The translations under genes and the position numbers were made by a program. Shown piece after piece: positions 1-64,000 of a DNA stretch of 64,000 nt. Under the pieces are notes generated by a model, which saw nothing but the letters and a program-made list of their open reading frames with translations, made no database searches and was not told the DNA's origin. The stretch covers positions 50,570,942 to 50,634,941 of the forward strand of contig NC_065542.1 of the NCBI RefSeq assembly GCF_932294415.1, given 5' to 3'. Position 1 is the stretch's first letter. Each line of letters starts with the position of its first letter. The stretch is from Quercus robur (taxonomy: Eukaryota > Streptophyta > Magnoliopsida > Fagales > Fagaceae).

Positions 1-759
1 TCCACTAGAGAATAAGTTGGAGTACATGAATAACAAAAAACCCTTCAAGCCTAGTCTACCCCATGTACTTGAGCCCTCCAAGCTCCTGCTACCGTTTGAC
101 TTGACGAAGCCTTGTCTTCTCTAGCTCTTTGGATCACGCAATTCAGCCTGATTGCATCCACCAAACAAATGGCGTCTTCCAATGCTTTCCAGTAGCACCA
201 AAACCTCACTTTACACTCAAAATTGTATGTGGTAAGTGTTTGGGCTATGAATTTCTCAAGGATTTTGATATGGAGAGGTAGAAGTTGAGGAAAACCACAA
301 AAGATTGTGTAGAGGATTGTAGGTATGACAATCTCTAACTCTCAAGTGTGTATGCTAGGGTTTTTTCTCTGAAAAGAACTCCTCACAATATGTGGGCAAT
401 GTGGGTATATATAGTATGGCTGAAGACATGGTGTAGCAGATATGTCAAAATAGCAAAACAGAATGTTTCGCGGGTATTTTGCAGGAAAGCCTTACCCGCG
501 AAATACTTGTGAAAATCAGCTGTCATGACTCTTCGAATTCCAGTCATGTGCTCTACACGTGGCTCACTTCACGAGAAGGCTTCTCGTGAAATCCACATTT
601 TCTTCAATAGGTGCTTGAGTCTTCACACTCTCTCTCACACACAACCCATACAATAAAATCCCACATAAAATACAAGGTACATATGATTGAACAAAAATAC
701 AATCAAATTTGGAACAGAATTAAAACCAACACAAAATAGTTGTAAATAACAACTTTACA
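1..759 (-). repeat. 3' LTR of the Copia fossil (partial)
   Basis: Aligns along its length with 9,557-10,314. Its inner end (plus-strand CA at 758-759) is followed directly by a C-rich tract, which is the polypurine tract on the minus strand. The outer part lies beyond the window start. Confidence 0.8.
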
Positions 760-1361
760 ATCTCCCCCTTTGGCTATTCCATGACAAAACCTCTAAAACA
801 GACTCTAGACTTAAACATGAGTTTGGGAATAGTGGTAAAACTCACTCACACCTAGTCTAGAAGCTGTGAAGCACTTGCACGTATACACCTGTATCCTGAA
901 ACACTCGCACATAGACAAAACTTTCATTACGCTTATGACAAGTTGAATACAAGGTCCGTATAGGAGCAAGTAAAATGCGATCAAGGTAAATAACAAGGTA
1001 TAATCTATGAAGCATATCTTGATTAAACATGAACAGTCATTGAAGAATAACTACAATGACCATTTAACTAGTAAATGATCATTCGAACATGCAATGCAAT
1101 TAAGAGCAACGCAAAAATCAATTGCATGTCCAACACACAACCAATGCAAAACACTAAAGAATTTGCACCAAGGATACAAGATCCAACAAGGGCACAAGTG
1201 TGTAGCACTAAAGATAATGCAACATAATCTAAGAGTACTTAAAAAAAATGCTGCAAAGCAAGGATACATAAACAATGTACTATATATAAACTGAAGTTTT
1301 AAACTAGAGTACTTTAAAGCTTTAAAAGAAAGCAATGTAAATAACCAATAGTTATAAAAAC
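760..1361 (-). other. Polypurine tract and non-coding interior of the Copia fossil
   Basis: Positions 760-772 read CCAAAGGGGGAGA on the minus strand, next to the 3' LTR, as expected for the plus-strand primer of an LTR element. The rest is AT-rich with no recognisable domain on either strand. Confidence 0.6.
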
Positions 1362-2471
1362 TGAAAGTTCAAAAACGTGTACAAAAACACTTTTGAACGT
1401 TTAGACCCCCAAAAACCAATTTAATCAACACACGCAATATGTTAAACAATAGTGTGCGGAAACTTAACATATGCTATAACATGGTATTGATTAAACAACT
1501 ATCTAAGCCACAACAAAATAAACCACAGCAGATAATGTAAAGGCAGAGATAGAGAGGAAGGAAGATGCAAACACAGCGATAACACCAGATATGTTATCGA
1601 AGAGGAAACCGAAGACCTCGGCGAAAAACCTCTCCGCCGCCCTCCAAGCGGTAATCAATCCACTAGAAAATACAGTTGGGATACAAGGACAGCAATAGAC
1701 CCTCCAAGCCTAATCTACCCAATGCACCTAAGCCCTCCAAGCTTCTTGCTCCAACGAGGTTGCGCCGAACCTTTTTCTTTTCTAGCTTTCCGGATTCCGC
1801 TACTTCACCGTAGCATCAACCAATAAAGATTGGCTCCTTCCTAACTGCTTCCCAGAACTCCAAACGACTGTCTCACAGAGATGATAATGGTGAGAACCAG
1901 GTTTGGTATAAAGGCCTCTCAAGGATTTGACAATGGAGAGGAAGAGAGTGAGGGATTTTGATGAGACTCTAAGGTAGAGATTGTGGGTAAAACAATCTGG
2001 TTTTTCTTTAGGGTTTCTCTCTCAAAATTCTCTCTGGAAGCTCTCTTTCAATCGTGGGTTAAAAGGGTATTTATACTGAAGAGGAGTGGAATGCGAAACG
2101 TCAGGTTTTTCCAAAACAGGGGTGGCTCGCGGCTTGACCTCGCGGCTTGACTAAGTCGCGAGTTCCAGTCGCGAGTTAACCGTATGGCCAGTTGTCCTGT
2201 TTTGTCCTGTAGTGCTCCAGCTAGCATGACTGTTCATCTTCCAGCATGCTTGGCACGTGTGCATCTTCTGGCGGCTTGCAGCCGCGAGTCCACCCGCGAG
2301 TCCCAGCCGCGACACTCTGTTTTCTTGCACACTCTTGAGCAATCTTCACACTATCTCACTCACTACCCTTACAACAATCCCACCTAAATACAGGGTTACT
2401 AAATGCTGAATTACAAGCAAATTTGGCACGGAATAAAGCCAATTAGATGGTTGAATAAATTCAACCTTACA
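1362..2471 (-). repeat. Solo LTR inserted in the Copia fossil
   Basis: A 1,110-bp segment starting TG and ending CA (plus reading), flanked on both sides by AAAAC (1,357-1,361 and 2,472-2,476), a 5-bp target duplication. Several blocks, for instance around 1,560-1,700, resemble the host element's own LTR (9,440-9,600), so it belongs to a related family. No interior accompanies it, consistent with LTR-LTR recombination after insertion. Confidence 0.75.
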
Positions 2472-5400
2472 AAAACTATAAAGGTAAAATAAAAGTAGAC
2501 TAATAAAACCAAGGTAAACTACTAAACCACCACCAAAATAAACCAATATCTATGAAATGTAATGCTATGCTCCCCCTCAAACTATGCTGCTCCCCCTCAA
2601 ATTTCTCCCCCTTTTTGACTGGAATGGCCAAAGAGGCTAGAATTGCTCGGACTTGGATTCGGGGCCATCTTGCTGCTGCCATTGCTACTCCATCATCATG
2701 TCATCAATCTGAGATGAAAGTACAGTGATCTGGCCTTTGATGTAGGCGAATTAAGTCGAGGTGTTCTGCACGTGAGATTCGAGCATACCATACATCTATT
2801 CAACCCGTGCAATGAGATGATCAAGTCGATTGGGTACCCATGCACATGCTTGCGAAGAGGGTTGTGCAAAGCCCTCCGAGGTTGATGTGAACCTATCTAT
2901 CTCTTCCTCCATGTCCTCACCTTCTTCCTCAACATCATCCCTTAGGATTTAAGAAATACCAACAGTTGGTCCGGTGATATGAGCTTTGCTCCAAGATGTA
3001 GTATGAGCACTAATTGGATAATCCCTTTTCACCATGGTAATACCACTTGGAAACTTCAACCTTGTTCATGCTATAAGAGCCATGATGAGACATGGAAATG
3101 GCAAGACTGTTCTCGAATTCCTCTTGGTAATGTATTTGGTGAAGAGATATTAGATGTGACCGCACATGTCGATCTCCTTATGTGTGAAAAGATCATACAG
3201 AAAAATAGCTCTTGGTCCGAACAATGTGGTCAAGTTCTTCACCTAGTAGAGGTTGTGGAGCATTATATAAGCCAATGTCCTCATCTCCGATTTGAAGGAA
3301 CTGTGTTCAACACCTTCTTTTTGAGATCACCACCAAGGACTCCCACAATTATCTCAAGAGAATCCAATCTATCATCATATTGGATAGAAAGTTGTTGAGA
3401 TGATGGAGGAACTTCCAATACCTCTTGAATAGATTCCCTCATGACAGAAAATTCTCTTTGCCTCACCCAACAATTAATGCTCTCCCTTCCACAAGGGCAT
3501 TTGCAAAGAGTTCCCTTATGATTTCGGCAAAGACATTCCCACTTGGGTTTAGCAACTTTGTCCATGTCCTCTCCTTGAACACTTCAGGAATGAAAGTGTT
3601 TTCAAGGGTCTCCATATTTACAACTCTTTCCATGATGATCAGTGCCCTTTTGTAGAAGTCATTGTAGGCCATATCTACCTCAATACTTTAGAAATTTTCT
3701 GAATCAATGTGCAAGTGCTTTGATGACTTCTTTGAGGCTGAATGCGTAGTAGGAGACATTTGCAAAATCATTCACAGACACAAAAGGACAAGTACAAAGA
3801 ACACAAACTTGATTAGTACCAAGTTAGTTCATAAAACAACTACAAAGTCCTAAAAAGGAACATAAACAAAGTCACCAAGACATGTTATAAGTGCTAAACA
3901 TCGAACAATATATATCTAGTATGAGTGATATGCAAAACATGACAAGTGAACAAGTGTGTGCGTCAAGTGTGCATGTGGTGTGCATATTTGATGCATGATC
4001 AAGGCATGACTAAGCACATTTGGGTCAAAGTGTGTAAAACACACAACTAATCATCAAAACATGATAAACATGTATAATCATGGTAATCCCCAAAGTTTGG
4101 TACTCATTAGAGTCCAAAACAACATCAAAATGTCATTTGGGCATTTTATCAAACACTTGGTATGTACCAACACAACAAACATGTAAGCAATGCATGAACA
4201 AGTGTGAATCTTGCCTAAATACAAGTTAAAATTCCATAAGGAGCCAACACAAACACAAACAAAGCAAATGGGACAGAGCCTAATCAAGAAATTGAAAAAA
4301 TTTTCACAAAACTTAAAGTTTCTCGACCCTTTTTCAAAAATAACCCAACTCATGCAAAACCTAGAATTTAATGCTTAATCTAAGGAAAGAAAGAGAAAAG
4401 AGTGATCAAACATACCTTAGTAATGATTTGGAGAAGACTTCACTTGAGTTTTGGATGGGTTTTTTAGAGAAAATAGGTTTAGGGTTGAGAGAGGCTCAAA
4501 GGAGGCAAAACACAAATGTTTGAAAAACTATCACTGTTTGCCTTTAAAAACTGAAAACATGCGTTTTTCGCAAGTTAGCTTCTCACGAAGTTACTTGCGA
4601 AAAAATGCCATTGAAGCATAAAACTTTTCGCGGGATAGATTATCTCGCGAGACAATCACGAAAGTTTTTGTCTGAATTTTAGTGTTTTCAATTTTTTGCC
4701 ATCCTCATTTTCGTGAGAAGAGCTAACTCGCAAGCTTCTCGCGAAAATGCCTCTGAAAGAGTTTTTAGTTAAAAACAAGAAATATGCAATGTGAACACAA
4801 ACTCTAAACACGAAAGCATAAAAACACTTTCAAAAACATATAAAATATTCAAAAATATTTTTGGGTTTAATCGACAAGCAATTGAGTATACACATCACAT
4901 TTAAGCATACACAACCACACAAATGAAATAAGCATTCATTGAACAATAAACTTGTGTGTTGTGTGTGTGTATCAAATGTGGAAAAGTCCTTAGTTTAGAG
5001 TGAAGTTTCAATAATCAATTCAATCAAGTCATACATAACTAGTACTAAGTCAAGTGGTCTATCACAATTATAGAAATGAACATATATGACCTCCCACAAA
5101 AAAATGATCACTTGTCTTTGAAGCTTTACTTTTGGCTTCTTTCAACTCATAACTTTTGATCATTAATGAACAATACATCTCAATTTGAGATCGATGCCTG
5201 AAATTTTTGATATTTCAATTTTGAGAGTAAGCCTTTGGCTTTTTGGGCACCATACATTTCAATACAAGTCGTTTTTCCTTTTTCCTAGTCAAATACTAGC
5301 ATGTGCGACGGCTTTTGCAGCTCATTATCTCTTTTCGAGATTTGACATTTGTTGAGCTATAAAGCAAAAACATAAAGGTGTGGGAAGATATATAGGCACA

Positions 5401-5736
5401 AGTTTATGCATGTATCAAAACCATCAAGACTATTGACTAATCATTCATGACAAGCTTGAAGATCGATTTACAACAATCACACATAGATGTCAAGAATTTT
5501 CCCTCTAAGAGAGATATGCATACAAGATAAGTTAAGCTCGTAAATGCACTACGCTATTAGTACGAAGGTACTAGGCCAAACTCACATGTGATATACACAA
5601 TACAAGCAATCAAACTTTTTGGAGATTTTTCAATTTTTATGGGTTTGTGAATTTTTCAACACACTTAAAAACATAACATGAAAAGTAAGATTAAAAAAAA
5701 TACAAAACAAGGTTGAAAAAGATGTTAGAAAAAAAA
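2472..5736 (-). other. Interior of the Copia fossil with a plant transposon-protein domain relic
   Basis: The minus strand between about 3,281 and 3,672 encodes peptides resembling the 'putative plant transposon protein' domain found in large non-autonomous plant LTR elements; visible signatures include ERTWTKLLNPSGNVFAE and QYDDRLDSLE. The reading is fossil and broken. C-rich tracts at 2,569-2,615 resemble extra polypurine-like motifs. From about 3,700 to 5,736 I see AT-rich non-coding sequence with scattered TTCGCGGG/CGCGAAA-like motifs also present in the LTRs, and no gene. Confidence 0.5.
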
Positions 5737-7165
5737 TGTTTGTATCGCATACAAAACATACGCAGCGAAAAAATTAATAGATCTACTTCATTCACAATTG
5801 ATAACATGTACTATGTAAATTTCAGAATTTAAGAGCAAGAAAACATACCTTGGTGTGGTGAAATTCAAAACCAAAGATTAGAAGTACTTGGGAACACTTT
5901 TAATCTTCACTCTAATTCCACTTGATACCCAAGAAGTGTGGTCTCTCAATCAGTTTCCAAGGAGAGAATAAGAGTGTCCAACACTCACATACACCATTTC
6001 ATTCCTTATATGACCTTAATGAAAGACCCTTATGAAAATCTTATGAAATTCTGTATGTTTCTCTCCTTATATATATAATTGATTATCTAATTGGGCTAGC
6101 CTTTTGGGCCATTCCAATTGGGCTCTAGTATGTGGCTTGGAGTGGGACCAAAAAGGAACAAATAAGACTCTAGCTCTAATGGGCCTTGGGCTTTTCTGTC
6201 AACTCTTGACAAGTCCAAAGTTACCATTAATTATATCTGATACCACTATAAGAATATAATTGCACTCTAGGCCTTATTAATAAATTATATCCCAAGACTT
6301 TATTATACATGCAACCTCTTCATTAAAATATTCGTAGTAATACAAAATCATGAATGTAGACTACCACTTTGAACACTTTGAAGATTACTACATCTTAATC
6401 CTTGAGTACCTGGTTTAATTCTTTATGTTATTCATTATATATTTATGCAATCCAATTTCATAAATATATACTTTAGTAACTCCTTACTAAGATTTCATAA
6501 ATATATACTTTAGTAACTCCTTACTAAAGTGGTTGAGCCTAACACTCTAAATAACCAAACCCATTAAACTTATCTCAAGGGAATATTTTATATCTCCATT
6601 AAGAGATTATGAATTCCATCTTGAGAATATATAATCCATCAACAATAAATGCGGCTGCCCAACATACTGAGGTATTGATCGTATTTTATAAATCTCACTC
6701 CTGATATATCAAAGCAACCTACACCTCATGATCAGGTCCATTATTCTCTCAGGATTTAGAGTTGATATAAATAGAAGTTGTGAGATTTATCATTCATTTG
6801 ATAGTCGTTAGGAGAATAATAAATCTCACAGTGGTCTAGTTCAACATGGTTTAACTCTTAAAACATATCAACATATCAAATAGAAGTCTTCACTTCCATG
6901 ATCAAGACAAATTATCTTAGCTAATATGTTATAGTCTTCGTAGATGAAATGCCCAATTTCATCATCGACTACGAACTAAAATTCTGAGTTTACAAAGAAC
7001 TTGTGATTTATATTTTCTGTGACTTTTCACATAAATTACATACTATGCATCTCATTGACTAAGATAATGTGTCATTAGTTCATTAATAAATAGTCTCATA
7101 TAATTAAACAATTTAATTATTTATGACATGCCAATAAATTGGATTTTAGGGCATAAACCCTAACA
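5737..7165 (-). repeat. LTR-derived insertion (solo LTR or LTR plus leader)
   Basis: On the minus strand it starts TGTTAGGGTTTATGCCC, a start seen in many plant Copia LTRs, and ends ACAAACA. A TGGTATCAGA-like match lies inside at 6,236-6,245, so the true LTR may be only about 6,248-7,165 with leader sequence beyond it. I could not find a clear target duplication, so the outer limits are approximate. Confidence 0.5.
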
Positions 7166-7425
7166 ATAGAAACATGCTAAAAATGAAGACATAAGCAAAC
7201 AACCAAACAATGTCACAACATATAGAAAGAATTGATGCATGGACATGGTCTAATGCTTATGCGTGTGTACCCTCCTTCACCCACACGGCACATGCGTTTG
7301 GGATGATATCCCTAGAGGATTGGGTACTAGAGCTATGATTCTCAAACCTTTGGCTGAAGCTTGCCAAACAAGAAGTGATGGTATCTATTATCTTCATCAC
7401 ATCACCAAAACTAGAAATCAGCTTC

Positions 7426-9193
7426 TCACCCTTTTGATTGCTTGGTGTTTGAATTTCCCTTTCCTTGTCCTCTTAGCCTTTGAGAATCTGCCTTCTTCAA
7501 TGCATGAAGTTTATAGCAATTAGGTCTAGTATGTCCTCGAACTCCATAATGGTGGCAGAAGTGTTGAACTTGAGGACCTCTTTGAGACTTTGGGAGAAAC
7601 TTCCCTTTAGCCTTGGGTTTGGCCACATTTTTGATTTTGAGGTTTTATCAAACCTTTTGAGCAAATCCATTTGGCTTCTTCTCCACCTTTACATTCTCAA
7701 CACTTGGAGTCGCTACCATTGGTTCCTTAGCTTTAACAAACTTCATTTCCTTGGACACATTGGCATTTGAACTACTCTCTCCGGTATATCCTAAGCCGCT
7801 TTTGTCAAGAAAAGGCTTCTGATGAGCAAGCACTTCGTCAAGTTTCTTGGAGGCAACCCATTCCACTTTGGCATTAGCTTGAATCACTTCAAGTTCAAGA
7901 AACTTGATCTTGGAGTAGGCTTCGGTTAGTTCTTCATTCAGTGCCTCAACTTCACACTTCGTTTCTTTGTACCTCACAAGTATGCTCTTGTAGTCTTGTT
8001 CAGCTTTCTTCATTTTTCTGATGGCTACTTTAGCCACTCTAGCATACTCTCCAGTCTTCTCAAGAAGAGAATTATAGGATTCTTGCAATCCCTTTGTTCC
8101 TTCATATTCATCATCGGATTCTTCCCCAATTCCCATAGACTCCACTAGAAGGCTTAAATCTTCTGATGAGTCCACGAGTGCAACGGCCATAAATGCGAAG
8201 TAGTTTCCTTCTCCGTCACAACTTTCTTCCGAATCTGAATTGGAGCCATCCAAGTCACTAAGGGTAGTTGCAAAAACTTTACCCTTTGCTTTCAAATACA
8301 TGGGACATTCTTTCTTCACATGCCCATGCCCTTTGCACTTAAAGCACGTGACCATTTGAGATGGAGAGGAATCTTTTGAATCCTTCTTCTTGTAGTCTTT
8401 CTTGTCTTTCTTGAAGTTCGGGAATTTTCCCTTCTCAAAAGACTTCTTATCTCTCTTGAACTTTAAGAACTTACAGAAGTTCTTAGCAAGATACGCTACA
8501 TCCTTTTCAGCCTCATCCTCATCCAAGAGTCTTAAGCTTCCAATCTCTCATTGGTTGTCTTGAGAGCAAGAGATTTGCTCTTCCTTTGAGATGGTAGAGA
8601 TAGCTCATAGGTTTGAAGAGAACTGATGAATTCTTGAATTTTAATCTCATCAAGATCTTTGCTCTCTTCAATGGCAGTGACTTTTGCACGGAAGCTCTTC
8701 GGCAATGATTGTAGAATCTTCCTCACAATCTTGGAGTTCTCCATCTTTTCTCCCAAGTTGAATTTCCCAATCACCACTTCATTTAGCTTCCCATAAAATG
8801 AGTCAAATGACTTGTCTTCACTCATCTTCAGCTCTTCGAAGCGTGTGGTAAGCATTTACAACTTGGTGTCCTTCACCTTTTCGATGCTTTCATAGGTCGT
8901 CTCTAAGATTTGCCACACCTCCTTGGCAATTGTAACATGAGAAATCCTGTGAAATTCGTCAAGAGAAACACCACAGAAAATAGCATTTAAAGCCTTGCAA
9001 TTAGCATTGACTGCCGCAAGGGCTGCCTTATCCCATGTGGATTTGGTGGCCTTCGGCCTAGTCCATCCTATCTCGACAACGTCCCAAACACTATCATCAA
9101 TGGAACATAAAAATACCCTCATACAGACTTTCCAAAAAGCATAATTTCTCCCATCAAAGTATGAAGGAGCATTAAGCGATTGAGATCGATCCA
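7426..9193 (-). pseudogene. Copia gag region (fossil)
   Basis: Minus-strand gag of the surrounding LTR element, beginning at a Met (MDRSQSLNAPSYFDGRNYAFWK region) just inside the primer-binding site. The N-terminal part has the DUF4219/UBN2 look (ANCKALNAIFCGVSLDEF, then a helical capsid-like segment). A zinc knuckle CFKCKGHGHVKKEC lies near 8,330, followed by an acidic stretch and a long coiled-coil-like tail. It is broken into several reading frames by a small number of breaks and is not expected to be functional. Confidence 0.75.
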
Positions 9194-9244
9194 TCTCAAG
9201 AGGGTCTAGGATCACACTTAGGTAATGAAACCATAGCAAGTGCA

Positions 9245-9259
9245 CCCACTCTGATACCA
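9245..9259 (-). other. Primer-binding site of the Copia fossil
   Basis: Minus strand reads TGGTATCAGAGTGGG two bases inside the 5' LTR, matching the initiator-tRNA-Met-type primer site common in plant Copia elements. Confidence 0.75.
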
Positions 9260-9261
9260 AT

Positions 9262-10314
9262 TGAAAGCTCGAATATATGTGAAAACACAAGAGCTGTTTA
9301 GACCTCCAAATTTAAAATTACGGCTCGGTTGATTCTACTCTAACTTAGATTAAGTGCGGAATAGAGTAAATGCGAGTGAACAAACAACAAACTACTCTAA
9401 GCCATATTCATCAAATATCAACGATAAAATGAAAGCTGAAAGGGTAGGGAAGAAGGATGCAAACACAGATAACACCAAGACGTGTTATCGAAAAGGAAAC
9501 CGAAGTACTAGGCGAAAAACCTCTCCACCGCCCGCCGCCCTCTAAGCGATAAATCAATCCACTAGAAAATAAGTTGGAATACATGAATAACAAAAGACCC
9601 TCAAAGCCTAGTCTATCCCATGTACTTAGGCCCTCCAAGCTCTTGCTAGCAACTGACTTAACGAAGCCTTGTCTTCTCTAGCTCTCTAGATCAAGCAATT
9701 CAGCCCAATTGCATCCACCAAACAAATGGCGTCTTTCAATGCTTCCCAGCAGCACCAAAACCTCACTTTGCACTCATAATGGGTGTGGTAAGTGTTTGGG
9801 CTATCAACTTCTCAAGGATTTGGATATGGAGAGATAGGAGTTAAGGAAAACCATAAAAGATTGTGTAGAGGATTGTGGGTATGACAATCTCTAACTCTTA
9901 AGTGTGTATGCTAGGGTTTTCTCTTTGAAAAGAACTCCTCACAATATGTGGGTAATGTGGGTATATATAGTGTGGGTGAAGACATAGTGTAGTAAATATG
10001 CCAAAATAGCAAAACAAAATGTTTCGTAGGTATCTCGCAGGAAAGCCTTTCCCGCGAAATGCTCGCGAAAACCAGCTCTCATGACTCTTCGCATTCCAGT
10101 CATGTGCTCTGCACGTGGCTCACTTCGCGGGAAGGCTTCTCGCAAAATCCACACTTTCTTCAATAGGCACTTGAGTCTTCACACTCTCTCTCACACACAA
10201 TCCATACAATGAAATCCCACAAAAATACAGGGTACATATGATTGAACAAAAATACAATCAAATTTGGCACGAAATTAAAGCCAACACAAAATAGTTGTAA
10301 ATAACAACTTTACA
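9262..10314 (-). repeat. 5' LTR of the Copia fossil
   Basis: 1,053 bp from TG (9,262) to CA (10,314) in plus reading, matching 1-759 over the shared part. Its outer end abuts FAR1-type coding sequence at 10,315. Confidence 0.8.
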
Positions 10315-11050
10315 AAAAGAAATTATGTCTTCCTATTCCTCCATTTTTTTTTCTCCGAATGACCTTTTCGAATTGTAAAACCATTTCGATTTGCATACTT
10401 TTTATAGAAAATGAAAGCTTCTTCTTCACTAAGAAAACATTGACCAACAAAAGGCTCAAATTCATTTTCCATTGAATTAATATCCTCATATTATTCAATA
10501 ACCCCCTTCTCATCTATTGGACATTCATTCCAATCAACTATTTCCCCTCCACATGTGTTATTATTTTTTCCATCATTCAAAAACTCATTTAACTCAATCC
10601 AATTCCTTGAAACACTTCCATGAATCTCACTTGCAATTAAATCATCATCAATTTGTGCCATATTAAAACAAGAATTAAAAAATTTTAAAATCAATATCAT
10701 ATTATACGTTAAATGAAATATGGATTACAAATAAAATATAAAATAATAGTACCTTCTTGAGGTAGTTCATTTAAGTTAAAGTAATTTAATGGAACAAGTT
10801 GATGAGTCTCACTTGCAACTAAATTGTCATCCATTTGTGCTACATTAAAACAAGATTAAAACAATCAATATTCAATATTATATTTTAGGATAAATGAAAA
10901 AAAATGATACAAATAAAATAAAATAATAGTTCATTCTTGAAGTAATTCATTTAAGTTAAAACAATTCTTTTTAACAACTTGATGAGTCTCACTTATAACT
11001 AAATTCTCATCCATTGGTGCTATATTAAAACAAGATTAAAACAATCCACA
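10315..11050 (-). pseudogene. FAR1-type DNA-binding domain gene relic, cut by the LTR insertion
   Basis: The minus strand carries the start of a FAR1/FHY3-family protein, plant transcription factors derived from Mutator-like transposases. A first block encodes MAQIDDDLIASEIHGSVSR. Downstream, at 10,315-10,480, the frame reads FVGQCFLSEEEAFIFYKKYA then NRNGFTIRKGHSEKK, the hallmark of the FAR1 N-terminal zinc-binding domain. The retrotransposon LTR begins right after the GGIGR.xFF part of that domain, so the rest, including any MULE transposase core, is missing here. The reading also shifts frame between the two blocks, so this is a pseudogene. Upstream copies of the first segment form a tandem triplication. 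Confidence 0.7.
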
Positions 11051-11080
11051 TCACATTTTAGGATAAATGAAAAAAAAATG
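10600..11080 (-). repeat. Threefold ~180-bp tandem repeat of the FAR1 relic's N-terminal exon
   Basis: The same segment recurs with anchors (acttgcaa/acttataa) at 10,629, 10,811 and 10,991, a period of about 181 bp. The two outer units encode MDDNLVASETHQLV and MDENLVISETHQVV, both followed by FNLNEL. The inner unit starts alike (IDDDLIASEIH). Each unit starts after a TAG-type splice acceptor, and the middle one ends at a GT donor, so the unit looks like exon plus intron. Confidence 0.7.
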
Positions 11081-11212
11081 ATACAAATAATAAAAGATTA
11101 ACCTCATATTCAAATATATTTTAAAAATAAATATGAATTTAATAAAATAAAATTATTGTACCTTGCAAAATAATTGCTTAATCCTTCATTGAACATTTGA
11201 ACTTTTCTTCAT

Positions 11213-11243
<31 letters not shown>

Positions 11244-11541
11244 GGTCGTGGGTTTGATAATGGTAAAGTGAATGAAAGTGAGTATGATATTGGTAAAGTG
11301 AAAGGAGATGAAGAGTAAAATATTGATAAAGTGAAATTGGGTGGGAAATAAAAAGTGAAATGGAGGAAAATGTGTTAAAAGGGCATTTTTGTCCTTTAAT
11401 TATTGAAGAAACCAAGATATACGTCTTACACAAATCAAAGTTGAAAAGTAATTTTTTGCCCATTTCCTATGCAGGTGGGACCCAAGGGCTGGTTCATTAA
11501 CAGGTGCTGGCTAGCACTTGTTAACAAAACGATTATTTTAA
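11081..11541. other. No gene seen; long T tract
   Basis: AT-rich sequence with a poly-T run at about 11,217-11,243. Its possible short translation on the minus strand is low-complexity and I do not regard it as a gene. Confidence 0.6.
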
Positions 11542-12344
11542 TGTGGCATTTGGTATGGAGGAATCCACATTACTCCTAGCATCCAAATTCCTGGGAATGT
11601 GATTCCTTGCAATCTGAATGCTTAGGAATGTAGTTATTCATGTGTTTAGTTTCATTGGGAATCTCTTAAGATTCTTAGGAATGTGAGATAATAATGTTTG
11701 ATTTATTCCTAGAAATATTAAATGAATTATTTATTTTTCCCATTCTATCTTTAGATTTGAATGTGAACTTCCAAGTCCTTTAAAAAAAATCTTCCTCTAA
11801 ATAAATAATGAAAAACAAAATATAAACTATTAATTATGACAAATTCAATAAAACTGTAGTCTAACATTTCAAAATGACAAGTACAATACAAAAATAACTA
11901 TTTAATTTGTTGAGCAACACACACACAACAGTAAAAGTGAATACCTGGCAATAATGGAGGGTCCCCTTCAAACCTTTTTTTTTTCCACACGTGAAACCTA
12001 AATAGAACTTTGTTAAAGAATATATCAATAGAGTTGTCTATCCTATTTGTGTTGTTTTGGCGGGAAAAGATATCGATGATTTGTTTTATATATTATCTTA
12101 ATTGCTTAAATGATAAGGAAAAAGGGTTAAAATTGTCAATTTATAAAAAATACAATTTCCTTTAAACTTGGGAATCTAGATACCCATCTGTTTTAAAGGG
12201 AATCCACATTCCTACTGAGAGGGGTTTAAAGGGGGAATCCAGATTCCCTTGGCATCTGATTCTTTAGTGTGATTTGCAACCAAACATGGGAATTTTTAAA
12301 CATTCCTAGGAATCCTAAAACATTACCCCGTACCAAACACCACA
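11542..12344. mobile_element. Tourist-like (PIF/Harbinger) MITE, 803 bp
   Basis: Left end TGTGGCATTTGGTATGG and right end (reverse complement) TGTGGTGTTTGGTACGG form imperfect terminal inverted repeats. Both ends are flanked by TAA (11,539-11,541 and 12,345-12,347), the 3-bp target duplication typical of Harbinger elements. Subterminal sequence repeats GGAATCC/GGAATGTG-like words on both sides. No coding capacity. Confidence 0.8.
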
Positions 12345-12774
12345 TAAGAGTACAATTAGTGGAATGCTGACATGGTAGAATCTAGACTCTTAAACCATAA
12401 AAGAATGGTTAGGATTTAAGGAAATTTATTGGTAGAATACCCTAGGAAATCTAGAGGATCTGAATCCACGATTTTTCTGTTTGTAGGTTGATGGCAAGGA
12501 TCAAAATAGAATTGACTTTCTATTTTTAGGAACGGAAATAGTAGTAAAATCAAAATAGGGACCAAAATGATAATTGACCCAAAATGTAGGAGAAAGTATA
12601 TGGTGTTTTAGGAACTCCAAATCAATGTACAGCTGGTGTTTCTAAGCCCAATAAGAAATTGACAATTGGCATAAAAAAGACACATCAATTTATTAAGCCA
12701 TTTAAACTAAAATGACTAAATTATCCTTAAAAAATTTCAAACACCCACCATTTTACTCCCTGCAAAACCAAAAA
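12345..12774. other. No gene seen
   Basis: Non-coding AT-rich stretch; its right part may be the outer end of the long inverted repeat that starts to align at 12,775. Confidence 0.5.
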
Positions 12775-13375
12775 CCAAATACTTTTCCTCTTTTCAAAAT
12801 CAAATCTCATTCTTTCTCTCCCCAATCCTCACGCCACCATAGCCCCTGCTCTCACTCAAACCCCAACCCAGACAACCACTACTTAGCTGCAGCGTCTCTG
12901 ATGGCACAACATTTCCGAACATTGCAAGTTCCGACGAAACCAGCCTTTGTCTCATCAGAAAACCTCAAAATCTTCTTTTTCTAGCAAAACCATCCTATGC
13001 TGGAAGCTTTCTTGCTCCTTCCAACACCCTACAGTCACAAGAAGGTTTTTTTTTCTCTCTCTTTTTCTTTTCTGTATTTTCCCATCTTTTTTGTATGGTT
13101 TCCCCCCCCCCCCCCCCCACCCCAAAATTATAGATTAAAAAAAAAAAAAAAACAAAACAAACTCCAAATGAATGTTTGTGTAGAAAGAAAATTTGTACCT
13201 GTAAAATAAAATGTCTCGATGAAGATGGATGCACTTCTATTTTCTTAAACTATTATCAATCAATAGAATATACAATATACAGTAATAGGTTAATCTTTTT
13301 TTTTTTTTAAATGTTCTTTTGAATTAGATAAAATTTGGGACAGATTAAAGTTGGGGTTTTTTTCCACTTTTTTTT
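12775..13375 (+). repeat. Left copy of the long inverted repeat
   Basis: Matches the reverse complement of 19,617-20,231, including a coding-like stretch ending SSENLKIFFF and shared homopolymer positions. Contains a C run near 13,101-13,118. The reading frame changes between copies and looks like untranslated leader rather than protein. Confidence 0.7.
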
Positions 13376-13661
13376 GTTATAGTTTCATATGTAGAAACAT
13401 AAAGCTTCTTTCTTTGTTTGACAAAATCTTGCACCCGTCAATTTGGGGACAATTGAATGTACTTTTTTTAAAAAAAAATTAATTATTTACTCATACGATG
13501 GTTGATATTTTGGTCTTGAACAAGTTAATTTCGTGTGTGAAGGTTGTTGACCCCAATCCCATACTTTGTATTGCTTTAGTTGTGTTTACTAATGAAGGTA
13601 CTTTGAAGTTGTGTTGCATACTCTGTCCCAGATTAGTTTCTAACCTCAGTCCCAGACCTAA

Positions 13662-14001
13662 GGTCTGTTTGGATACTGCTTATTTTATTGAAAGCTGAAA
13701 ACATTGTAGCAAAAAATTATTAAATGTGTGAATAGTGCTGTGGAACCCATTTTTAATGAAAGTTTTGGTGAAAAAAGAGATTTATGGGTCCCATGAATAG
13801 TGCACGGGATCCACTGGAAAGCACTGTCCACCACTTATTTTGCTGGTCAAAGAGGTAGTGGGTCTCGTGTATAGTGCACGGGACTCACTGACAGTACTGT
13901 GTCCCATGTGAAATGTAGGTCTCAGTAAAAAATTAAAAAAAAAAAAAAAAAAAAAGGAAAACGCAAATGCAGCATGGAGAAACGCTATCCAAACGCTGCT
14001 C
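13662..14001. mobile_element. MITE-like repeat, ~340 bp
   Basis: Starts GGTCTGTTTGGATACTGC and ends with CTATCCAAACGCTGCTC, giving an imperfect inverted pair around the ATCCAAAC word. The interior repeats the phrase 'gtcccatgaatagtgcacggg'-like sequence in short inverted forms and ends in an A tract plus AACGCAAATGCAGC, a layout common to an abundant short transposon family in woody eudicots. Target duplication not clear. Confidence 0.6.
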
Positions 14002-15065
14002 TAGTCCCAAAAAACCCTAAGACTAAAATTACCCCAAATTGAAAACATTGAATTTGGCCTCTCCCTGAATTCCAGATCATGTGGAGAAAGGATTTTGTGT
14101 GTTCTCAAGTAATTTTTCTTACTAAATTTTTTCTCAAGTCTCTCACTTCACTGCTCTCACTGATTCCCACAAATTAATTTTTCTGCATGATTTACAAATC
14201 TCTAAATTAAATTCCAAATCTGTAACTGCATCTTCTTACCCAACTATTATTTTATTCTTCATTTCAACATACATGTGCATATGGCAATCTAAACTGAGGC
14301 AGTAAGCACAAAGAGTGACTTGACCATTCTTCAAATTTTTTTACTTTTAATTCCTTACCAGATTTGCTAGATAGTTTTACTTTCTTATATATTAATTTGC
14401 TATTTTTATGGTTCTTAGCACGTTGCCTTCTTTATCTTTTTCTTTGTACTTTTTAATCATAATTGTAGTGAAGTTTTATTTACCTATCCAAAAAGAAAAA
14501 AGAAAAATGAAAATCCGATATTGTTGTTGGCTATTCTAATTATTAATTTTTTGTTTCTTGTTGGATTATTATAAGGGTTGTCAACTATGTAAGATTTTTC
14601 ATTAAAGCGATGAAGATGTCAAATATGAGGCAATGGAATAAATTGAAGCTTTGAAGTATCAATCAATGATGGATAAATACAAAATAGTTGTGAAGAAGCT
14701 AAAGTAGGCATCAATAGGGTCATGGCTATTTTTTGTAGTTTGTTTTGGTGTATGATGGCAAAACAAAAGCAGCCTATATGTTGTTACCTTGATGTAACTT
14801 TTTGAATATTGATGCCAATAATAGTTATGTATCAGAAAATGTATCTTTATTTCAGTTTTTGGTTTACTAGACAATTGTAGATTAATGTTACCTTTTGTTC
14901 AGTTTATTTAGTTCAATGAAAATTTAGTTTTATGTTAACTTTGATAATCATTGGATACTAAAGACAAACGACACCAATGGTCCAACACCACTGATTAAGG
15001 CAAGTAAACAACACTGTTGCATTTTATATAATCTAAATTATAGGTATTGAGGCAAACAACAACAA
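14002..15065. other. No gene seen
   Basis: AT-rich non-coding interior of the candidate MULE; no conserved domain on either strand. Confidence 0.5.
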
Positions 15066-15454
15066 CACACCATATATAATCTAAATTCCAGAACCGTATC
15101 CAAAAAAAAAAAAAAAATCCTACTAAAGCTTTGACAGAATAAATATTTCATTTTGCAATGACATATTTTCAAGTTTGACAGAATAGATATTCCCATAAAA
15201 GTTTCCCATGCTATTGATGTAGCAACAGAGTCGTGTATATCACCTAAAGTTGCAGAATAACACACCATATATAATCTAAATTCCAGAACCGTATCCAAAA
15301 AAAAAAAAAAAAAAATCCTACTAAAGCTTTGACAGAATAAATATTTCATTTTGCAATGACATATTTTCAAGTTTGACAGAATAGATATTCCCATAAAAGT
15401 TTCCCATGCTATTGATGTAGCAACAGAGTCGTGTATATCACCTAAAGTTGCATA
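15066..15454. repeat. Tandem duplication, 195-bp unit
   Basis: Two near-identical units, 15,066-15,260 and 15,261-15,454, differing mostly in the length of an internal A run. On the minus strand the unit encodes TLGDIHDSVATSIAWETFMG and what follows, which may be a remnant of the surrounding element's coding region, but I could not assign it. Confidence 0.85.
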
Positions 15455-15464
15455 ATTATATTAA

Positions 15465-18400
15465 CTAGTCGCTAACCCATGTGATGCACGGGTAAGTTCT
15501 TATAGAGTTAACCTGCACGGTGGAGTCGTACCATGGCAGCTAGAGTTTGTTCCTAAGGTTGGACTAAAAATTGTCAAAATTGGAATTTTGAACTTTTCAA
15601 GTGCCAATATTTTAGAGCATCTTGCTGGCTCTTTCATTGAGGCACCATGTCATTTGAGACAACAAAGTAACTATTATGAGAATTTGATAAGAGAATTCTA
15701 TATTGCATTGAAAGAAAATGAATGTACATCAAGTATTTATACAAAGTCTGAGAGTAACTAACTTCTTACTAACTCCACAATATACGAATCTAGCCTCTAC
15801 AACCAATCAGATTAATAAATGTGTATATAAATAATAACTATGAATTAAACTAATCCTAAAGTACAAGTAGTATAGCTGTTTTAAATATAAACACTATCGT
15901 TTATATAGTCACGGCTACAATTCTTTCATTGCTTTGTTCTGATACTCTACCCTGAGTCAACAGCTACAATCCAAACTTGCTCGACCTTCAACATGAGTCC
16001 TTGATCTTGTCCTTCTGATAACTATGAAACATCATTGGTTTCTTTGTCTTAATGGAATTGTCCAGGTGTGTGTAAAGATTGACAAAAACACAAAAGCTTA
16101 AAAGAAAATACTGACCTCACATAGATATGGAGAGTGCCACCTAATTGAAATATAAAAAAGTAACAAAACCCAGAAAATGAAAATTCCAAATAACAATTCA
16201 AGTAGAATTTGACCTTCTAGGTTTATACTTCTTTGACCCACATGAACTGCACTTGCACATAACTCTAAGATGGGGGGAATATAAAATAATAAAGAAGCAT
16301 CTTAATGAATCCTTAATGATCTCAGGTAGAACATTTTGTCCACTATTTTCTAAAGACCTACTTAAAAAATTGTCACAAAATTAGGCTTAAAACCTGATGA
16401 TAAACTCCTTAGTCTATAAAGTCAAATATACAATTGCCCCAAAAATCAACTGGAGGGAAAAGAATTGTACCCACACACAAAAATAGGATAGACATACTTC
16501 ACATTTGGCTGGTATTTTTCTGAAGCAATGACTCATAATTAGACTTTGCTTTACAATCTGCGCAATAGTAATCTACATTCTCTAGATCCTTTAAACCATA
16601 CACAAGTTAGTGAATAAACACATATGACAGGAATAGAAATTGACATCACAATTCATAAATCAAGTGTATTAAGCACACCTTGAAAAGCTTGCTGGAAATA
16701 TTCTCACACTCGGCATGCACCCAAACATTACAACCCCATCACAACATACTTGATCAACATCTCTAAAAGCACAAAACATTGTAGAAGCTTACCCAAACTG
16801 TCTTTAACTAACCAAGTTCCCCTAGAGTTCTATGTACTATCTACATATAGAAAGAAGCCAAATGTTGCATAGTTGAAGATCCAAGCCAACAGATCAATAA
16901 TGTATGTCCATATATATACACTATAAGGGAGAAAAATTCTCTAGTAATCCCAAATGAAAGATTGAATCTTATCCTGGAAAAGTATATATGATTTTGATTT
17001 AAAGTCACCATAGTGAAACAAAACAATTCACATTAATGTTCCTATAAAACTGAACATGGGGTTCACTTCATTATGATATCTAGAAATTGAACAGTACATT
17101 TATAAAGCTGATATGTAGTAAACATTGCATATATCTCAAACAAAAAAATTAAGAAACAAACATACCTAAGAAGAATGAGCGACTTTAATTTAGAATATTA
17201 TTCTCCACAAACAGTAAAAGTAAGACATTGAAAGCATAATTACCACTACCGCGGAGGAACAACCAAGTTTCTCCATCAAAAAAAGTTCCTGATGCAAATT
17301 TGGCAGTAACTATAACATTTGAAGGCAATGAACAATAAAACTACAACAAAAAGCAAGCCTTACTCCCAAAATTTTGAGTTCAGCTATGAATCCTTAATGA
17401 ACATAAATTTTGAATAAGAATAAGAATACCATAACACTTATACATAGCAAAACAGAAAAGTTTGGAAAAACTTGGGTCAATCGGACAGATTATGCATGTG
17501 TACATACATATATGTTATAAAGGAACTTGATTTTTTTTTTTTCTTTCAACCTGTACAGATTCAGGTACAGAATTGAGCATTTGGACAAGTCCTATTTTGG
17601 CCTCAATCAAGCATTTGGAAAAAAAATTCAGAAATAAACACACAGAGAGTAGGCTTTCCCAAAAATGAAAACCCAGATAGTAATTTAAACTTTCTCACAC
17701 TCATAAATTGATAAAAAAAACACCCACGTCATCACTTCAAAACACATCCACATTTTAATGACACCAAAACCAATTGTCAACAAAGCTCATTCTATTTAGA
17801 CTTTCACAGATTTGCCCATCCGATTATCTTCATTCTATTTTTTCTATTGAAGTACTATCTGACTCTATTCCTAAACTGAATCAGCCCTGTGACTCTTTTT
17901 TTCCCCATTCAATACATAGGAAGCAATTTTCAATTATTTGACATAAACTTTCTAAAGTCAGGTCCCTTTTTCAGTTTGGCTCAGGAATTTCGTCAAACAC
18001 TTTGAGGGTGAAGGGTTGGGATTCTATTCTCTTCAGCCACACTCTCAAGTGGGATTGTTCTGCCTCGGGGTGTTGGGGCTTCTTTGATTTCAATCAAAAT
18101 ACAGCCAAACGTAACCCTAAATCATACTTAATAGCCAAAAACAATAGAACAAAATTAAAAACTTACTGGTAATGTTTCCAGAGAAGTGACGGTGGTTGTG
18201 TGAGAATCTGAGTGGTGGCCATCTGTAGCGGCGATTCGTAGTGGTGGCCATCTGTAGCAGCGACGGCGACGAGGGAAGAATCTGAGTTTTGGGTTTTGAT
18301 TTTGGAGGAAGGAAAGGGTGAGTTTTAGGTTTAGGGAAGGAGATGTTTTAGTGTGTGAGGCTGTGAGCAAAGAAGAGACGCTGCTGGTTTAGGGAAGGAA

Positions 18401-18571
18401 AGGGTGAGCTTTATTTTTTGGTTTTGAAAGAGTTATCGGGTTTTGTGGGTTTTGTAACGGGGAAAAAATTAGGTTTAATTTTAAATCAAATTTAAAAAAA
18501 AAAAAAAATTAAATGCTGACGTGGAAAATTGTGGAAGTTTCAAAAGCTTCGGTTTTATATATATATATAGA
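15465..18571 (-). mobile_element. Non-autonomous Helitron, 3,107 bp
   Basis: On the minus strand it starts TCTATATATATATATAAAAC, continues ACCGAAGC and CCACAATTTTCCACGTCAGC, and ends ATGGGTTAGCGACTAG. A 3' hairpin with accc/gggt stem lies at 15,475-15,493 just before the CTAG terminus. It sits exactly between A and T with no target duplication, as Helitrons do. The 5' region shares sequence with the elements at 51,888 and 63,829. The interior has no Rep/helicase and no domain I can name; a minus-strand leader-like stretch at 18,155-18,370 could be a captured fragment. Confidence 0.8.
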
Positions 18572-18599
18572 TGACAAAAAAAACAATTACATAATTATT

Positions 18600-18965
18600 T
18601 GCGGGTACATAATCTATATCACCTAAAGCTCCAAAACTATCACCACCAAATGCATGTGGATTACATAAAACAGATTATTGTTAATGCCTAGCTATATGTT
18701 CTCAAATCATCCAAGGTTTGTTCTTTTTCTTGGCCTGCATACTTTGAATTTGAATCTCCAGCACTTGTGGCAACAGCTATTATAATGTATCCTACATTAT
18801 ATCACACAAAACAATACATAAGCATCAAAATATTTACCCCCTAAAAAATAAAAATAACTTAGAGCACAAAGCTAACCTTGCCTCATTAAGATTTCCTAAA
18901 CCTTCCCCCACGATGAATCTCAAAATTTAAATCATCTTCCTCCATGTTGTTGTTGTCTCTGCTCT
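18600..18965 (-). pseudogene. MULE transposase N-terminal remnant (tentative)
   Basis: Minus strand: an ATG at about 18,945 opens MEEDDLNFEIHRGGRFRKS then a stop; the HRGGRF word after a hydrophobic strand is what PB1-like domains of plant MULE transposases show. Further downstream (about 18,700-18,785) a stretch behind a GTAG acceptor reads AVATSAGDSNSKYAGQEKEQ and TLDDLRTY. No zinc-finger (SWIM) or DDE core is present in the window. Assignment rests on short words only. Confidence 0.35.
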
Positions 18966-19616
18966 GTATTAAATATTAGGTTTTAGTAGGGAAAAAAAAA
19001 AAAGCTTTCTCATAGGCTTTTGATAAATTACCACTAAGAGTAAATAAGAATAATAAGCTTCTGAACATCATAACCATCAACTAATAAGTAATAACAATCA
19101 AGTATTTGTAAGAAAACCCATTAGTTTGGTCAATTTCTTTACTGTCTTTAACAAAAGCAATTCATTATTCAATCCAAATCGTCAAAGAACAATTTAATGG
19201 TATGCTACAACTAACATATGCAAACAACTTAAGCTTATCAACAATGCAATTAGAATAGTTAAAGAGAAACAACATTGCCCCGAAAACTAACATCATGTAA
19301 ATTTACCACAGATATTAAGAAGAACACTAAAGCCCACTTCAAGAGCTTTTGTCCGGATATTATAATCCAAATATTATAATGAATTCATACACTTCAAATA
19401 AACTTGTTCAAGACCACCGTATCATCAAACTTAATCATCGTGTAAATCTAACCATTTTAGAAGGCAACACCATCACAAGGTAGAATCCAATCATCGTCTC
19501 CCATACTATAAGCAACCTTTGTACCTTGGCATAAACAAAAAATAAATTGATCAAGTAATTATCATATTTCATTACCACCAAAAACTATTGATTTATGTTC
19601 TCCCCAAAAACTACAT
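18966..19616. other. No gene seen
   Basis: AT-rich, no domain. Likely leader/intron side of the tentative transposase. Confidence 0.45.
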
Positions 19617-19655
<39 letters not shown>

Positions 19656-20231
19656 GGGAAAAAAATCCCAACTTTAATCTGCTTTAAAAGAACATTTAAA
19701 AAAAAAAAAAAAAAAAAAATTAACCCATTACTGTATATTGTATATTCCATTGATTGATAATAGTTTAAGAACAAAGGAGTGCATCCATCTTCATTGAGAC
19801 ATTTTATCAAACAGATTCAAATTTCCTTTCTACAAAAACATTCATTTGGAGTTTCTTTAGTTTTTGTTTTTTTTTTTTTTTTTTTTTTTCAAATCTGTAA
19901 TTTTGGGAACAAGAAAGCATACAAAAAAGATGTGAAAAAAAAAAAAAAAAAAAAAAAACCTTCTTGTGTCTGTTGGGTGTTGGAAGGAGCAAGAAAGCTT
20001 CCGGTGTAGGATGGTTTTACTAGAAAAAGAAGATTCTGAGGTTTTCTGACGAGACAAAGGCTGGTCTCGTCGGAACTTGCAATGTTCGGTAGTTTTGTTC
20101 TGCCGATGACGCTGTAGCTGGGCAGTGGCTATCGAGGTTAGGGTTTGAGAGAGAGCAGGGACCATGGTGGCGTGAGGACTGGGGAGAGAGAGAGAATGAG
20201 ATTTGATTTTGAAAAGAGGAAAAGTATTTGG
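19617..20231 (-). repeat. Right copy of the long inverted repeat
   Basis: Reverse complement of 12,775-13,375. Holds long A tracts (19,618-19,652; 19,698-19,719; 19,937-19,958) matching shorter ones in the left copy. Its outer end is cut by the LINE tail. Confidence 0.7.
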
Positions 20232-22399
20232 TTTTTGTTTTTGTTTTTGTTTTTGACAAAATGATAGAAATATATTGATAAAAAAAGAAAAACTACAAAG
20301 TGAGAAAAAACTGAGGAGCTAGGACAACTGTAAAGCCATCATCCACTGGCATCTAGCTTCAACAGCCAAAGAAAGGATAAAACAAAATAAAACTATAATT
20401 AAAACCAAGAATGAAAACTTAGCCTGGGGGAAGAGTACCAGCCAACCGCTGATATTCTTCAAGAAGAGAAGTTGCCGAGTGGACTATCATATCAGGGTGG
20501 GACTGTAAATGGTCAAAGTGGAAACAATTTCTAGCGTTCCAAAGGGACCACGATATCATTACCCAAACCTCCAATTCCTCCCGAGAAAGCTTGTCCATCA
20601 TCTGAGTGACCAAATCGAAAAACTTTACGGCATCTGAGCTACTTTTCTGAAGTCTCCCACGCACCAAAGCCCAAGCATTCCGAGCTAGAGGACAGTGCCA
20701 CAAAATATGACAAATTGTCTCATCCTGCTGGTTACAGATTGTACACCTTGGATCCACTTGCCCCTTTTTCCTAGCTAAGTTCACTCTAGTAGGGAGGATA
20801 TCAGAACAAGCCCGCCACAGAAACATTCTAAACTTTGGAGGTATATTCAACTTCCACACTTTCTTCCACACCAACCTGTGCCTCCCTGCTCGTGAGTGTT
20901 CCCCTCCAAAAGGCTGCTGTAACCGAAGAGCCACTCGGTAAGCAGATTTTACCATGAAGTTGGGAGCTTTATTCTCAGACTAGCAAAGCTTGTCCCTCGA
21001 ACTCAAATCCCCTAGTTTAATACTTAGAATCTCACCCCTTGTAACCTCATTGAACACATCCTGAATTAGCACCCGGTTCCATTGTTTGGTATCTGCATTA
21101 ATTAAGTCACACACCCGGAAATTTCGGTCAGCCCCAGGCCGAAAACAAGGAGGGTGGGGAAGCCATTTATGGCTTTCTACTCCTATGGTGCACCCATCTC
21201 CGATCTTCCAAGCGGATCCTTCCTGGATCATGTCCCTTGCCTGAAGTAAGCTTCGCCAAACGAACGAAGGACTCGATCCCAGCTCAGCCTCCATAAAAGA
21301 ACATGTGGGGAAATATCTAGCTTTGTAAACATGATAAAACAGAGAATGTGTTTCCTGAACAAGCCTCCAAGCCTATTTGGCAAGCATTGCCAAATTAAAA
21401 GCATTAATGTCCCTAAAACCCATTCCTCCCTTGTCCTTTGAGTTGCAAAGCTTGCGCCAATTGATCCAGTGTATCTTTTTCTCACTCCAAGTCTGACCCC
21501 ACCAGTAATTGGACATAGCCAAGTTGATGCTCTCACAAACTCTCTTGGTGATACGAAACAAGCTCATTGAGTAGGTTGGGATAGCTTGTGCAACGGTTTT
21601 TAACAACACCTCATGTCCGGCCTTAGAAATATACTTTTCTTTCCAACCCATGACTCTCTTGGTGATGCACTCCTGAAGCTCCTTAAACGTTGCAACTTTT
21701 GATTTAATGCCAATCATTGGTAAGCCCACATACTTCTCACAGTCATTCATCACTTGAGCTCCTAACAACCCACATATTTCTTCCTTAACTTCATGTCGTG
21801 TATTTCGACTAGAAAAAAAGGTTTGTTTTCTGACAATTGATCACTTGCCCAAACGTGGCCTCATATCGAGCAAGCACTACTAAAAGATTTCTACAATCTG
21901 AAGGTGTTGCCTCACAAAATAGTAAACTATCATCTGCAAATAGAAGATGAGAAATCTGCACTCCCCCCCCCCCCCCCCCCCACGACAAGATGGAATAGCA
22001 TGCAGTTGATTCATATTGGTTGCTTGTCATATAAGGGAAGATAGACCTTCAGCACAAAGCAAAAAAAGATAAGGGGACAAGGGGTCACCTTGCTTAATAC
22101 CCTAGGTGGGGGTGATAAAACCTTTTGGTGCTCCATTTATGAGTATCGAGTATGTTGCAGTACACACTGTGTCCATGACTAGTTCAACCCAACTCTCAGG
22201 CAAACCCGACTTAAGCATAATTTGCTCGAGAAAATGTCATTCCACCCTAACATAAGCTTTACTAATGTCTAACTTTACCTCCATATGCCCAATCTTCCCT
22301 TTTCTATGATTCCTCATCTAGTGTAACATCTTAAAGGCCACTGTAGTATTATCTGTGATCAATCTTCCTGGTAATGCACTTTGGGCATCAGATATAACA
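20232..22399 (-). mobile_element. 5'-truncated L1-type LINE
   Basis: Minus strand. At 20,419-20,955 lies the zf-RVT domain (CTICNQQDETICHILWHC) of plant LINE ORF2. Before it, 20,980-22,390 holds reverse-transcriptase fragments including HLLFADDSLLF, the catalytic FADD box, and GIKQGDPLSPYLF. The endonuclease and ORF1 are absent: the coding sequence is cut at 22,399 where an LTR starts. The 3' end carries (CAAAAA)n-like repeats at 20,232-20,256 in place of a plain poly-A. The reading is broken by stops in place of conserved residues (for example TAG for Trp before SENKAPNF at ~20,980, TAG before AWRLVQET at ~21,373) and at least one frameshift near 21,790. An 18-base C run lies at 21,962-21,980. 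Confidence 0.8.
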
Positions 22400-23082
22400 T
22401 GTTGAAATATACAACATACAGATCTAAATATAAGCAATAACACAAATAGATATGATAGGCAAAAGAAAAATATAATATATAAGAAGAAATCTGCAAATAA
22501 TTAAAAACTCACAGACCAAATGCGTAAAGAATGAATGATTCAGATCAAGTCTTGTGTTTGACACCATCTCCTTAAAGCAGATTTCGCCCCTCACACAATC
22601 ATTGTGGTGCTTTGAGAATCACAGACGTCTGCCTCCCAGGATAAAATGATCTACAACACGAAAACGAAGCACACAAGGTCGTGCTCTGCAAACTACTTAA
22701 TGTCTCTTTCTCTCTCTTTGACACAAAATGAAATGCACAAAATATTCTCACTGGGAGAGTTTTCTGAAAAGTAGTTTATATGAATGAGGGACTATGACAT
22801 ATTATACGTTACTGAATAGGCACTCTATATCAGTAATAATTGCTGTGCACAGACTAACTAACTCAACAAATTAAAATAATAAAATATTATTATTTGGACA
22901 AGTAGGCCCTGTCCACATATGCCAAAAGCTCAACCTAATGCCCAACTCATGAGCATATAAACTCATATATTATCTCTTTCCTTTCCTATGTGGGACTCAA
23001 GATTTTTACCGCTTTTAATAACATCTTCAAGTGAACATAGAAAACATCAATTTCTTATTCAATCCATACTATTTTTCCAACA
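22400..23082 (-). repeat. LTR of an unassigned LTR element, inserted in the LINE
   Basis: 683 bp from TG to CA; on the minus strand it starts TGTTGGAAAAATAG and is preceded by GTTGGGGAT, a polypurine-like tract, so it is the 3' LTR of a minus-strand element whose interior lies to the right. The flanks do not match as a target duplication, so it is not a simple solo LTR. Confidence 0.55.
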
Positions 23083-24327
23083 ATCCCCAACATGAATAGA
23101 AATTGATAAACACAATGCAAATGCTGATGCAGACACAAAAAGAGTAGAAGAAAAGTTATTATATCGAGAGAGGTGGCTTGTGGCTTTGAACCTTCCTTTG
23201 TGAAAGACTATTGGATATACTAGCTAATCAGTGAACACGATGTTTATGAACTGTTAGCCATTTGTGTATACCAAGACAATAGAATTCACACAGCTCCTTT
23301 TCGAACATATTTCGTTATAATAGTTGTGTTCATTTCGACCTTGAACATATCCTAGTAAATTCATGAAGTGCTTTAGAGAATTCAGCCTTAAAAAATCTCA
23401 TGGAAGCGGCCCACTTCACACTTATATAGGTGACTCTTATTAAGAGTATCCTACTATACCCTACTTGGAATTCCAAGATATAAGAATTATTAAAAGCAAA
23501 GCTTACCCTGAACATCGCTTACAGACATCACTATTTCATCATAGGAATGGGTGGGAGATGTTATCTCCATAGTGATAAAAATTAGTCCCCACAATTTTGT
23601 TGTCCCTTTGAAAACCTAGATCTTGGGATCTTCAGTCAACTAGGTGGGGTTACCGTCATGGAAACTTTAGGTTATAGGCTTTAACCCTATTCCACCTCAA
23701 TGAGCAGTTTACTTGCTCTCCACATAAACAATTGATTATAGATCCATTTTATAATCTGGAAATACCTCCATTTGAGAGCAACTGCCTCATGGTATTGTCT
23801 CTGATGAATATGTCAAGTCCTACCATCACTATGTATACTACCAAGACAATTAATTGGTAATTACACATTTAGAAATAGGTAGCATGTTTTTCATGTCATT
23901 GTTTTGTATCTCAATCAAAACCTCTTTAAATAAGCCACCTTCTTTTTAAGAAGACACCCCCACATTTAAAGAATTATAAAAAAGTTATTTGACCTTTCCA
24001 TAATTCACAGTGTCTTACATATTTTCTTTGAGGCAACTAGTTACATAGTTTCTTTCATTCCTCCTTTGTTTTGTCCAAATGGATTGCACCATTCGCTCCA
24101 CACATCACCGTTTTGCAGAACCATTTCAATTCCACTCAATGTTATTAATGATCATAATCACATACATTCATTAAAAGTACAATATAACATTAAGTCAGCA
24201 AATAGTTATTGCAAAGATACTATTTCACAAAACAGTGAATACACATGATGGCCAATCCAGTTCAACACGTCCATAAAAGGTTTAAAGTAATATACTAGCA
24301 TTGATTTATATTACAAGTTCACATGGC
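23083..24327 (-). other. Non-coding interior attributed to the LTR element
   Basis: No coding domain on either strand. The text continues from the polypurine tract next to 23,082; no 5' LTR is seen before the MITE at 24,331, so the element is incomplete here. Confidence 0.4.
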
Positions 24328-24330
24328 TTA

Positions 24331-25549
24331 GAGCATCCACAACAGTGAAGCTAAAAATTTAGCTATTTGGCACCATAAAAAGTTACTTTATCTATTTTAC
24401 CTACTCACATGCTGCAACAGTGGTTCCATTTTATCTTTCAACACAATAAAATAATATATCCACTACAATAAACAACAATCACAACCACTGCAACCACTAC
24501 TGCTGTCACTACAACTGCCACCACCGCCGCTACTACTGACTCTTCCACCGCCGCCCCCCCACTGCAGTGATATTTTTTTACCACTTCAATTTTTTTTTTT
24601 TTTTTGAGAAAATTTACCACTTTAATTAAATATCCCTTCTTTATTTTTTTTCTTTATTATTTTTTATTATCTCTTTCTCTCTCTTCCTCTCTGTCTTTTT
24701 CTCTTTCTCTAAACCAAGATGAACCAACAAATGATCGAACTTCCACTCTTTCTTCTTACCTCAGCAAACCCACTGCCACCTAAACCCCCACATCACAACC
24801 CAGCCATAGCCACCTCCAAATCGTTGAGACCCACGTCTTAGCCGAGTCGCACTATGGAGTCTGCAAGGAATAGTTCCAACTCGGATCTGAGGCTCGCAAA
24901 ATGCCTTGATCGGTTTGCCAGCATGAGTTACCGAGCAAGTGAGAACGAAGCTAAAACCAGAGCAAGGTTGAGATTGCGATTGAGTCGGAGGAGACGATGG
25001 GATTAACGATTTAGAGGTTACCAAGAGGTGGGTTTATGGGTTGTGCCATGGGTTTGTGATCTCTCTCTATTCTAATTGATCTGCCATGGGTTTGTGTTTT
25101 GTGGTGGTTGTATGGAATTTGGACCGGCATTACTTCGATCTTTCTCTCTATTCTATCTCTGTGGGTTTGTATTTTGTGGTGTTTTGTGATGTGGGTTTGG
25201 TAGATCGGCGTTGTTGGTGGTCCGATCCAGTGTTTTTCTAGTGGCTGGGTGTCTGACTCGGTGGGTTTAATATGGATTTTATGAGTACCACCACCGGCAA
25301 GCTGGTCGGCGAAGCAGAGAGGAGATAAGGGATGCCATAGAGAGAGGACAAAAGAAAAAGAGAAAATATGATTTTAATGAGAGAAGAGAGAGAAATTTAA
25401 TAAAAAAATTATTATTTTTTTAGCTTCTTGCAACAATGCACAGCCATAAATAGTTGTGCATTGTAGCAAGAAACTAAAAATTTTTACCTTTAACTCTACT
25501 GCTGTAATGTGGATTTTTGTATTTTAGTGGTCCATTGTTGTGAGTGCTC
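24331..25549. mobile_element. Harbinger-like MITE, 1,219 bp
   Basis: Ends GAGCATCCACAACAGTG and (reverse complement of right end) GAGCACTCACAACAATG are imperfect inverted repeats. TTA flanks both sides (24,328-24,330; 25,550-25,552). The interior includes a CT-rich tract near 24,650-24,710 and a GC-richer coding-like stretch around 24,760-25,030, which may be captured host sequence; I cannot name it. Confidence 0.8.
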
Positions 25550-25557
25550 TTACTAAA

Positions 25558-25797
25558 GCATATTAAATGATCTAACAAATCTAGCCTGTCAACTTAGATA
25601 TCTACGCCATTTAATTTTCTTTTCCTTGCGATAATATGCCACTTTTTTCAAAAAGTAGTCAAACGAAAAAGTGTAAAAAAACATATGCACAGTTAAAGAG
25701 AAGCCAAAATAATAATCAATTAATTCTAGATATATAACATCAATCACATCTAAGCCATCTAGTCACTATGTAATGTCAGAATATACAAAGGATCTTT
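25558..25797 (+). repeat. Duplicated segment, left part (paralogue near 34,935-35,570)
   Basis: Matches 34,935-35,090 and 35,455-35,575 (shared words such as acaaatctagcctgtcaac and ctatgtaatgtcagaatat). With 27,822-27,940 it forms one duplicated locus into which the palindrome inserted. Confidence 0.75.
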
Positions 25798-27821
25798 GGC
25801 CAAAATGGCCAAATACCACCATTTTCAAAAATTTGTAGCAAAAAAATATTGTTTCGGAACTATATAGGGAAATACCACTTTTCTAGAACTGGAGTTCCAA
25901 ATGGTACTCGAGTTTATGAAACTCGAGTTCCTCATCAGTTTTGCCACCGTGGCACTGCTGAGCTAGAAATTGGGCGATTAAAAAAAATAATGTGGTACTC
26001 GAGCTTGGTAAACCCGAGTACCATGCAACACAATACTCAAGTATACCAAGCTCGAGTACCGTGTATGAATAAAATGCTATTTGTTATATTTCTATAGTAC
26101 TCGAGCTCACCAAGCTCGAGTACCTTGTAACTTTTTTTTCTTTTTTTTTGGGATTATCGACAAATAAACATAAACATAAAATGATGTTTATTTTCTTTCT
26201 ACAGTAGTCGAGCTCACCAAGCTTGAGTACCTTGTAACTTTTTTTTTTTTTTTTTGGATTATCGACAAATAAACATAAACATAAAATGTTGTTTATTTTA
26301 TTTCTACAATACTCGAGCTCACTAAGCTCGAGTACCTTGTAACTTTTTTTTTTTTTTGGATTATAGACAAATAAACATAAACATAAACATAAGTAACTTT
26401 TTATGTTTTTATTTATTTAAATAGAAGCATTGTAAAATATAGAGATTTTAATTTCAAAATATGAATTTAATTTCTACATTAAGTAAAACTGTTCACTGTT
26501 TTCTCATAAAAATTATTCACTGCTTTTTGCATAAACTATTTCTAGCATATTGCATAAAATTATTTTTTGTTCAGCATTATTTAAAAAATTGTTCACTCTC
26601 TTTTCCGCGTAAATTATTTTCTGTTCACTATTTAAAAAATTGTTCACTATTTTCTTGTAAAACACCTAGTGAAATCGTGTTTTCTAAATTTAAAAGCCAA
26701 ATCTGAATGCTTTTTCATGTTTAAATTTCACAATGAAAGAATTTGTTTTCCTGCATTGATAAAATCTATTTCTATATTAACAAAATTTGCTCTCTGCACA
26801 TCATGTTTAGTATATATTCGAATCTGCTTACTGCATTCATAAAATCTGTTTTTTGCGTTAATTAAAAATGATTTTATGAATGCAGTAAGCAGATTCAAAT
26901 ATACAGTAAACATGATGTGCAGAGAGCAAATTTTATTAATGTAGAAATAGATTTTATCAATGCAGGAAAACAAATTCTTTCATTGTGAAATTTAAACATG
27001 AAAAAGCATTCAGATTTGGCTTTTAAATTTAGAAAACACGATTTCACTAGGTGTTTTATAAGAAAATAGTGAACAATTTTTTAAATAGTGAACAGAAAAT
27101 AATTTACGCGGAAAAGAGAGTGAACAATTTTTTAAATAATGCTAAACAAAAAATAATTTTATGCAATATGCTAGAAATAATTTATGCAGAAAGCAGTAAA
27201 TAATTTTTATGAGAAAACAATGAACAGTTTTACTTAATGTAGAAATTAAATTCATATTTTGAAATTAAAATCTCTATATTTTACAATGCTTCTATTTAAA
27301 TAAATAAAAACATAAAAAAGCTACTTATTTTTATGTTTATATTTATTTGTCGATAATCCAAAAAAAAAAGTTACAAGGTACTTGAGCTTAATGAGCTCAA
27401 GTACTGTAGAAATAAAATAAACAGCATTTTATGTTTATGTTTATTTGTCGATAATCCCAAAAAAAGAAAAAGTTACAAGGTACTCGAGCTTGGTGAGCTC
27501 GAGTCCTGTAGAAATATAATAAATAGCATTTTATTCATAAACGGTACTCGAGCTTGGTATACTCGAGTATTGTGTTGCATGGTACTCGAGTTTACCAAGC
27601 TTGAGTACCACATTATTTTTTTTTAATCGCCCAATTTCCAACTCAGCAGTGCCATGGTGGCAAAACTGATGAGAAACTCGAGTTTCATAAACTCGAGTAC
27701 CATTTGGGATTCGAGTTTATGAAACTCAAGTTCTAGAAAAGTGGTATTTCCCTATATAGTTCCGAAACAGTGTTTTTTTGCTACAAATTTCTGAAAATGG
27801 TGGTATTTGGCTATTTTGGCC
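25798..27821. mobile_element. Long palindromic (foldback) MULE-like element, 2,024 bp
   Basis: Left arm 25,798-26,845 and right arm 26,871-27,821 are inverted copies around a 25-bp spacer. Both outer ends are GGCC followed by an AAATACCACC word. The 10-bp direct repeat AAGGATCTTT flanks it (25,788-25,797; 27,822-27,831), in the 9-11 bp range of Mutator-type insertions. Arms contain repeated CTCGAG-centred inverted words and ~100-bp units with 'gattatcgacaaataaacat'. No protein is encoded. Transcription across it would give a ~1 kb double-stranded hairpin. Confidence 0.9.
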
Positions 27822-27831
27822 AAGGATCTTT

Positions 27832-28069
27832 GATAGTAAAAGTATTCTACACAGTACCAAAGAAATTCAATCAAAAGTCAAAGGAAAATGAATCTACACT
27901 AAAAACAAATCACAGTCTTACAATCACTTAATTACAATCACTAAATTCAATCAAAAGTCAAAGAAAAATATGGGTTTTTGTTGTAAATTTGATAACTTTT
28001 TGTAAATTTAACTTAATTGCTTTAAACTTGAAGGTTAATTTCTTTAATCTTAATTGTTGTGATGTAGGA
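27832..28069 (+). repeat. Duplicated segment, right part
   Basis: 27,822-27,940 matches 35,565-35,665 (tgatagtaaaagtattc, aaagaaattcaatcaaaag). The rest, to 28,069, is AT-rich with a second copy of the aattcaatcaaaagtcaaag word and no gene. Confidence 0.65.
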
Positions 28070-28132
28070 ATGGAGGATTTTCTAGCGAGCTATGTGTTTG
28101 GGAAGAAGAAGCCAACAAAAGTTTCTCACTTG
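28070..28132 (+). CDS. Possible first coding exon, unknown gene
   Basis: ATG at 28,070 opens MEDFLASYVFGKKKPTKVS then HL, directly followed by a consensus splice donor GTAAGT at 28,132. It follows a TAG that could be an acceptor. I do not recognise the family and see no second exon that continues it, so this may be a relic or chance. Confidence 0.25.
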
Positions 28133-28360
28133 TAAGTACTTAGAGACTGGAATCTTTGAAATGTTGATTTTATATAGTTGTATATTTGGTTTGCTATTTT
28201 GATTCTTTACAAAGATTTTAAACCTTGCTAATTCGGATTAAGATGTAGTTGATTAGAAGGAAATAGAAGCATAAGTTGGAACATTAGGTAGGTTGGATCA
28301 CTCTCTACAATTTTCTTATCTTTTTTATTAATCTAACAATTAACAGAAGCCACTTTTAAG

Positions 28361-28581
28361 GTGGATGGGTGGTCAAAATTGGGTAGAGTTAGTGAAACTG
28401 AGAGTGTATTGAAAGCAATGTTAGTGGATGGATTTAGTCCTGATTGTTTGACTTTCAGTTACCTTATTGAGGGTTTAGAAAGGGCTGGTCGGATTGATGA
28501 TGCCGTTGAGATTTTTTAGCACATGAAGGAGAAAGGTTGTTAGCCAAACACTAGAACTTACAATGCAATGATCTCAAATAT
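28361..28581 (+). pseudogene. Pentatricopeptide-repeat (PPR) gene fragment
   Basis: Plus strand encodes about two PPR motifs: [40 protein letters not shown], then AVEIF and HMKEKGC, PNTRTYNAMIS. PPR proteins are plant organellar RNA-binding proteins. Two TAG stops interrupt it (28,517 and 28,541), in places where intact repeats carry ordinary residues (IF.HM and GC.PN). No start, transit peptide or further repeats are nearby, so it is a short pseudogene fragment. Confidence 0.75.
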
Positions 28582-29680
28582 ATATTAATATATGAATAAA
28601 AGTCAACATTGTTTCAGTAGAACCTTCAAAATGCTTGTCATTAATTCACATATAAAATGATACTTTAGTTTTCTCTCCCCCTCTTTTGCTTAGTTTGGAA
28701 TTTTAATCCCAGCTTGTGCGTGTAATTACTAATTAAAGAAAATTTATCTGCATCTTTGGGTAGTATAACATTTTTTCAGTTTATATTTTCTTTTGGTCTT
28801 TGTTCATTTTGTAGTTCAAAAGAATGTTTCTTGTTAGTTACCATCTGTTACTAGTGTATGGGACAATACAATCAGTTGGGAACCACAACTCATAAACACA
28901 CACACACACTGCAAATTTTTAATGGTAAGCACAATATTGGTACACAAATTTTCAGCTTTTATTTTTAATGAAAAACATTCATTCTTCTATAATTATAATA
29001 GTTGATATTTTGTACATTTGTTTGTTAATTGCAGGAGTATTCTTTAATTATAAGCATCTCTTTTTAATTCCAGCAACCTTGTGCCATTTTTTTTAATTAC
29101 TAATAATCATGAATTTTTACTTGCAGAGATAATTAGCATTGAAGTCCAAATTAGAATATTTGTAGCTACACCATGAATGAAGGTTGAGGGCTCAAGGCTA
29201 AGCTGAAGCAATGGTGATAGAAAAAGTTAAGTTGCTAGAGTTGAAGCCCAAATTAGAACACTAAGATTTAATTATATAAGATAATGATGAGATCAATCTG
29301 AGCCTTAGATGGGGGGGGGGGGGGGAGCATGGGAAAATTTTGGGAAAATTTTTGTTTTCTTGAAGTTGAACTCTCTTTAGTTGTACAAGTACATTTTATA
29401 AATAACTATAATAGAAAGGATGTGCAAAAATGTTGTTGAACCTATTTTTCTCTTTACTTTCACACATCTTTGTTTTAGAGATTGGTATTGGTTTATTCAA
29501 ATCAAGTTCTTGCAAATATTGAGAAACATCTAATGTATTTACGCCTCACATAAATTTGTGGAGTCCTTTTTATGTAAGATAACGTACTACACCAAATGCA
29601 CTAAATAAGAATAAGTTGGTTGAGTTTTAGGTGATTAGCCTCAAAGAATTTGAGAAAGAGAAGAATTTTGGATTGTAGTA
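28582..29680. other. No gene seen; G run
   Basis: AT-rich sequence with an uninterrupted G run at about 29,310-29,325 and no recognisable domain. Confidence 0.5.
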
Positions 29681-29687
29681 CTCCTTG

Positions 29688-31099
29688 TCTAGATGTGGAA
29701 AAACGGGTGGGTCAGGTCGGGTCAATCGGGTTTGCGGGTCAAACTGGTCGCAGGTCAAAACGGGTCATTTTTAAACGGGTCAATCCGGTTGCGGGTCGGG
29801 TCGGGTTGACCCATATTTTTCAAACAAGTTTTTTTTTTTCCAATTACAAAAACAAATCAATGACAACCTATTTAGAGAGAATAAATAAAATCAATTAAGC
29901 AAATGAATTGCACTTAATGCCACTTGTTAATATCCTTCAAATTCTGATAGTTTTGAGCATGACAAAAATTATTTATAGTCATAAATTCATGATGGAAAAA
30001 GTCTTCAATGTTAATAGTTCACTGTCAAAATGCATATAATTACAAGTTTACATCTTCAGAAAAAGATTGATTTTAAAACAAAACAAAACAAGTAAGCCAG
30101 CAAAGTAGCAAGTTATCGATCTTCTTAAGTTCACATGTTTCTGTTGCATTTAAAATAATAGTAAAGTTAGATTACTTAGAAAGATAAACTAAAAAAAATT
30201 AAAAATGAACTTAACATATTAAGTAAAGAAGAATAAGTAAATATTTTATAAAAATTACACCACAATCTCAATCTATTCAATGTTGGTAGCAAATTCAGCA
30301 CGGCAAATATTCATACTTGCAAATTATAGTTCAAGTTGGCCAATTTCATCAGCATTTTCATCTATAATACAATATTTTAATATAACTTAATATACCATGA
30401 AAGCAAATCAATAAAGAATTAAAATTATATAATTATGACTATAAAAAATTAAATCACCTTCAAATCCATATAAATAACTTTTAGTATATAACGTAGCTTC
30501 CACATTCTCAAATAAAAGACGTGATTAATAATTTTAGTACACAACTTTTAGTACACGTTATACAACGTAGTGGAAGTGAACTGAACTGAGAAGGGGAACC
30601 AAATAAAAGAAAATAAGAAGGGCAGACCGAGATAGAGATGTAATGAACTGAACTGAGGAAGCTTTGCCTTTGGGGCGGTTTAGTCACGTTTCAACTTTCA
30701 GCCTTCAGGTTTGTAATTCATTTGTGCATTGTGTCACGTGCCTTTGGCTTTGGTCCCTTTGGACAATGGACTACAGCTAGGCCTAGTAGAATGAGATTTT
30801 TTTTTTTTTTTTTTTTTTAATGGTTGTCTTAAGTCTTGAGTCTCTGACTCTCTTGACACCAATGATATATTGATTATCAATTTTGATATTTTGTGCTCTA
30901 AGCACCTAGTATCAAGACAAAGTTTATATATTTTTTTAGTGAATTTTATTTTAACGAGTTGAATAACGAGTTTTTAGGGTCAGATCAGGTTAACCCGCAA
31001 AAAAATCGAGTCGGGTTACGGGTCAAAAAATCAGATGCAGGTCAAATATTTTTCGGGTCAGGTCGGGTCAGAAAACTCTGACCCATATTGCCATGTCTA
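29688..31099. mobile_element. Non-autonomous hAT-like element with GGGTC subterminal repeats, 1.4 kb
   Basis: Ends TAGATGTGGAAAAACGGGT and (reverse complement) TAGACATGGCAATATGGGT are matching inverted termini. CTCCTTG flanks it on both sides (29,681-29,687; 31,100-31,106), a 7-8 bp target duplication fitting hAT. Both subterminal regions are packed with GGGTC/GACCC words (29,700-29,815; 30,976-31,085). Such clustered subterminal words are where hAT transposases bind in known systems. The interior is AT-rich and non-coding. Confidence 0.75.
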
Positions 31100-33443
31100 C
31101 TCCTTGATTCTTTTACTTTTCATTGATTAAATAGTAACTAAATACAATGTCTAACTAAAAATAAATAAAGAACTGCATTTGAACAATAATCTACTAACAA
31201 GCAGATAACTCTTCCTAAATGATGGGAGCCTTAATTTTGTTAAGCCTATCAATAAACTAAAACTAATCCACCCAAATCTCTTTCTTCAATTTGATAACCC
31301 CGCCAGCAGATAATGAGTCGAACCAAGACTCCTTTGAGAGCACCTCTAGGCAACATTGTCAAGTTTCTTTGCATCGTCCTGAAATGGAAGATCAATGAAT
31401 TAACTCTGTAGCCCATAACAAATGACAAAATGAGCCAAACCAATAAAGGTAAAACAAATGAGCTCATGTAAAAAAATCTACAGCTTCTAAATATAAGGCA
31501 TTTCCAGTGGAAAAAAAGTTAAGGCTACAAACACTCGTGACAACTATGTCTCAATATAACATCATATCCAAAAGAAACGAGATTTGCCAATGGCATAAAA
31601 TGCACCTTTATTCCAAAGTATGGAGAGACAAGTTCCAGTGAAAAAAAGATTGGTGCACCAAAGATCTTACTACAACTTGTATCCAAATAATTTCAATCGC
31701 GTATTGTACTTCCAAAGGCAAAAATAAATTCAAGAACTTTACAAAAGAAGATACAGAGCAATTAGACAATAAATATAAAAATTATGTAACCAAATTAAAT
31801 ATTCATTGCAAATATACTTGATTGTTGATATAGGTATTATCAAACTCCAATGAAAATTCTAAAAGGAGCCCTTGCACCTTCTACAGAAACAACATAGCAA
31901 TTAATCAAGTAAACATCAGAATTCATTACCACCAACTATTGAACTATGCACCATACCTTCAAACTACCTTCATCAGTAAACTCAACAAAGGAAAAACAAA
32001 TTATGGAATTGGGGCCATCACATATACAGCAGTCAACAACCTTCACACCAAAAAATGAACTTCTTCAAGACCAAAATTTCAATTACCGTATAGCAAAGCA
32101 TTTATTTTAAAATTGACAAACATAGCAGCAAGTTGTTTGCCAATGGACATAGGGAGCACCAATGAACAAAAAACAAGAAATCAAAACAATACAAATTTTT
32201 TTTTTTTTTTTTTTTTATAGCAAGGACTGAAAAAGAAAATTAATTAAAGAAGGGCAAATCTTTGACAATGAAATCAAAAAAGGAGGGAGAAAAACTGATA
32301 ATCAAAATGTCTAGATCTAATCACATTTGGGGTTGGCTTTAGAATAAAGGTGAAACTTACAGTATTTCATTTGTTAGATTGATCTGTGTTTCAGATGCAT
32401 AATCAAAGTATATTCCAAAAATACAAAGAAAAAAAAAGATAATACAGCACATAAAAACAGAGAACACGTCTTACCCAAGAGTGGGTCTCTCCTTCAAGCT
32501 ACAGGAATGAAACCAACACTAGATCAGTAAAAATGAATGGCTATTTTTCAGCAAATTATGGATCATAACTGATAGTATCAAAGGTGGATTTTTTTCGGCA
32601 AAATCAAACAAACCCAATTCAAAAAAATTAAGATAAGATCAAAACAAATACTCTCCAGATAAAAAAAAAATCCAAACAACAAGATCCCCCAACCATTTAA
32701 AAAAAAAAAATTCCGGAAGTACCGATTAGAGAGACATAGGAAATTTACCGGAACCACCACCGGAATTGGTGGAGCGGAACGCGGTGGCTGCTAGCTGTAG
32801 TCATGGAGTCCTAGAGAAAGATCCGATGGAAGAGAGACAGGGAGAGACTTTTTTGAAATTTGAGGAAGCTGAAGGGTGCAGAGAAAAGAGCAAAGAAATC
32901 GGTGAAAGTGGTGTCACGCGGATTGATGACGTGGTTCTCTGATGTGTCATATTTATATCCATTAGATTAAAGTAAAGGCTGAGATTAAAACTATTGCACA
33001 CCATGCAATACCCTATGGATCCTGGCTGGAACTACAAGATTCCCCCTTACCCTAGTTAGTTTTTATACGCGAAACATTCGCGAGCTTACGTGACAAACAA
33101 AATTACTTCTGTTTCACGTTTTCATTCCAAAGTTACGGTAAATAACACGTTTTATTGAAATGAGGAGTTTAGTTACCGTGAAATACGGACTACGTAAGAA
33201 ATGTAAGCTGAAACACTGACATAAAAAAGACGGGGTAATTACAAAACTAAAATAAAGGATAAAAGCTGTTAAAGTTAGTGATAAAGTAATAATTACTTCT
33301 CCGGACTCATGTCAATCTATTAACAGATTGAAGAAACTAATATATGAATATGTTTGATAAACTGATAAGTGATGACACTGATTGATAACAATAAAGCTGT
33401 CAAAACCTAAGGTGTACGAGTTGGCATAGGCTATAGCCTATTA
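31100..33443 (-). other. Possible host transcription unit, unidentified
   Basis: On the minus strand a GC-richer leader-like stretch at about 32,750-32,930 contains an ATG (~32,804) reading MTTASSHRVPLHQFRWWFR and then a possible donor (GTAAAT). Around 31,260-31,390 another minus-strand stretch follows a TTTCAG acceptor and looks exon-like but cannot be named and has stops in its possible frames. Between these there is AT-rich, intron-like sequence. This could be a gene with untranslated exons or an old insertion; evidence is weak. Confidence 0.25.
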
Positions 33444-34283
33444 GAGCATCAGCAGTGGGACTTGCAAATGTCATATGTCACTAGTATTTAGCATCTAAGC
33501 CTTAAAAACCCCAACAGCTGGACTTGTAAAACCATCCCATTGCAAAAAAAATTACAATTTTATAAGATGGTACTGTAGCAGTATTGTATAATAAAAATTA
33601 ATTTTTTATTTGTCTGGTGCTTCTTCTCTCTCCTCTCTCTCTCTCTCTCTCATTTCATTTCACTTTCTCTCTCCAATTTCTCTCTACTTCATTCTACTCT
33701 CCCCTCTTCAAACCCGAAACCCATACAATCTCAGGACTTCAGAACCAAATTTGAGGCTTATACCAAATTAAGACTAAAATTTACACAGAGAAAACGAAAA
33801 ATCAAAGAGATACGAACCTGATCTTTATGATCCTCGGAAGAAGATAAGGAAATGGAAGCAGCGACCGAAGCTCCGGCGGAGCGAACCGTGGAGGCGACGG
33901 TGCTGGTGTTGGTGGAAACTGTTTTGAGGCATGACGATATGATTCAGAGTGAGTTTGGTAACAAACCGTTGTTCTTTGCCTTCACTTTCTTCATCTTCAC
34001 CACAACCATACAGTAACGGTTACAGTTACAACAGCAGCAACAACGCTGCTATCAACAACTACCACCGACTCGGTAGAGCTACTCGGTCCTCCACCTCCAC
34101 CGCTGCCACCGACGGTAAAACTAATTCCACTTCTGCCTCCGCCGACGATGAACATCTCCTTCGATCGCCGCTGACGATAGGATATCTCATCCAATTACTT
34201 CAGCGCGATAGAAAAAAATATTGCGCTGAAGTAAAAAAATAAGTAATTAACGGTTTTTTTTTCCTATCTGTTCTTGTGCCAGA

Positions 34284-34325
<42 letters not shown>

Positions 34326-34475
34326 AATAGTTAAAAAATAATATTTAAATAAACTGGTAAAAAAAATAGAGTTTTGGAATGTTGGGTGTATTGAAAAATG
34401 GTATGTTATAATTGATAAAATAACTTTTTGGGATGGTAAAATAGGATGGGATGAGATTTCCGATTGTGGATGCTC
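33444..34475. mobile_element. Harbinger-like MITE with coding-like cargo, 1,032 bp
   Basis: Ends GAGCATCAGCAGTGG and (reverse complement) GAGCATCCACAATCGG; TTA on both sides (33,441-33,443; 34,476-34,478). Same superfamily as the element at 24,331. The interior holds a GC-rich plus-strand stretch 33,851-34,242 with an ATG (MEAATEAPAERTVEATVLV) and, in another frame, RLGRATRSSTSTAATDG and LLRSPLTIGYLIQLLQRDR. This composition differs from the AT-rich surroundings and suggests captured host exon sequence. A (GA)n run is at 34,287-34,320. Confidence 0.75.
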
Positions 34476-34934
34476 TTATACTCAATTGTGAAGGCTATAC
34501 ACAAAAAGCTATCTTCCATTCTACTACACTAGGAGAATTTCAATTGAACCTTTAAGGCTTTGTCTGTGCATCCAACCATCCAATGTCACTGTTACTGTAA
34601 GTGCAATCTATATTTTATGCTTAATTATTATTTTTTTTAAATCTCTTTCATCCATTATACCATAGTATTTGAATCTTCCTTATTATAATATAGTTATGAT
34701 TTAATTTTATATTCTATTGAATCAATTATACATATATATATTTATCAAACATAATAGAACAACTATTGTATTTATCTATAAAATAAAATACTTGACAAAT
34801 ATTTCCATATTTTTTGTAGCATTTTTCTAAAATATAAACATATTATATACGTATATCTGTTCTCGTACTTTTTTTGCCGAATTTTTGAAACGTATTTTTC
34901 TTAAAATGACCGAATTATACACGTTATGATCGGA
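34476..34934. other. No gene seen
   Basis: AT-rich, no domain. Confidence 0.5.
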
Positions 34935-35680
34935 CAAATCTAGCCTGTCAACTTAAATATGTACACCATTTAATTTTCTTTTCCTTTCGGTAATATGCCA
35001 CTTTTTTCAAAATGCAGTCAAAAGAAAAAGTGTAAAAAATCACATGCACTGTTAAAGAGAAGCCGAAATAATAATAAATTAGGAGAATGCGGTGCTGGTG
35101 CTGGTCAAGGACAGAAAAGATAAAAAAAATTTACCATTAAAAGTCAAAAAAGTTTAAAATAGTACCGCAACACTGAAAAAGTAATATTAATTATAAAAAG
35201 ACAAAATAATATCAAAAAAAGTGTGTATCCGTACCGTTAACACAACCCATCACATCATTATACCACTTTTTTTCAAAAAGCAGTAAAAAGAAAAAGTATA
35301 AGTATAAAAAATCATATATGCAGTTAAAGAGAAGCCGATATACCACTTTTTTTCAAAAAGCAGTGAAAAGAAAAAGTATAAGTATAAAAAATCATATCTG
35401 CAGTTATAAAAAGCAGTGAAAAGAAAAAGTATAAGTATAAAAAATCATATATGCAGTTAAAGAGAAGCCGAAATAATAATAAATTAATTCAAGATATATA
35501 ACCTCAATCACATCAAAGCATCAAAGCCATCTAATCACTATGTAATGTCAGAATATACAAAGGATATTTGATAGTAAAAGTATTCAACACCAAAGAAATT
35601 CAATCAAAAGTCAAAGGAAAATGAATCTGCACTGAAAATAAATGACAGGCTTACAATCACTTTTGTGGAAATACCATACA
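34935..35680 (+). repeat. Paralogous locus carrying the empty site of the palindrome, with internal tandem repeats
   Basis: Matches 25,558-25,797 joined to 27,822-27,940, but reads straight through aaaggatatttgatag at about 35,560-35,580, where the other copy has the 2-kb palindrome. It is longer because of a local tandem expansion (35,265-35,470) of an ~80-bp unit with 'accactttttttcaaaaag' and 'agtataaaaaatcatat'. Confidence 0.8.
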
Positions 35681-36184
35681 TAGAAAAAAAAAAAAAGAAA
35701 AAAAAAAAAAGAAAAAGGAAATACCATCCATAGCCAACACAGAAAGAGGTTATCGATTCTCAACAAAAAATTTAGGTTCTCACTCCGGCATTATTTAGGT
35801 TCTCACTCTTGTAAACAAAAGCCACCGACAAAAACCAAACGCACAGTATGACCACAAACAAATGTTATTATCAGTGATTTTTAGTGAAATTAAGTGAAAA
35901 GTTTTAGTGTAAAGATATAAAATTTTGTTCACATAAGTATGGAAGAACCCAATTTTCAAAGTAATGGAGGTATAATTTATTTTGTCTTGCTGTGTTTTGT
36001 TTCATTTTTTAAAGAATATATTATAATTTGTTGTAATATGTTTGCTTCTAAATAAAATATAGTCCTACAGAAATAAAGTATAGTTCCTATCAAAAAATAA
36101 AATAAAATAAAATATAGTCCGACAAAAATGTAATGAGGTATGAATTTAATGCTTTTTTTTGTGAAAAATTTAATGCTTTGTTGT
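35681..36184. other. No gene seen; repeat shared with 43,985-44,090
   Basis: A-rich tract near 35,685-35,720, then AT-rich sequence. The block 36,020-36,184 resembles 43,985-44,090 on the other side of the TRIM (aggtatgaatttaatgc). Confidence 0.5.
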
Positions 36185-36507
36185 TGATAAATATTAGCAT
36201 TGATAAACCATGTTGAATATGCTAGTATAGATGCGGAAGTGAAAGTATAAAGTATAGAACGCGGTAACACACAAGAGTTATATGGTTCAATCTAACAGCC
36301 TATATTCACGGAGGAAACCCTAAAGGGTTACATCAATAATATATTAGAGTGTAGTACAAATCCTGTATTACAATGAATCATAACATGTGTATATATAGTA
36401 GACTAAACCCTAGACTAATAGACTTCTAGTACAAGAAGGAGACTTGACTTGCACACAAAGTAGAATTAGGCTTAGGCTTATGTTAATGGGCTAATATATT
36501 TCTAACA
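36185..36507 (-). repeat. 3' LTR of the TRIM
   Basis: Starts TG and ends CA; matches the two-part right LTR along its length. Confidence 0.85.
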
Positions 36508-37039
36508 CCCCCTCTCAAACTCAAGATGGAAGTTTGATGAAATCTTGAGATTTGATAAGGTTGAGAAGATCCCTTAAATGAAGTTTGACTCTATGACGGT
36601 AGTTTGAGGAAGGCAATAGTCTTGCAGTGTTGATGCAACTTCTAACGGTGGCTTGACTATACTGGAGAGTTTTGATGGCAGCAGTAGGAAGCCAAAGAAG
36701 ATGAACGCAGCGAAAAAATACCGAGGAAGACAAAGATTGCTCTTAAATATACCGTAAGGAAAGAAAACCATGGCCACAAGAAAGTGGCTTTGATGCCATG
36801 ATAAATATTAGTATTGATACACCATGTTGAATATGCTAGCATAGATGCAGAAGCGAAAGCATAAAGTATAGAATGCAGTAACACACAAGAGTTATGTGGT
36901 TCAGTCTAACGGTCTACATCTACGGAGGAAACCCTAAAGGGTTACATCAAAAATATATTAGAGTATAGTACAAATTCTGTGTTACAATGAATCATAACAT
37001 TTTTTTTTTTTTTTTAGTAAACAGAGGAGTATTACAAAA

Positions 37040-40000
37040 CTAAAAAACAGAGCTCTTAGGACATAGCCTGGAGCGATACATCCCACTAGCCTCTTCCTCA
37101 AGGGAAGTTAAAATGTCCACAGGCAGATTTTGGAAAACAATAAAATCTAAAGACTGGTTTACTCCTATCCCAGCCAGCTTATCAGCACACCAATTCACCT
37201 CCCGATAACAGTGCTTGAAACAGATGCGGCAGAACCGAGTGGCCAACGTCCTACAGTCATCTAATAAGGGAGACACAATCTGATTAACATATTCAGGATT
37301 AAGAAGAGCATCCAGAACAGCTTTGGCATCAATCTCTATTTCTAAAGAATCAAAATTCCTGCAGCAACAAAGTTGTAATCCATCACGTAACCCCCACAAC
37401 TCAGCAATGAAACTATTCGCTACTCCAATCCTCCTAGAAAACCCGGTGATCCAGCGCCCTTGCTCATCTCTAATGATACCTCCACATCCTATTCTGTCCG
37501 TGCTTGGTCCTGAAGCACCATCAGTGTTTAATTTAACCCATCCAACCTGAGGCTTCTCCCATCTAACCTGTTTCATTATCATTCTATTGGGTTTAATACA
37601 AGAAGAGGCACAATAAGTGTACTCCGTGGCTCTGTTAGTAATCTCCGTCGCTAATCTGGGATTTTGGGGTTTATCCTTAAACACGGCTTGATTTCTGCTC
37701 TTCCATATGAGCCAGATAGCAAATAAGAATATTTTTCTCCAAGGGGAACAACAAGACTCTCGGCAACTCCCCTCTTTGCCGTTGATCTCAAGCCACTAAT
37801 GCAGATCATCTGACCAAAATCTTCTATCAGCCCATCGCACTCCCAACTGGATCCACACAGGTTTGATGTTCTTGCAATCCCTCAACGCATGGATAATCGT
37901 TTCAGGGTTTCTACCACAAAGGGGGCAGACACCATTATCAAGCATACCCCTTCTCACTAAACATTCCTTGACCCCGATGCTATTATGGTAACACTGCCAA
38001 ACAAAAGTTTTGATTCTAAGAAGGATATCCGCTTTCCAAATCCACTTCCCTGGAAATTCCCCAGCATGAAATTCCCCCATAGCAATTTTGTATGCACTTC
38101 CAAGATCAAAATTTCCCTGGTTAGAGGCAAACCAAGCAAGTCTATCCCCACCCGTAGAAGTAAGAGCACACGGAGTGGCTTGAATGATATATTTGATGTG
38201 TTGCGGGATCCCACAGGAAAGACAATCCCAATCCCAAATTCCATCCTTGAAAATATCCTTGATTCTTAACTGCTGATCCACCAAAGACAGGGGGCCTTGA
38301 ATCATTTGGCGAACTGAACCTTCAGAGAGCTAATGATCAAACCAAAACCTGAGATTGCTATTGCAACCAACCACCCACTTGACTCCCTTATTGAAAGTAT
38401 CCGCCCCTTTCTTCATTGCTGACCAAACCCACGAGCCAGGAAGGTTTCTCACATTCCTAGAGTGAATTCTTTGGGCAGTACAGTATTTAGCTCTCAGCAC
38501 CCGAGCCCATGGAGATTCCCTCTCTGTATGAAGCCGCCAGTTCAGCTTGGAAAGTAAGGCAATATTTCTTCCCTTAGCAGCTTGCAGTCCCAAACCTCCT
38601 TCAGATTTCGGTTTAGTAACTTTGTGCCAACCGACCCAATGCATCTTTTTCACTATGTCAATTGAACCCCAGAGAAAATTTCTGTTTATACGATCCACTC
38701 CTTGCAAGATCCGGTCTGGAAGATAGGAGCATTGCATAGCATAAGATGGAATGGTTGAAGTCGAAGTTTGAACCAACACAGCCCTTCCAGCCAGCGACAA
38801 AAGATTAGCCTTCCACCCCGCTAATTTTCCTTTAATCCTATCCAAGATAAAATTGAAGTCCTGAGAAGAAGAATTTGGATGCTTGATGGGAATTCCAAGA
38901 TACTTCCCCAAATTCGGGGTAGACATACAACCAAGGATATCACTCAACGATTCTCTAGAATCTTGATCCACATTTGGCAAAAAATAAACTCTAGACTTAG
39001 ATTCACTGATGGTTTGCCCCGACACCACACAAAACTCATCCAAAACATCTCTAATACTGGAACAATTTAACAAATCCGCTTTAGCAAAAAGAACCAGATC
39101 ATCCGCAAACATAAGGTGCGAAAAAGCCGGCCCACTTCTAAATGCCTTCACCAGACTCCACATCTTTTCATTACAATTCTCTTCAATGAGCTGGCTCAGG
39201 TAATCCACACAAAGAATAAAGATATATGGAGAAAGGGGGTCACCTTGTCTTATTCCCCGGGAAGGCGAAATCGGATCAAGAGGACTGCCATTGAAGAGAA
39301 TCGAGGTGGTGACCGAAGACACACAACTCATGATAAGCTCAACAAGGTTGGTGGGGAGATTAATCCGGATTAGCATCCTTCTTATAAAACTCCATTCCAG
39401 TTTATCGTATGCCTTTTCCAAATCAATTTTGATGGCCATATACCCCACATTCCCCTTCTTCTTGCTAATGGTATGAACAAGTTCCTGAACAATTATGGCA
39501 TTGTCAATCCCTTTTCAACCGGGCATAAAGGCAAATTGCAGCAGCGAAATAAGGTTCTCCAAGTATGGCCTAAGCCTAGCCACTATGATTTTAGTGACTA
39601 TTTTGTAAGTCGTATTACAGAGGCTAATTGGCCGATAGTTTCCAAGAGTCTCCGGTCCCTAGATTTTAGGAATGAGGACAATGTGAGTTTGATTAAGCTT
39701 TTTCGACATTTTCCTTTCCCTAAAGATTTTCTTAACTGCCTCCACCACAGAATGTCCCACTGAAAGCCAAAATTGTTGAAAGAATCCCGCATGAAGACCA
39801 TCCGGTCCTGGGGCTTTAAAGGCCTTAAGGGACTAGAGGGCTGCCTTAATCTCGTCTTCCGTCACAAGGCTTCCCAAGCTCTCTTTTTCCTCTTCAGAGA
39901 GGCGGGCTTGCCACTAAGAATGACCCGACTGAACCCTATCCGAAGAAATTGAGGAAGAGGTAAAAGTGTCAATGAACCCCTTCCTAATAAATTCCATAAT

Positions 40001-41200
40001 CTCTGCTTTTGCATACAGCCACTCTCCAACTCCATTCTTAATGGCCAAAATTTGGTTTTTCTTTCAACGGATCAAGGTTGAGACATGGAAGAAGGCAGTG
40101 TTTCTATCTCCTTGGATCATCCAGTTGATTCTCGATTTAAGAGTCCACAGCTCTTGTTCTTGCCCAAGAACCACATCCAACTCCTTCAGAAGGTTGTTCT
40201 CCAAGTCCAACAGGGAGCTCGATGGCCTCGTTGCTAGAGCTCACTGAACACCATTTAACCTTGCCATAATCTTTCTCTTCCTAGCAAAAATATTCCCAAA
40301 ATGTGACTTATTCCAGGCCATAGCTTCGCGCTGGAAAATATCAATAGCTTTAGTAAGACCTTTATTCTGACTCCAAGCATTCTCTACCACCTTAGGGAAT
40401 GTAACATCAGACAGCCAGAATCGCTGGAATTTGAAAGGCCTAAACCGGTAAGTCCAGCCTGTGGGTTGCAGCTCAAGGAGCACTAGACAGTGGTCCGAAT
40501 GGCATCTTGTTAAATGGGATACCCTCACTTCTGGGTAAAGGAGGCACCAACTTGGATTAACAAAAAACCGGTCTATTCTCTCTTGGATTAAACCCTGCAC
40601 TTCTCTCCAGTTTGTCCAAGTGAAGCGAGGCCCAGTGAATCCTAAATCAATCATACTGCATTTGTCAAGGCACTCTTTTAGCATCAAGGATCTATTCACA
40701 CTAATAGGCCTACCCCCAAACTTATCCTCTCCAACAATAGGTTCGTTAAAATCCCCAGCTAACAACTAAGGCAAATTGTGAAGTTCTGCAACCTTAGTTA
40801 AATTATTCCATAACACTTGCCTTTCGGCATGCCTAGGACTAGCATAAATTGCTGAAAGGAACCAGGAAAAATTGGACCTACGTACCTTGACAGTAGCATG
40901 AATTTCTTGCTCTGTGCTTGACAAATGTGTTACTTCCACCCTATCCGAATCCCACAACATCCATAGACCCCCTGCATATCCTATAGTGTCCGTAGTGATC
41001 ACTCCATCAAAAGGGAGCCTATCAGTAATCTCCCGAGCCCGCTCACCACCAATTTTTGTTTCCTTGATAATCACTATAGCAGGATTATGATTATTGACAA
41101 GATCCCTTATATGATTCTGGAAAGAGGCCTTCAAAGCACCTCTACAATTCCAAGCTATAAGATTCATGATTAACAAAAAAGAATACTGGGCAGCACTCAT
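37040..41200 (-). pseudogene. LINE ORF2: endonuclease, reverse transcriptase, zf-RVT, RNase H
   Basis: Starts at ATG 41,200, overlapping the ORF1 stop as TGATG. The N-terminal AP endonuclease shows WNCRG, IKETK, AGDFNE and CHSDH. The reverse transcriptase has KIDLEKAYDK, GIRQGDPLSPYIF and HLMFADDLVLF. A zinc-binding zf-RVT follows (CPLCGRNPETIIHALRDC), then a C-terminal RNase H (LNTDGAS, AELWGL, REVNWCAD). This is the plant L1 layout with RNase H. Nine in-frame stops (cta/tca on plus at 40,766; 40,241; 40,064; 39,914; 39,833; 39,659; 39,515; 38,330; 37,796) are all TAG or TGA and each can arise by one transition from TGG, CAG or CGA. So it is inactive but lightly damaged. Confidence 0.9.
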
Positions 41201-43738
41201 CAATAGGCTGGAGAGCCTTCATCTTCCTCAAGAAGCATCTGATCACCTTTCCTGGCGGCATTGTCGCAGAGATTTTCCGTAAACCCATCGTCACTTCCTG
41301 AGTGGTTCTGAGAATATAGAACTCCGTGGATGACTGGACCATCGAACTCGACAAAGTGAACACCCTATTCCCCATCAAGCATGTCCGCTTTCTTAATGCT
41401 TCGCACATCCTCATCTTGCACAACACCAACGTCTCTGCAATTAGAGCCATTGACTCCCACGTGCAGCGACACTCTTTCAGCGAAGTCGAGTCTACCATTT
41501 TTATCATGCCTCTCCTCGTCGGCGGCGGACAGGTCACTCTTCACACCTTTGCCGATACGAGTCTGACCCATCCCATTCCTTGAGCTAATCTTGCTCTGCT
41601 CGACCCCTCTAAACTAGTACTTGATATTCGGTCTGCCACCGGTTGCCGGCTTACTATGGAAGGATGGAGAAAGGCTGTTGTTAGATTGCACAGAGGAAAT
41701 GGCGTTAGTTCTTTCTAGAATCCTGAAGCTTTTTTGGTGTTCCTTGGATCGGGCAATGCCCTTTTTGCCCTTAACAGAGGCACTAGAGGTCAAATTAGAA
41801 TTTGCTGGGCCCTTTTCCACTCCCGGATGATACTTTTCTATTGGGCTCGAAGGAGATGGGCCTTGGACCAAGTGAGGGGCCTTACCAACACCACCTTGGT
41901 TCCTTTCTTTAAAGAGATGGGCCGTAGGGATTTTAGGCGGGGATAATTTGCACTTCCCTTCACGCATAGAGTAACGGCTCCCTGCTTTTGGGGCACTACT
42001 CGTACCAGCCTTAGCAGCAAGGTCATGCACGTCCCACTCCCTCTGCTCCTGAGCAATAACCCGTCCAGTATTAGACATAATCCCACCACGCCCTTTTGTC
42101 CCATTCCTTTTACGCGAAACCAACAGCCACGGACCATAGTTGTCCTCTAATGCCTCAGAAGTGGTCCCTTCTTCCCGTACAAGTAGGGGTGTCCACAGAA
42201 CCCGTCCACCCGCTCAACTCGCCGGACCCACCCGAACCCGAACCAACCAATCCGACAGTCGGCAGCCGGTCGCCACCCACAGAGCCCGATCCCTTCGGGT
42301 CGGCTAGCGGGTTTCCTCCCCAAAAACCCAAGCCACCCGACCCGACCATAAAATCAACAAAATCCGGTGAGATTGAAAGGTTTTCCGACAAAGAGCTACT
42401 TGAAATCCACCAGATCCAGCGATATTTTTTATTTTCAGACGAAGATCTACTTGAAATCCACCAGATCCGGTGAGATCCGACGAGATCTACTCCAGATTCG
42501 ACAGATCCAACCAAATATCGGCCAGATCTAGACCGATCCGGCGAAATAACAGCACCGGCGGCGAAATATAGGAACTGGCAGCGAAACCCGAAACCGAACC
42601 AACACCAACCCGAAACCCGACGGACCTGAACCGGATGACCTGACCATTAAAACGGGTCGGTTTCGGTTTCGATTTTACCCACCCGAAAAATTCGGGTCGG
42701 TTTCGGGTTAGGCACAAACCCGACCCGGCCCGACCCGTGGACAACCCTACGTACAGGAATGTCAGTAACATGGGAATTGCAAGGATGACCAGCTCGGTCC
42801 ACGCTGTCACCATCTTCCTTCTCCATTGGAGCTTTCCCATCCTTAATAGTGTACGGGCAACTCTCCCGCCGGTGACCCATTCTCCCACACGAAAAACACA
42901 ACCTATTAATGCCTTCATAAGTTATTGGTTGCTCAAACCTCCCAATCAATACCGTGTCAATAAGGGGCTTATCAACATCAACTTGCATACACAGTCGAGC
43001 AAATCTTCCTCTGGTTTCAGAAGCAGTATGAGTGTCCACTCTTAGAACATTACCAATAGCTTTTCCTATCTGGTGTAATGCCTCGGCGTTATAAAACTCA
43101 ATGGGCAGTTCATTGAGTCTAATCCATACTGCCACTGAGGAAACGTTAGCCGAAGATAGTTTAAAATATGGCTCCCACGGTCTAATGGACAAGAAATGCT
43201 CACCTATGAACCACGGGCCCTTTTTTAACACGGCTTCAAAATCCTCCTTTTGTGCGAATCTGATGAGGAAAAAATCATTGCGAAGTCCAACGCAATCCAA
43301 TCGTTCCATTGGTTTCTAGAGACTATGATTTTTTGCATGTAGGATGTTGAAGCCCACTGTTCTACCATAGACCTTCACTATTAAAGCTTTATACCAAGGA
43401 GACCTGATCTGTTGTTTGAACTCCTTAGTAAACTTCACCGCAGCCAGCCCTACACAAAGCTCTTTAACTTCTTCTTCATCCGATTCCACATCATCCTCCA
43501 TGAGTTTCGCAAACTTGAAAGCTTGTGTATAAGCTCTCGGTATCTCACCCACCAATTTATCCTTGAAGGACAGCGGTGGGGAAGGCGGTTGGAAAGCATG
43601 ACCCTGATCAAACTGAGGGCGCCCCATCCCTTGGCCATCACCAAACCCCATGTGGTTCACATTTTTAACTTTTTTATTGCTCCGGGCAAGCTCAGCCTCC
43701 TCCTCACGAGAGAGAGGGGCCAACAAAGGTAAAGACAT
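41200..43738 (-). pseudogene. LINE ORF1 (DUF4283 and CCHC zinc knuckle)
   Basis: Starts MSLPLLAPLSREEEAELARS. The DUF4283 RNA-binding domain follows (FFLIRFAQKEDFEAVLKKGP, WIRLNELPIEFYN) and a knuckle CFSCGRMGHRRESC near 42,895. A CCCGA-rich element interrupts it at 42,183-42,750, after which the frame resumes with NYGPWLLVSRKRNG. Three in-frame TAG codons are seen, at 43,316 (between HSL and KPMERLDC, where Trp is usual), 41,614 and 41,365. The protein would bind LINE RNA in the ribonucleoprotein. Confidence 0.85.
42183..42750. mobile_element. CCCGA-rich non-autonomous element inside LINE ORF1, 568 bp
   Basis: Ends GTAGGGGTGTCCAC and (reverse complement) GTAGGGTTGTCCAC. GTACA flanks both sides (42,177-42,181; 42,751-42,755). 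Both subterminal regions are full of ACCCGA/GACCCG words, as in the elements at 29,688 and 53,380, with different outermost bases. It contains a short tandem duplication of 'ctacttgaaatccaccagat'. Probably hAT-like. Confidence 0.75.
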
Positions 43739-43983
43739 TCATAGGGAATAGACTAGTATGGAAAGAAAAAACCCAACTAGTACGGAGAGCGTCTCACGGG
43801 ACAAAACATATGTTATATATACACATGTTATGATATGATTCATTGTATCATAACATGTGTATATATAGTAGACTTAAACACTAAACTAATAGACTTCTAG
43901 TAAAAAGAGGAGACTTGGCTTGCACACAAAGTAGAATTAGGCTTAGGCTTATGCTAATGGGCTAATATATCTCTAACAGTTGT

Positions 43984-44403
43984 GATATGTTTGCTCCGCA
44001 ATAAAACATATAAAAATGTATTGAGGTATGAATTTAATGCTTTTTTTGTGAAAAATTTATTGCTTTGTTCTGATAAGTTTGCTCCCAAATAAAATATATA
44101 AAGGTGTTTGCTCCCAAATAAAATGTGTAGTGATATATGTTTTTTTTTTTTTTTTGTTATTATATTCTAAATTTACATGTGTATATGTATATATGTATAT
44201 ATATATATATATATATAATATGATAGGAATAAGTAATATATTCATCTTTATATTGGTAACTATGTCTAATTTCTAATTATATTTGTGCCTAGAAGTGGGG
44301 AAGCTTTGTAATAAAGCATACCATAGGCCTTTAAGAATACATAAAAAATTGTACACATAAGATAATTATTGTATTGTAAATTCCTTAATATTTTATTTCT
44401 AAC
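43984..44403. other. No gene seen; (TA)n microsatellite
   Basis: AT-rich, T run near 44,140-44,155 and (TA)n near 44,185-44,217. Confidence 0.55.
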
Positions 44404-45219
44404 ATTTATATTTTTCATAAAATTATTGTAGTTATTTGCAATTCAAGTGATATTGAAGGAATTGAAGATTGTTTGTTTATTGAACGACTAGAAAATAGTG
44501 ATGACAATTTGTTGGATAAGGTGGCATATACTGAAAATGAAGCATACAATTTATACAATAATTATGAATTACGAACAGGTTTTAGTATACGGAAAGGAAA
44601 GCCTGGATATTTTAATGGGACAAAGAATATAAGGTAACGTGAATTTCTATGTTCTAAGGAGGGTTTTAAAATAGATGAAGATCCTTGTGAAGAGGAAAAT
44701 TGGAAGAAACTAGAGACTAGAACTGGCTGTAAAGCATTTATTCGTTTCACAGTTGAAAATGATGTGTGGAGGGTTATTGCATTTAATCCAGAGCATAATC
44801 ATGAACTTGCACTACCATCAGAGAGACATTTGTTAAGATCGGGTTGTCGTATTTCAAAACCTAAGGCAGGTTTAATTGATTCCATGGTGAATGCTGGTAT
44901 AAATACAAAAAATACTTATTTGTATTTAACAGAAGAAGTTAGAGGGAGTGAAAATGTGGGCTTCACTGAAAAAGATTGTTATAACCATGTGAACACAAAA
45001 AAGATGTCAACGATTAATGTTGGAGATGCTCTATTGAATCATTTAAAGAAAAGACAAATAGAAGATCCCATGTTTTTTTACATTGTTCAAGTAGATCAAG
45101 AAAATCGAATAACAAATTATTTTTGGAAAAATAAGAGATCAAGGATTGATTATGATTATTTAAGAAATGTTGTAAACAAGACAATCATTCAAGTAACAAT
45201 ATTAAAGAGACCGAGATAA
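44404..45219 (+). pseudogene. FAR1/FRS-type gene fragment
   Basis: An exon begins after a TTGTAG acceptor (about 44,430). It encodes VAYTENEAYNLYNNYELRTG, FSIRKGKPG, REFLCSKEGF, then GCKAFIRF and WRVIAFNPEHNHELALP, the full FAR1 DNA-binding domain with its C-C-H-H zinc pattern (REFLC, TGCKA, EHNHEL). Past it, DALLNHLKKRQIEDPMFFY and RITNYFWKNKRSRIDYDYL match the linker that precedes the MULE-type DDE core. Homology ends near 45,165, before the DDE residues. A TAA at 44,635-44,637 interrupts the domain between NIR and REF. So it is a truncated pseudogene, independent of the FAR1 relic at 10,315, which is on the other strand. Confidence 0.8.
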
Positions 45220-45329
45220 TGTAACGTAATAATAATCTACGTAACGCTAATACAATTATATCCAAAAGATAAAGAAACGATAGTTTTAAAAGCATTTGTC
45301 AAAAGATGCTATTGGGAGTTGGATTTTTT

Positions 45330-46110
45330 TTTTTCCACGTGACTGGCTTCGTAGGAGGGGGAGTGGGTCCGTGGCTTGTGTCCTTATTTTGAACAGTCCC
45401 ATGCACACGTATGGTCTCTTTCAGCTCTGCCGATAGTGTTCAAATCAACGTCCACAGTACGATGCACATGTGTTACGTCCTTCATCGCCTGTGGGTCAAC
45501 TCTTCGAACAATGGGAAAATTTTCCGAACCAGTGTCTACGGTAATATTTGGCTGGGATTCTGAGTATCCTTGTGGATGATATCCAAGACTGGATTCCTAC
45601 CATGATTAGTCTCCTCCCTCCCAGCCAACACGTTAGTTCGTGCCCTATTAAACACCGCTCCTGTGTCTGTCGATTCAGCCGGTTGTCTTCTTGGTGGACT
45701 ACTTGCTAGGTGATCCTCATCCTTAGCCCGACGCCGTCCACCAGCTTTCATCCACTCCCCATATGGAGTTTCATCCCCCATAGTCTCTGGGTTCAAGTAA
45801 CAACATGTCTTCATCTCATGGCCGAGCCGACCACATGAAAAACAGAGTCCATTAATCCGCTCATACTTGAAAGCGATCCAAACCCGATCCCCTTCCGAAC
45901 TAATCACCGGATCACCCCGGCGAAGCGGCAGGGAGACCGGTATATCCACTCTGATGCGGAGAAAGCTAGCCTGCTCCGATGCGAACGCCGTCTTATCGAT
46001 GGCCACCACAGTTTCGAGGCCTTTACCGATATCCCAAGCTGCCTCCTCATTGAGAAGATCGAACGGCAAACCCCACACTTAGACCCAGAAAGGAATGCGG
46101 GTGAACTTGA
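45330..46110 (-). pseudogene. LINE ORF1 relic, C-terminal piece
   Basis: Minus strand encodes VWGLPFDLLNEEAAWDIGKG and a knuckle CFSCGRLGHEMKTC, then a low-complexity tail, as in plant LINE ORF1 proteins (DUF4283 plus zf-CCHC). A stop (TAA in place of the usual Gln) lies at about 46,079-46,081, just before VWGLPF. The N-terminal piece is at 50,063-50,326, across the Copia fossil. No ORF2 follows on the left: sequence ends in an A-rich region near 45,330. Confidence 0.75.
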
Positions 46111-46300
46111 TGTTGGCGTGAGCTGTTAATGATTGAAGAAAGTATAGGCCAGATTGTTTAGAATCCCTTCTCTTAAGGGCCAACCATTATAGTAGTCGTA
46201 ATTTGTGTATAGCCTAGTTTAGCTTCTAGATCATTCTCTTTGTACTGCTATATAACCATACTTGTCTCTGTACAGAAATATATGAGAAATCTTTTTGACA
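46111..46300 (+). repeat. 5' LTR of the Copia fossil
   Basis: 190 bp, starts TGTTGGCGTGAG, ends TTTTTGACA; contains a TATA-like 'gctatataacc' and matches 49,864-50,062. Confidence 0.9.
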
Positions 46301-48216
46301 TGGTATCAGAGCAAAATCCTAGGACTTACTCTACAACCAAACCCAACCCCAAACACTGATCTGCAGCCATGGTGAACCCAACTGATGTGGTACAAATTGG
46401 CGGCAACTTCACAGATTCTATCCTAGAATATTTGACGGCAAGAATGACTGAAGTCTTGACCAAAAATCAAACCCAAACCCACCTACCGACCTATGATGCT
46501 TCCGATGCACAAATCGGCATTAAGTTGGATGGCACCAACTATGCCCTCTGGTCCCAAATTGTTAAGATGTATATCTCAGGCAAAGACAAATTGTGATATA
46601 TCAATGGTGACTTTCTGCAACCTGAACCCACAGATCCGACTTTCCGACGATGGCGAACTGAGAATGCAATTGTCAAAGGGTGGCTGACCAATTCTATGGA
46701 CCCGTCCTTGATCAGTAATTTCGTTCGCTTCCCAACTGCAAAACTAGTATGGGATTCTGTTGCTACTACTTATTTTGATGGAACTGATACTTCACAAGTA
46801 TATGATCTAAAAAGACGGGTGACTAAAATGAGACAAGCCGGAGGATCCATTGAAAAATATTACAATGATTTTCAAGGCTTATGGAGAGAAATTGATTTCC
46901 AGCGTCCTAACCCGATGAACTGTGCCACTAATATACAAAAATATAATACAATCCTACAAGAAGACGGAGTTTATACATTTCTTGATGGATTGGATGATCA
47001 GCTGGACAAGATTCAAAGTGATGTGCTACAGATACGTCCTTTCCCTACCGTAGAACAGGCCTATGCTCATGTTCGACGGGAGGAGATCCGGCAGGAGTGA
47101 TGCTGACGGGTACAGACATGACTGGAGCTGTTATGGCATCAGAAGGAGTCAAGATAGGGCAACAACAACCACCCTTTCTTTAGTTATCCAAAAATGGCTC
47201 TACGGGTGGTGGGAAACTGAATACTAACATCAAAGCTAAGGTTCAATAAGAAGGAGGAGGCTGTACTCATTGTGGGAGCATGAAACATACCTGTGAAACT
47301 TGTTTCAAGTTACATGGGTACCTAGACTGGTGGAATGAGTACAAGGCCTAGAAAAATCGTGATACTGCCTCTAATGAAGGGCCTGGTCGGGCTGCCCTGG
47401 TAACTGCAGCACCTCAGTTATCTCTTACCTCACAAATAGAGTCTTCGAGTGATGAAACTCATCTCAATGATCAAGGTAACTGTGGTTATGCCCTACTTAG
47501 TTCTATCCAGAATGATTACAATGGCTGGATAATTAACTCTAGGGCCACAGATCATATGACATTCAATTCAGATGATTTTATTGAAGTTACCCAACCAAGG
47601 CAAACTGATATTGCGAATGCTAATGGGGTTACATATCCAGTTACAGGGGCTGGAACTGTTGCCTTATCACCATCTCTTTCTTTATCTAATACTTTATTAG
47701 TTCCATCCCTCTCAAATAAATTGATGTCAGTAGGACAAGTTACTGAGGAACTAAATTGTGTTGCACTAATATATCCTACCTTTTGTCTTCTTCAGGATAT
47801 TCTCAACAAGGAGATCATTGAGCATGGTACTAAGAAGGGGGGTTATATTACATGGATGATTTCAGCTCTGGTTAGGCTCATCATATGCACCATGCAAGCA
47901 TTAAGGAGAGACAGATTTGGCTATGGCATCGACGCTTGGGGCATCTGTCATTTAGCTATATGAAATACTTGTTTCCAGATTTATTTTCCAAATTACCTAA
48001 CTCTGGCTTTAAATGTGATACTTGCATTCTAGTCAAAAGTTATCGTGTTTTTTTATGGCATAGACTACCAAGAAACGTTCTCACCTGTGGCAAAGCTAAA
48101 AACGATCAGAGTCTTGTTTTCTCTTGCAGCAAATTTGAACTGGCCGTTACATCAATTTGACGTAAAGAATGCATTTCTTCATGGTGATCTAAAGGAGGAA
48201 GTTTACATGGATATTC

Positions 48217-48697
48217 TATGAAGCACGGGTGCGTTTCAGGACTCGGGTGCGGGTGCGGGACTCGGCGATTAAAAAATTATTAAAAATATTTTTATTTATA
48301 TTTTCTATATATTTTTACTATTAAAATATTCTTAAAAAACACATTAATATACTTGATTCACAAAACAAAGAAAGAATAAGGCAAGAAACGTATCTGAGGC
48401 CGAAATTTCGGTCTCTCCGGCAATTTTCACGGCCGATTTCGGCCTGTTTCGGCCGATTCCGGCCTGTTTCGGCCGTATCGGTCGCCGGCCGATATTGACC
48501 GATATGGCCAATACGGACTGAGTCGGCCCGATTTGGGCCGCGTCGGCGTCGATTTCAGCCGCGTCGGCCCTCGTCGGCCCGATTCGGGGCTGCCACGTGG
48601 CGGGACGCAGCACGGACGCGCGGTCTGCGGCGTCCCTCCCACGTCGCCGCGTCGGACGCGGGTGCGCTGGGCTGGATGCCGCGTCCCTGCATCCCAG
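48217..48697. mobile_element. GC-rich MITE inside the Copia fossil, 481 bp
   Basis: TGGATATTC occurs on both sides (48,208-48,216; 48,698-48,706), a 9-bp target duplication as for Mutator-like elements. Left end TATGAAGCACGGGTGCG and the right end (reverse complement CTGGGATGCAGGGACGCG) are weak inverted repeats. The interior is dominated by TTTCGGCC/CGGCCGAT words in tandem and inverted arrangement (48,400-48,600) and is far more GC-rich than its surroundings. Confidence 0.75.
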
Positions 48698-49863
48698 TGG
48701 ATATTCCACCAGGATACATGACATCTTCAAAGACTGAGGTTGTGTGTAAGCTGCAAAAGGCACTATACGGGCTAAAACAATCACCCCGTGCATGGTTTTG
48801 GTCGGTTTAGCTTGGTTATGAGAAAGTATGGTTTTACCCAAAGCAATTCAGATCATACTCTATTCTTGAAACACCGACGAGGAAAGGTAACAGATCTAAT
48901 TATATATGTAGATTACATGATTATTATAGGAGATGACATCGAAGAGATCTCTAGACTTCAAGGACAACTGGCAACTGAATTTGAAATGAAGAACCTCGAA
49001 GGACTCAATATTTTTTGGGAATTGAGGTAACCACATCGAAACAGGGTATATTTCTTTCTCAAAGGAAATATGTGTTAGATTTGTTTTCTGAAGTAGGACT
49101 ACTAGACTGTAAACCAGCTGATACGCCAATTGTTCAGAATCAATAACTTGGAGAGTATTCAGATCATGTGCCAACAAATAAAGAGAGGTATCAAAGATTA
49201 GTGGGTAAGCTAATCTATTTATCCCATACTCGCCTAGATATAGCCTATGCTGCAAGCGTAGTGAGTCAATTTATGCATTGTTCTAGTGAAGATCATATGG
49301 ATGCAGTAATTTGGATTCTTCGCTACCTAAAGTCCTCTCCTGGAAAAGGGCTTATGTTCTCCAAAAATAATCATCTAGACATTGAGGGTTATACAGATGC
49401 AGATTGGGCGGGAAACTTTTCTGACAGGAAATCCATATCAGGCTACTTTACGTAGGAGGAAATCTTGTTACATGGAGAAGCAAGAAGCAAAAGGTGGTGG
49501 CATTATCCAGTGCTGAAGTTGAGTTTAGAGGAATGGTCAAGGGCATCTGTGAACTTCTTTGGCGTAAAAGGTTGCTAACTGAGATTGGCTTTGCTCCTAG
49601 TTCCAAATTGGAACTGTTTTGTGACAACAAAGCATTCATTGATATTGCCCATAATCCAATCAAACATGACCCTACTAAACATGTGGAAGTGGATAGAAAT
49701 TTCATCAAACAGAATCTCGAAGAAAAGATAATTCGATTTCCATTTGTTAGGTTTGAAGATCAACTGGCAAACATTCTTACAAAGGTTATTTCCAGCAAAG
49801 TCTTCTACAGCTCACTTGATAAGTTGCGTATGAAAGATATATATGCATCAACTTGAGGGGGAG

Positions 49864-50062
49864 TGTTGGCGTGAGTTGTCAATGATTGGAGAAATTATAG
49901 GCCAGATTGTTTAGAATCCCTTCTCTTAAGGGTCAACCATTATAGTAGCTGTAATTTGTGTATAACCTAGTTTAGGTTCTAGATCATTCTCTTTGTACTG
50001 CTATATAACCGTACTTGTCTTTGTACAGAAATATATGAAATATATGAGAAATCTTTTTGACA
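49864..50062 (+). repeat. 3' LTR of the Copia fossil
   Basis: 199 bp, same start and end as the 5' LTR, with a short internal duplication of 'atatatgaa' near its end. Confidence 0.9.
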
Positions 50063-50326
50063 CTTGACAGTGCATGGTATCATACCCTTCTCCCATCTTC
50101 GAATCACTAGCATGTGGTTGTCGAAACTCCATGGGCCGTTCTCTAGAACCCACTGGAGTTGGCTTTCCAGTTGAAATTTAAATTGGAGCAAACCATCCCC
50201 GACGTCGACTATCTTAAGGGCGCTGCCCATCTTCCATACAGACCGGAGGACAGTCTTCGCCGCCCTTTGATTGATCTGTTTATCCGTTAAGAATCGGCCG
50301 AGAAGGCTGAGAGAGCATTCTTCCAA
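50063..50326 (-). pseudogene. LINE ORF1 relic, N-terminal piece
   Basis: Minus strand from ATG 50,326: MEECSLSLLGRFLTDKQINQ, then LQWVLENGPWSFDNHMLVIR, the start of a DUF4283 domain. It runs into the Copia 3' LTR at 50,062; the same domain resumes at 46,105 beyond the insertion. A GC-rich leader lies upstream to about 50,540. Confidence 0.75.
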
Positions 50327-51310
50327 CGTCTAGGCTCGATATAGGAGAGCGTTGCCGAAGAGGGGGAAGGGTGAGGTAAGCGTACACGGCGGTGAAAGGG
50401 ACGTGACGTGACCCAGGCAGCGAGAAAAGAACCCGCGGCGGTAAAGAAAACTCACCCTAGGTGAGAGAGAACACTCCTACGAAGAGGAGAAGAAAGTTAA
50501 CGGATTAAACTGGCGGGCGTTTGAAATTTTTTCTGAGATAATTTAGTTTAAATGGCTCAGTATACTGACGTGTCTCTTTAGGCCAGATTTGGAGTTCCTT
50601 AAATGCTGCGGTCTGGGGTCCATCCCTTGTGAGGGGAGGATGCATGTGCATGTTCTCGAGACATGCAATATCCGCCTATAAATACGCGCCAAGAGCAGGG
50701 TTAGTCATCCGTCTCCTCTCATTACTCACTTCATAATTTTCTTCCGTCAAAGGTAATGCTGTCGCAGCGGTAATGTTGTTACCGCTTTAGAAATTTCACG
50801 GCAGGTAACGCATTACTGGTGTGACAGCATTACCTATGGATACGGAATTTCAGTTATATTTAAGGATTTGCAGTGGTTCGACTGGAGACAGTGGGTATTT
50901 GTTGTTTAATATGCTTATTTTTATTGATATGTATGATTTTGGATTTTATTTTTTTGTTTGATTTTATTTTTTCACTATTTCTTTGATTGTTTACTAGATC
51001 GTTGGCCCTTCAACCTCCTCAAGGGGACACGCGCCACCGTTCATCGAGGATCTCTCTACCCTTTTGGTTGCTTCAGACCTAGAGTTGTTCTCTGTGATCA
51101 GAAGGTTTTTTATGTTTCTTTTTCTTTTTCTTTTTCTTGGATCTTCTTGTTACCAACGTTTGTTTGGAAATACACGATCTGTAATTTTTGTTCGTTCTAG
51201 TTAGAAATCCAATTTTCGGATGTAAAAGAGAGAGCGAGAAAATGAAAGAATTTGTTAAAAACTATGGTTTTATCCGTCTCTGGATGCGCCGGTGACTCCT
51301 TCAAATAAAC
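50327..51310 (+). promoter_or_regulatory. Possible promoter and leader of an unidentified transcript
   Basis: A clear TATA box, TATAAATA at 50,677-50,684, is followed by a CT-rich leader and a nested inverted repeat (50,752-50,834). A possible exon, about 50,999-51,105, lies between a TTACTAG acceptor and an AAG|GT donor; none of its frames is a family I know. It could also be a promoter relic. Confidence 0.35.
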
Positions 51311-51332
51311 TAACAATATGTTATTCCGGCCG

Positions 51333-51370
<38 letters not shown>

Positions 51371-51582
51371 TTTTTTTTTTTTTTTTTTTAGATTTCTGAA
51401 AATTAAACCAAATAAATTTTTTGAAAATTAAAGACTCGGTATCGTTATTTTGGTAATATTGTTTATATTTTTTAGAAATATATGTGAAAAAAAATTATGT
51501 AAAAATATGTGTAATATTGTTTAAGCACAGATTTAAAGATTTGTTTGGTAACGTTATTCTAATAATATTGTTTATATTTTTT
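51311..51582. repeat. (TA)n, poly-T and partial local duplication
   Basis: (TA)n near 51,337-51,364 and a T run near 51,367-51,390. The block 51,445-51,525 recurs at 51,565-51,790, with the second copy interrupted by the small MITE at 51,583. Confidence 0.6.
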
Positions 51583-51726
51583 GAGAGATGTTACGTCTAT
51601 AACATTTTTACAACAAATTACGGGTGATTAGTTGTTATTGGTTCAAATTTGAAACTAACACTAAGATTACTTTTTTGCCCCAACAATAACAACTTGCCAC
51701 TTAGAATTTGTTGTAAAAATTTCTCA
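51583..51726. mobile_element. Small MITE, ~144 bp
   Basis: Left GAGAGATGTTAC...TTTTTACAACAAATT and right AATTTGTTGTAAAAATTTCTC are inverted. It interrupts the second copy of a local duplication, which shows the unoccupied sequence at 51,455-51,475. Confidence 0.6.
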
Positions 51727-51887
51727 TATTTTTTAGAAATACATGTGAATAAAAAATTATGTGAAAATATGTGTAATATTGTTTAAACACTGAAAATTGT
51801 GTTTTAAACAAACACTGCTTTGAAGAAGATTCTTTCAAGGGTGGAGAGGGCCTGTTTGGCCACCAAGTTCAAACAACAATTTTCTTA

Positions 51888-52553
51888 TCTATATATATAT
51901 ATATAACCGAAATCTTTGCTGGCATCATAATTTTCCACGTCAATATAAAAAATAAAAAATAAATAAAAATTATAACTCCTCAAAACTCTAGCAACCTTAC
52001 CCCTCTCTCAAGTTAAGAAATATAAAGTCACGGTTTCTGCAAACTCTCTCTTTCTCCAGACGCAGGAAGCCCTAAAGCATTCAAGATTTACAAAACCCTA
52101 GCAACCTTACCCCTCTCTCAAGTTAAGAAATATAAAGTCACGATTTCTGCAAACTCTCTCTCTCTAGACGTAGGAAGCCCTAAAGCATTCAAGATCTACA
52201 ATGCACGGTATAGATTTTAGCTTATAAAGTTCAGCTTTTGTAAGGTTAGTTTGTTTATATATTTAGTCCTTATGTTTAGGTTTAGGTTTTAAGAGATTTA
52301 TATATTACTACTATGTGGCTGAATTTCCCGTGACATCAGTTTTATGTTTTTTTTTTTTTAATTTGTTTTATATAAGGTTAGTTTGTTTACATCAGTTCTT
52401 TATTTCAAAGATATGACTTTTATTTTTACCGTAAGAACTATGTAGGTATGTATCCCTTGCAAGCACACATGAACTTAAATTGTCTTTTAATATATATGTA
52501 TGCTTTATCATTTTCTAATAATTTTTCCGTGCATCGCACAGATTAACGACTAA
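51888..52553 (+). mobile_element. Short non-autonomous Helitron, 666 bp
   Basis: Starts TCTATATATATATATATAAC with CCGAAATC, TTTGCTGGCATCA and ATTTTCCACGTCA; ends CCGTGCATCGCACAG hairpin and ATTAACGACTAA. It lies between A (51,887) and T (52,554). Inside is a ~110-bp tandem duplication (about 51,972-52,078 and 52,088-52,197, 'aaccttacccctctctcaag'). Confidence 0.85.
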
Positions 52554-53379
52554 TTTTAAATAAAATTATACACATTTTCACACACTTTCTTACCCACACA
52601 TATTTCAAAAAACTTCAAGGAACCCCTACCAAATTCCTAACTTTGGAAATGGTGCACTGAAATTAAAAATTCTCGGAACGCGAACCAAGGAAGAAAAAAG
52701 TGGTGGACTGAAATCTTGGTGGGATTATCAAAATATCCTAAAGATTTTTTCTTTTGGTGGGAAGCAACTCGTACTAAAGTTGGAAGCAACTCATACTAAA
52801 GTTTTTTTCTTTTGGTGGGATTATCAAAATATTCTAAAGATTTTTTCTTTTTCTTTTTTTATAGAAAGATGCCTTGAAGATTTGTTTAAAGAACATGCGG
52901 CGGGATTGAACTTTGGAAATTTAAAATAATAAATAAAATAATAAACCGTGCAGTGGATGAGCCTGACCCGAAGTTGGCAGGTGTGGAAAAAACATCGCTA
53001 GTCTCTGGACTCTCTACCGACTCCTTTGTGAGAGCCTTGAACCACTTAAGAATTAAATAAAGGGAAAAATTCAAGAAAAATGTTTAAAAGATTTTAAATT
53101 TGTATTGGTAAAAGATTCTAAGAAATATTATTTTTATAGTAATAAATTTTTTATAACAAACCCTAGCAGGTAAAAAAACGATCTTAATGATGAGTAAAGA
53201 AGAGAATTATTATGTCCTTCTTACATAAGGTTTGTCATAAAATTATTTTGAAAATATAACCCGCATAGCATTATTTTAAGATTTTAAATTAGGTCTAAAA
53301 TAGAAATTTAAATGAATATTTTTCATTTGTTTTAAATGAATTTACAAGTTTTTATTTTAAGAATTACTTGTTGCTAACT
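52554..53379. other. No gene seen
   Basis: AT-rich, with a short local repeat of 'ttttttcttttggtgggatta' words near 52,740-52,850. No domain. Confidence 0.5.
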
Positions 53380-54562
53380 CACGCGACCTGGCCCGACCCG
53401 AAAAAATACCCGACCCGAACCCGATTATTTTGGCCCGAAGCAAAAATGGGTTGACCCGTGACCCGATCCATGTTTTGTGTAGGTCAACCCTACCTGACTC
53501 GCGACCCGACCCGAACCCGAACCATTTTTTTAAAACTTTTTTTTTTGGTAAAAAAAATAGTGAAATTAAGACAATATTGGTTTAATTGTTTATTGTGAGC
53601 TTTAAGGAAACAATTGATACATTTACATAACTGCATGCAAATTAATTGAAAAATAAATGGTTGAGCATTCTGTAATGAGTAAAGATTTTTAGATATCAAA
53701 TAGCAAAGTACATGCTAAGATAATCTGGTTACAGTAAAGTTAAAAACAGATTTAAAATTGTAGATATGTGTGAGACACATTCACAAGTGTGAAAATAGTA
53801 AAACCAAAGTATCAAATTAGCATAAATTATGAATGCTTAGATCTATTTTTTAACAATTTATGTTCAAAATAAACGGTTTTTCAAAATAAATTATGATATT
53901 TCCTAGAGTGTGTGCTGCTTAACAATGATATGATCTTCATAAAAGAGACTAGGTATAAATAAGTAAGCAATCAAACTTTAATGTATATCTCAAATTGAAA
54001 TAGAGTATCAACTACAATTGATAATAGATTATAAAATTAATTTTTAAAGTTGTAACTTTCTTATATGTTTTTATTCTTTATCAAATGAGTTATCCAATAA
54101 GTCATTTGTAAATTTTTTTTTTTTGGAATGTTGATATTGTGTAAAAATAAAACTTGTATATTTGTTTTACTTATCTTTGTGTTGTTTTGTTTTAGATAGC
54201 AATGTTAGGATTTGTATAATTTTAAAATTATTGAATAAATATTAATAAGTTTAATTGAGTTTATTCTTGATATAAGTAGTGAATTCAAAATAATACATTT
54301 TACATCAAGTAATATGTTGCATAACTATCCAAATGACAAATACATATTGTTTTCTTTATAAAAAAAATAAAAAATAAAAAATTTCATGTGAAAAATACGG
54401 GTCAATCCGACCCGACCCAATCCGACCCGACCCACGACCCGATTGACCCGAACCCGATTTCAACCCGCTTAAAATGACCCGTTTTGACCCGTGACCTGTT
54501 TGACCAGTGACCCGATTGACCCGACCCGAACCTGACTCGACCCGCCCGTTTTGCCATGTCTA
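53380..54562. mobile_element. CCCGA-rich hAT-like element, left end unclear
   Basis: The right end (reverse complement) is TAGACATGGCAAAACGGGC, the same terminus as the element at 29,688. CCCGA/GACCC words fill 53,385-53,520 and 54,395-54,550. The left end lacks the expected terminus, so this copy is probably truncated or rearranged there. The interior is AT-rich and non-coding. Confidence 0.65.
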
Positions 54563-55640
54563 CGCAATGCACGGAGAGTCTTTACATAAATGTGAAACAT
54601 ATATAACATAAGCAAAATCATCTTGATTTATTTTTCTTCTGTTGAATGCATTTTTCATTCGTAATTTAAGATGTTACTTTAAATCTAAATATATTCCAAT
54701 CAAATAATGGTGTCTTGTGCTAAGACAAAATAAAATTAATTTTGCCAAATTCAACATTAGCTTCTATTTGGCAAATCCCAATAGCTGAGCAAAAGAAAAT
54801 TGCCAAAATCCCATTTCTTAATTCCTTAACCTTCTTGAACTTCCACACTAACCAGGCAAAGAGGAAAAAAAAGAAATCTGAAATTTAGGAGTATGGACCG
54901 TCTAACCAAATTAAGACCAAATTAAGCGTAGTTTTAAAAAATAATTGGCTTAAATTTTGAATAACATCCCATCTACCAAACAAAGAAAAAAGAGCAAAGT
55001 AATAATATTATTATCTAAAAGAGTTGAAAGAAAGGCATGCGAAATTTGAGATCTCTTTTTTTTTTTTTTTGGTTAAAAAAAATGGAATGCACGAGACTCC
55101 AATCTACCAAATTACAAAATTATCATATTATTGTAGTGATATTACTATTTAGGGTAAATTTCACAAACCTACCCTGAGGTTTGTGATAATAACAACCTAG
55201 TCCAAAACATTTTAAAACCTACCGATTTGGTCCTCAAAAGACAACTTTGCCCCTAACTTTGTTCTCTCTTCACTCTCATCTTGTTCCTCTCCCTATCACT
55301 TAACCATTATATTGTTTCATCAACCAAATCAGCCTACAAAAACTGGATGAAAAGTAAAAACCAAACTCTACCAATAAAAGCAAAACCCACACCACATGGC
55401 CAACCACGAAACATATACTACCCTAATTATCACAACCAAATCAACAAAAACCATAAGATCCAGATTTCTATTTCCCTATCCTCAAATTATAAGGTAGAAA
55501 CTAATATTACAGACACAAACACATGACAGGGAAAAAGAATCCAAATTGCAATCTGAAACAAAAATACCCCACACGAATTTACATTTTGAAAACCCCGAAT
55601 AACTTGGATCATAAAAAATCCACTTTTGGAGGTTACAAAG
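54563..55640. other. No gene seen
   Basis: AT-rich non-coding. A short repeat-like phrase 'acaaacctaccctgaggttt' lies near 55,160-55,180. Low-complexity translation at 55,281-55,526 is not convincing. Confidence 0.5.
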
Positions 55641-55806
55641 TCATTGTGGAATAGTAATACAAAGCCAAACCCCAAGAACAATGAGGGTCGTACAAAACAA
55701 GGCGTTGCCCAAGTGGGTCTCTTCCCCTAACAGCATTTCAAACACAGCAGTGGCAGAAAATGTGGTGGCATTGATGACAGGCACGGTGAGAGAGATAAGA
55801 GTGTGG
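55641..55806 (-). CDS. Last exon of a TMEM234-like membrane protein gene
   Basis: Minus strand. After a pyrimidine-rich acceptor ending CTAAG (55,807-55,811), the exon encodes ISLTVPVINATTFSATAVFE, MLLGEETHLGNALF and TTLIVLGVWLCITIPQ then TGA at 55,641. The order 'VP-NATTF-ATAVF-MLLGEET' followed by a final hydrophobic 'TLIVLGVWLCI' helix is what I recall of the C-terminus of plant TMEM234 homologues, small proteins with drug/metabolite-transporter-like helices. I could not identify the earlier exons to the right, so it may be one intact gene or a stranded exon. There is no stop or frameshift within the exon. Confidence 0.5.
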
Positions 55807-55810
55807 CTTA

Positions 55811-57017
55811 GAATGAATAACAAAGAAAGTACTGGAGGCCTCAAAGAAGAGAGAGAGAGAGAATCTTACAACAAAGGTAGAAAAAGTTACAATAAACAAT
55901 ATGTCAAGCACAAATTATTCTCATATAGACACAAATCTTACGCTAACACATCACTCTGCACATCCCCATCATATTTTTTGCAAGCCCATACACAACCTCC
56001 TTCACTCTTCAGAGCATAAGGAACCATGTCATCAAAGTACATAAACTAATAGGGATGATACTTCTTAAAATGAAGTTTAATGAAATCTATTTTAAATTAA
56101 ATCATATGAAGTATGCTGGCCAACTTCATTCGTTTCTTTTCATATTGAAGCAACAATTCATATCCTTAACTGTGCACATTCATAGGCATTTACTCCATAG
56201 AATTAGAACTGCAACAAGCATGCTAAACAGTATGGTTATTGTGAAACCACTCTATTGAAGCAAATGCAATAATTGACAATGAAAATGAAATCACAAAACC
56301 TCAAATCAACTAAGCCTTTAGGGTTGGTGTAGGGATCCTTCTTCAACTAATTGGGGTTGATGACATTTATTAAGTTCCCCCATTCTACCCTAACTAAAAC
56401 CATACTCTCAATACCAAGTTAAATTTCCACAAACATGGTTAGAGATACAACTTTGGGGCCCAGATTCATTGTATTACCCTCGTTGAAACATACCAAGAGT
56501 TACGGTCCTAATATTGTACACGTAATCCTAACTATACTACTGCAACCTTACAGTTAGTCTAGGATTAGCCTACTATATATACCATTTAATGGGTACATTG
56601 TAAAACAAAGAGCTCAATAATAAAAATGTAATTGGTCAGGGCTTTATGTTGTGATTCATAAAATCGTCCACATCAAATTCTAGTGAGACGAAGCATTAAG
56701 TGCCCGTTTAGTACTAACACGATATCAAACCGCACTTGTTCAAGCTACATTCACTCTTTTTACATACAATTTTTGAAATTTTTTTTTTCAAACAACCGCA
56801 TTTTCAAAAAGCTGTAAAAATAAGTTGTACCAAACAGATACTAAAGTCATTTAAACAAAATTGCATGACTACTTATGCTCATTTGAACTTTCTTTCAAAC
56901 TGGTTTGGATGAAAGTTCTATCCTTTTTATATTTAACTTAAATAAAATAAAATTCTAATGAAAACCCAGATAAGGAAAAATTGATATATAAGTTCAAAAG
57001 TAATAAACAGTGGAGAA
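55811..57017. other. Non-coding sequence between two minus-strand coding segments
   Basis: Contains a (GA)n run at 55,846-55,861 and AT-rich sequence; could hold introns or the last exon of the next gene. No domain recognised. Confidence 0.4.
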
Positions 57018-57023
57018 AATTAC

Positions 57024-57110
57024 CTGACCCGGATTTGATTTGGGATAAGAGAGTGACTCAAGCTCCGACACTCTGGCTTGCAGAGCATCAAGTTCTTTCA
57101 CCTACCCACA

Positions 57111-57148
<38 letters not shown>

Positions 57149-57330
57149 AGCCACTTAGAGTTGAATATAATTGATAAGGGTGTGTGGTTGGTTAGTGGGT
57201 TAGTAGTACTACTTACATCAGAGAGAAGAGCATAGCGATCAACCCACAAGTCTCTCCAGATGAACCGGGAAATTGTGGCTCCTGTAGCTGAAAATCCTAG
57301 ACCCAACCACACCAATCGAGTCCTTATCAT
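57024..57330 (-). CDS. Two-exon gene for a small membrane-anchored coiled-coil protein
   Basis: Exon 1 (57,217-57,330) opens MIRTRLVWLGLGFSATGATI and ends WRDLWVDRYALLSD, then a consensus donor GTAAGT (57,211-57,216). Exon 2 (57,024-57,101) starts after a GGGTAG acceptor, continues in frame with VKELDALQARVSELESLSYP, and ends at a GTAATT donor (57,018-57,023), so a further short exon is expected to the left. Residues 7-21 are hydrophobic, fitting a single membrane anchor; exon 2 is a short amphipathic coiled coil. The frame is clean across the junction, which argues for a live host gene. I recognise the type (small uncharacterised plant proteins of under 100 residues) but no function. The intron carries a ~30-base A run. 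A promoter would lie at 57,340-57,476, close to the neighbouring transposon end. Confidence 0.65.
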
Positions 57331-58379
57331 CTTCTTCTCCTCCTAGTTTTTCTTTTTTTTTCTTCTTTGCTTTGCTTTGCTTTTCCTTTGCTTTTGTTTT
57401 TTCAAATCACAGAATGAGAGAGATTGAAGAAGACGATTAATTTAATGGGCCTAAGCACAGTTTACTGGAGGATTCTGGCCCTTTGCCCTTTCTGGGAAAC
57501 ATATTTGGCATAATGCCCCTGTTTCGAAACTATATAGGGGCGTGCCCCTGTTTGTATACTCGATCTCCGTAACGGCGAGTTACTTAAGTAACTCGATTAT
57601 GAAGAAACCGAGTTACGGGCAGGTTCTTGCCACGCTGGTGTTCCAGCTTGGCTTTTGGGCAATAAAATATTCCAGCGTTACTGTTTGGAACTCGTCAATG
57701 CGGAAAACGAGTACGTAAAACCCGAATAACCGATAATCGAGTTATTTGGTTTACTCGGTTATTATATAACCGAGTTTTATGCGATTCTGACGCCATTTCA
57801 CATCAGTTGTACACACGTGAATCAGAACCCGATTAATAGGAAATCGAGTTATTAATACTCGGTTCTTTTATAATCGAGTTCTTCTGCTATATGCAGTTCT
57901 CCTCATCATTTTCAGATATTCTCCTCATTCTTAGAATTTTCGGTCAGGGGCACGCGTTTTCTCTCCTTCATCTCAGGTTTTCCTAACTCATTCTCTTCTT
58001 TGAAATACATTGAGAATTTTATTATTGTGTTGGTAAACATAGTTGTAGATATTATAAAAATTTATCAATCATAATGTATGTTTTTTGTTAGAGTTTAATT
58101 TTCATTTAATAATTTGTATTACTTATGCTGTGGTATTTTCTTGAATGAGGGTTATGTGTATTTTCTTGAATGGTATTTTAGAGGTATATTAGTTGTTTGG
58201 TGTTGTTTGATGTTACAAGAAACGTACGAGGATCAATAGAAATGGTGATAAATGTTATGTGTGTACATTGGGTTATATTGCGTGTTATGTGTGTAATGGT
58301 TATGGTAAAATTTGAGTGTTAGTATTTAATTTTTAGCATGTAATAGTACACAAATTGATGAATGTCTTTGTCATGTACC

Positions 58380-58793
58380 GGAGGCGGAGTCGGGGGGGGG
58401 GGGGGGAGGAGAGGGGGCAAGTGCCCCCCTTGACTTGTCCAAAAATATTCCATATGTACTACTATTAGGGAATATTTAGAATGCTTTACCCTCCTTGATG
58501 CAGAAAATAAACACAAATCAGGAAAAAAGCTTCCTGGCCCTGCTGAAATAGAGGGAAAATGACAAGCTTACCTAAGTCAATGACACCGTGTAAGGAAAAA
58601 AAATAGGAAACAAGGAAAGTTTCGTGACAGAAGCAAAAATAATTAGAAGAATTTCCGTTAGGCACAATAACACACACCAAGAGCTTTAACTTGTTAGCTG
58701 TTAGCTTTTAATTATCATGCACTTAAGCCTAGCATAATAATAATGCATTGTAGTGTCTTTCTTATATGTCAATCGATAGTCCTATATTGTACA

Positions 58794-58824
<31 letters not shown>

Positions 58825-59194
58825 GGTCCTCAATTTGTTGACATTTCAGTTTTAAATTGTGGGTTTATGCTATGAACTAAAATTTTAATTAGTTTGTAAA
58901 ATAAAAAGAAAGTCGAACTTTTCCTATAGTTTCAAAAACAATCAAGAAAAGATAGTGAGATGTGTATACAACTTTGCAAGTAAATTGCTATATTTTAAAT
59001 ATTTTTAAAATTTATTTATTTCCACAATTTATTTTATAGTATTAACTTAAATGTGTAAATATAGTTTACATAGTTTTTGTATGACACTTATAGTTGTTTT
59101 TATAATTTTTTTGAATATATATATATAATTTTTTTTGGGTTAATATTGACTTCTAAGCTTGCCCCCCCTGAATTGAAATCCTACCTCTGCCACT
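58380..59194. mobile_element. Non-autonomous terminal-inverted-repeat element, 815 bp
   Basis: GTCATGTACC flanks both sides (58,370-58,379; 59,195-59,204), a 10-bp target duplication. Ends GGAGGCGGAGTCGG and (reverse complement) AGTGGCAGAGGTAGG are imperfect inverted repeats. A G run at 58,393-58,406 and CCCCCC near 59,162 mirror each other. Interior AT-rich with a T run at 58,799-58,824. It sits in the supposed 5' intron of the gene at 59,287. Confidence 0.75.
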
Positions 59195-59286
59195 GTCATG
59201 TACCATCTTATGCAGCATTACATTATTTACCAACAATTGATGCACACTATTAACTTGATCAGTTGATGTTATTGTATTCAGTGTCA

Positions 59287-59736
59287 ATGTCTGGTTCTGG
59301 CAACCCACAACTCTATAGGCCTCACGATGTGTTCACTGCTATGGGTCGTTGCTGGGTATTGGAAGATGAGTTTAGCTATCCAATCAATCCAAATCTGCGA
59401 AATAGTGCTTATGTTCACAATACCATGAGACAGGAGTGAGATTGGTTATTTTGTGAACAACAAATGTTTTATGATGAGTTGACTGGTTTTAAGTTGCCAG
59501 TGCCTCGGCGACTCGCATCACAGATGCCTAGAGACACGATTGACGAACTTCGTAAAGCATTGAACCGCATAAGAGAAGAAAATAATCGAATGAAGATACG
59601 TCTTAATCGATATCGGACCCAAGTCGAGATTCGAGAGTCAGTGGAGGGAGGGTGGTACGAGCACGCACAATTCATGCAATCACTTCTTGCTGATCCCATT
59701 TATCAGTCAGACGTGGAGATGTCAGATGAAGACTAA
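59287..59736 (+). pseudogene. Coiled-coil accessory protein, copy 1 (one in-frame TGA)
   Basis: The frame from ATG 59,287 gives 149 codons: MSGSGNPQLYRPHDVFTAMG at the start, LPVPRRLASQMPRD at 70-83, a coiled coil with IREENNRMKIRLNRYR at 95-110, and an acidic end DVEMSDED. Codon 51 (59,437-59,439) is TGA in QE.DWLF; the aligned place in copy 2 (REWDF) is Trp, so TGG to TGA is likely. The ATG follows a TTCAG acceptor, and an upstream leader near 57,900-57,975 ends with a CTCAG|GT donor, so a 5' untranslated intron is plausible. Role unknown; similarity to copies 2 and 3 and the terminal module next to it suggest a transposon accessory protein. Confidence 0.6.
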
Positions 59737-60094
59737 TCGTGTCGTGGTGTAATTAGACTTTGTTATTTAACTATTTTTGTTAACTATGTTTTAAATGTAT
59801 GTGGGTCACTGTTGTTGCATTTGTACTATGTAAACCTTATTATTGATTGTGAGGACCATGCACATTATTCGTAATCTACTTTATTCCCACAGAACGCATA
59901 AAAGTCAAATATTCCCACACATGATTGATGTTTTTCAATAAGCACCTAGAACATAACAATAAGCACGTACAACATAACACAGAAAACTTAAAGTAACTTA
60001 CGATGTCACCAATATGCATGCATTGCATATCGAACACTAATGCTACTAACATTATTGACTTAACCTAGACATAACACACATACCACATAGGCAT

Positions 60095-60475
60095 TCACTC
60101 TGACAGGTAGTCCTCGTAGTTGAGGACATTGTTACGTTCCGTCAGAGTGAGTTGCCGGTTCGTGGCGGCGGCCAGCTCTTCCGCTAGCTGTAGCATGTGA
60201 TACCTGGACCTACGCAGTATCATCAGATTATTCTCTTTTTTTATTTTTGTCACTGCACGCTCATATTGATGCATATTTTGTCGTGATAGTGTGAGTGAGA
60301 CACGATCAACAAGAGGCGCTCCAATTCGCACGAGATCATCGTGCAAAGCGTTGGACTCGTTCACACGAAAGTCCCACTCCCGCTGCAGTCCGGCATAGTA
60401 TTCCCTCTCGTCGGAATCTCTCTCCCTTCTATAGTTATCTGGAAAACGAGGTAGCATCCAATTGCGCATTGACAT
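60095..60475 (-). CDS. Coiled-coil accessory protein, copy 2
   Basis: 126 residues from ATG 60,475: MSMRNWMLPRFPDNYRRERD, then LQREWDF, and a helix with TKIKKENNLMILRRSRYHML at 76-95, then an Ala-rich stretch and an acidic end NYEDYLSE. It aligns with copies 1 and 3 through the order 'aromatic/basic head - E-rich block - ENNxM..RxxR - acidic tail'. Uninterrupted frame. A TATA box (TATATAAA on the minus strand) 69-76 bp upstream of the ATG fits transcription from here, and it is duplicated. No known enzyme motif. Function unknown. Confidence 0.6.
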   Translation of the reverse strand: MSMRNWMLPRFPDNYRRERDSDEREYYAGLQREWDFRVNESNALHDDLVRIGAPLVDRVSLTLSRQNMHQYERAVTKIKKENNLMILRRSRYHMLQLAEELAAATNRQLTLTERNNVLNYEDYLSE

Positions 60476-60510
60476 TGGAAAATGTGACTTATGATCGGTA
60501 TCTGTAGATG

Positions 60511-60610
60511 TTTTGCAAGGGTAGATGTAAATGGGAGTGGGACTTTATATAGGAGTTTTGCAAGGGTAGATGTAAATGGGACTAGGACTTTATATAGGAG
60601 TTTTGCAAGG
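60511..60610 (-). promoter_or_regulatory. Duplicated TATA core promoter of the copy-2 gene
   Basis: A 45-bp unit ending TTTATATAGGAG occurs at 60,511-60,555 and 60,556-60,600, with a partial third copy after 60,601. Each full unit holds a minus-strand TATATAAA (60,544-60,551; 60,589-60,596). Confidence 0.65.
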
Positions 60611-60856
60611 GTAAATATTCACGTGGATGTGATTATATGTAAGGGTAAGTATTCACGTGAATAAAGATGATATGTCTCGACATTGTATTGTTTAGTGAGG
60701 TGTTGAGGAGCACATACTAACTGCGAACATGACTTGGCTATATAGTGGCACCTGTTGGTGCACGTGGTTCGCTGAGGCAACTGTTTGATATGGATATAGC
60801 TTATGCTACAGTAGAAGGCAGGTGATGTGTACTGCAAAGGAGGTTGTGTGTTTATT

Positions 60857-61220
60857 CACGTGAAGACTATTCAGCATTCCTATGCTTCATCTGACATGAC
60901 TTGATGAGACAGTGCTGAGTTGCATTAAATGTTTCATAAACTTTTCAAGGATGCTCTGCATCATTGAAAACGGTGCATTGCAAAAATCTGCATATTTGTG
61001 TATTGACGAGCGTGTAGGTGATATGACTAGATAGGGTTCACATGAAGACTATTCAGCATTCCTGTGCCTCGTCTGACATGACTTGACGAGACAATGCCGA
61101 GCTTTGTTAAATGTATCATAAACTTTTCAGGAATGCTCTGCATCCTTGAAAACGGTGCATTGCGAAAGGATGCATATCTGTGTGCGCATGTGCGTGTAAG
61201 TGATATGACTGTATAGGGTT
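60857..61220. repeat. Tandem duplication, ~182-bp unit
   Basis: Two diverged units (about 60,857-61,038 and 61,039-61,220) share 'gaagactattcagcattcc', 'gatgctctgcat'-like and 'gaaaacggtgcattgc' phrases. No coding sense. Confidence 0.75.
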
Positions 61221-61401
61221 CAACAATGTGACGCACTGTTGAGCAGCACATGCAGCACTGCAAAGTGTATAAGTAGAAATGGTGGACAGCTCACCCCCAA
61301 AATCAATGCATAAACTTTGAAGGGATGCTCTGTATTTTCACGTGAGTGTGGATGGGTACTTGTGGTCAGGGTTCAACAGTGCTAAGCTATCCATGGTAGC
61401 T

Positions 61402-61641
61402 ACACTCATTGTTCCCTATGGTGGTATTGGCAAGTGGGATTGAATCCCTGTTGATAACAACATTTGGTTTTGTAATGGTTGGCAGGATTTCGTTGAATAC
61501 CATTCTATCTGTTATGTTTATTTTCTAGTTTTCAGATGTGAAGGAAAATCAAGTTTCCATGTTCTTATATTTGATAAGACTACCACTGATATTCAATATC
61601 CACCCAATAACAACTGTAAATTGGAAGATCATCAGCTATAA
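61402..61641 (+). pseudogene. B3 DNA-binding domain fragment (REM-like)
   Basis: Plus strand encodes VATLIVPYGGIGKWD, then after a TGA (61,441-61,443) IPVDNNIWFCNGWQDFVEYH, SICYVYFLVFRCEGKSSFHV and LIFDKTTTDIQYP. The order 'W-NGW-FV-HS-...-FLVF...FHV-IFD' is the core of a plant B3 domain of the REM group of transcription factors. The domain is partial and interrupted. At about 61,985-62,060, NKSKLGDECYVVNI resembles the end of a B3 domain and may be a remnant of a second one. Either a captured gene fragment inside the transposon or a host relic. Confidence 0.6.
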
Positions 61642-62598
61642 ATAATAGACTTATATGAAGATGATAGAAACATATCCCTTAGCTGATTTGCCCATAAAAC
61701 ATGAAGCCAGACAAAAGTTTGTTACGAAAGTAACAAAAAACTTTCTTCTACATAAAGAGGAAGACAGAATGAGTGGTTGGCCTGATTTGGATGAGTCTGT
61801 ATGTAATGTATTTATATAAAGTAGGACAGTTGTAGAACTAAGATACACGGATTCGGGTATATGATACAGCAACTGATGGTGTCATATATATGAATTATTT
61901 GTATTATTGAATCATATGTGTGGTTAGTATGTGTGGTTTGGATGAGTCTGTATGTATTGGATCTATTAAATTTTTCTACAAGTAATGTGCAATAAATCTA
62001 AGTTGGGTGATGAGTGTTATGTGGTTAACATTTCAATTTACACAGAGAGAATATTGGAAACATCAACATTTCTAAGCAGAGGACATTTTCCAACCAAAGC
62101 ACAAGAATCATATGTAGCAACAAAGAACAACAGGGAAAGAATGAATTACCAGCCTACTACACTTAGCTAATCCATTGAAAACATTGCAACATACTGACAT
62201 AACAATTTAATATAGTACCAGTTTCACGGAATGCATGTTGGAAGGGAGTATTATCTTGAACAAAGGTGTGTTTTTACACCTCACCGGTGATGGTCTCAAT
62301 TGGGCCCTACTCTACTTCGGCGAGTCCTTGCTTTAGGAACCATATGGTTTTTGTGTGAAAGAGTGGTTGGTGTGTGTGGTTTGGAAGAGTCTGTATTGTA
62401 GAATGTATGAAATTTTCAGTTTAAATTTTCATATGTAGCCACAAAGAACAGCAGGTAAAAAATGATAAACTGATTTCATTTAAACTTAGCGAAAACTAAT
62501 GAATAGCTTCTCTTTAGTAATGCAAAAGTTGAACGTACATAATCATCATTTGTCAGACGTTAAGAACAACATTTTGTAGTGCACAGAATGTGTAGACA
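61642..62598. other. No intact gene seen
   Basis: AT-rich; contains possible B3 tail at 61,985-62,060 and otherwise nothing I can assign. Confidence 0.45.
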
Positions 62599-63213
62599 TT
62601 AACAACAACGTCTAATGTTCGTAGGTAGAAATTTCTGGAAGTCATCATTGCTTGAATCTGAGAAGTCTGAAATATCTCTTTCATCATCTAACGCAGTAAT
62701 TTCATTAATAGACTTCATGGCTCGCTCTTGCGCCTTCCCCTTTAGATGCTTCCTAGCTTTTTGGATCGCGTGAAAACGGTCTAGTCGCCTTTGCATTTGA
62801 TTGTTCTCTTGTTCAAGACGCGCAAGTATGTTGGCAGGTTCATCTCTAGGTAACTCGGCTGAGCGTGCCTTAGGAACTCGTAACCCGTGCCATCGACAAT
62901 ACACCTCCAACTCACACCTCTTCTCGTATAGGGTTGACCATGGTGGTTCTGCTACGGTGAACTCTATTGCGGTTGTATCTGTACTTAGTTTTGTGGGTTT
63001 GCCGACCATGATGTGTCCGACGCTTCCAAGACCCTCGTACGTGTATATTGGCATATTAATGAAATCTCTCTTCTTTCCGACCCATTTCCCTCCATAGTGG
63101 TCTGTGTATGTCTGTAGTTGTTGATCTGCTGGAGCTTCTGATGATCCATATGTTGAAGTAGATCCAAACTTGTTTCGCATTTTACGCTTTGACATTGAGA
63201 CGCTGCGACTCAT
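62599..63213 (-). CDS. Coiled-coil accessory protein, copy 3
   Basis: 204 residues from ATG 63,213: a basic head (SMSKRKMRNKFGSTSTYGSS), a middle part with KRDFINMPIYTYEGLGSVG, then LYEKRCELEVYCRWHGLRVP at 95-114, a coiled coil ARLEQENNQMQRRLDRFHAI at 131-150, and an acidic tail DISDFSDSSNDD. LRVPKA...LPRDEP...ENNQMQRRLDR lines up with copy 1's LPVPRR...MPRDTI...ENNRMKIRLNR. Uninterrupted frame. A TATA box (TTATAAATG on the minus strand, 63,270-63,277) lies ~58 bp upstream. The basic head could bind nucleic acid and the coiled coil could pair proteins, but that is inference. Function unknown. Confidence 0.6.
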   Translation of the reverse strand: MSRSVSMSKRKMRNKFGSTSTYGSSEAPADQQLQTYTDHYGGKWVGKKRDFINMPIYTYEGLGSVGHIMVGKPTKLSTDTTAIEFTVAEPPWSTLYEKRCELEVYCRWHGLRVPKARSAELPRDEPANILARLEQENNQMQRRLDRFHAIQKARKHLKGKAQERAMKSINEITALDDERDISDFSDSSNDDFQKFLPTNIRRCC

Positions 63214-63264
63214 AGCTTACTCAATCTACGAATTTAGTGGGAGTAGAAAGAAAGTCATTATTGT

Positions 63265-63280
63265 GGTGCATTTATAACCG
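63265..63280 (-). promoter_or_regulatory. TATA box of the copy-3 gene
   Basis: Minus strand GGTTATAAATGCACC, about 58 bases upstream of the ATG at 63,213. The same phrase includes the ACCGAGTT word of the element's terminal repeats. Confidence 0.6.
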
Positions 63281-63300
63281 AGTTTCATGGTTCAAGCATT

Positions 63301-63828
63301 ACAATCAAAATTTAGTAGAGCTTGTCATGTCAATACAGGCTAGAAAAACACTGTATGAAGAGGGTCATAATTGTTACCATTGTCATGTGTCTAGATTCTT
63401 GTGGGGACGACACCAATTTAAATATGAAATTGGTGTCTAATTTTCCTCCATCTGTCTAAATTTAACTGGGATCAATTGTAATTACGCTACTATTACTGAT
63501 AGAAGTTAGGTGAAAGTTAGCTGTGCTCCTATTTTATTAATTTTTTTCCCCCACACCCGTGTATTTTCAGGTTCACCTCTCCTTCTACAATAATCAAAAC
63601 CCAAGATTGTTCCTCTCCCACTCAACTAACGGTGCATGGTCGCAGTTACCACACTGATTACGCCACCTTAACATACAGCTCCCCTATTTTTCAATGAATG
63701 CTATTTATGTATCTTATATAGGAAGAGGTTCTCCATCTATTCCGATTTTACTTTTCTTTACAACTTTAATGGTCCTGGTTTATGCTCTGCAAAACCAATT
63801 TCAACCATTCCTAAGGTTTGATTACTCA
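63301..63828. other. No gene seen
   Basis: AT-rich non-coding sequence with no domain on either strand. Confidence 0.5.
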
Positions 63829-64000
63829 TCTATATATATATATATATATATATAAAACCGAAGTCTCTGCTGGCACCACAATTTTCCACATCAGCATCAT
63901 TTAAAAAAAAAAAAAAAAAATTCTAATTTATTTTTTTCTCTAAAACCTAATAATAATACATAAATGTGATAAAACCCAATAATACAAACCCAATTCTCTT
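63829..64000 (+). mobile_element. 5' end of a Helitron, continues past the window
   Basis: Starts TCTATATATATATATATATA after an A at 63,828, followed by AAAACCGAAGTCTCTGCTGG and ACAATTTTCCACATCAGCAT, the same 5' end as the Helitrons at 51,888 and 18,571 (minus). Confidence 0.8.

Follow-up and report, generated by a model that had tools for sequence, protein, structure and literature searches.

Three small accessory genes in a giant Mutator-like element of Quercus robur

Mutator-like elements (MULEs) have been described as small and gene-poor: in Table 1 of PMC6446971, the plant MULE groups with a stated number have one or two ORFs, and arthropod MULEs measure 1.4-10.0 kb (PMC13359780). According to the same Table 1, a plant mobile domain (PMD) gene lies antisense in many members of groups 46-50. 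VANDAL21 (Hiun) combines a transposase gene with vanB and the anti-silencing gene vanC, named as additional ORFs in the text of PMC6446971; VANC proteins remove methylation, and their binding sites are short motifs in the non-coding DNA of VANDAL elements (PMC5735166). The autonomous Mutator element MuDR has in mudrB a second gene, which is described as having a non-catalytic role (PMC6446971). Pack-MULEs carry other genes between Mutator-type ends without a transposase, and none above 7 kb was reported by Jiang et al. 2004 (as given in PMC6431247). Athila-type ORF1/Transposase_32 genes and Gypsy PMD genes belong to LTR retrotransposons, PMD being found also in host genes and some MULEs (PMC11728184, PMC5418596); captured PMD proteins have been proposed to serve anti-silencing (PMC5418596).

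The Quercus robur element described here carries three small genes, c1, c2 and c3, where mudrB is one. Like MuDR/MUDRAVI-type MULEs with PMD (groups 46-50 in PMC6446971), it belongs to a type with a MuDR-type transposase with SWIM finger, long terminal repeats, a 9-10-bp duplication and a PMD gene. In contrast to the one or two ORFs of those groups, a 32-kb copy of the sister lineage (the C4 element) holds eight gene types, and its PMD gene lies on the transposase strand. VANDAL21 is alike in its Mutator-like transposase with accessory genes and in a clustered short non-coding motif (PMC5735166, PMC6446971); it differs in that c1-c3 are three proteins of 126-204 aa without DUF1985 or DUF287, and that long inverted repeats are present in the oak element. 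As in Pack-MULEs, Mutator-type ends enclose other genes, but a transposase is present, the length is 32-40 kb and c1-c3 are selected, which places the element outside the Pack-MULE definition (PMC6431247). The Transposase_32 and PMD families are both present, together in one DNA transposon. In the open-licence literature we found neither a 30-40-kb plant MULE nor c1-c3, though Repbase or subscription papers may describe one.

The element and its two lineages

The window, that is the whole stretch of 64,000 nucleotides analysed (NC_065542.1, 50,570,942 to 50,634,941), contains only the left end of the element, which spans 57,468 to 97,702 (40,235 bp) with 236-bp terminal repeats and a 10-bp target duplication. 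Further genes, among them a PMD gene, lie past the right edge of the window. The features within it are:

25798..27821, strand unspecified: a distinct element of 2,024 bp that shares the terminal-repeat type (GGCCAAAATGG...) and is flanked at either end by the direct repeat AAGGATCTTT
57468..57712, + strand: left terminal inverted repeat of the 40,235-bp element, 94.5% identical to the reverse-complemented right end over 236 bp (57477-57712); the 9 outermost bases and the direct repeat CAGTTTACTG were read in the flanking sequence
57590..57880: first cluster of AACTCGAT/ATCGAGTT, 4 of the element's 20 sites, 1 within the terminal repeat and 3 just behind it
59287..59736, + strand: c1, 149 codons, one in-frame TGA in the window copy, zipper-like heptad, acidic tail
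60095..60475, - strand: c2, 126 aa, open, tail to tail with c1
60510..60613: 45-bp tandem repeat, 2.3 units, carrying TATATAA boxes before c2
60855..61222: 182-bp tandem repeat, 2 units, within the c2-c3 spacer
61444..61638, + strand: possible, weak remnant of a B3 DNA-binding domain (Pfam PF02362, E 0.0013, 19.1 bits against a cut-off of 30.1)
62599..63213, - strand: c3, 204 aa, open, with an N-terminal part of its own, an acidic tail after the ENN heptad, and TATAAA at -63

The motif TGTTTCGRAACTATATAGGG, which the original prediction had read as a MULE-type terminus, occurs three times within the window (shuffles expect 0.04) and is indeed part of a MULE terminal repeat. As the end of the element it was rejected: it is internal to the repeat, and the true end lies 52 bp further out. 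A boundary at GGCC was rejected too, as the flanking repeats there are inverted rather than direct, while a shift of 9 bases outward gives direct repeats in the copies examined. The right end was not found before 94,000 (alignment score 29 against a shuffle maximum of 46) and was located at 97,702 by a genome search for matching termini. Termini resembling those of the window form 20 facing pairs in the genome, six of them spanning 40.2-42.0 kb. No transposase frame was seen in the 2,024-bp element, which is probably a non-autonomous relative.

Two lineages are seen in this genome, one of about 32 kb (31.6-32.3 kb) and that of the window, of about 40-42 kb. A 10-bp direct repeat flanks all six copies examined of the window's lineage (one with a one-base offset), and both ends with a direct target repeat were present in 7/7 copies of the 32-kb lineage (10 bp in six, 9 bp in one), giving 10 bp in 12 of 13 and 9 bp in 1 of 13 overall. 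Thus, the target site duplication of 8-11 bp (13/13 copies) and the long terminal inverted repeats (236 bp, 94.5%) expected of a MULE were found, and the C4 protein has the DNA-binding and SWIM domains expected of the transposase of this superfamily. This C4 transposase is an intact protein of 881 aa (Pfam PF10551, E 1.5e-19; PF03108, 1.2e-10; PF04434, 1.4e-7), and the homologue in the window's element is interrupted. The C4 copy further carries a PMD gene, an RNase H1-N gene, a Transposase_32 (Athila-ORF1-like) gene and clear B3 domains. Pfam families matched in the elements are MULE, DBD_Tnp_Mut, SWIM, PMD, Cauli_VI, B3 and Transposase_32. Both lineages share the order PMD gene, RNase H1-N gene, MuDR transposase, (B3 domains), Transposase_32 gene, c3, c2, c1, terminal repeat.

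Selection on c1, c2 and c3 and their relatedness

The original prediction had placed three related frames here and taken them for selected rather than random. All three lie where it put them, c1 being uninterrupted in other genomic copies, and each is repeated across the 786-Mb genome: at least 151 matches for c1 (402 candidates), at least 150 for c2 (371 candidates) and at least 151 for c3 (best 150 of 344 candidates scored). Many of these copies are uninterrupted; among the 30 top-scoring c3 places, 26 are free of internal stops. Between the window's and the C4 element, dN/dS is 0.15 for c1 (Fisher p 7e-6), 0.11 for c2 (4e-12) and 0.30 for c3 (2e-3); third codon positions account for 14/22, 27/45 and 17/31 of the changes, respectively. 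Among older copies dN/dS is 0.07-0.58, in a sample that includes decayed copies. On this comparison of copies, c1, c2 and c3 are real genes under purifying selection, as had been proposed. The TATA boxes claimed for the two open frames hold for c3, with TATAAA at -63 to -65 in 5/5 copies compared, and in part for c2, with TATATAA in 2/5 and TATATAT in a third copy; c1 has no TATA box in 3/3 copies compared.

A grouping of the three peptides by profile, also foreseen, is borne out for two pairs and weak for the third. Profile-profile comparison gave a probability of 96% for c1-c2 (E 1.3e-9), 54% for c1-c3 (E 1.3e-4) and 5% for c2-c3 (E 0.007). For each pair, 0/100 column-shuffled profiles reached the observed score, a control that also breaks the heptad periodicity and so does not discriminate against a shared coiled coil; the profiles are of low diversity (Neff about 1.6). 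From these alignments, homology is firm for c1-c2, likely for c1-c3 and unproven for c2-c3. It may instead be that only c1 and c2 are a duplicated pair, with c3 unrelated and its ENN heptad a common coiled-coil solution, an alternative of some weight that we nonetheless consider somewhat improbable. The two low profile probabilities, the low Neff and the heptad-destroying control fit it, as do the N-terminal part of c3, which has no counterpart, and its heptad, which is not significant: in a shuffle test of the zipper-like register, the score of c1 was reached by 1 of 10,000 shuffles, which is significant, and those of c2 and c3 by 1,565 and 699. However, the c1-c3 alignment takes in the L-x-VP ... 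PRD segment that the prediction had seen in both, as well as the heptad, and tblastn leads directly from c1 to one c3 copy (L017) at E 1.5e-5 (small database, composition correction off).

The original prediction could match c1-c3 to no accessory gene that it could name. Pfam searches with c1 (in two pieces), c2 and c3 gave no family above cut-off, including the DUF1985 and DUF287 of VANC, and the matches to NLBH, NDUF_B5 and SOGA were all under cut-off and are read as coiled-coil or chance. The bZIP models did not match c1-c3 up to E 1, and among solved structures no relative was found (best E 0.11 and 0.12, read as chance). As neither a Pfam family nor a solved structure matches, no DNA-binding or chromatin domain is assigned to c1-c3. 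A search of viral contigs with the c3 alignment returned 79 pattern stretches, none coding for a relative.

Linkage to the transposase, a clustered motif and possible roles

The exact order c3+ c2+ c1- is present in 88/199 clusters among the matches listed, against 33, 13 and 8 with c3, c1 or c2 alone, and c1 lies within 10 kb of c2 in 132 of 150 c2 places (best 150 of 371). Of 52 places with a MuDR-type transposase, 50 have c3 downstream on the same strand and 48 have c1 downstream on the opposite strand, within 50 kb; both are found in 47, where chance gives about 0.005 per place, and c1 is the gene adjoining the terminal repeat. Within this genome, the proposal of a transposon-borne family is therefore upheld, as the genes adjoin matching termini and MULE transposases. 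We set aside a reading as host genes, because each family is multicopy and linked to termini and transposase, and we conclude with high confidence that c1-c3 belong, as accessory genes, to the giant MULE itself, which looks autonomous.

That they are passengers, host genes or fragments picked up as in Pack-MULEs and of no use to the element, is very improbable. MULEs do capture host sequence, and a WRKY fragment (95326-95778 in extended coordinates, E 1.5e-9) is present in the window's element and B3 domains in the C4 element, but passengers would decay, whereas c1-c3 keep a dN/dS of 0.11-0.30 between lineages, a fixed order and the linkage to the transposase. The view of a possible host source gene covers the best 150 places per gene.

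As intrinsic genes, c1-c3 could be transposition cofactors: they would form a complex with the transposase at the terminal repeats, and an element of 32-40 kb would depend on them for its cutting or integration, a part also ascribed to mudrB in MuDR. The downstream position of c3 and c1, the place of c1 beside the terminal repeat and the purifying selection are in line with this; bridging proteins may be required at such a length, and PMC6446971 reviews extra MULE ORFs that act in this way. Nevertheless we consider it rather unlikely, given the comparison of lineages. Their terminal sequences differ strongly and their transposases in one third of residues (dS 1.18), and dS is 0.68-1.90 for the PMD, RNase H1-N, transposase and Transposase_32 genes, yet only 0.12 for c3 and 0.17 for c1 (0.50 for c2). 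It is thus unlikely that c1 and c3 are closely matched to a single transposase or a single terminal sequence; both were apparently swapped between the lineages when the transposases had already diverged, suggesting a job not bound to one particular transposase.

The non-coding parts of the element contain clusters of a CG-containing 8-mer, AACTCGAT. It occurs 20 times in the window's element, never in its listed coding parts nor in the rest of the 101-kb stretch, and 30 times in the C4 element (Markov mean 1.1, maximum 3; 0/30 in coding parts), with one further copy in the 8-kb flanks of the latter. The clusters lie near both element ends and in the non-coding gaps before several element genes. 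In the C4 element there is no AACTCGAT cluster directly before c2 or c3, where ATTCACGTG motifs are found instead. AACTCGAT would be a likely landing site for an element-encoded DNA-binding protein, be it the DNA-binding domain of the transposase, the B3 protein or a c1-c3 complex, and it may be a transposase or B3 site without connection to c1-c3.

By analogy with the VANDAL elements, an anti-silencing or regulatory role of c1-c3 is a possibility that we advance tentatively; taken jointly with their identity as element genes, and weighted toward that identity, the account as a whole is reasonably probable. We infer that c1 and c2, probably with c3, would form small coiled-coil complexes, in keeping with the earlier suggestion that c1-c3 may pair with each other or with the transposase. 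Such complexes would have the chromatin or the transcription of the element itself as their target, so that host silencing would be countered or element genes switched on. Against this account stand the zipper register, which is significant in c1 alone, the unproven c2-c3 homology and the clusters with a single one of the three genes. A broader proposal, which we regard as distinctly doubtful, is a recently active class of 32-40-kb plant DNA transposons with its own regulation kit, in which a lineage-exchangeable three-protein coiled-coil module and a CG-motif before element genes would resist host silencing, beside PMD and Athila-ORF1-like genes.

A MULE of 32-40 kb whose transposase is intact and whose copies are nearly identical would mean that plant cut-and-paste transposons can move whole multi-gene sets. 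As three orphan genes are selected and apparently swapped between lineages, the action of accessory proteins against host silencing, and as a module, becomes testable, and the clustered motif is a concrete candidate target for binding tests.

The three small genes and their element

Three frames had been proposed near the right end of the window, two of them uninterrupted, and they were found as follows:

59287-59736, + strand: c1, frame with one in-frame TGA
60095-60475, - strand: c2, open frame
62599-63213, - strand: c3, open frame

Ahead of the c1 start, TTATTGTATTCAG (window 59269-59281) resembles a 3' splice site; c1 may thus have a further exon upstream, closer to the terminal repeat. 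For c3, TATAAA lies at -63 to -65 in all five copies compared.

The original prediction of a transposon-borne family is borne out, as the genes lie inside a Mutator-like element (MULE) with terminal repeats, direct repeats and a linked transposase. The window itself covers just the first 6.5 kb of this element, which was traced rightward via L031, L034, L053 and L065 (stretches of the same genome) from 57,468 to 97,702 (40,235 bp) in window-extended coordinates, i.e., those of the window continued rightward. Its terminal repeats (236 bp, 94.5% identity) are flanked by the direct repeat CAGTTTACTG. Among the best 40 of 478 candidate termini, scored with this repeat as query, 39 formed 20 facing pairs, one terminus being used twice. 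The pairs span 10.8 to 78.2 kb, with six at 40.2-42.0 kb; the other lengths would be due to deletions and nested insertions. A 10-bp direct repeat was present in all six copies of this lineage examined at both ends, in one of them shifted by one base on the right.

A copy of a sister lineage on contig C4, read across 40 kb (L052, L041, L032 and L033), measures 31,686 bp; its ends read GGAGAAAATGGGC.../...GCCCATTTTGGCC, and it is flanked by the direct repeat TAGACATAGA. All six further copies of this lineage that were examined at both ends have the two termini and a direct repeat, of 10 bp in five and 9 bp in the copy on C3; they are 31.6-32.3 kb long by coordinates. The C4 and C2 copies share 99.3% identity across the 14.7 kb compared.

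Inside the window's element, near its plant mobile domain (PMD) gene, a terminal-repeat-like start faces right (window-extended 83593; L034 9593, +), possibly a nested element. Elsewhere in the window, a 2,024-bp element (25798-27821) has a terminal repeat of the same kind, the direct repeat AAGGATCTTT and CTCGAG-rich internal repeats (CTCGAG occurs 15 times inside it and twice elsewhere in window 1-57467), and is likely a non-autonomous relative.

Gene content and linkage to the transposase

The gene order of the C4 element, shared by the window's element, is:

first: PMD gene, two pieces (PF10536, E 1e-51 and 1e-19)
second, opposite strand: RNase H1 N-terminal-domain gene (PF01693)
third: transposase, intact, 881 aa (MULE, DBD_Tnp_Mut, SWIM)
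fourth: two B3 stretches (PF02362, E 7e-17 and 6e-13)
fifth: Transposase_32 (PF20167, E 1e-24)
then: c3, c2, c1

According to the literature, PMD occurs in host genes, in Gypsy elements and in some MULEs (PMC5418596), and Transposase_32 is a relative of the Athila retrotransposon ORF1 (PMC11728184). In the window's element the transposase and the Transposase_32 gene are each broken into two or more frames, a weak B3 remnant lies between c2 and c3, and a WRKY fragment near the far end (L065 1326-1778, window-extended 95326-95778; PF03106, E 1.5e-9) is probably a captured host gene piece. Stop-free transposases of this lineage occur at four other places, with about 68% identity to the C4 protein. 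A second Transposase_32 gene 2.6 kb beyond the end of the C4 element (L033 7850-8722, E 2e-19) probably belongs to another element, and a FAR1 DNA-binding domain at window 44638-45216 (PF03101, E 1.2e-13) is a piece of a host FAR1 gene or of another MULE.

Searches of the genome (785.7 Mb in 42 contigs, with the window at C38:50570942-50634941) gave at least 151 matches for c1 (402 candidates), at least 150 for c2 (371 candidates) and at least 151 for c3 (best 150 of 344 candidates scored), on about 12 large contigs; an internal stop was absent in 26/30 of the best c3 places. Among the matches listed, 150 places per gene, c2 and c1 lay within 10 kb of c3 at 110/150 and 105/150 c3 places, and c1 within 10 kb of c2 at 132/150 c2 places. 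The exact order c3+ c2+ c1- was seen in 88 of the 199 clusters, and a more compact order, c2+ c1- c3+, in seven, in diverged copies such as C39:15486231-15488491 (L042), where the three genes fit into about 2.4 kb. Another diverged cluster holds two tandem c1 copies (L046 912-1349 and 1713-2144; c2+ c1- c1- c3+). Single-gene clusters (c3 only 33, c1 only 13, c2 only 8) may reflect decay, or the listing of 150 places per gene.

Among the best 52 of 1,717 transposase candidates scored, c3 lay within 50 kb downstream on the transposase strand at 50 places, c1 downstream on the opposite strand at 48, and both downstream at 47 (c1 among the places listed), with a chance expectation of about 0.005 per place.

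Selection, exchange and relatedness

Low dN/dS between the window's and the C4 element (c1 0.15, c2 0.11, c3 0.30) agrees with the proposal that the frames are selected rather than random; other pairs tried, decayed copies included, ranged from 0.07 to 0.58. Along the same two elements, dS drops sharply from 0.68-1.90 in the four other genes compared to 0.50 in c2, 0.17 in c1 and 0.12 in c3. The copies form at least two lineages; across 30 aligned c3 loci of 3.6 kb each, 150-base blocks within c3 are 88-98% identical between lineages and those outside it 0-84%. The drop in dS is most simply read as a swap of the c1-c3 end, by recombination or conversion, after the lineages had separated. For genes so regularly linked to a transposase, the main alternative to a regulatory function is that of a cofactor of transposition; a function bound to one particular transposase would make such an exchange harder.

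The proposed kinship of the three genes stands for c1 and c2 (profile-profile probability 96%), less so for c1 and c3 (54%), and is no more than possible for c2 and c3 (5%); column shuffles, a control that also disrupts heptads, never matched the score of any pair. Across eight rows (three c1, five c2), c1 and c2 share 25-26% identity and 23 invariant columns, including EW, ENN-M and R--RY. With the first N of ENN set as a core position, all eight other core positions of c1 are hydrophobic, as good a result arising in 1 of 10,000 shuffles; the test was not significant for c2 (6/8) or c3 (5/8). Since a buried asparagine marks parallel dimeric zippers, pairing of c1 through a zipper is plausible, and for c2 and c3 it is a guess.

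Clustered motifs and possible role

The C4 element contains 30 copies of the motif AACTCGAT, where a second-order Markov simulation predicts 1.1; none of them falls in coding parts, and one further copy lies in the 8-kb flanks. Those in the element form five clusters, two near the ends and the others in the RNase H1-N/transposase gap and in the gaps preceding the B3 stretches and Transposase_32; none lies in front of c2 or c3 in this element, which have ATTCACGTG-type motifs there instead. The window's element has 20 copies, none in the coding parts listed, and the rest of the 101-kb stretch around it has none.

The data show that a giant MULE carries c1-c3 as accessory genes, which are under selection and stay together with its transposase. 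The MULE superfamily is already known, as are members with a PMD gene and with accessory ORFs; among the open-licence papers searched we found no plant MULE of such size and gene number, nor the c1, c2 and c3 families. We infer that the c1-c3 proteins would act in small coiled-coil complexes, in regulation or against silencing. Of the systems worked out so far, VANC comes closest: this MULE-encoded protein is described as binding motifs that recur across the non-coding DNA of VANDAL elements and removing methylation from these elements (PMC5735166). Although Pfam does not place c1-c3 in the VANC family, by analogy they may work like VANC.
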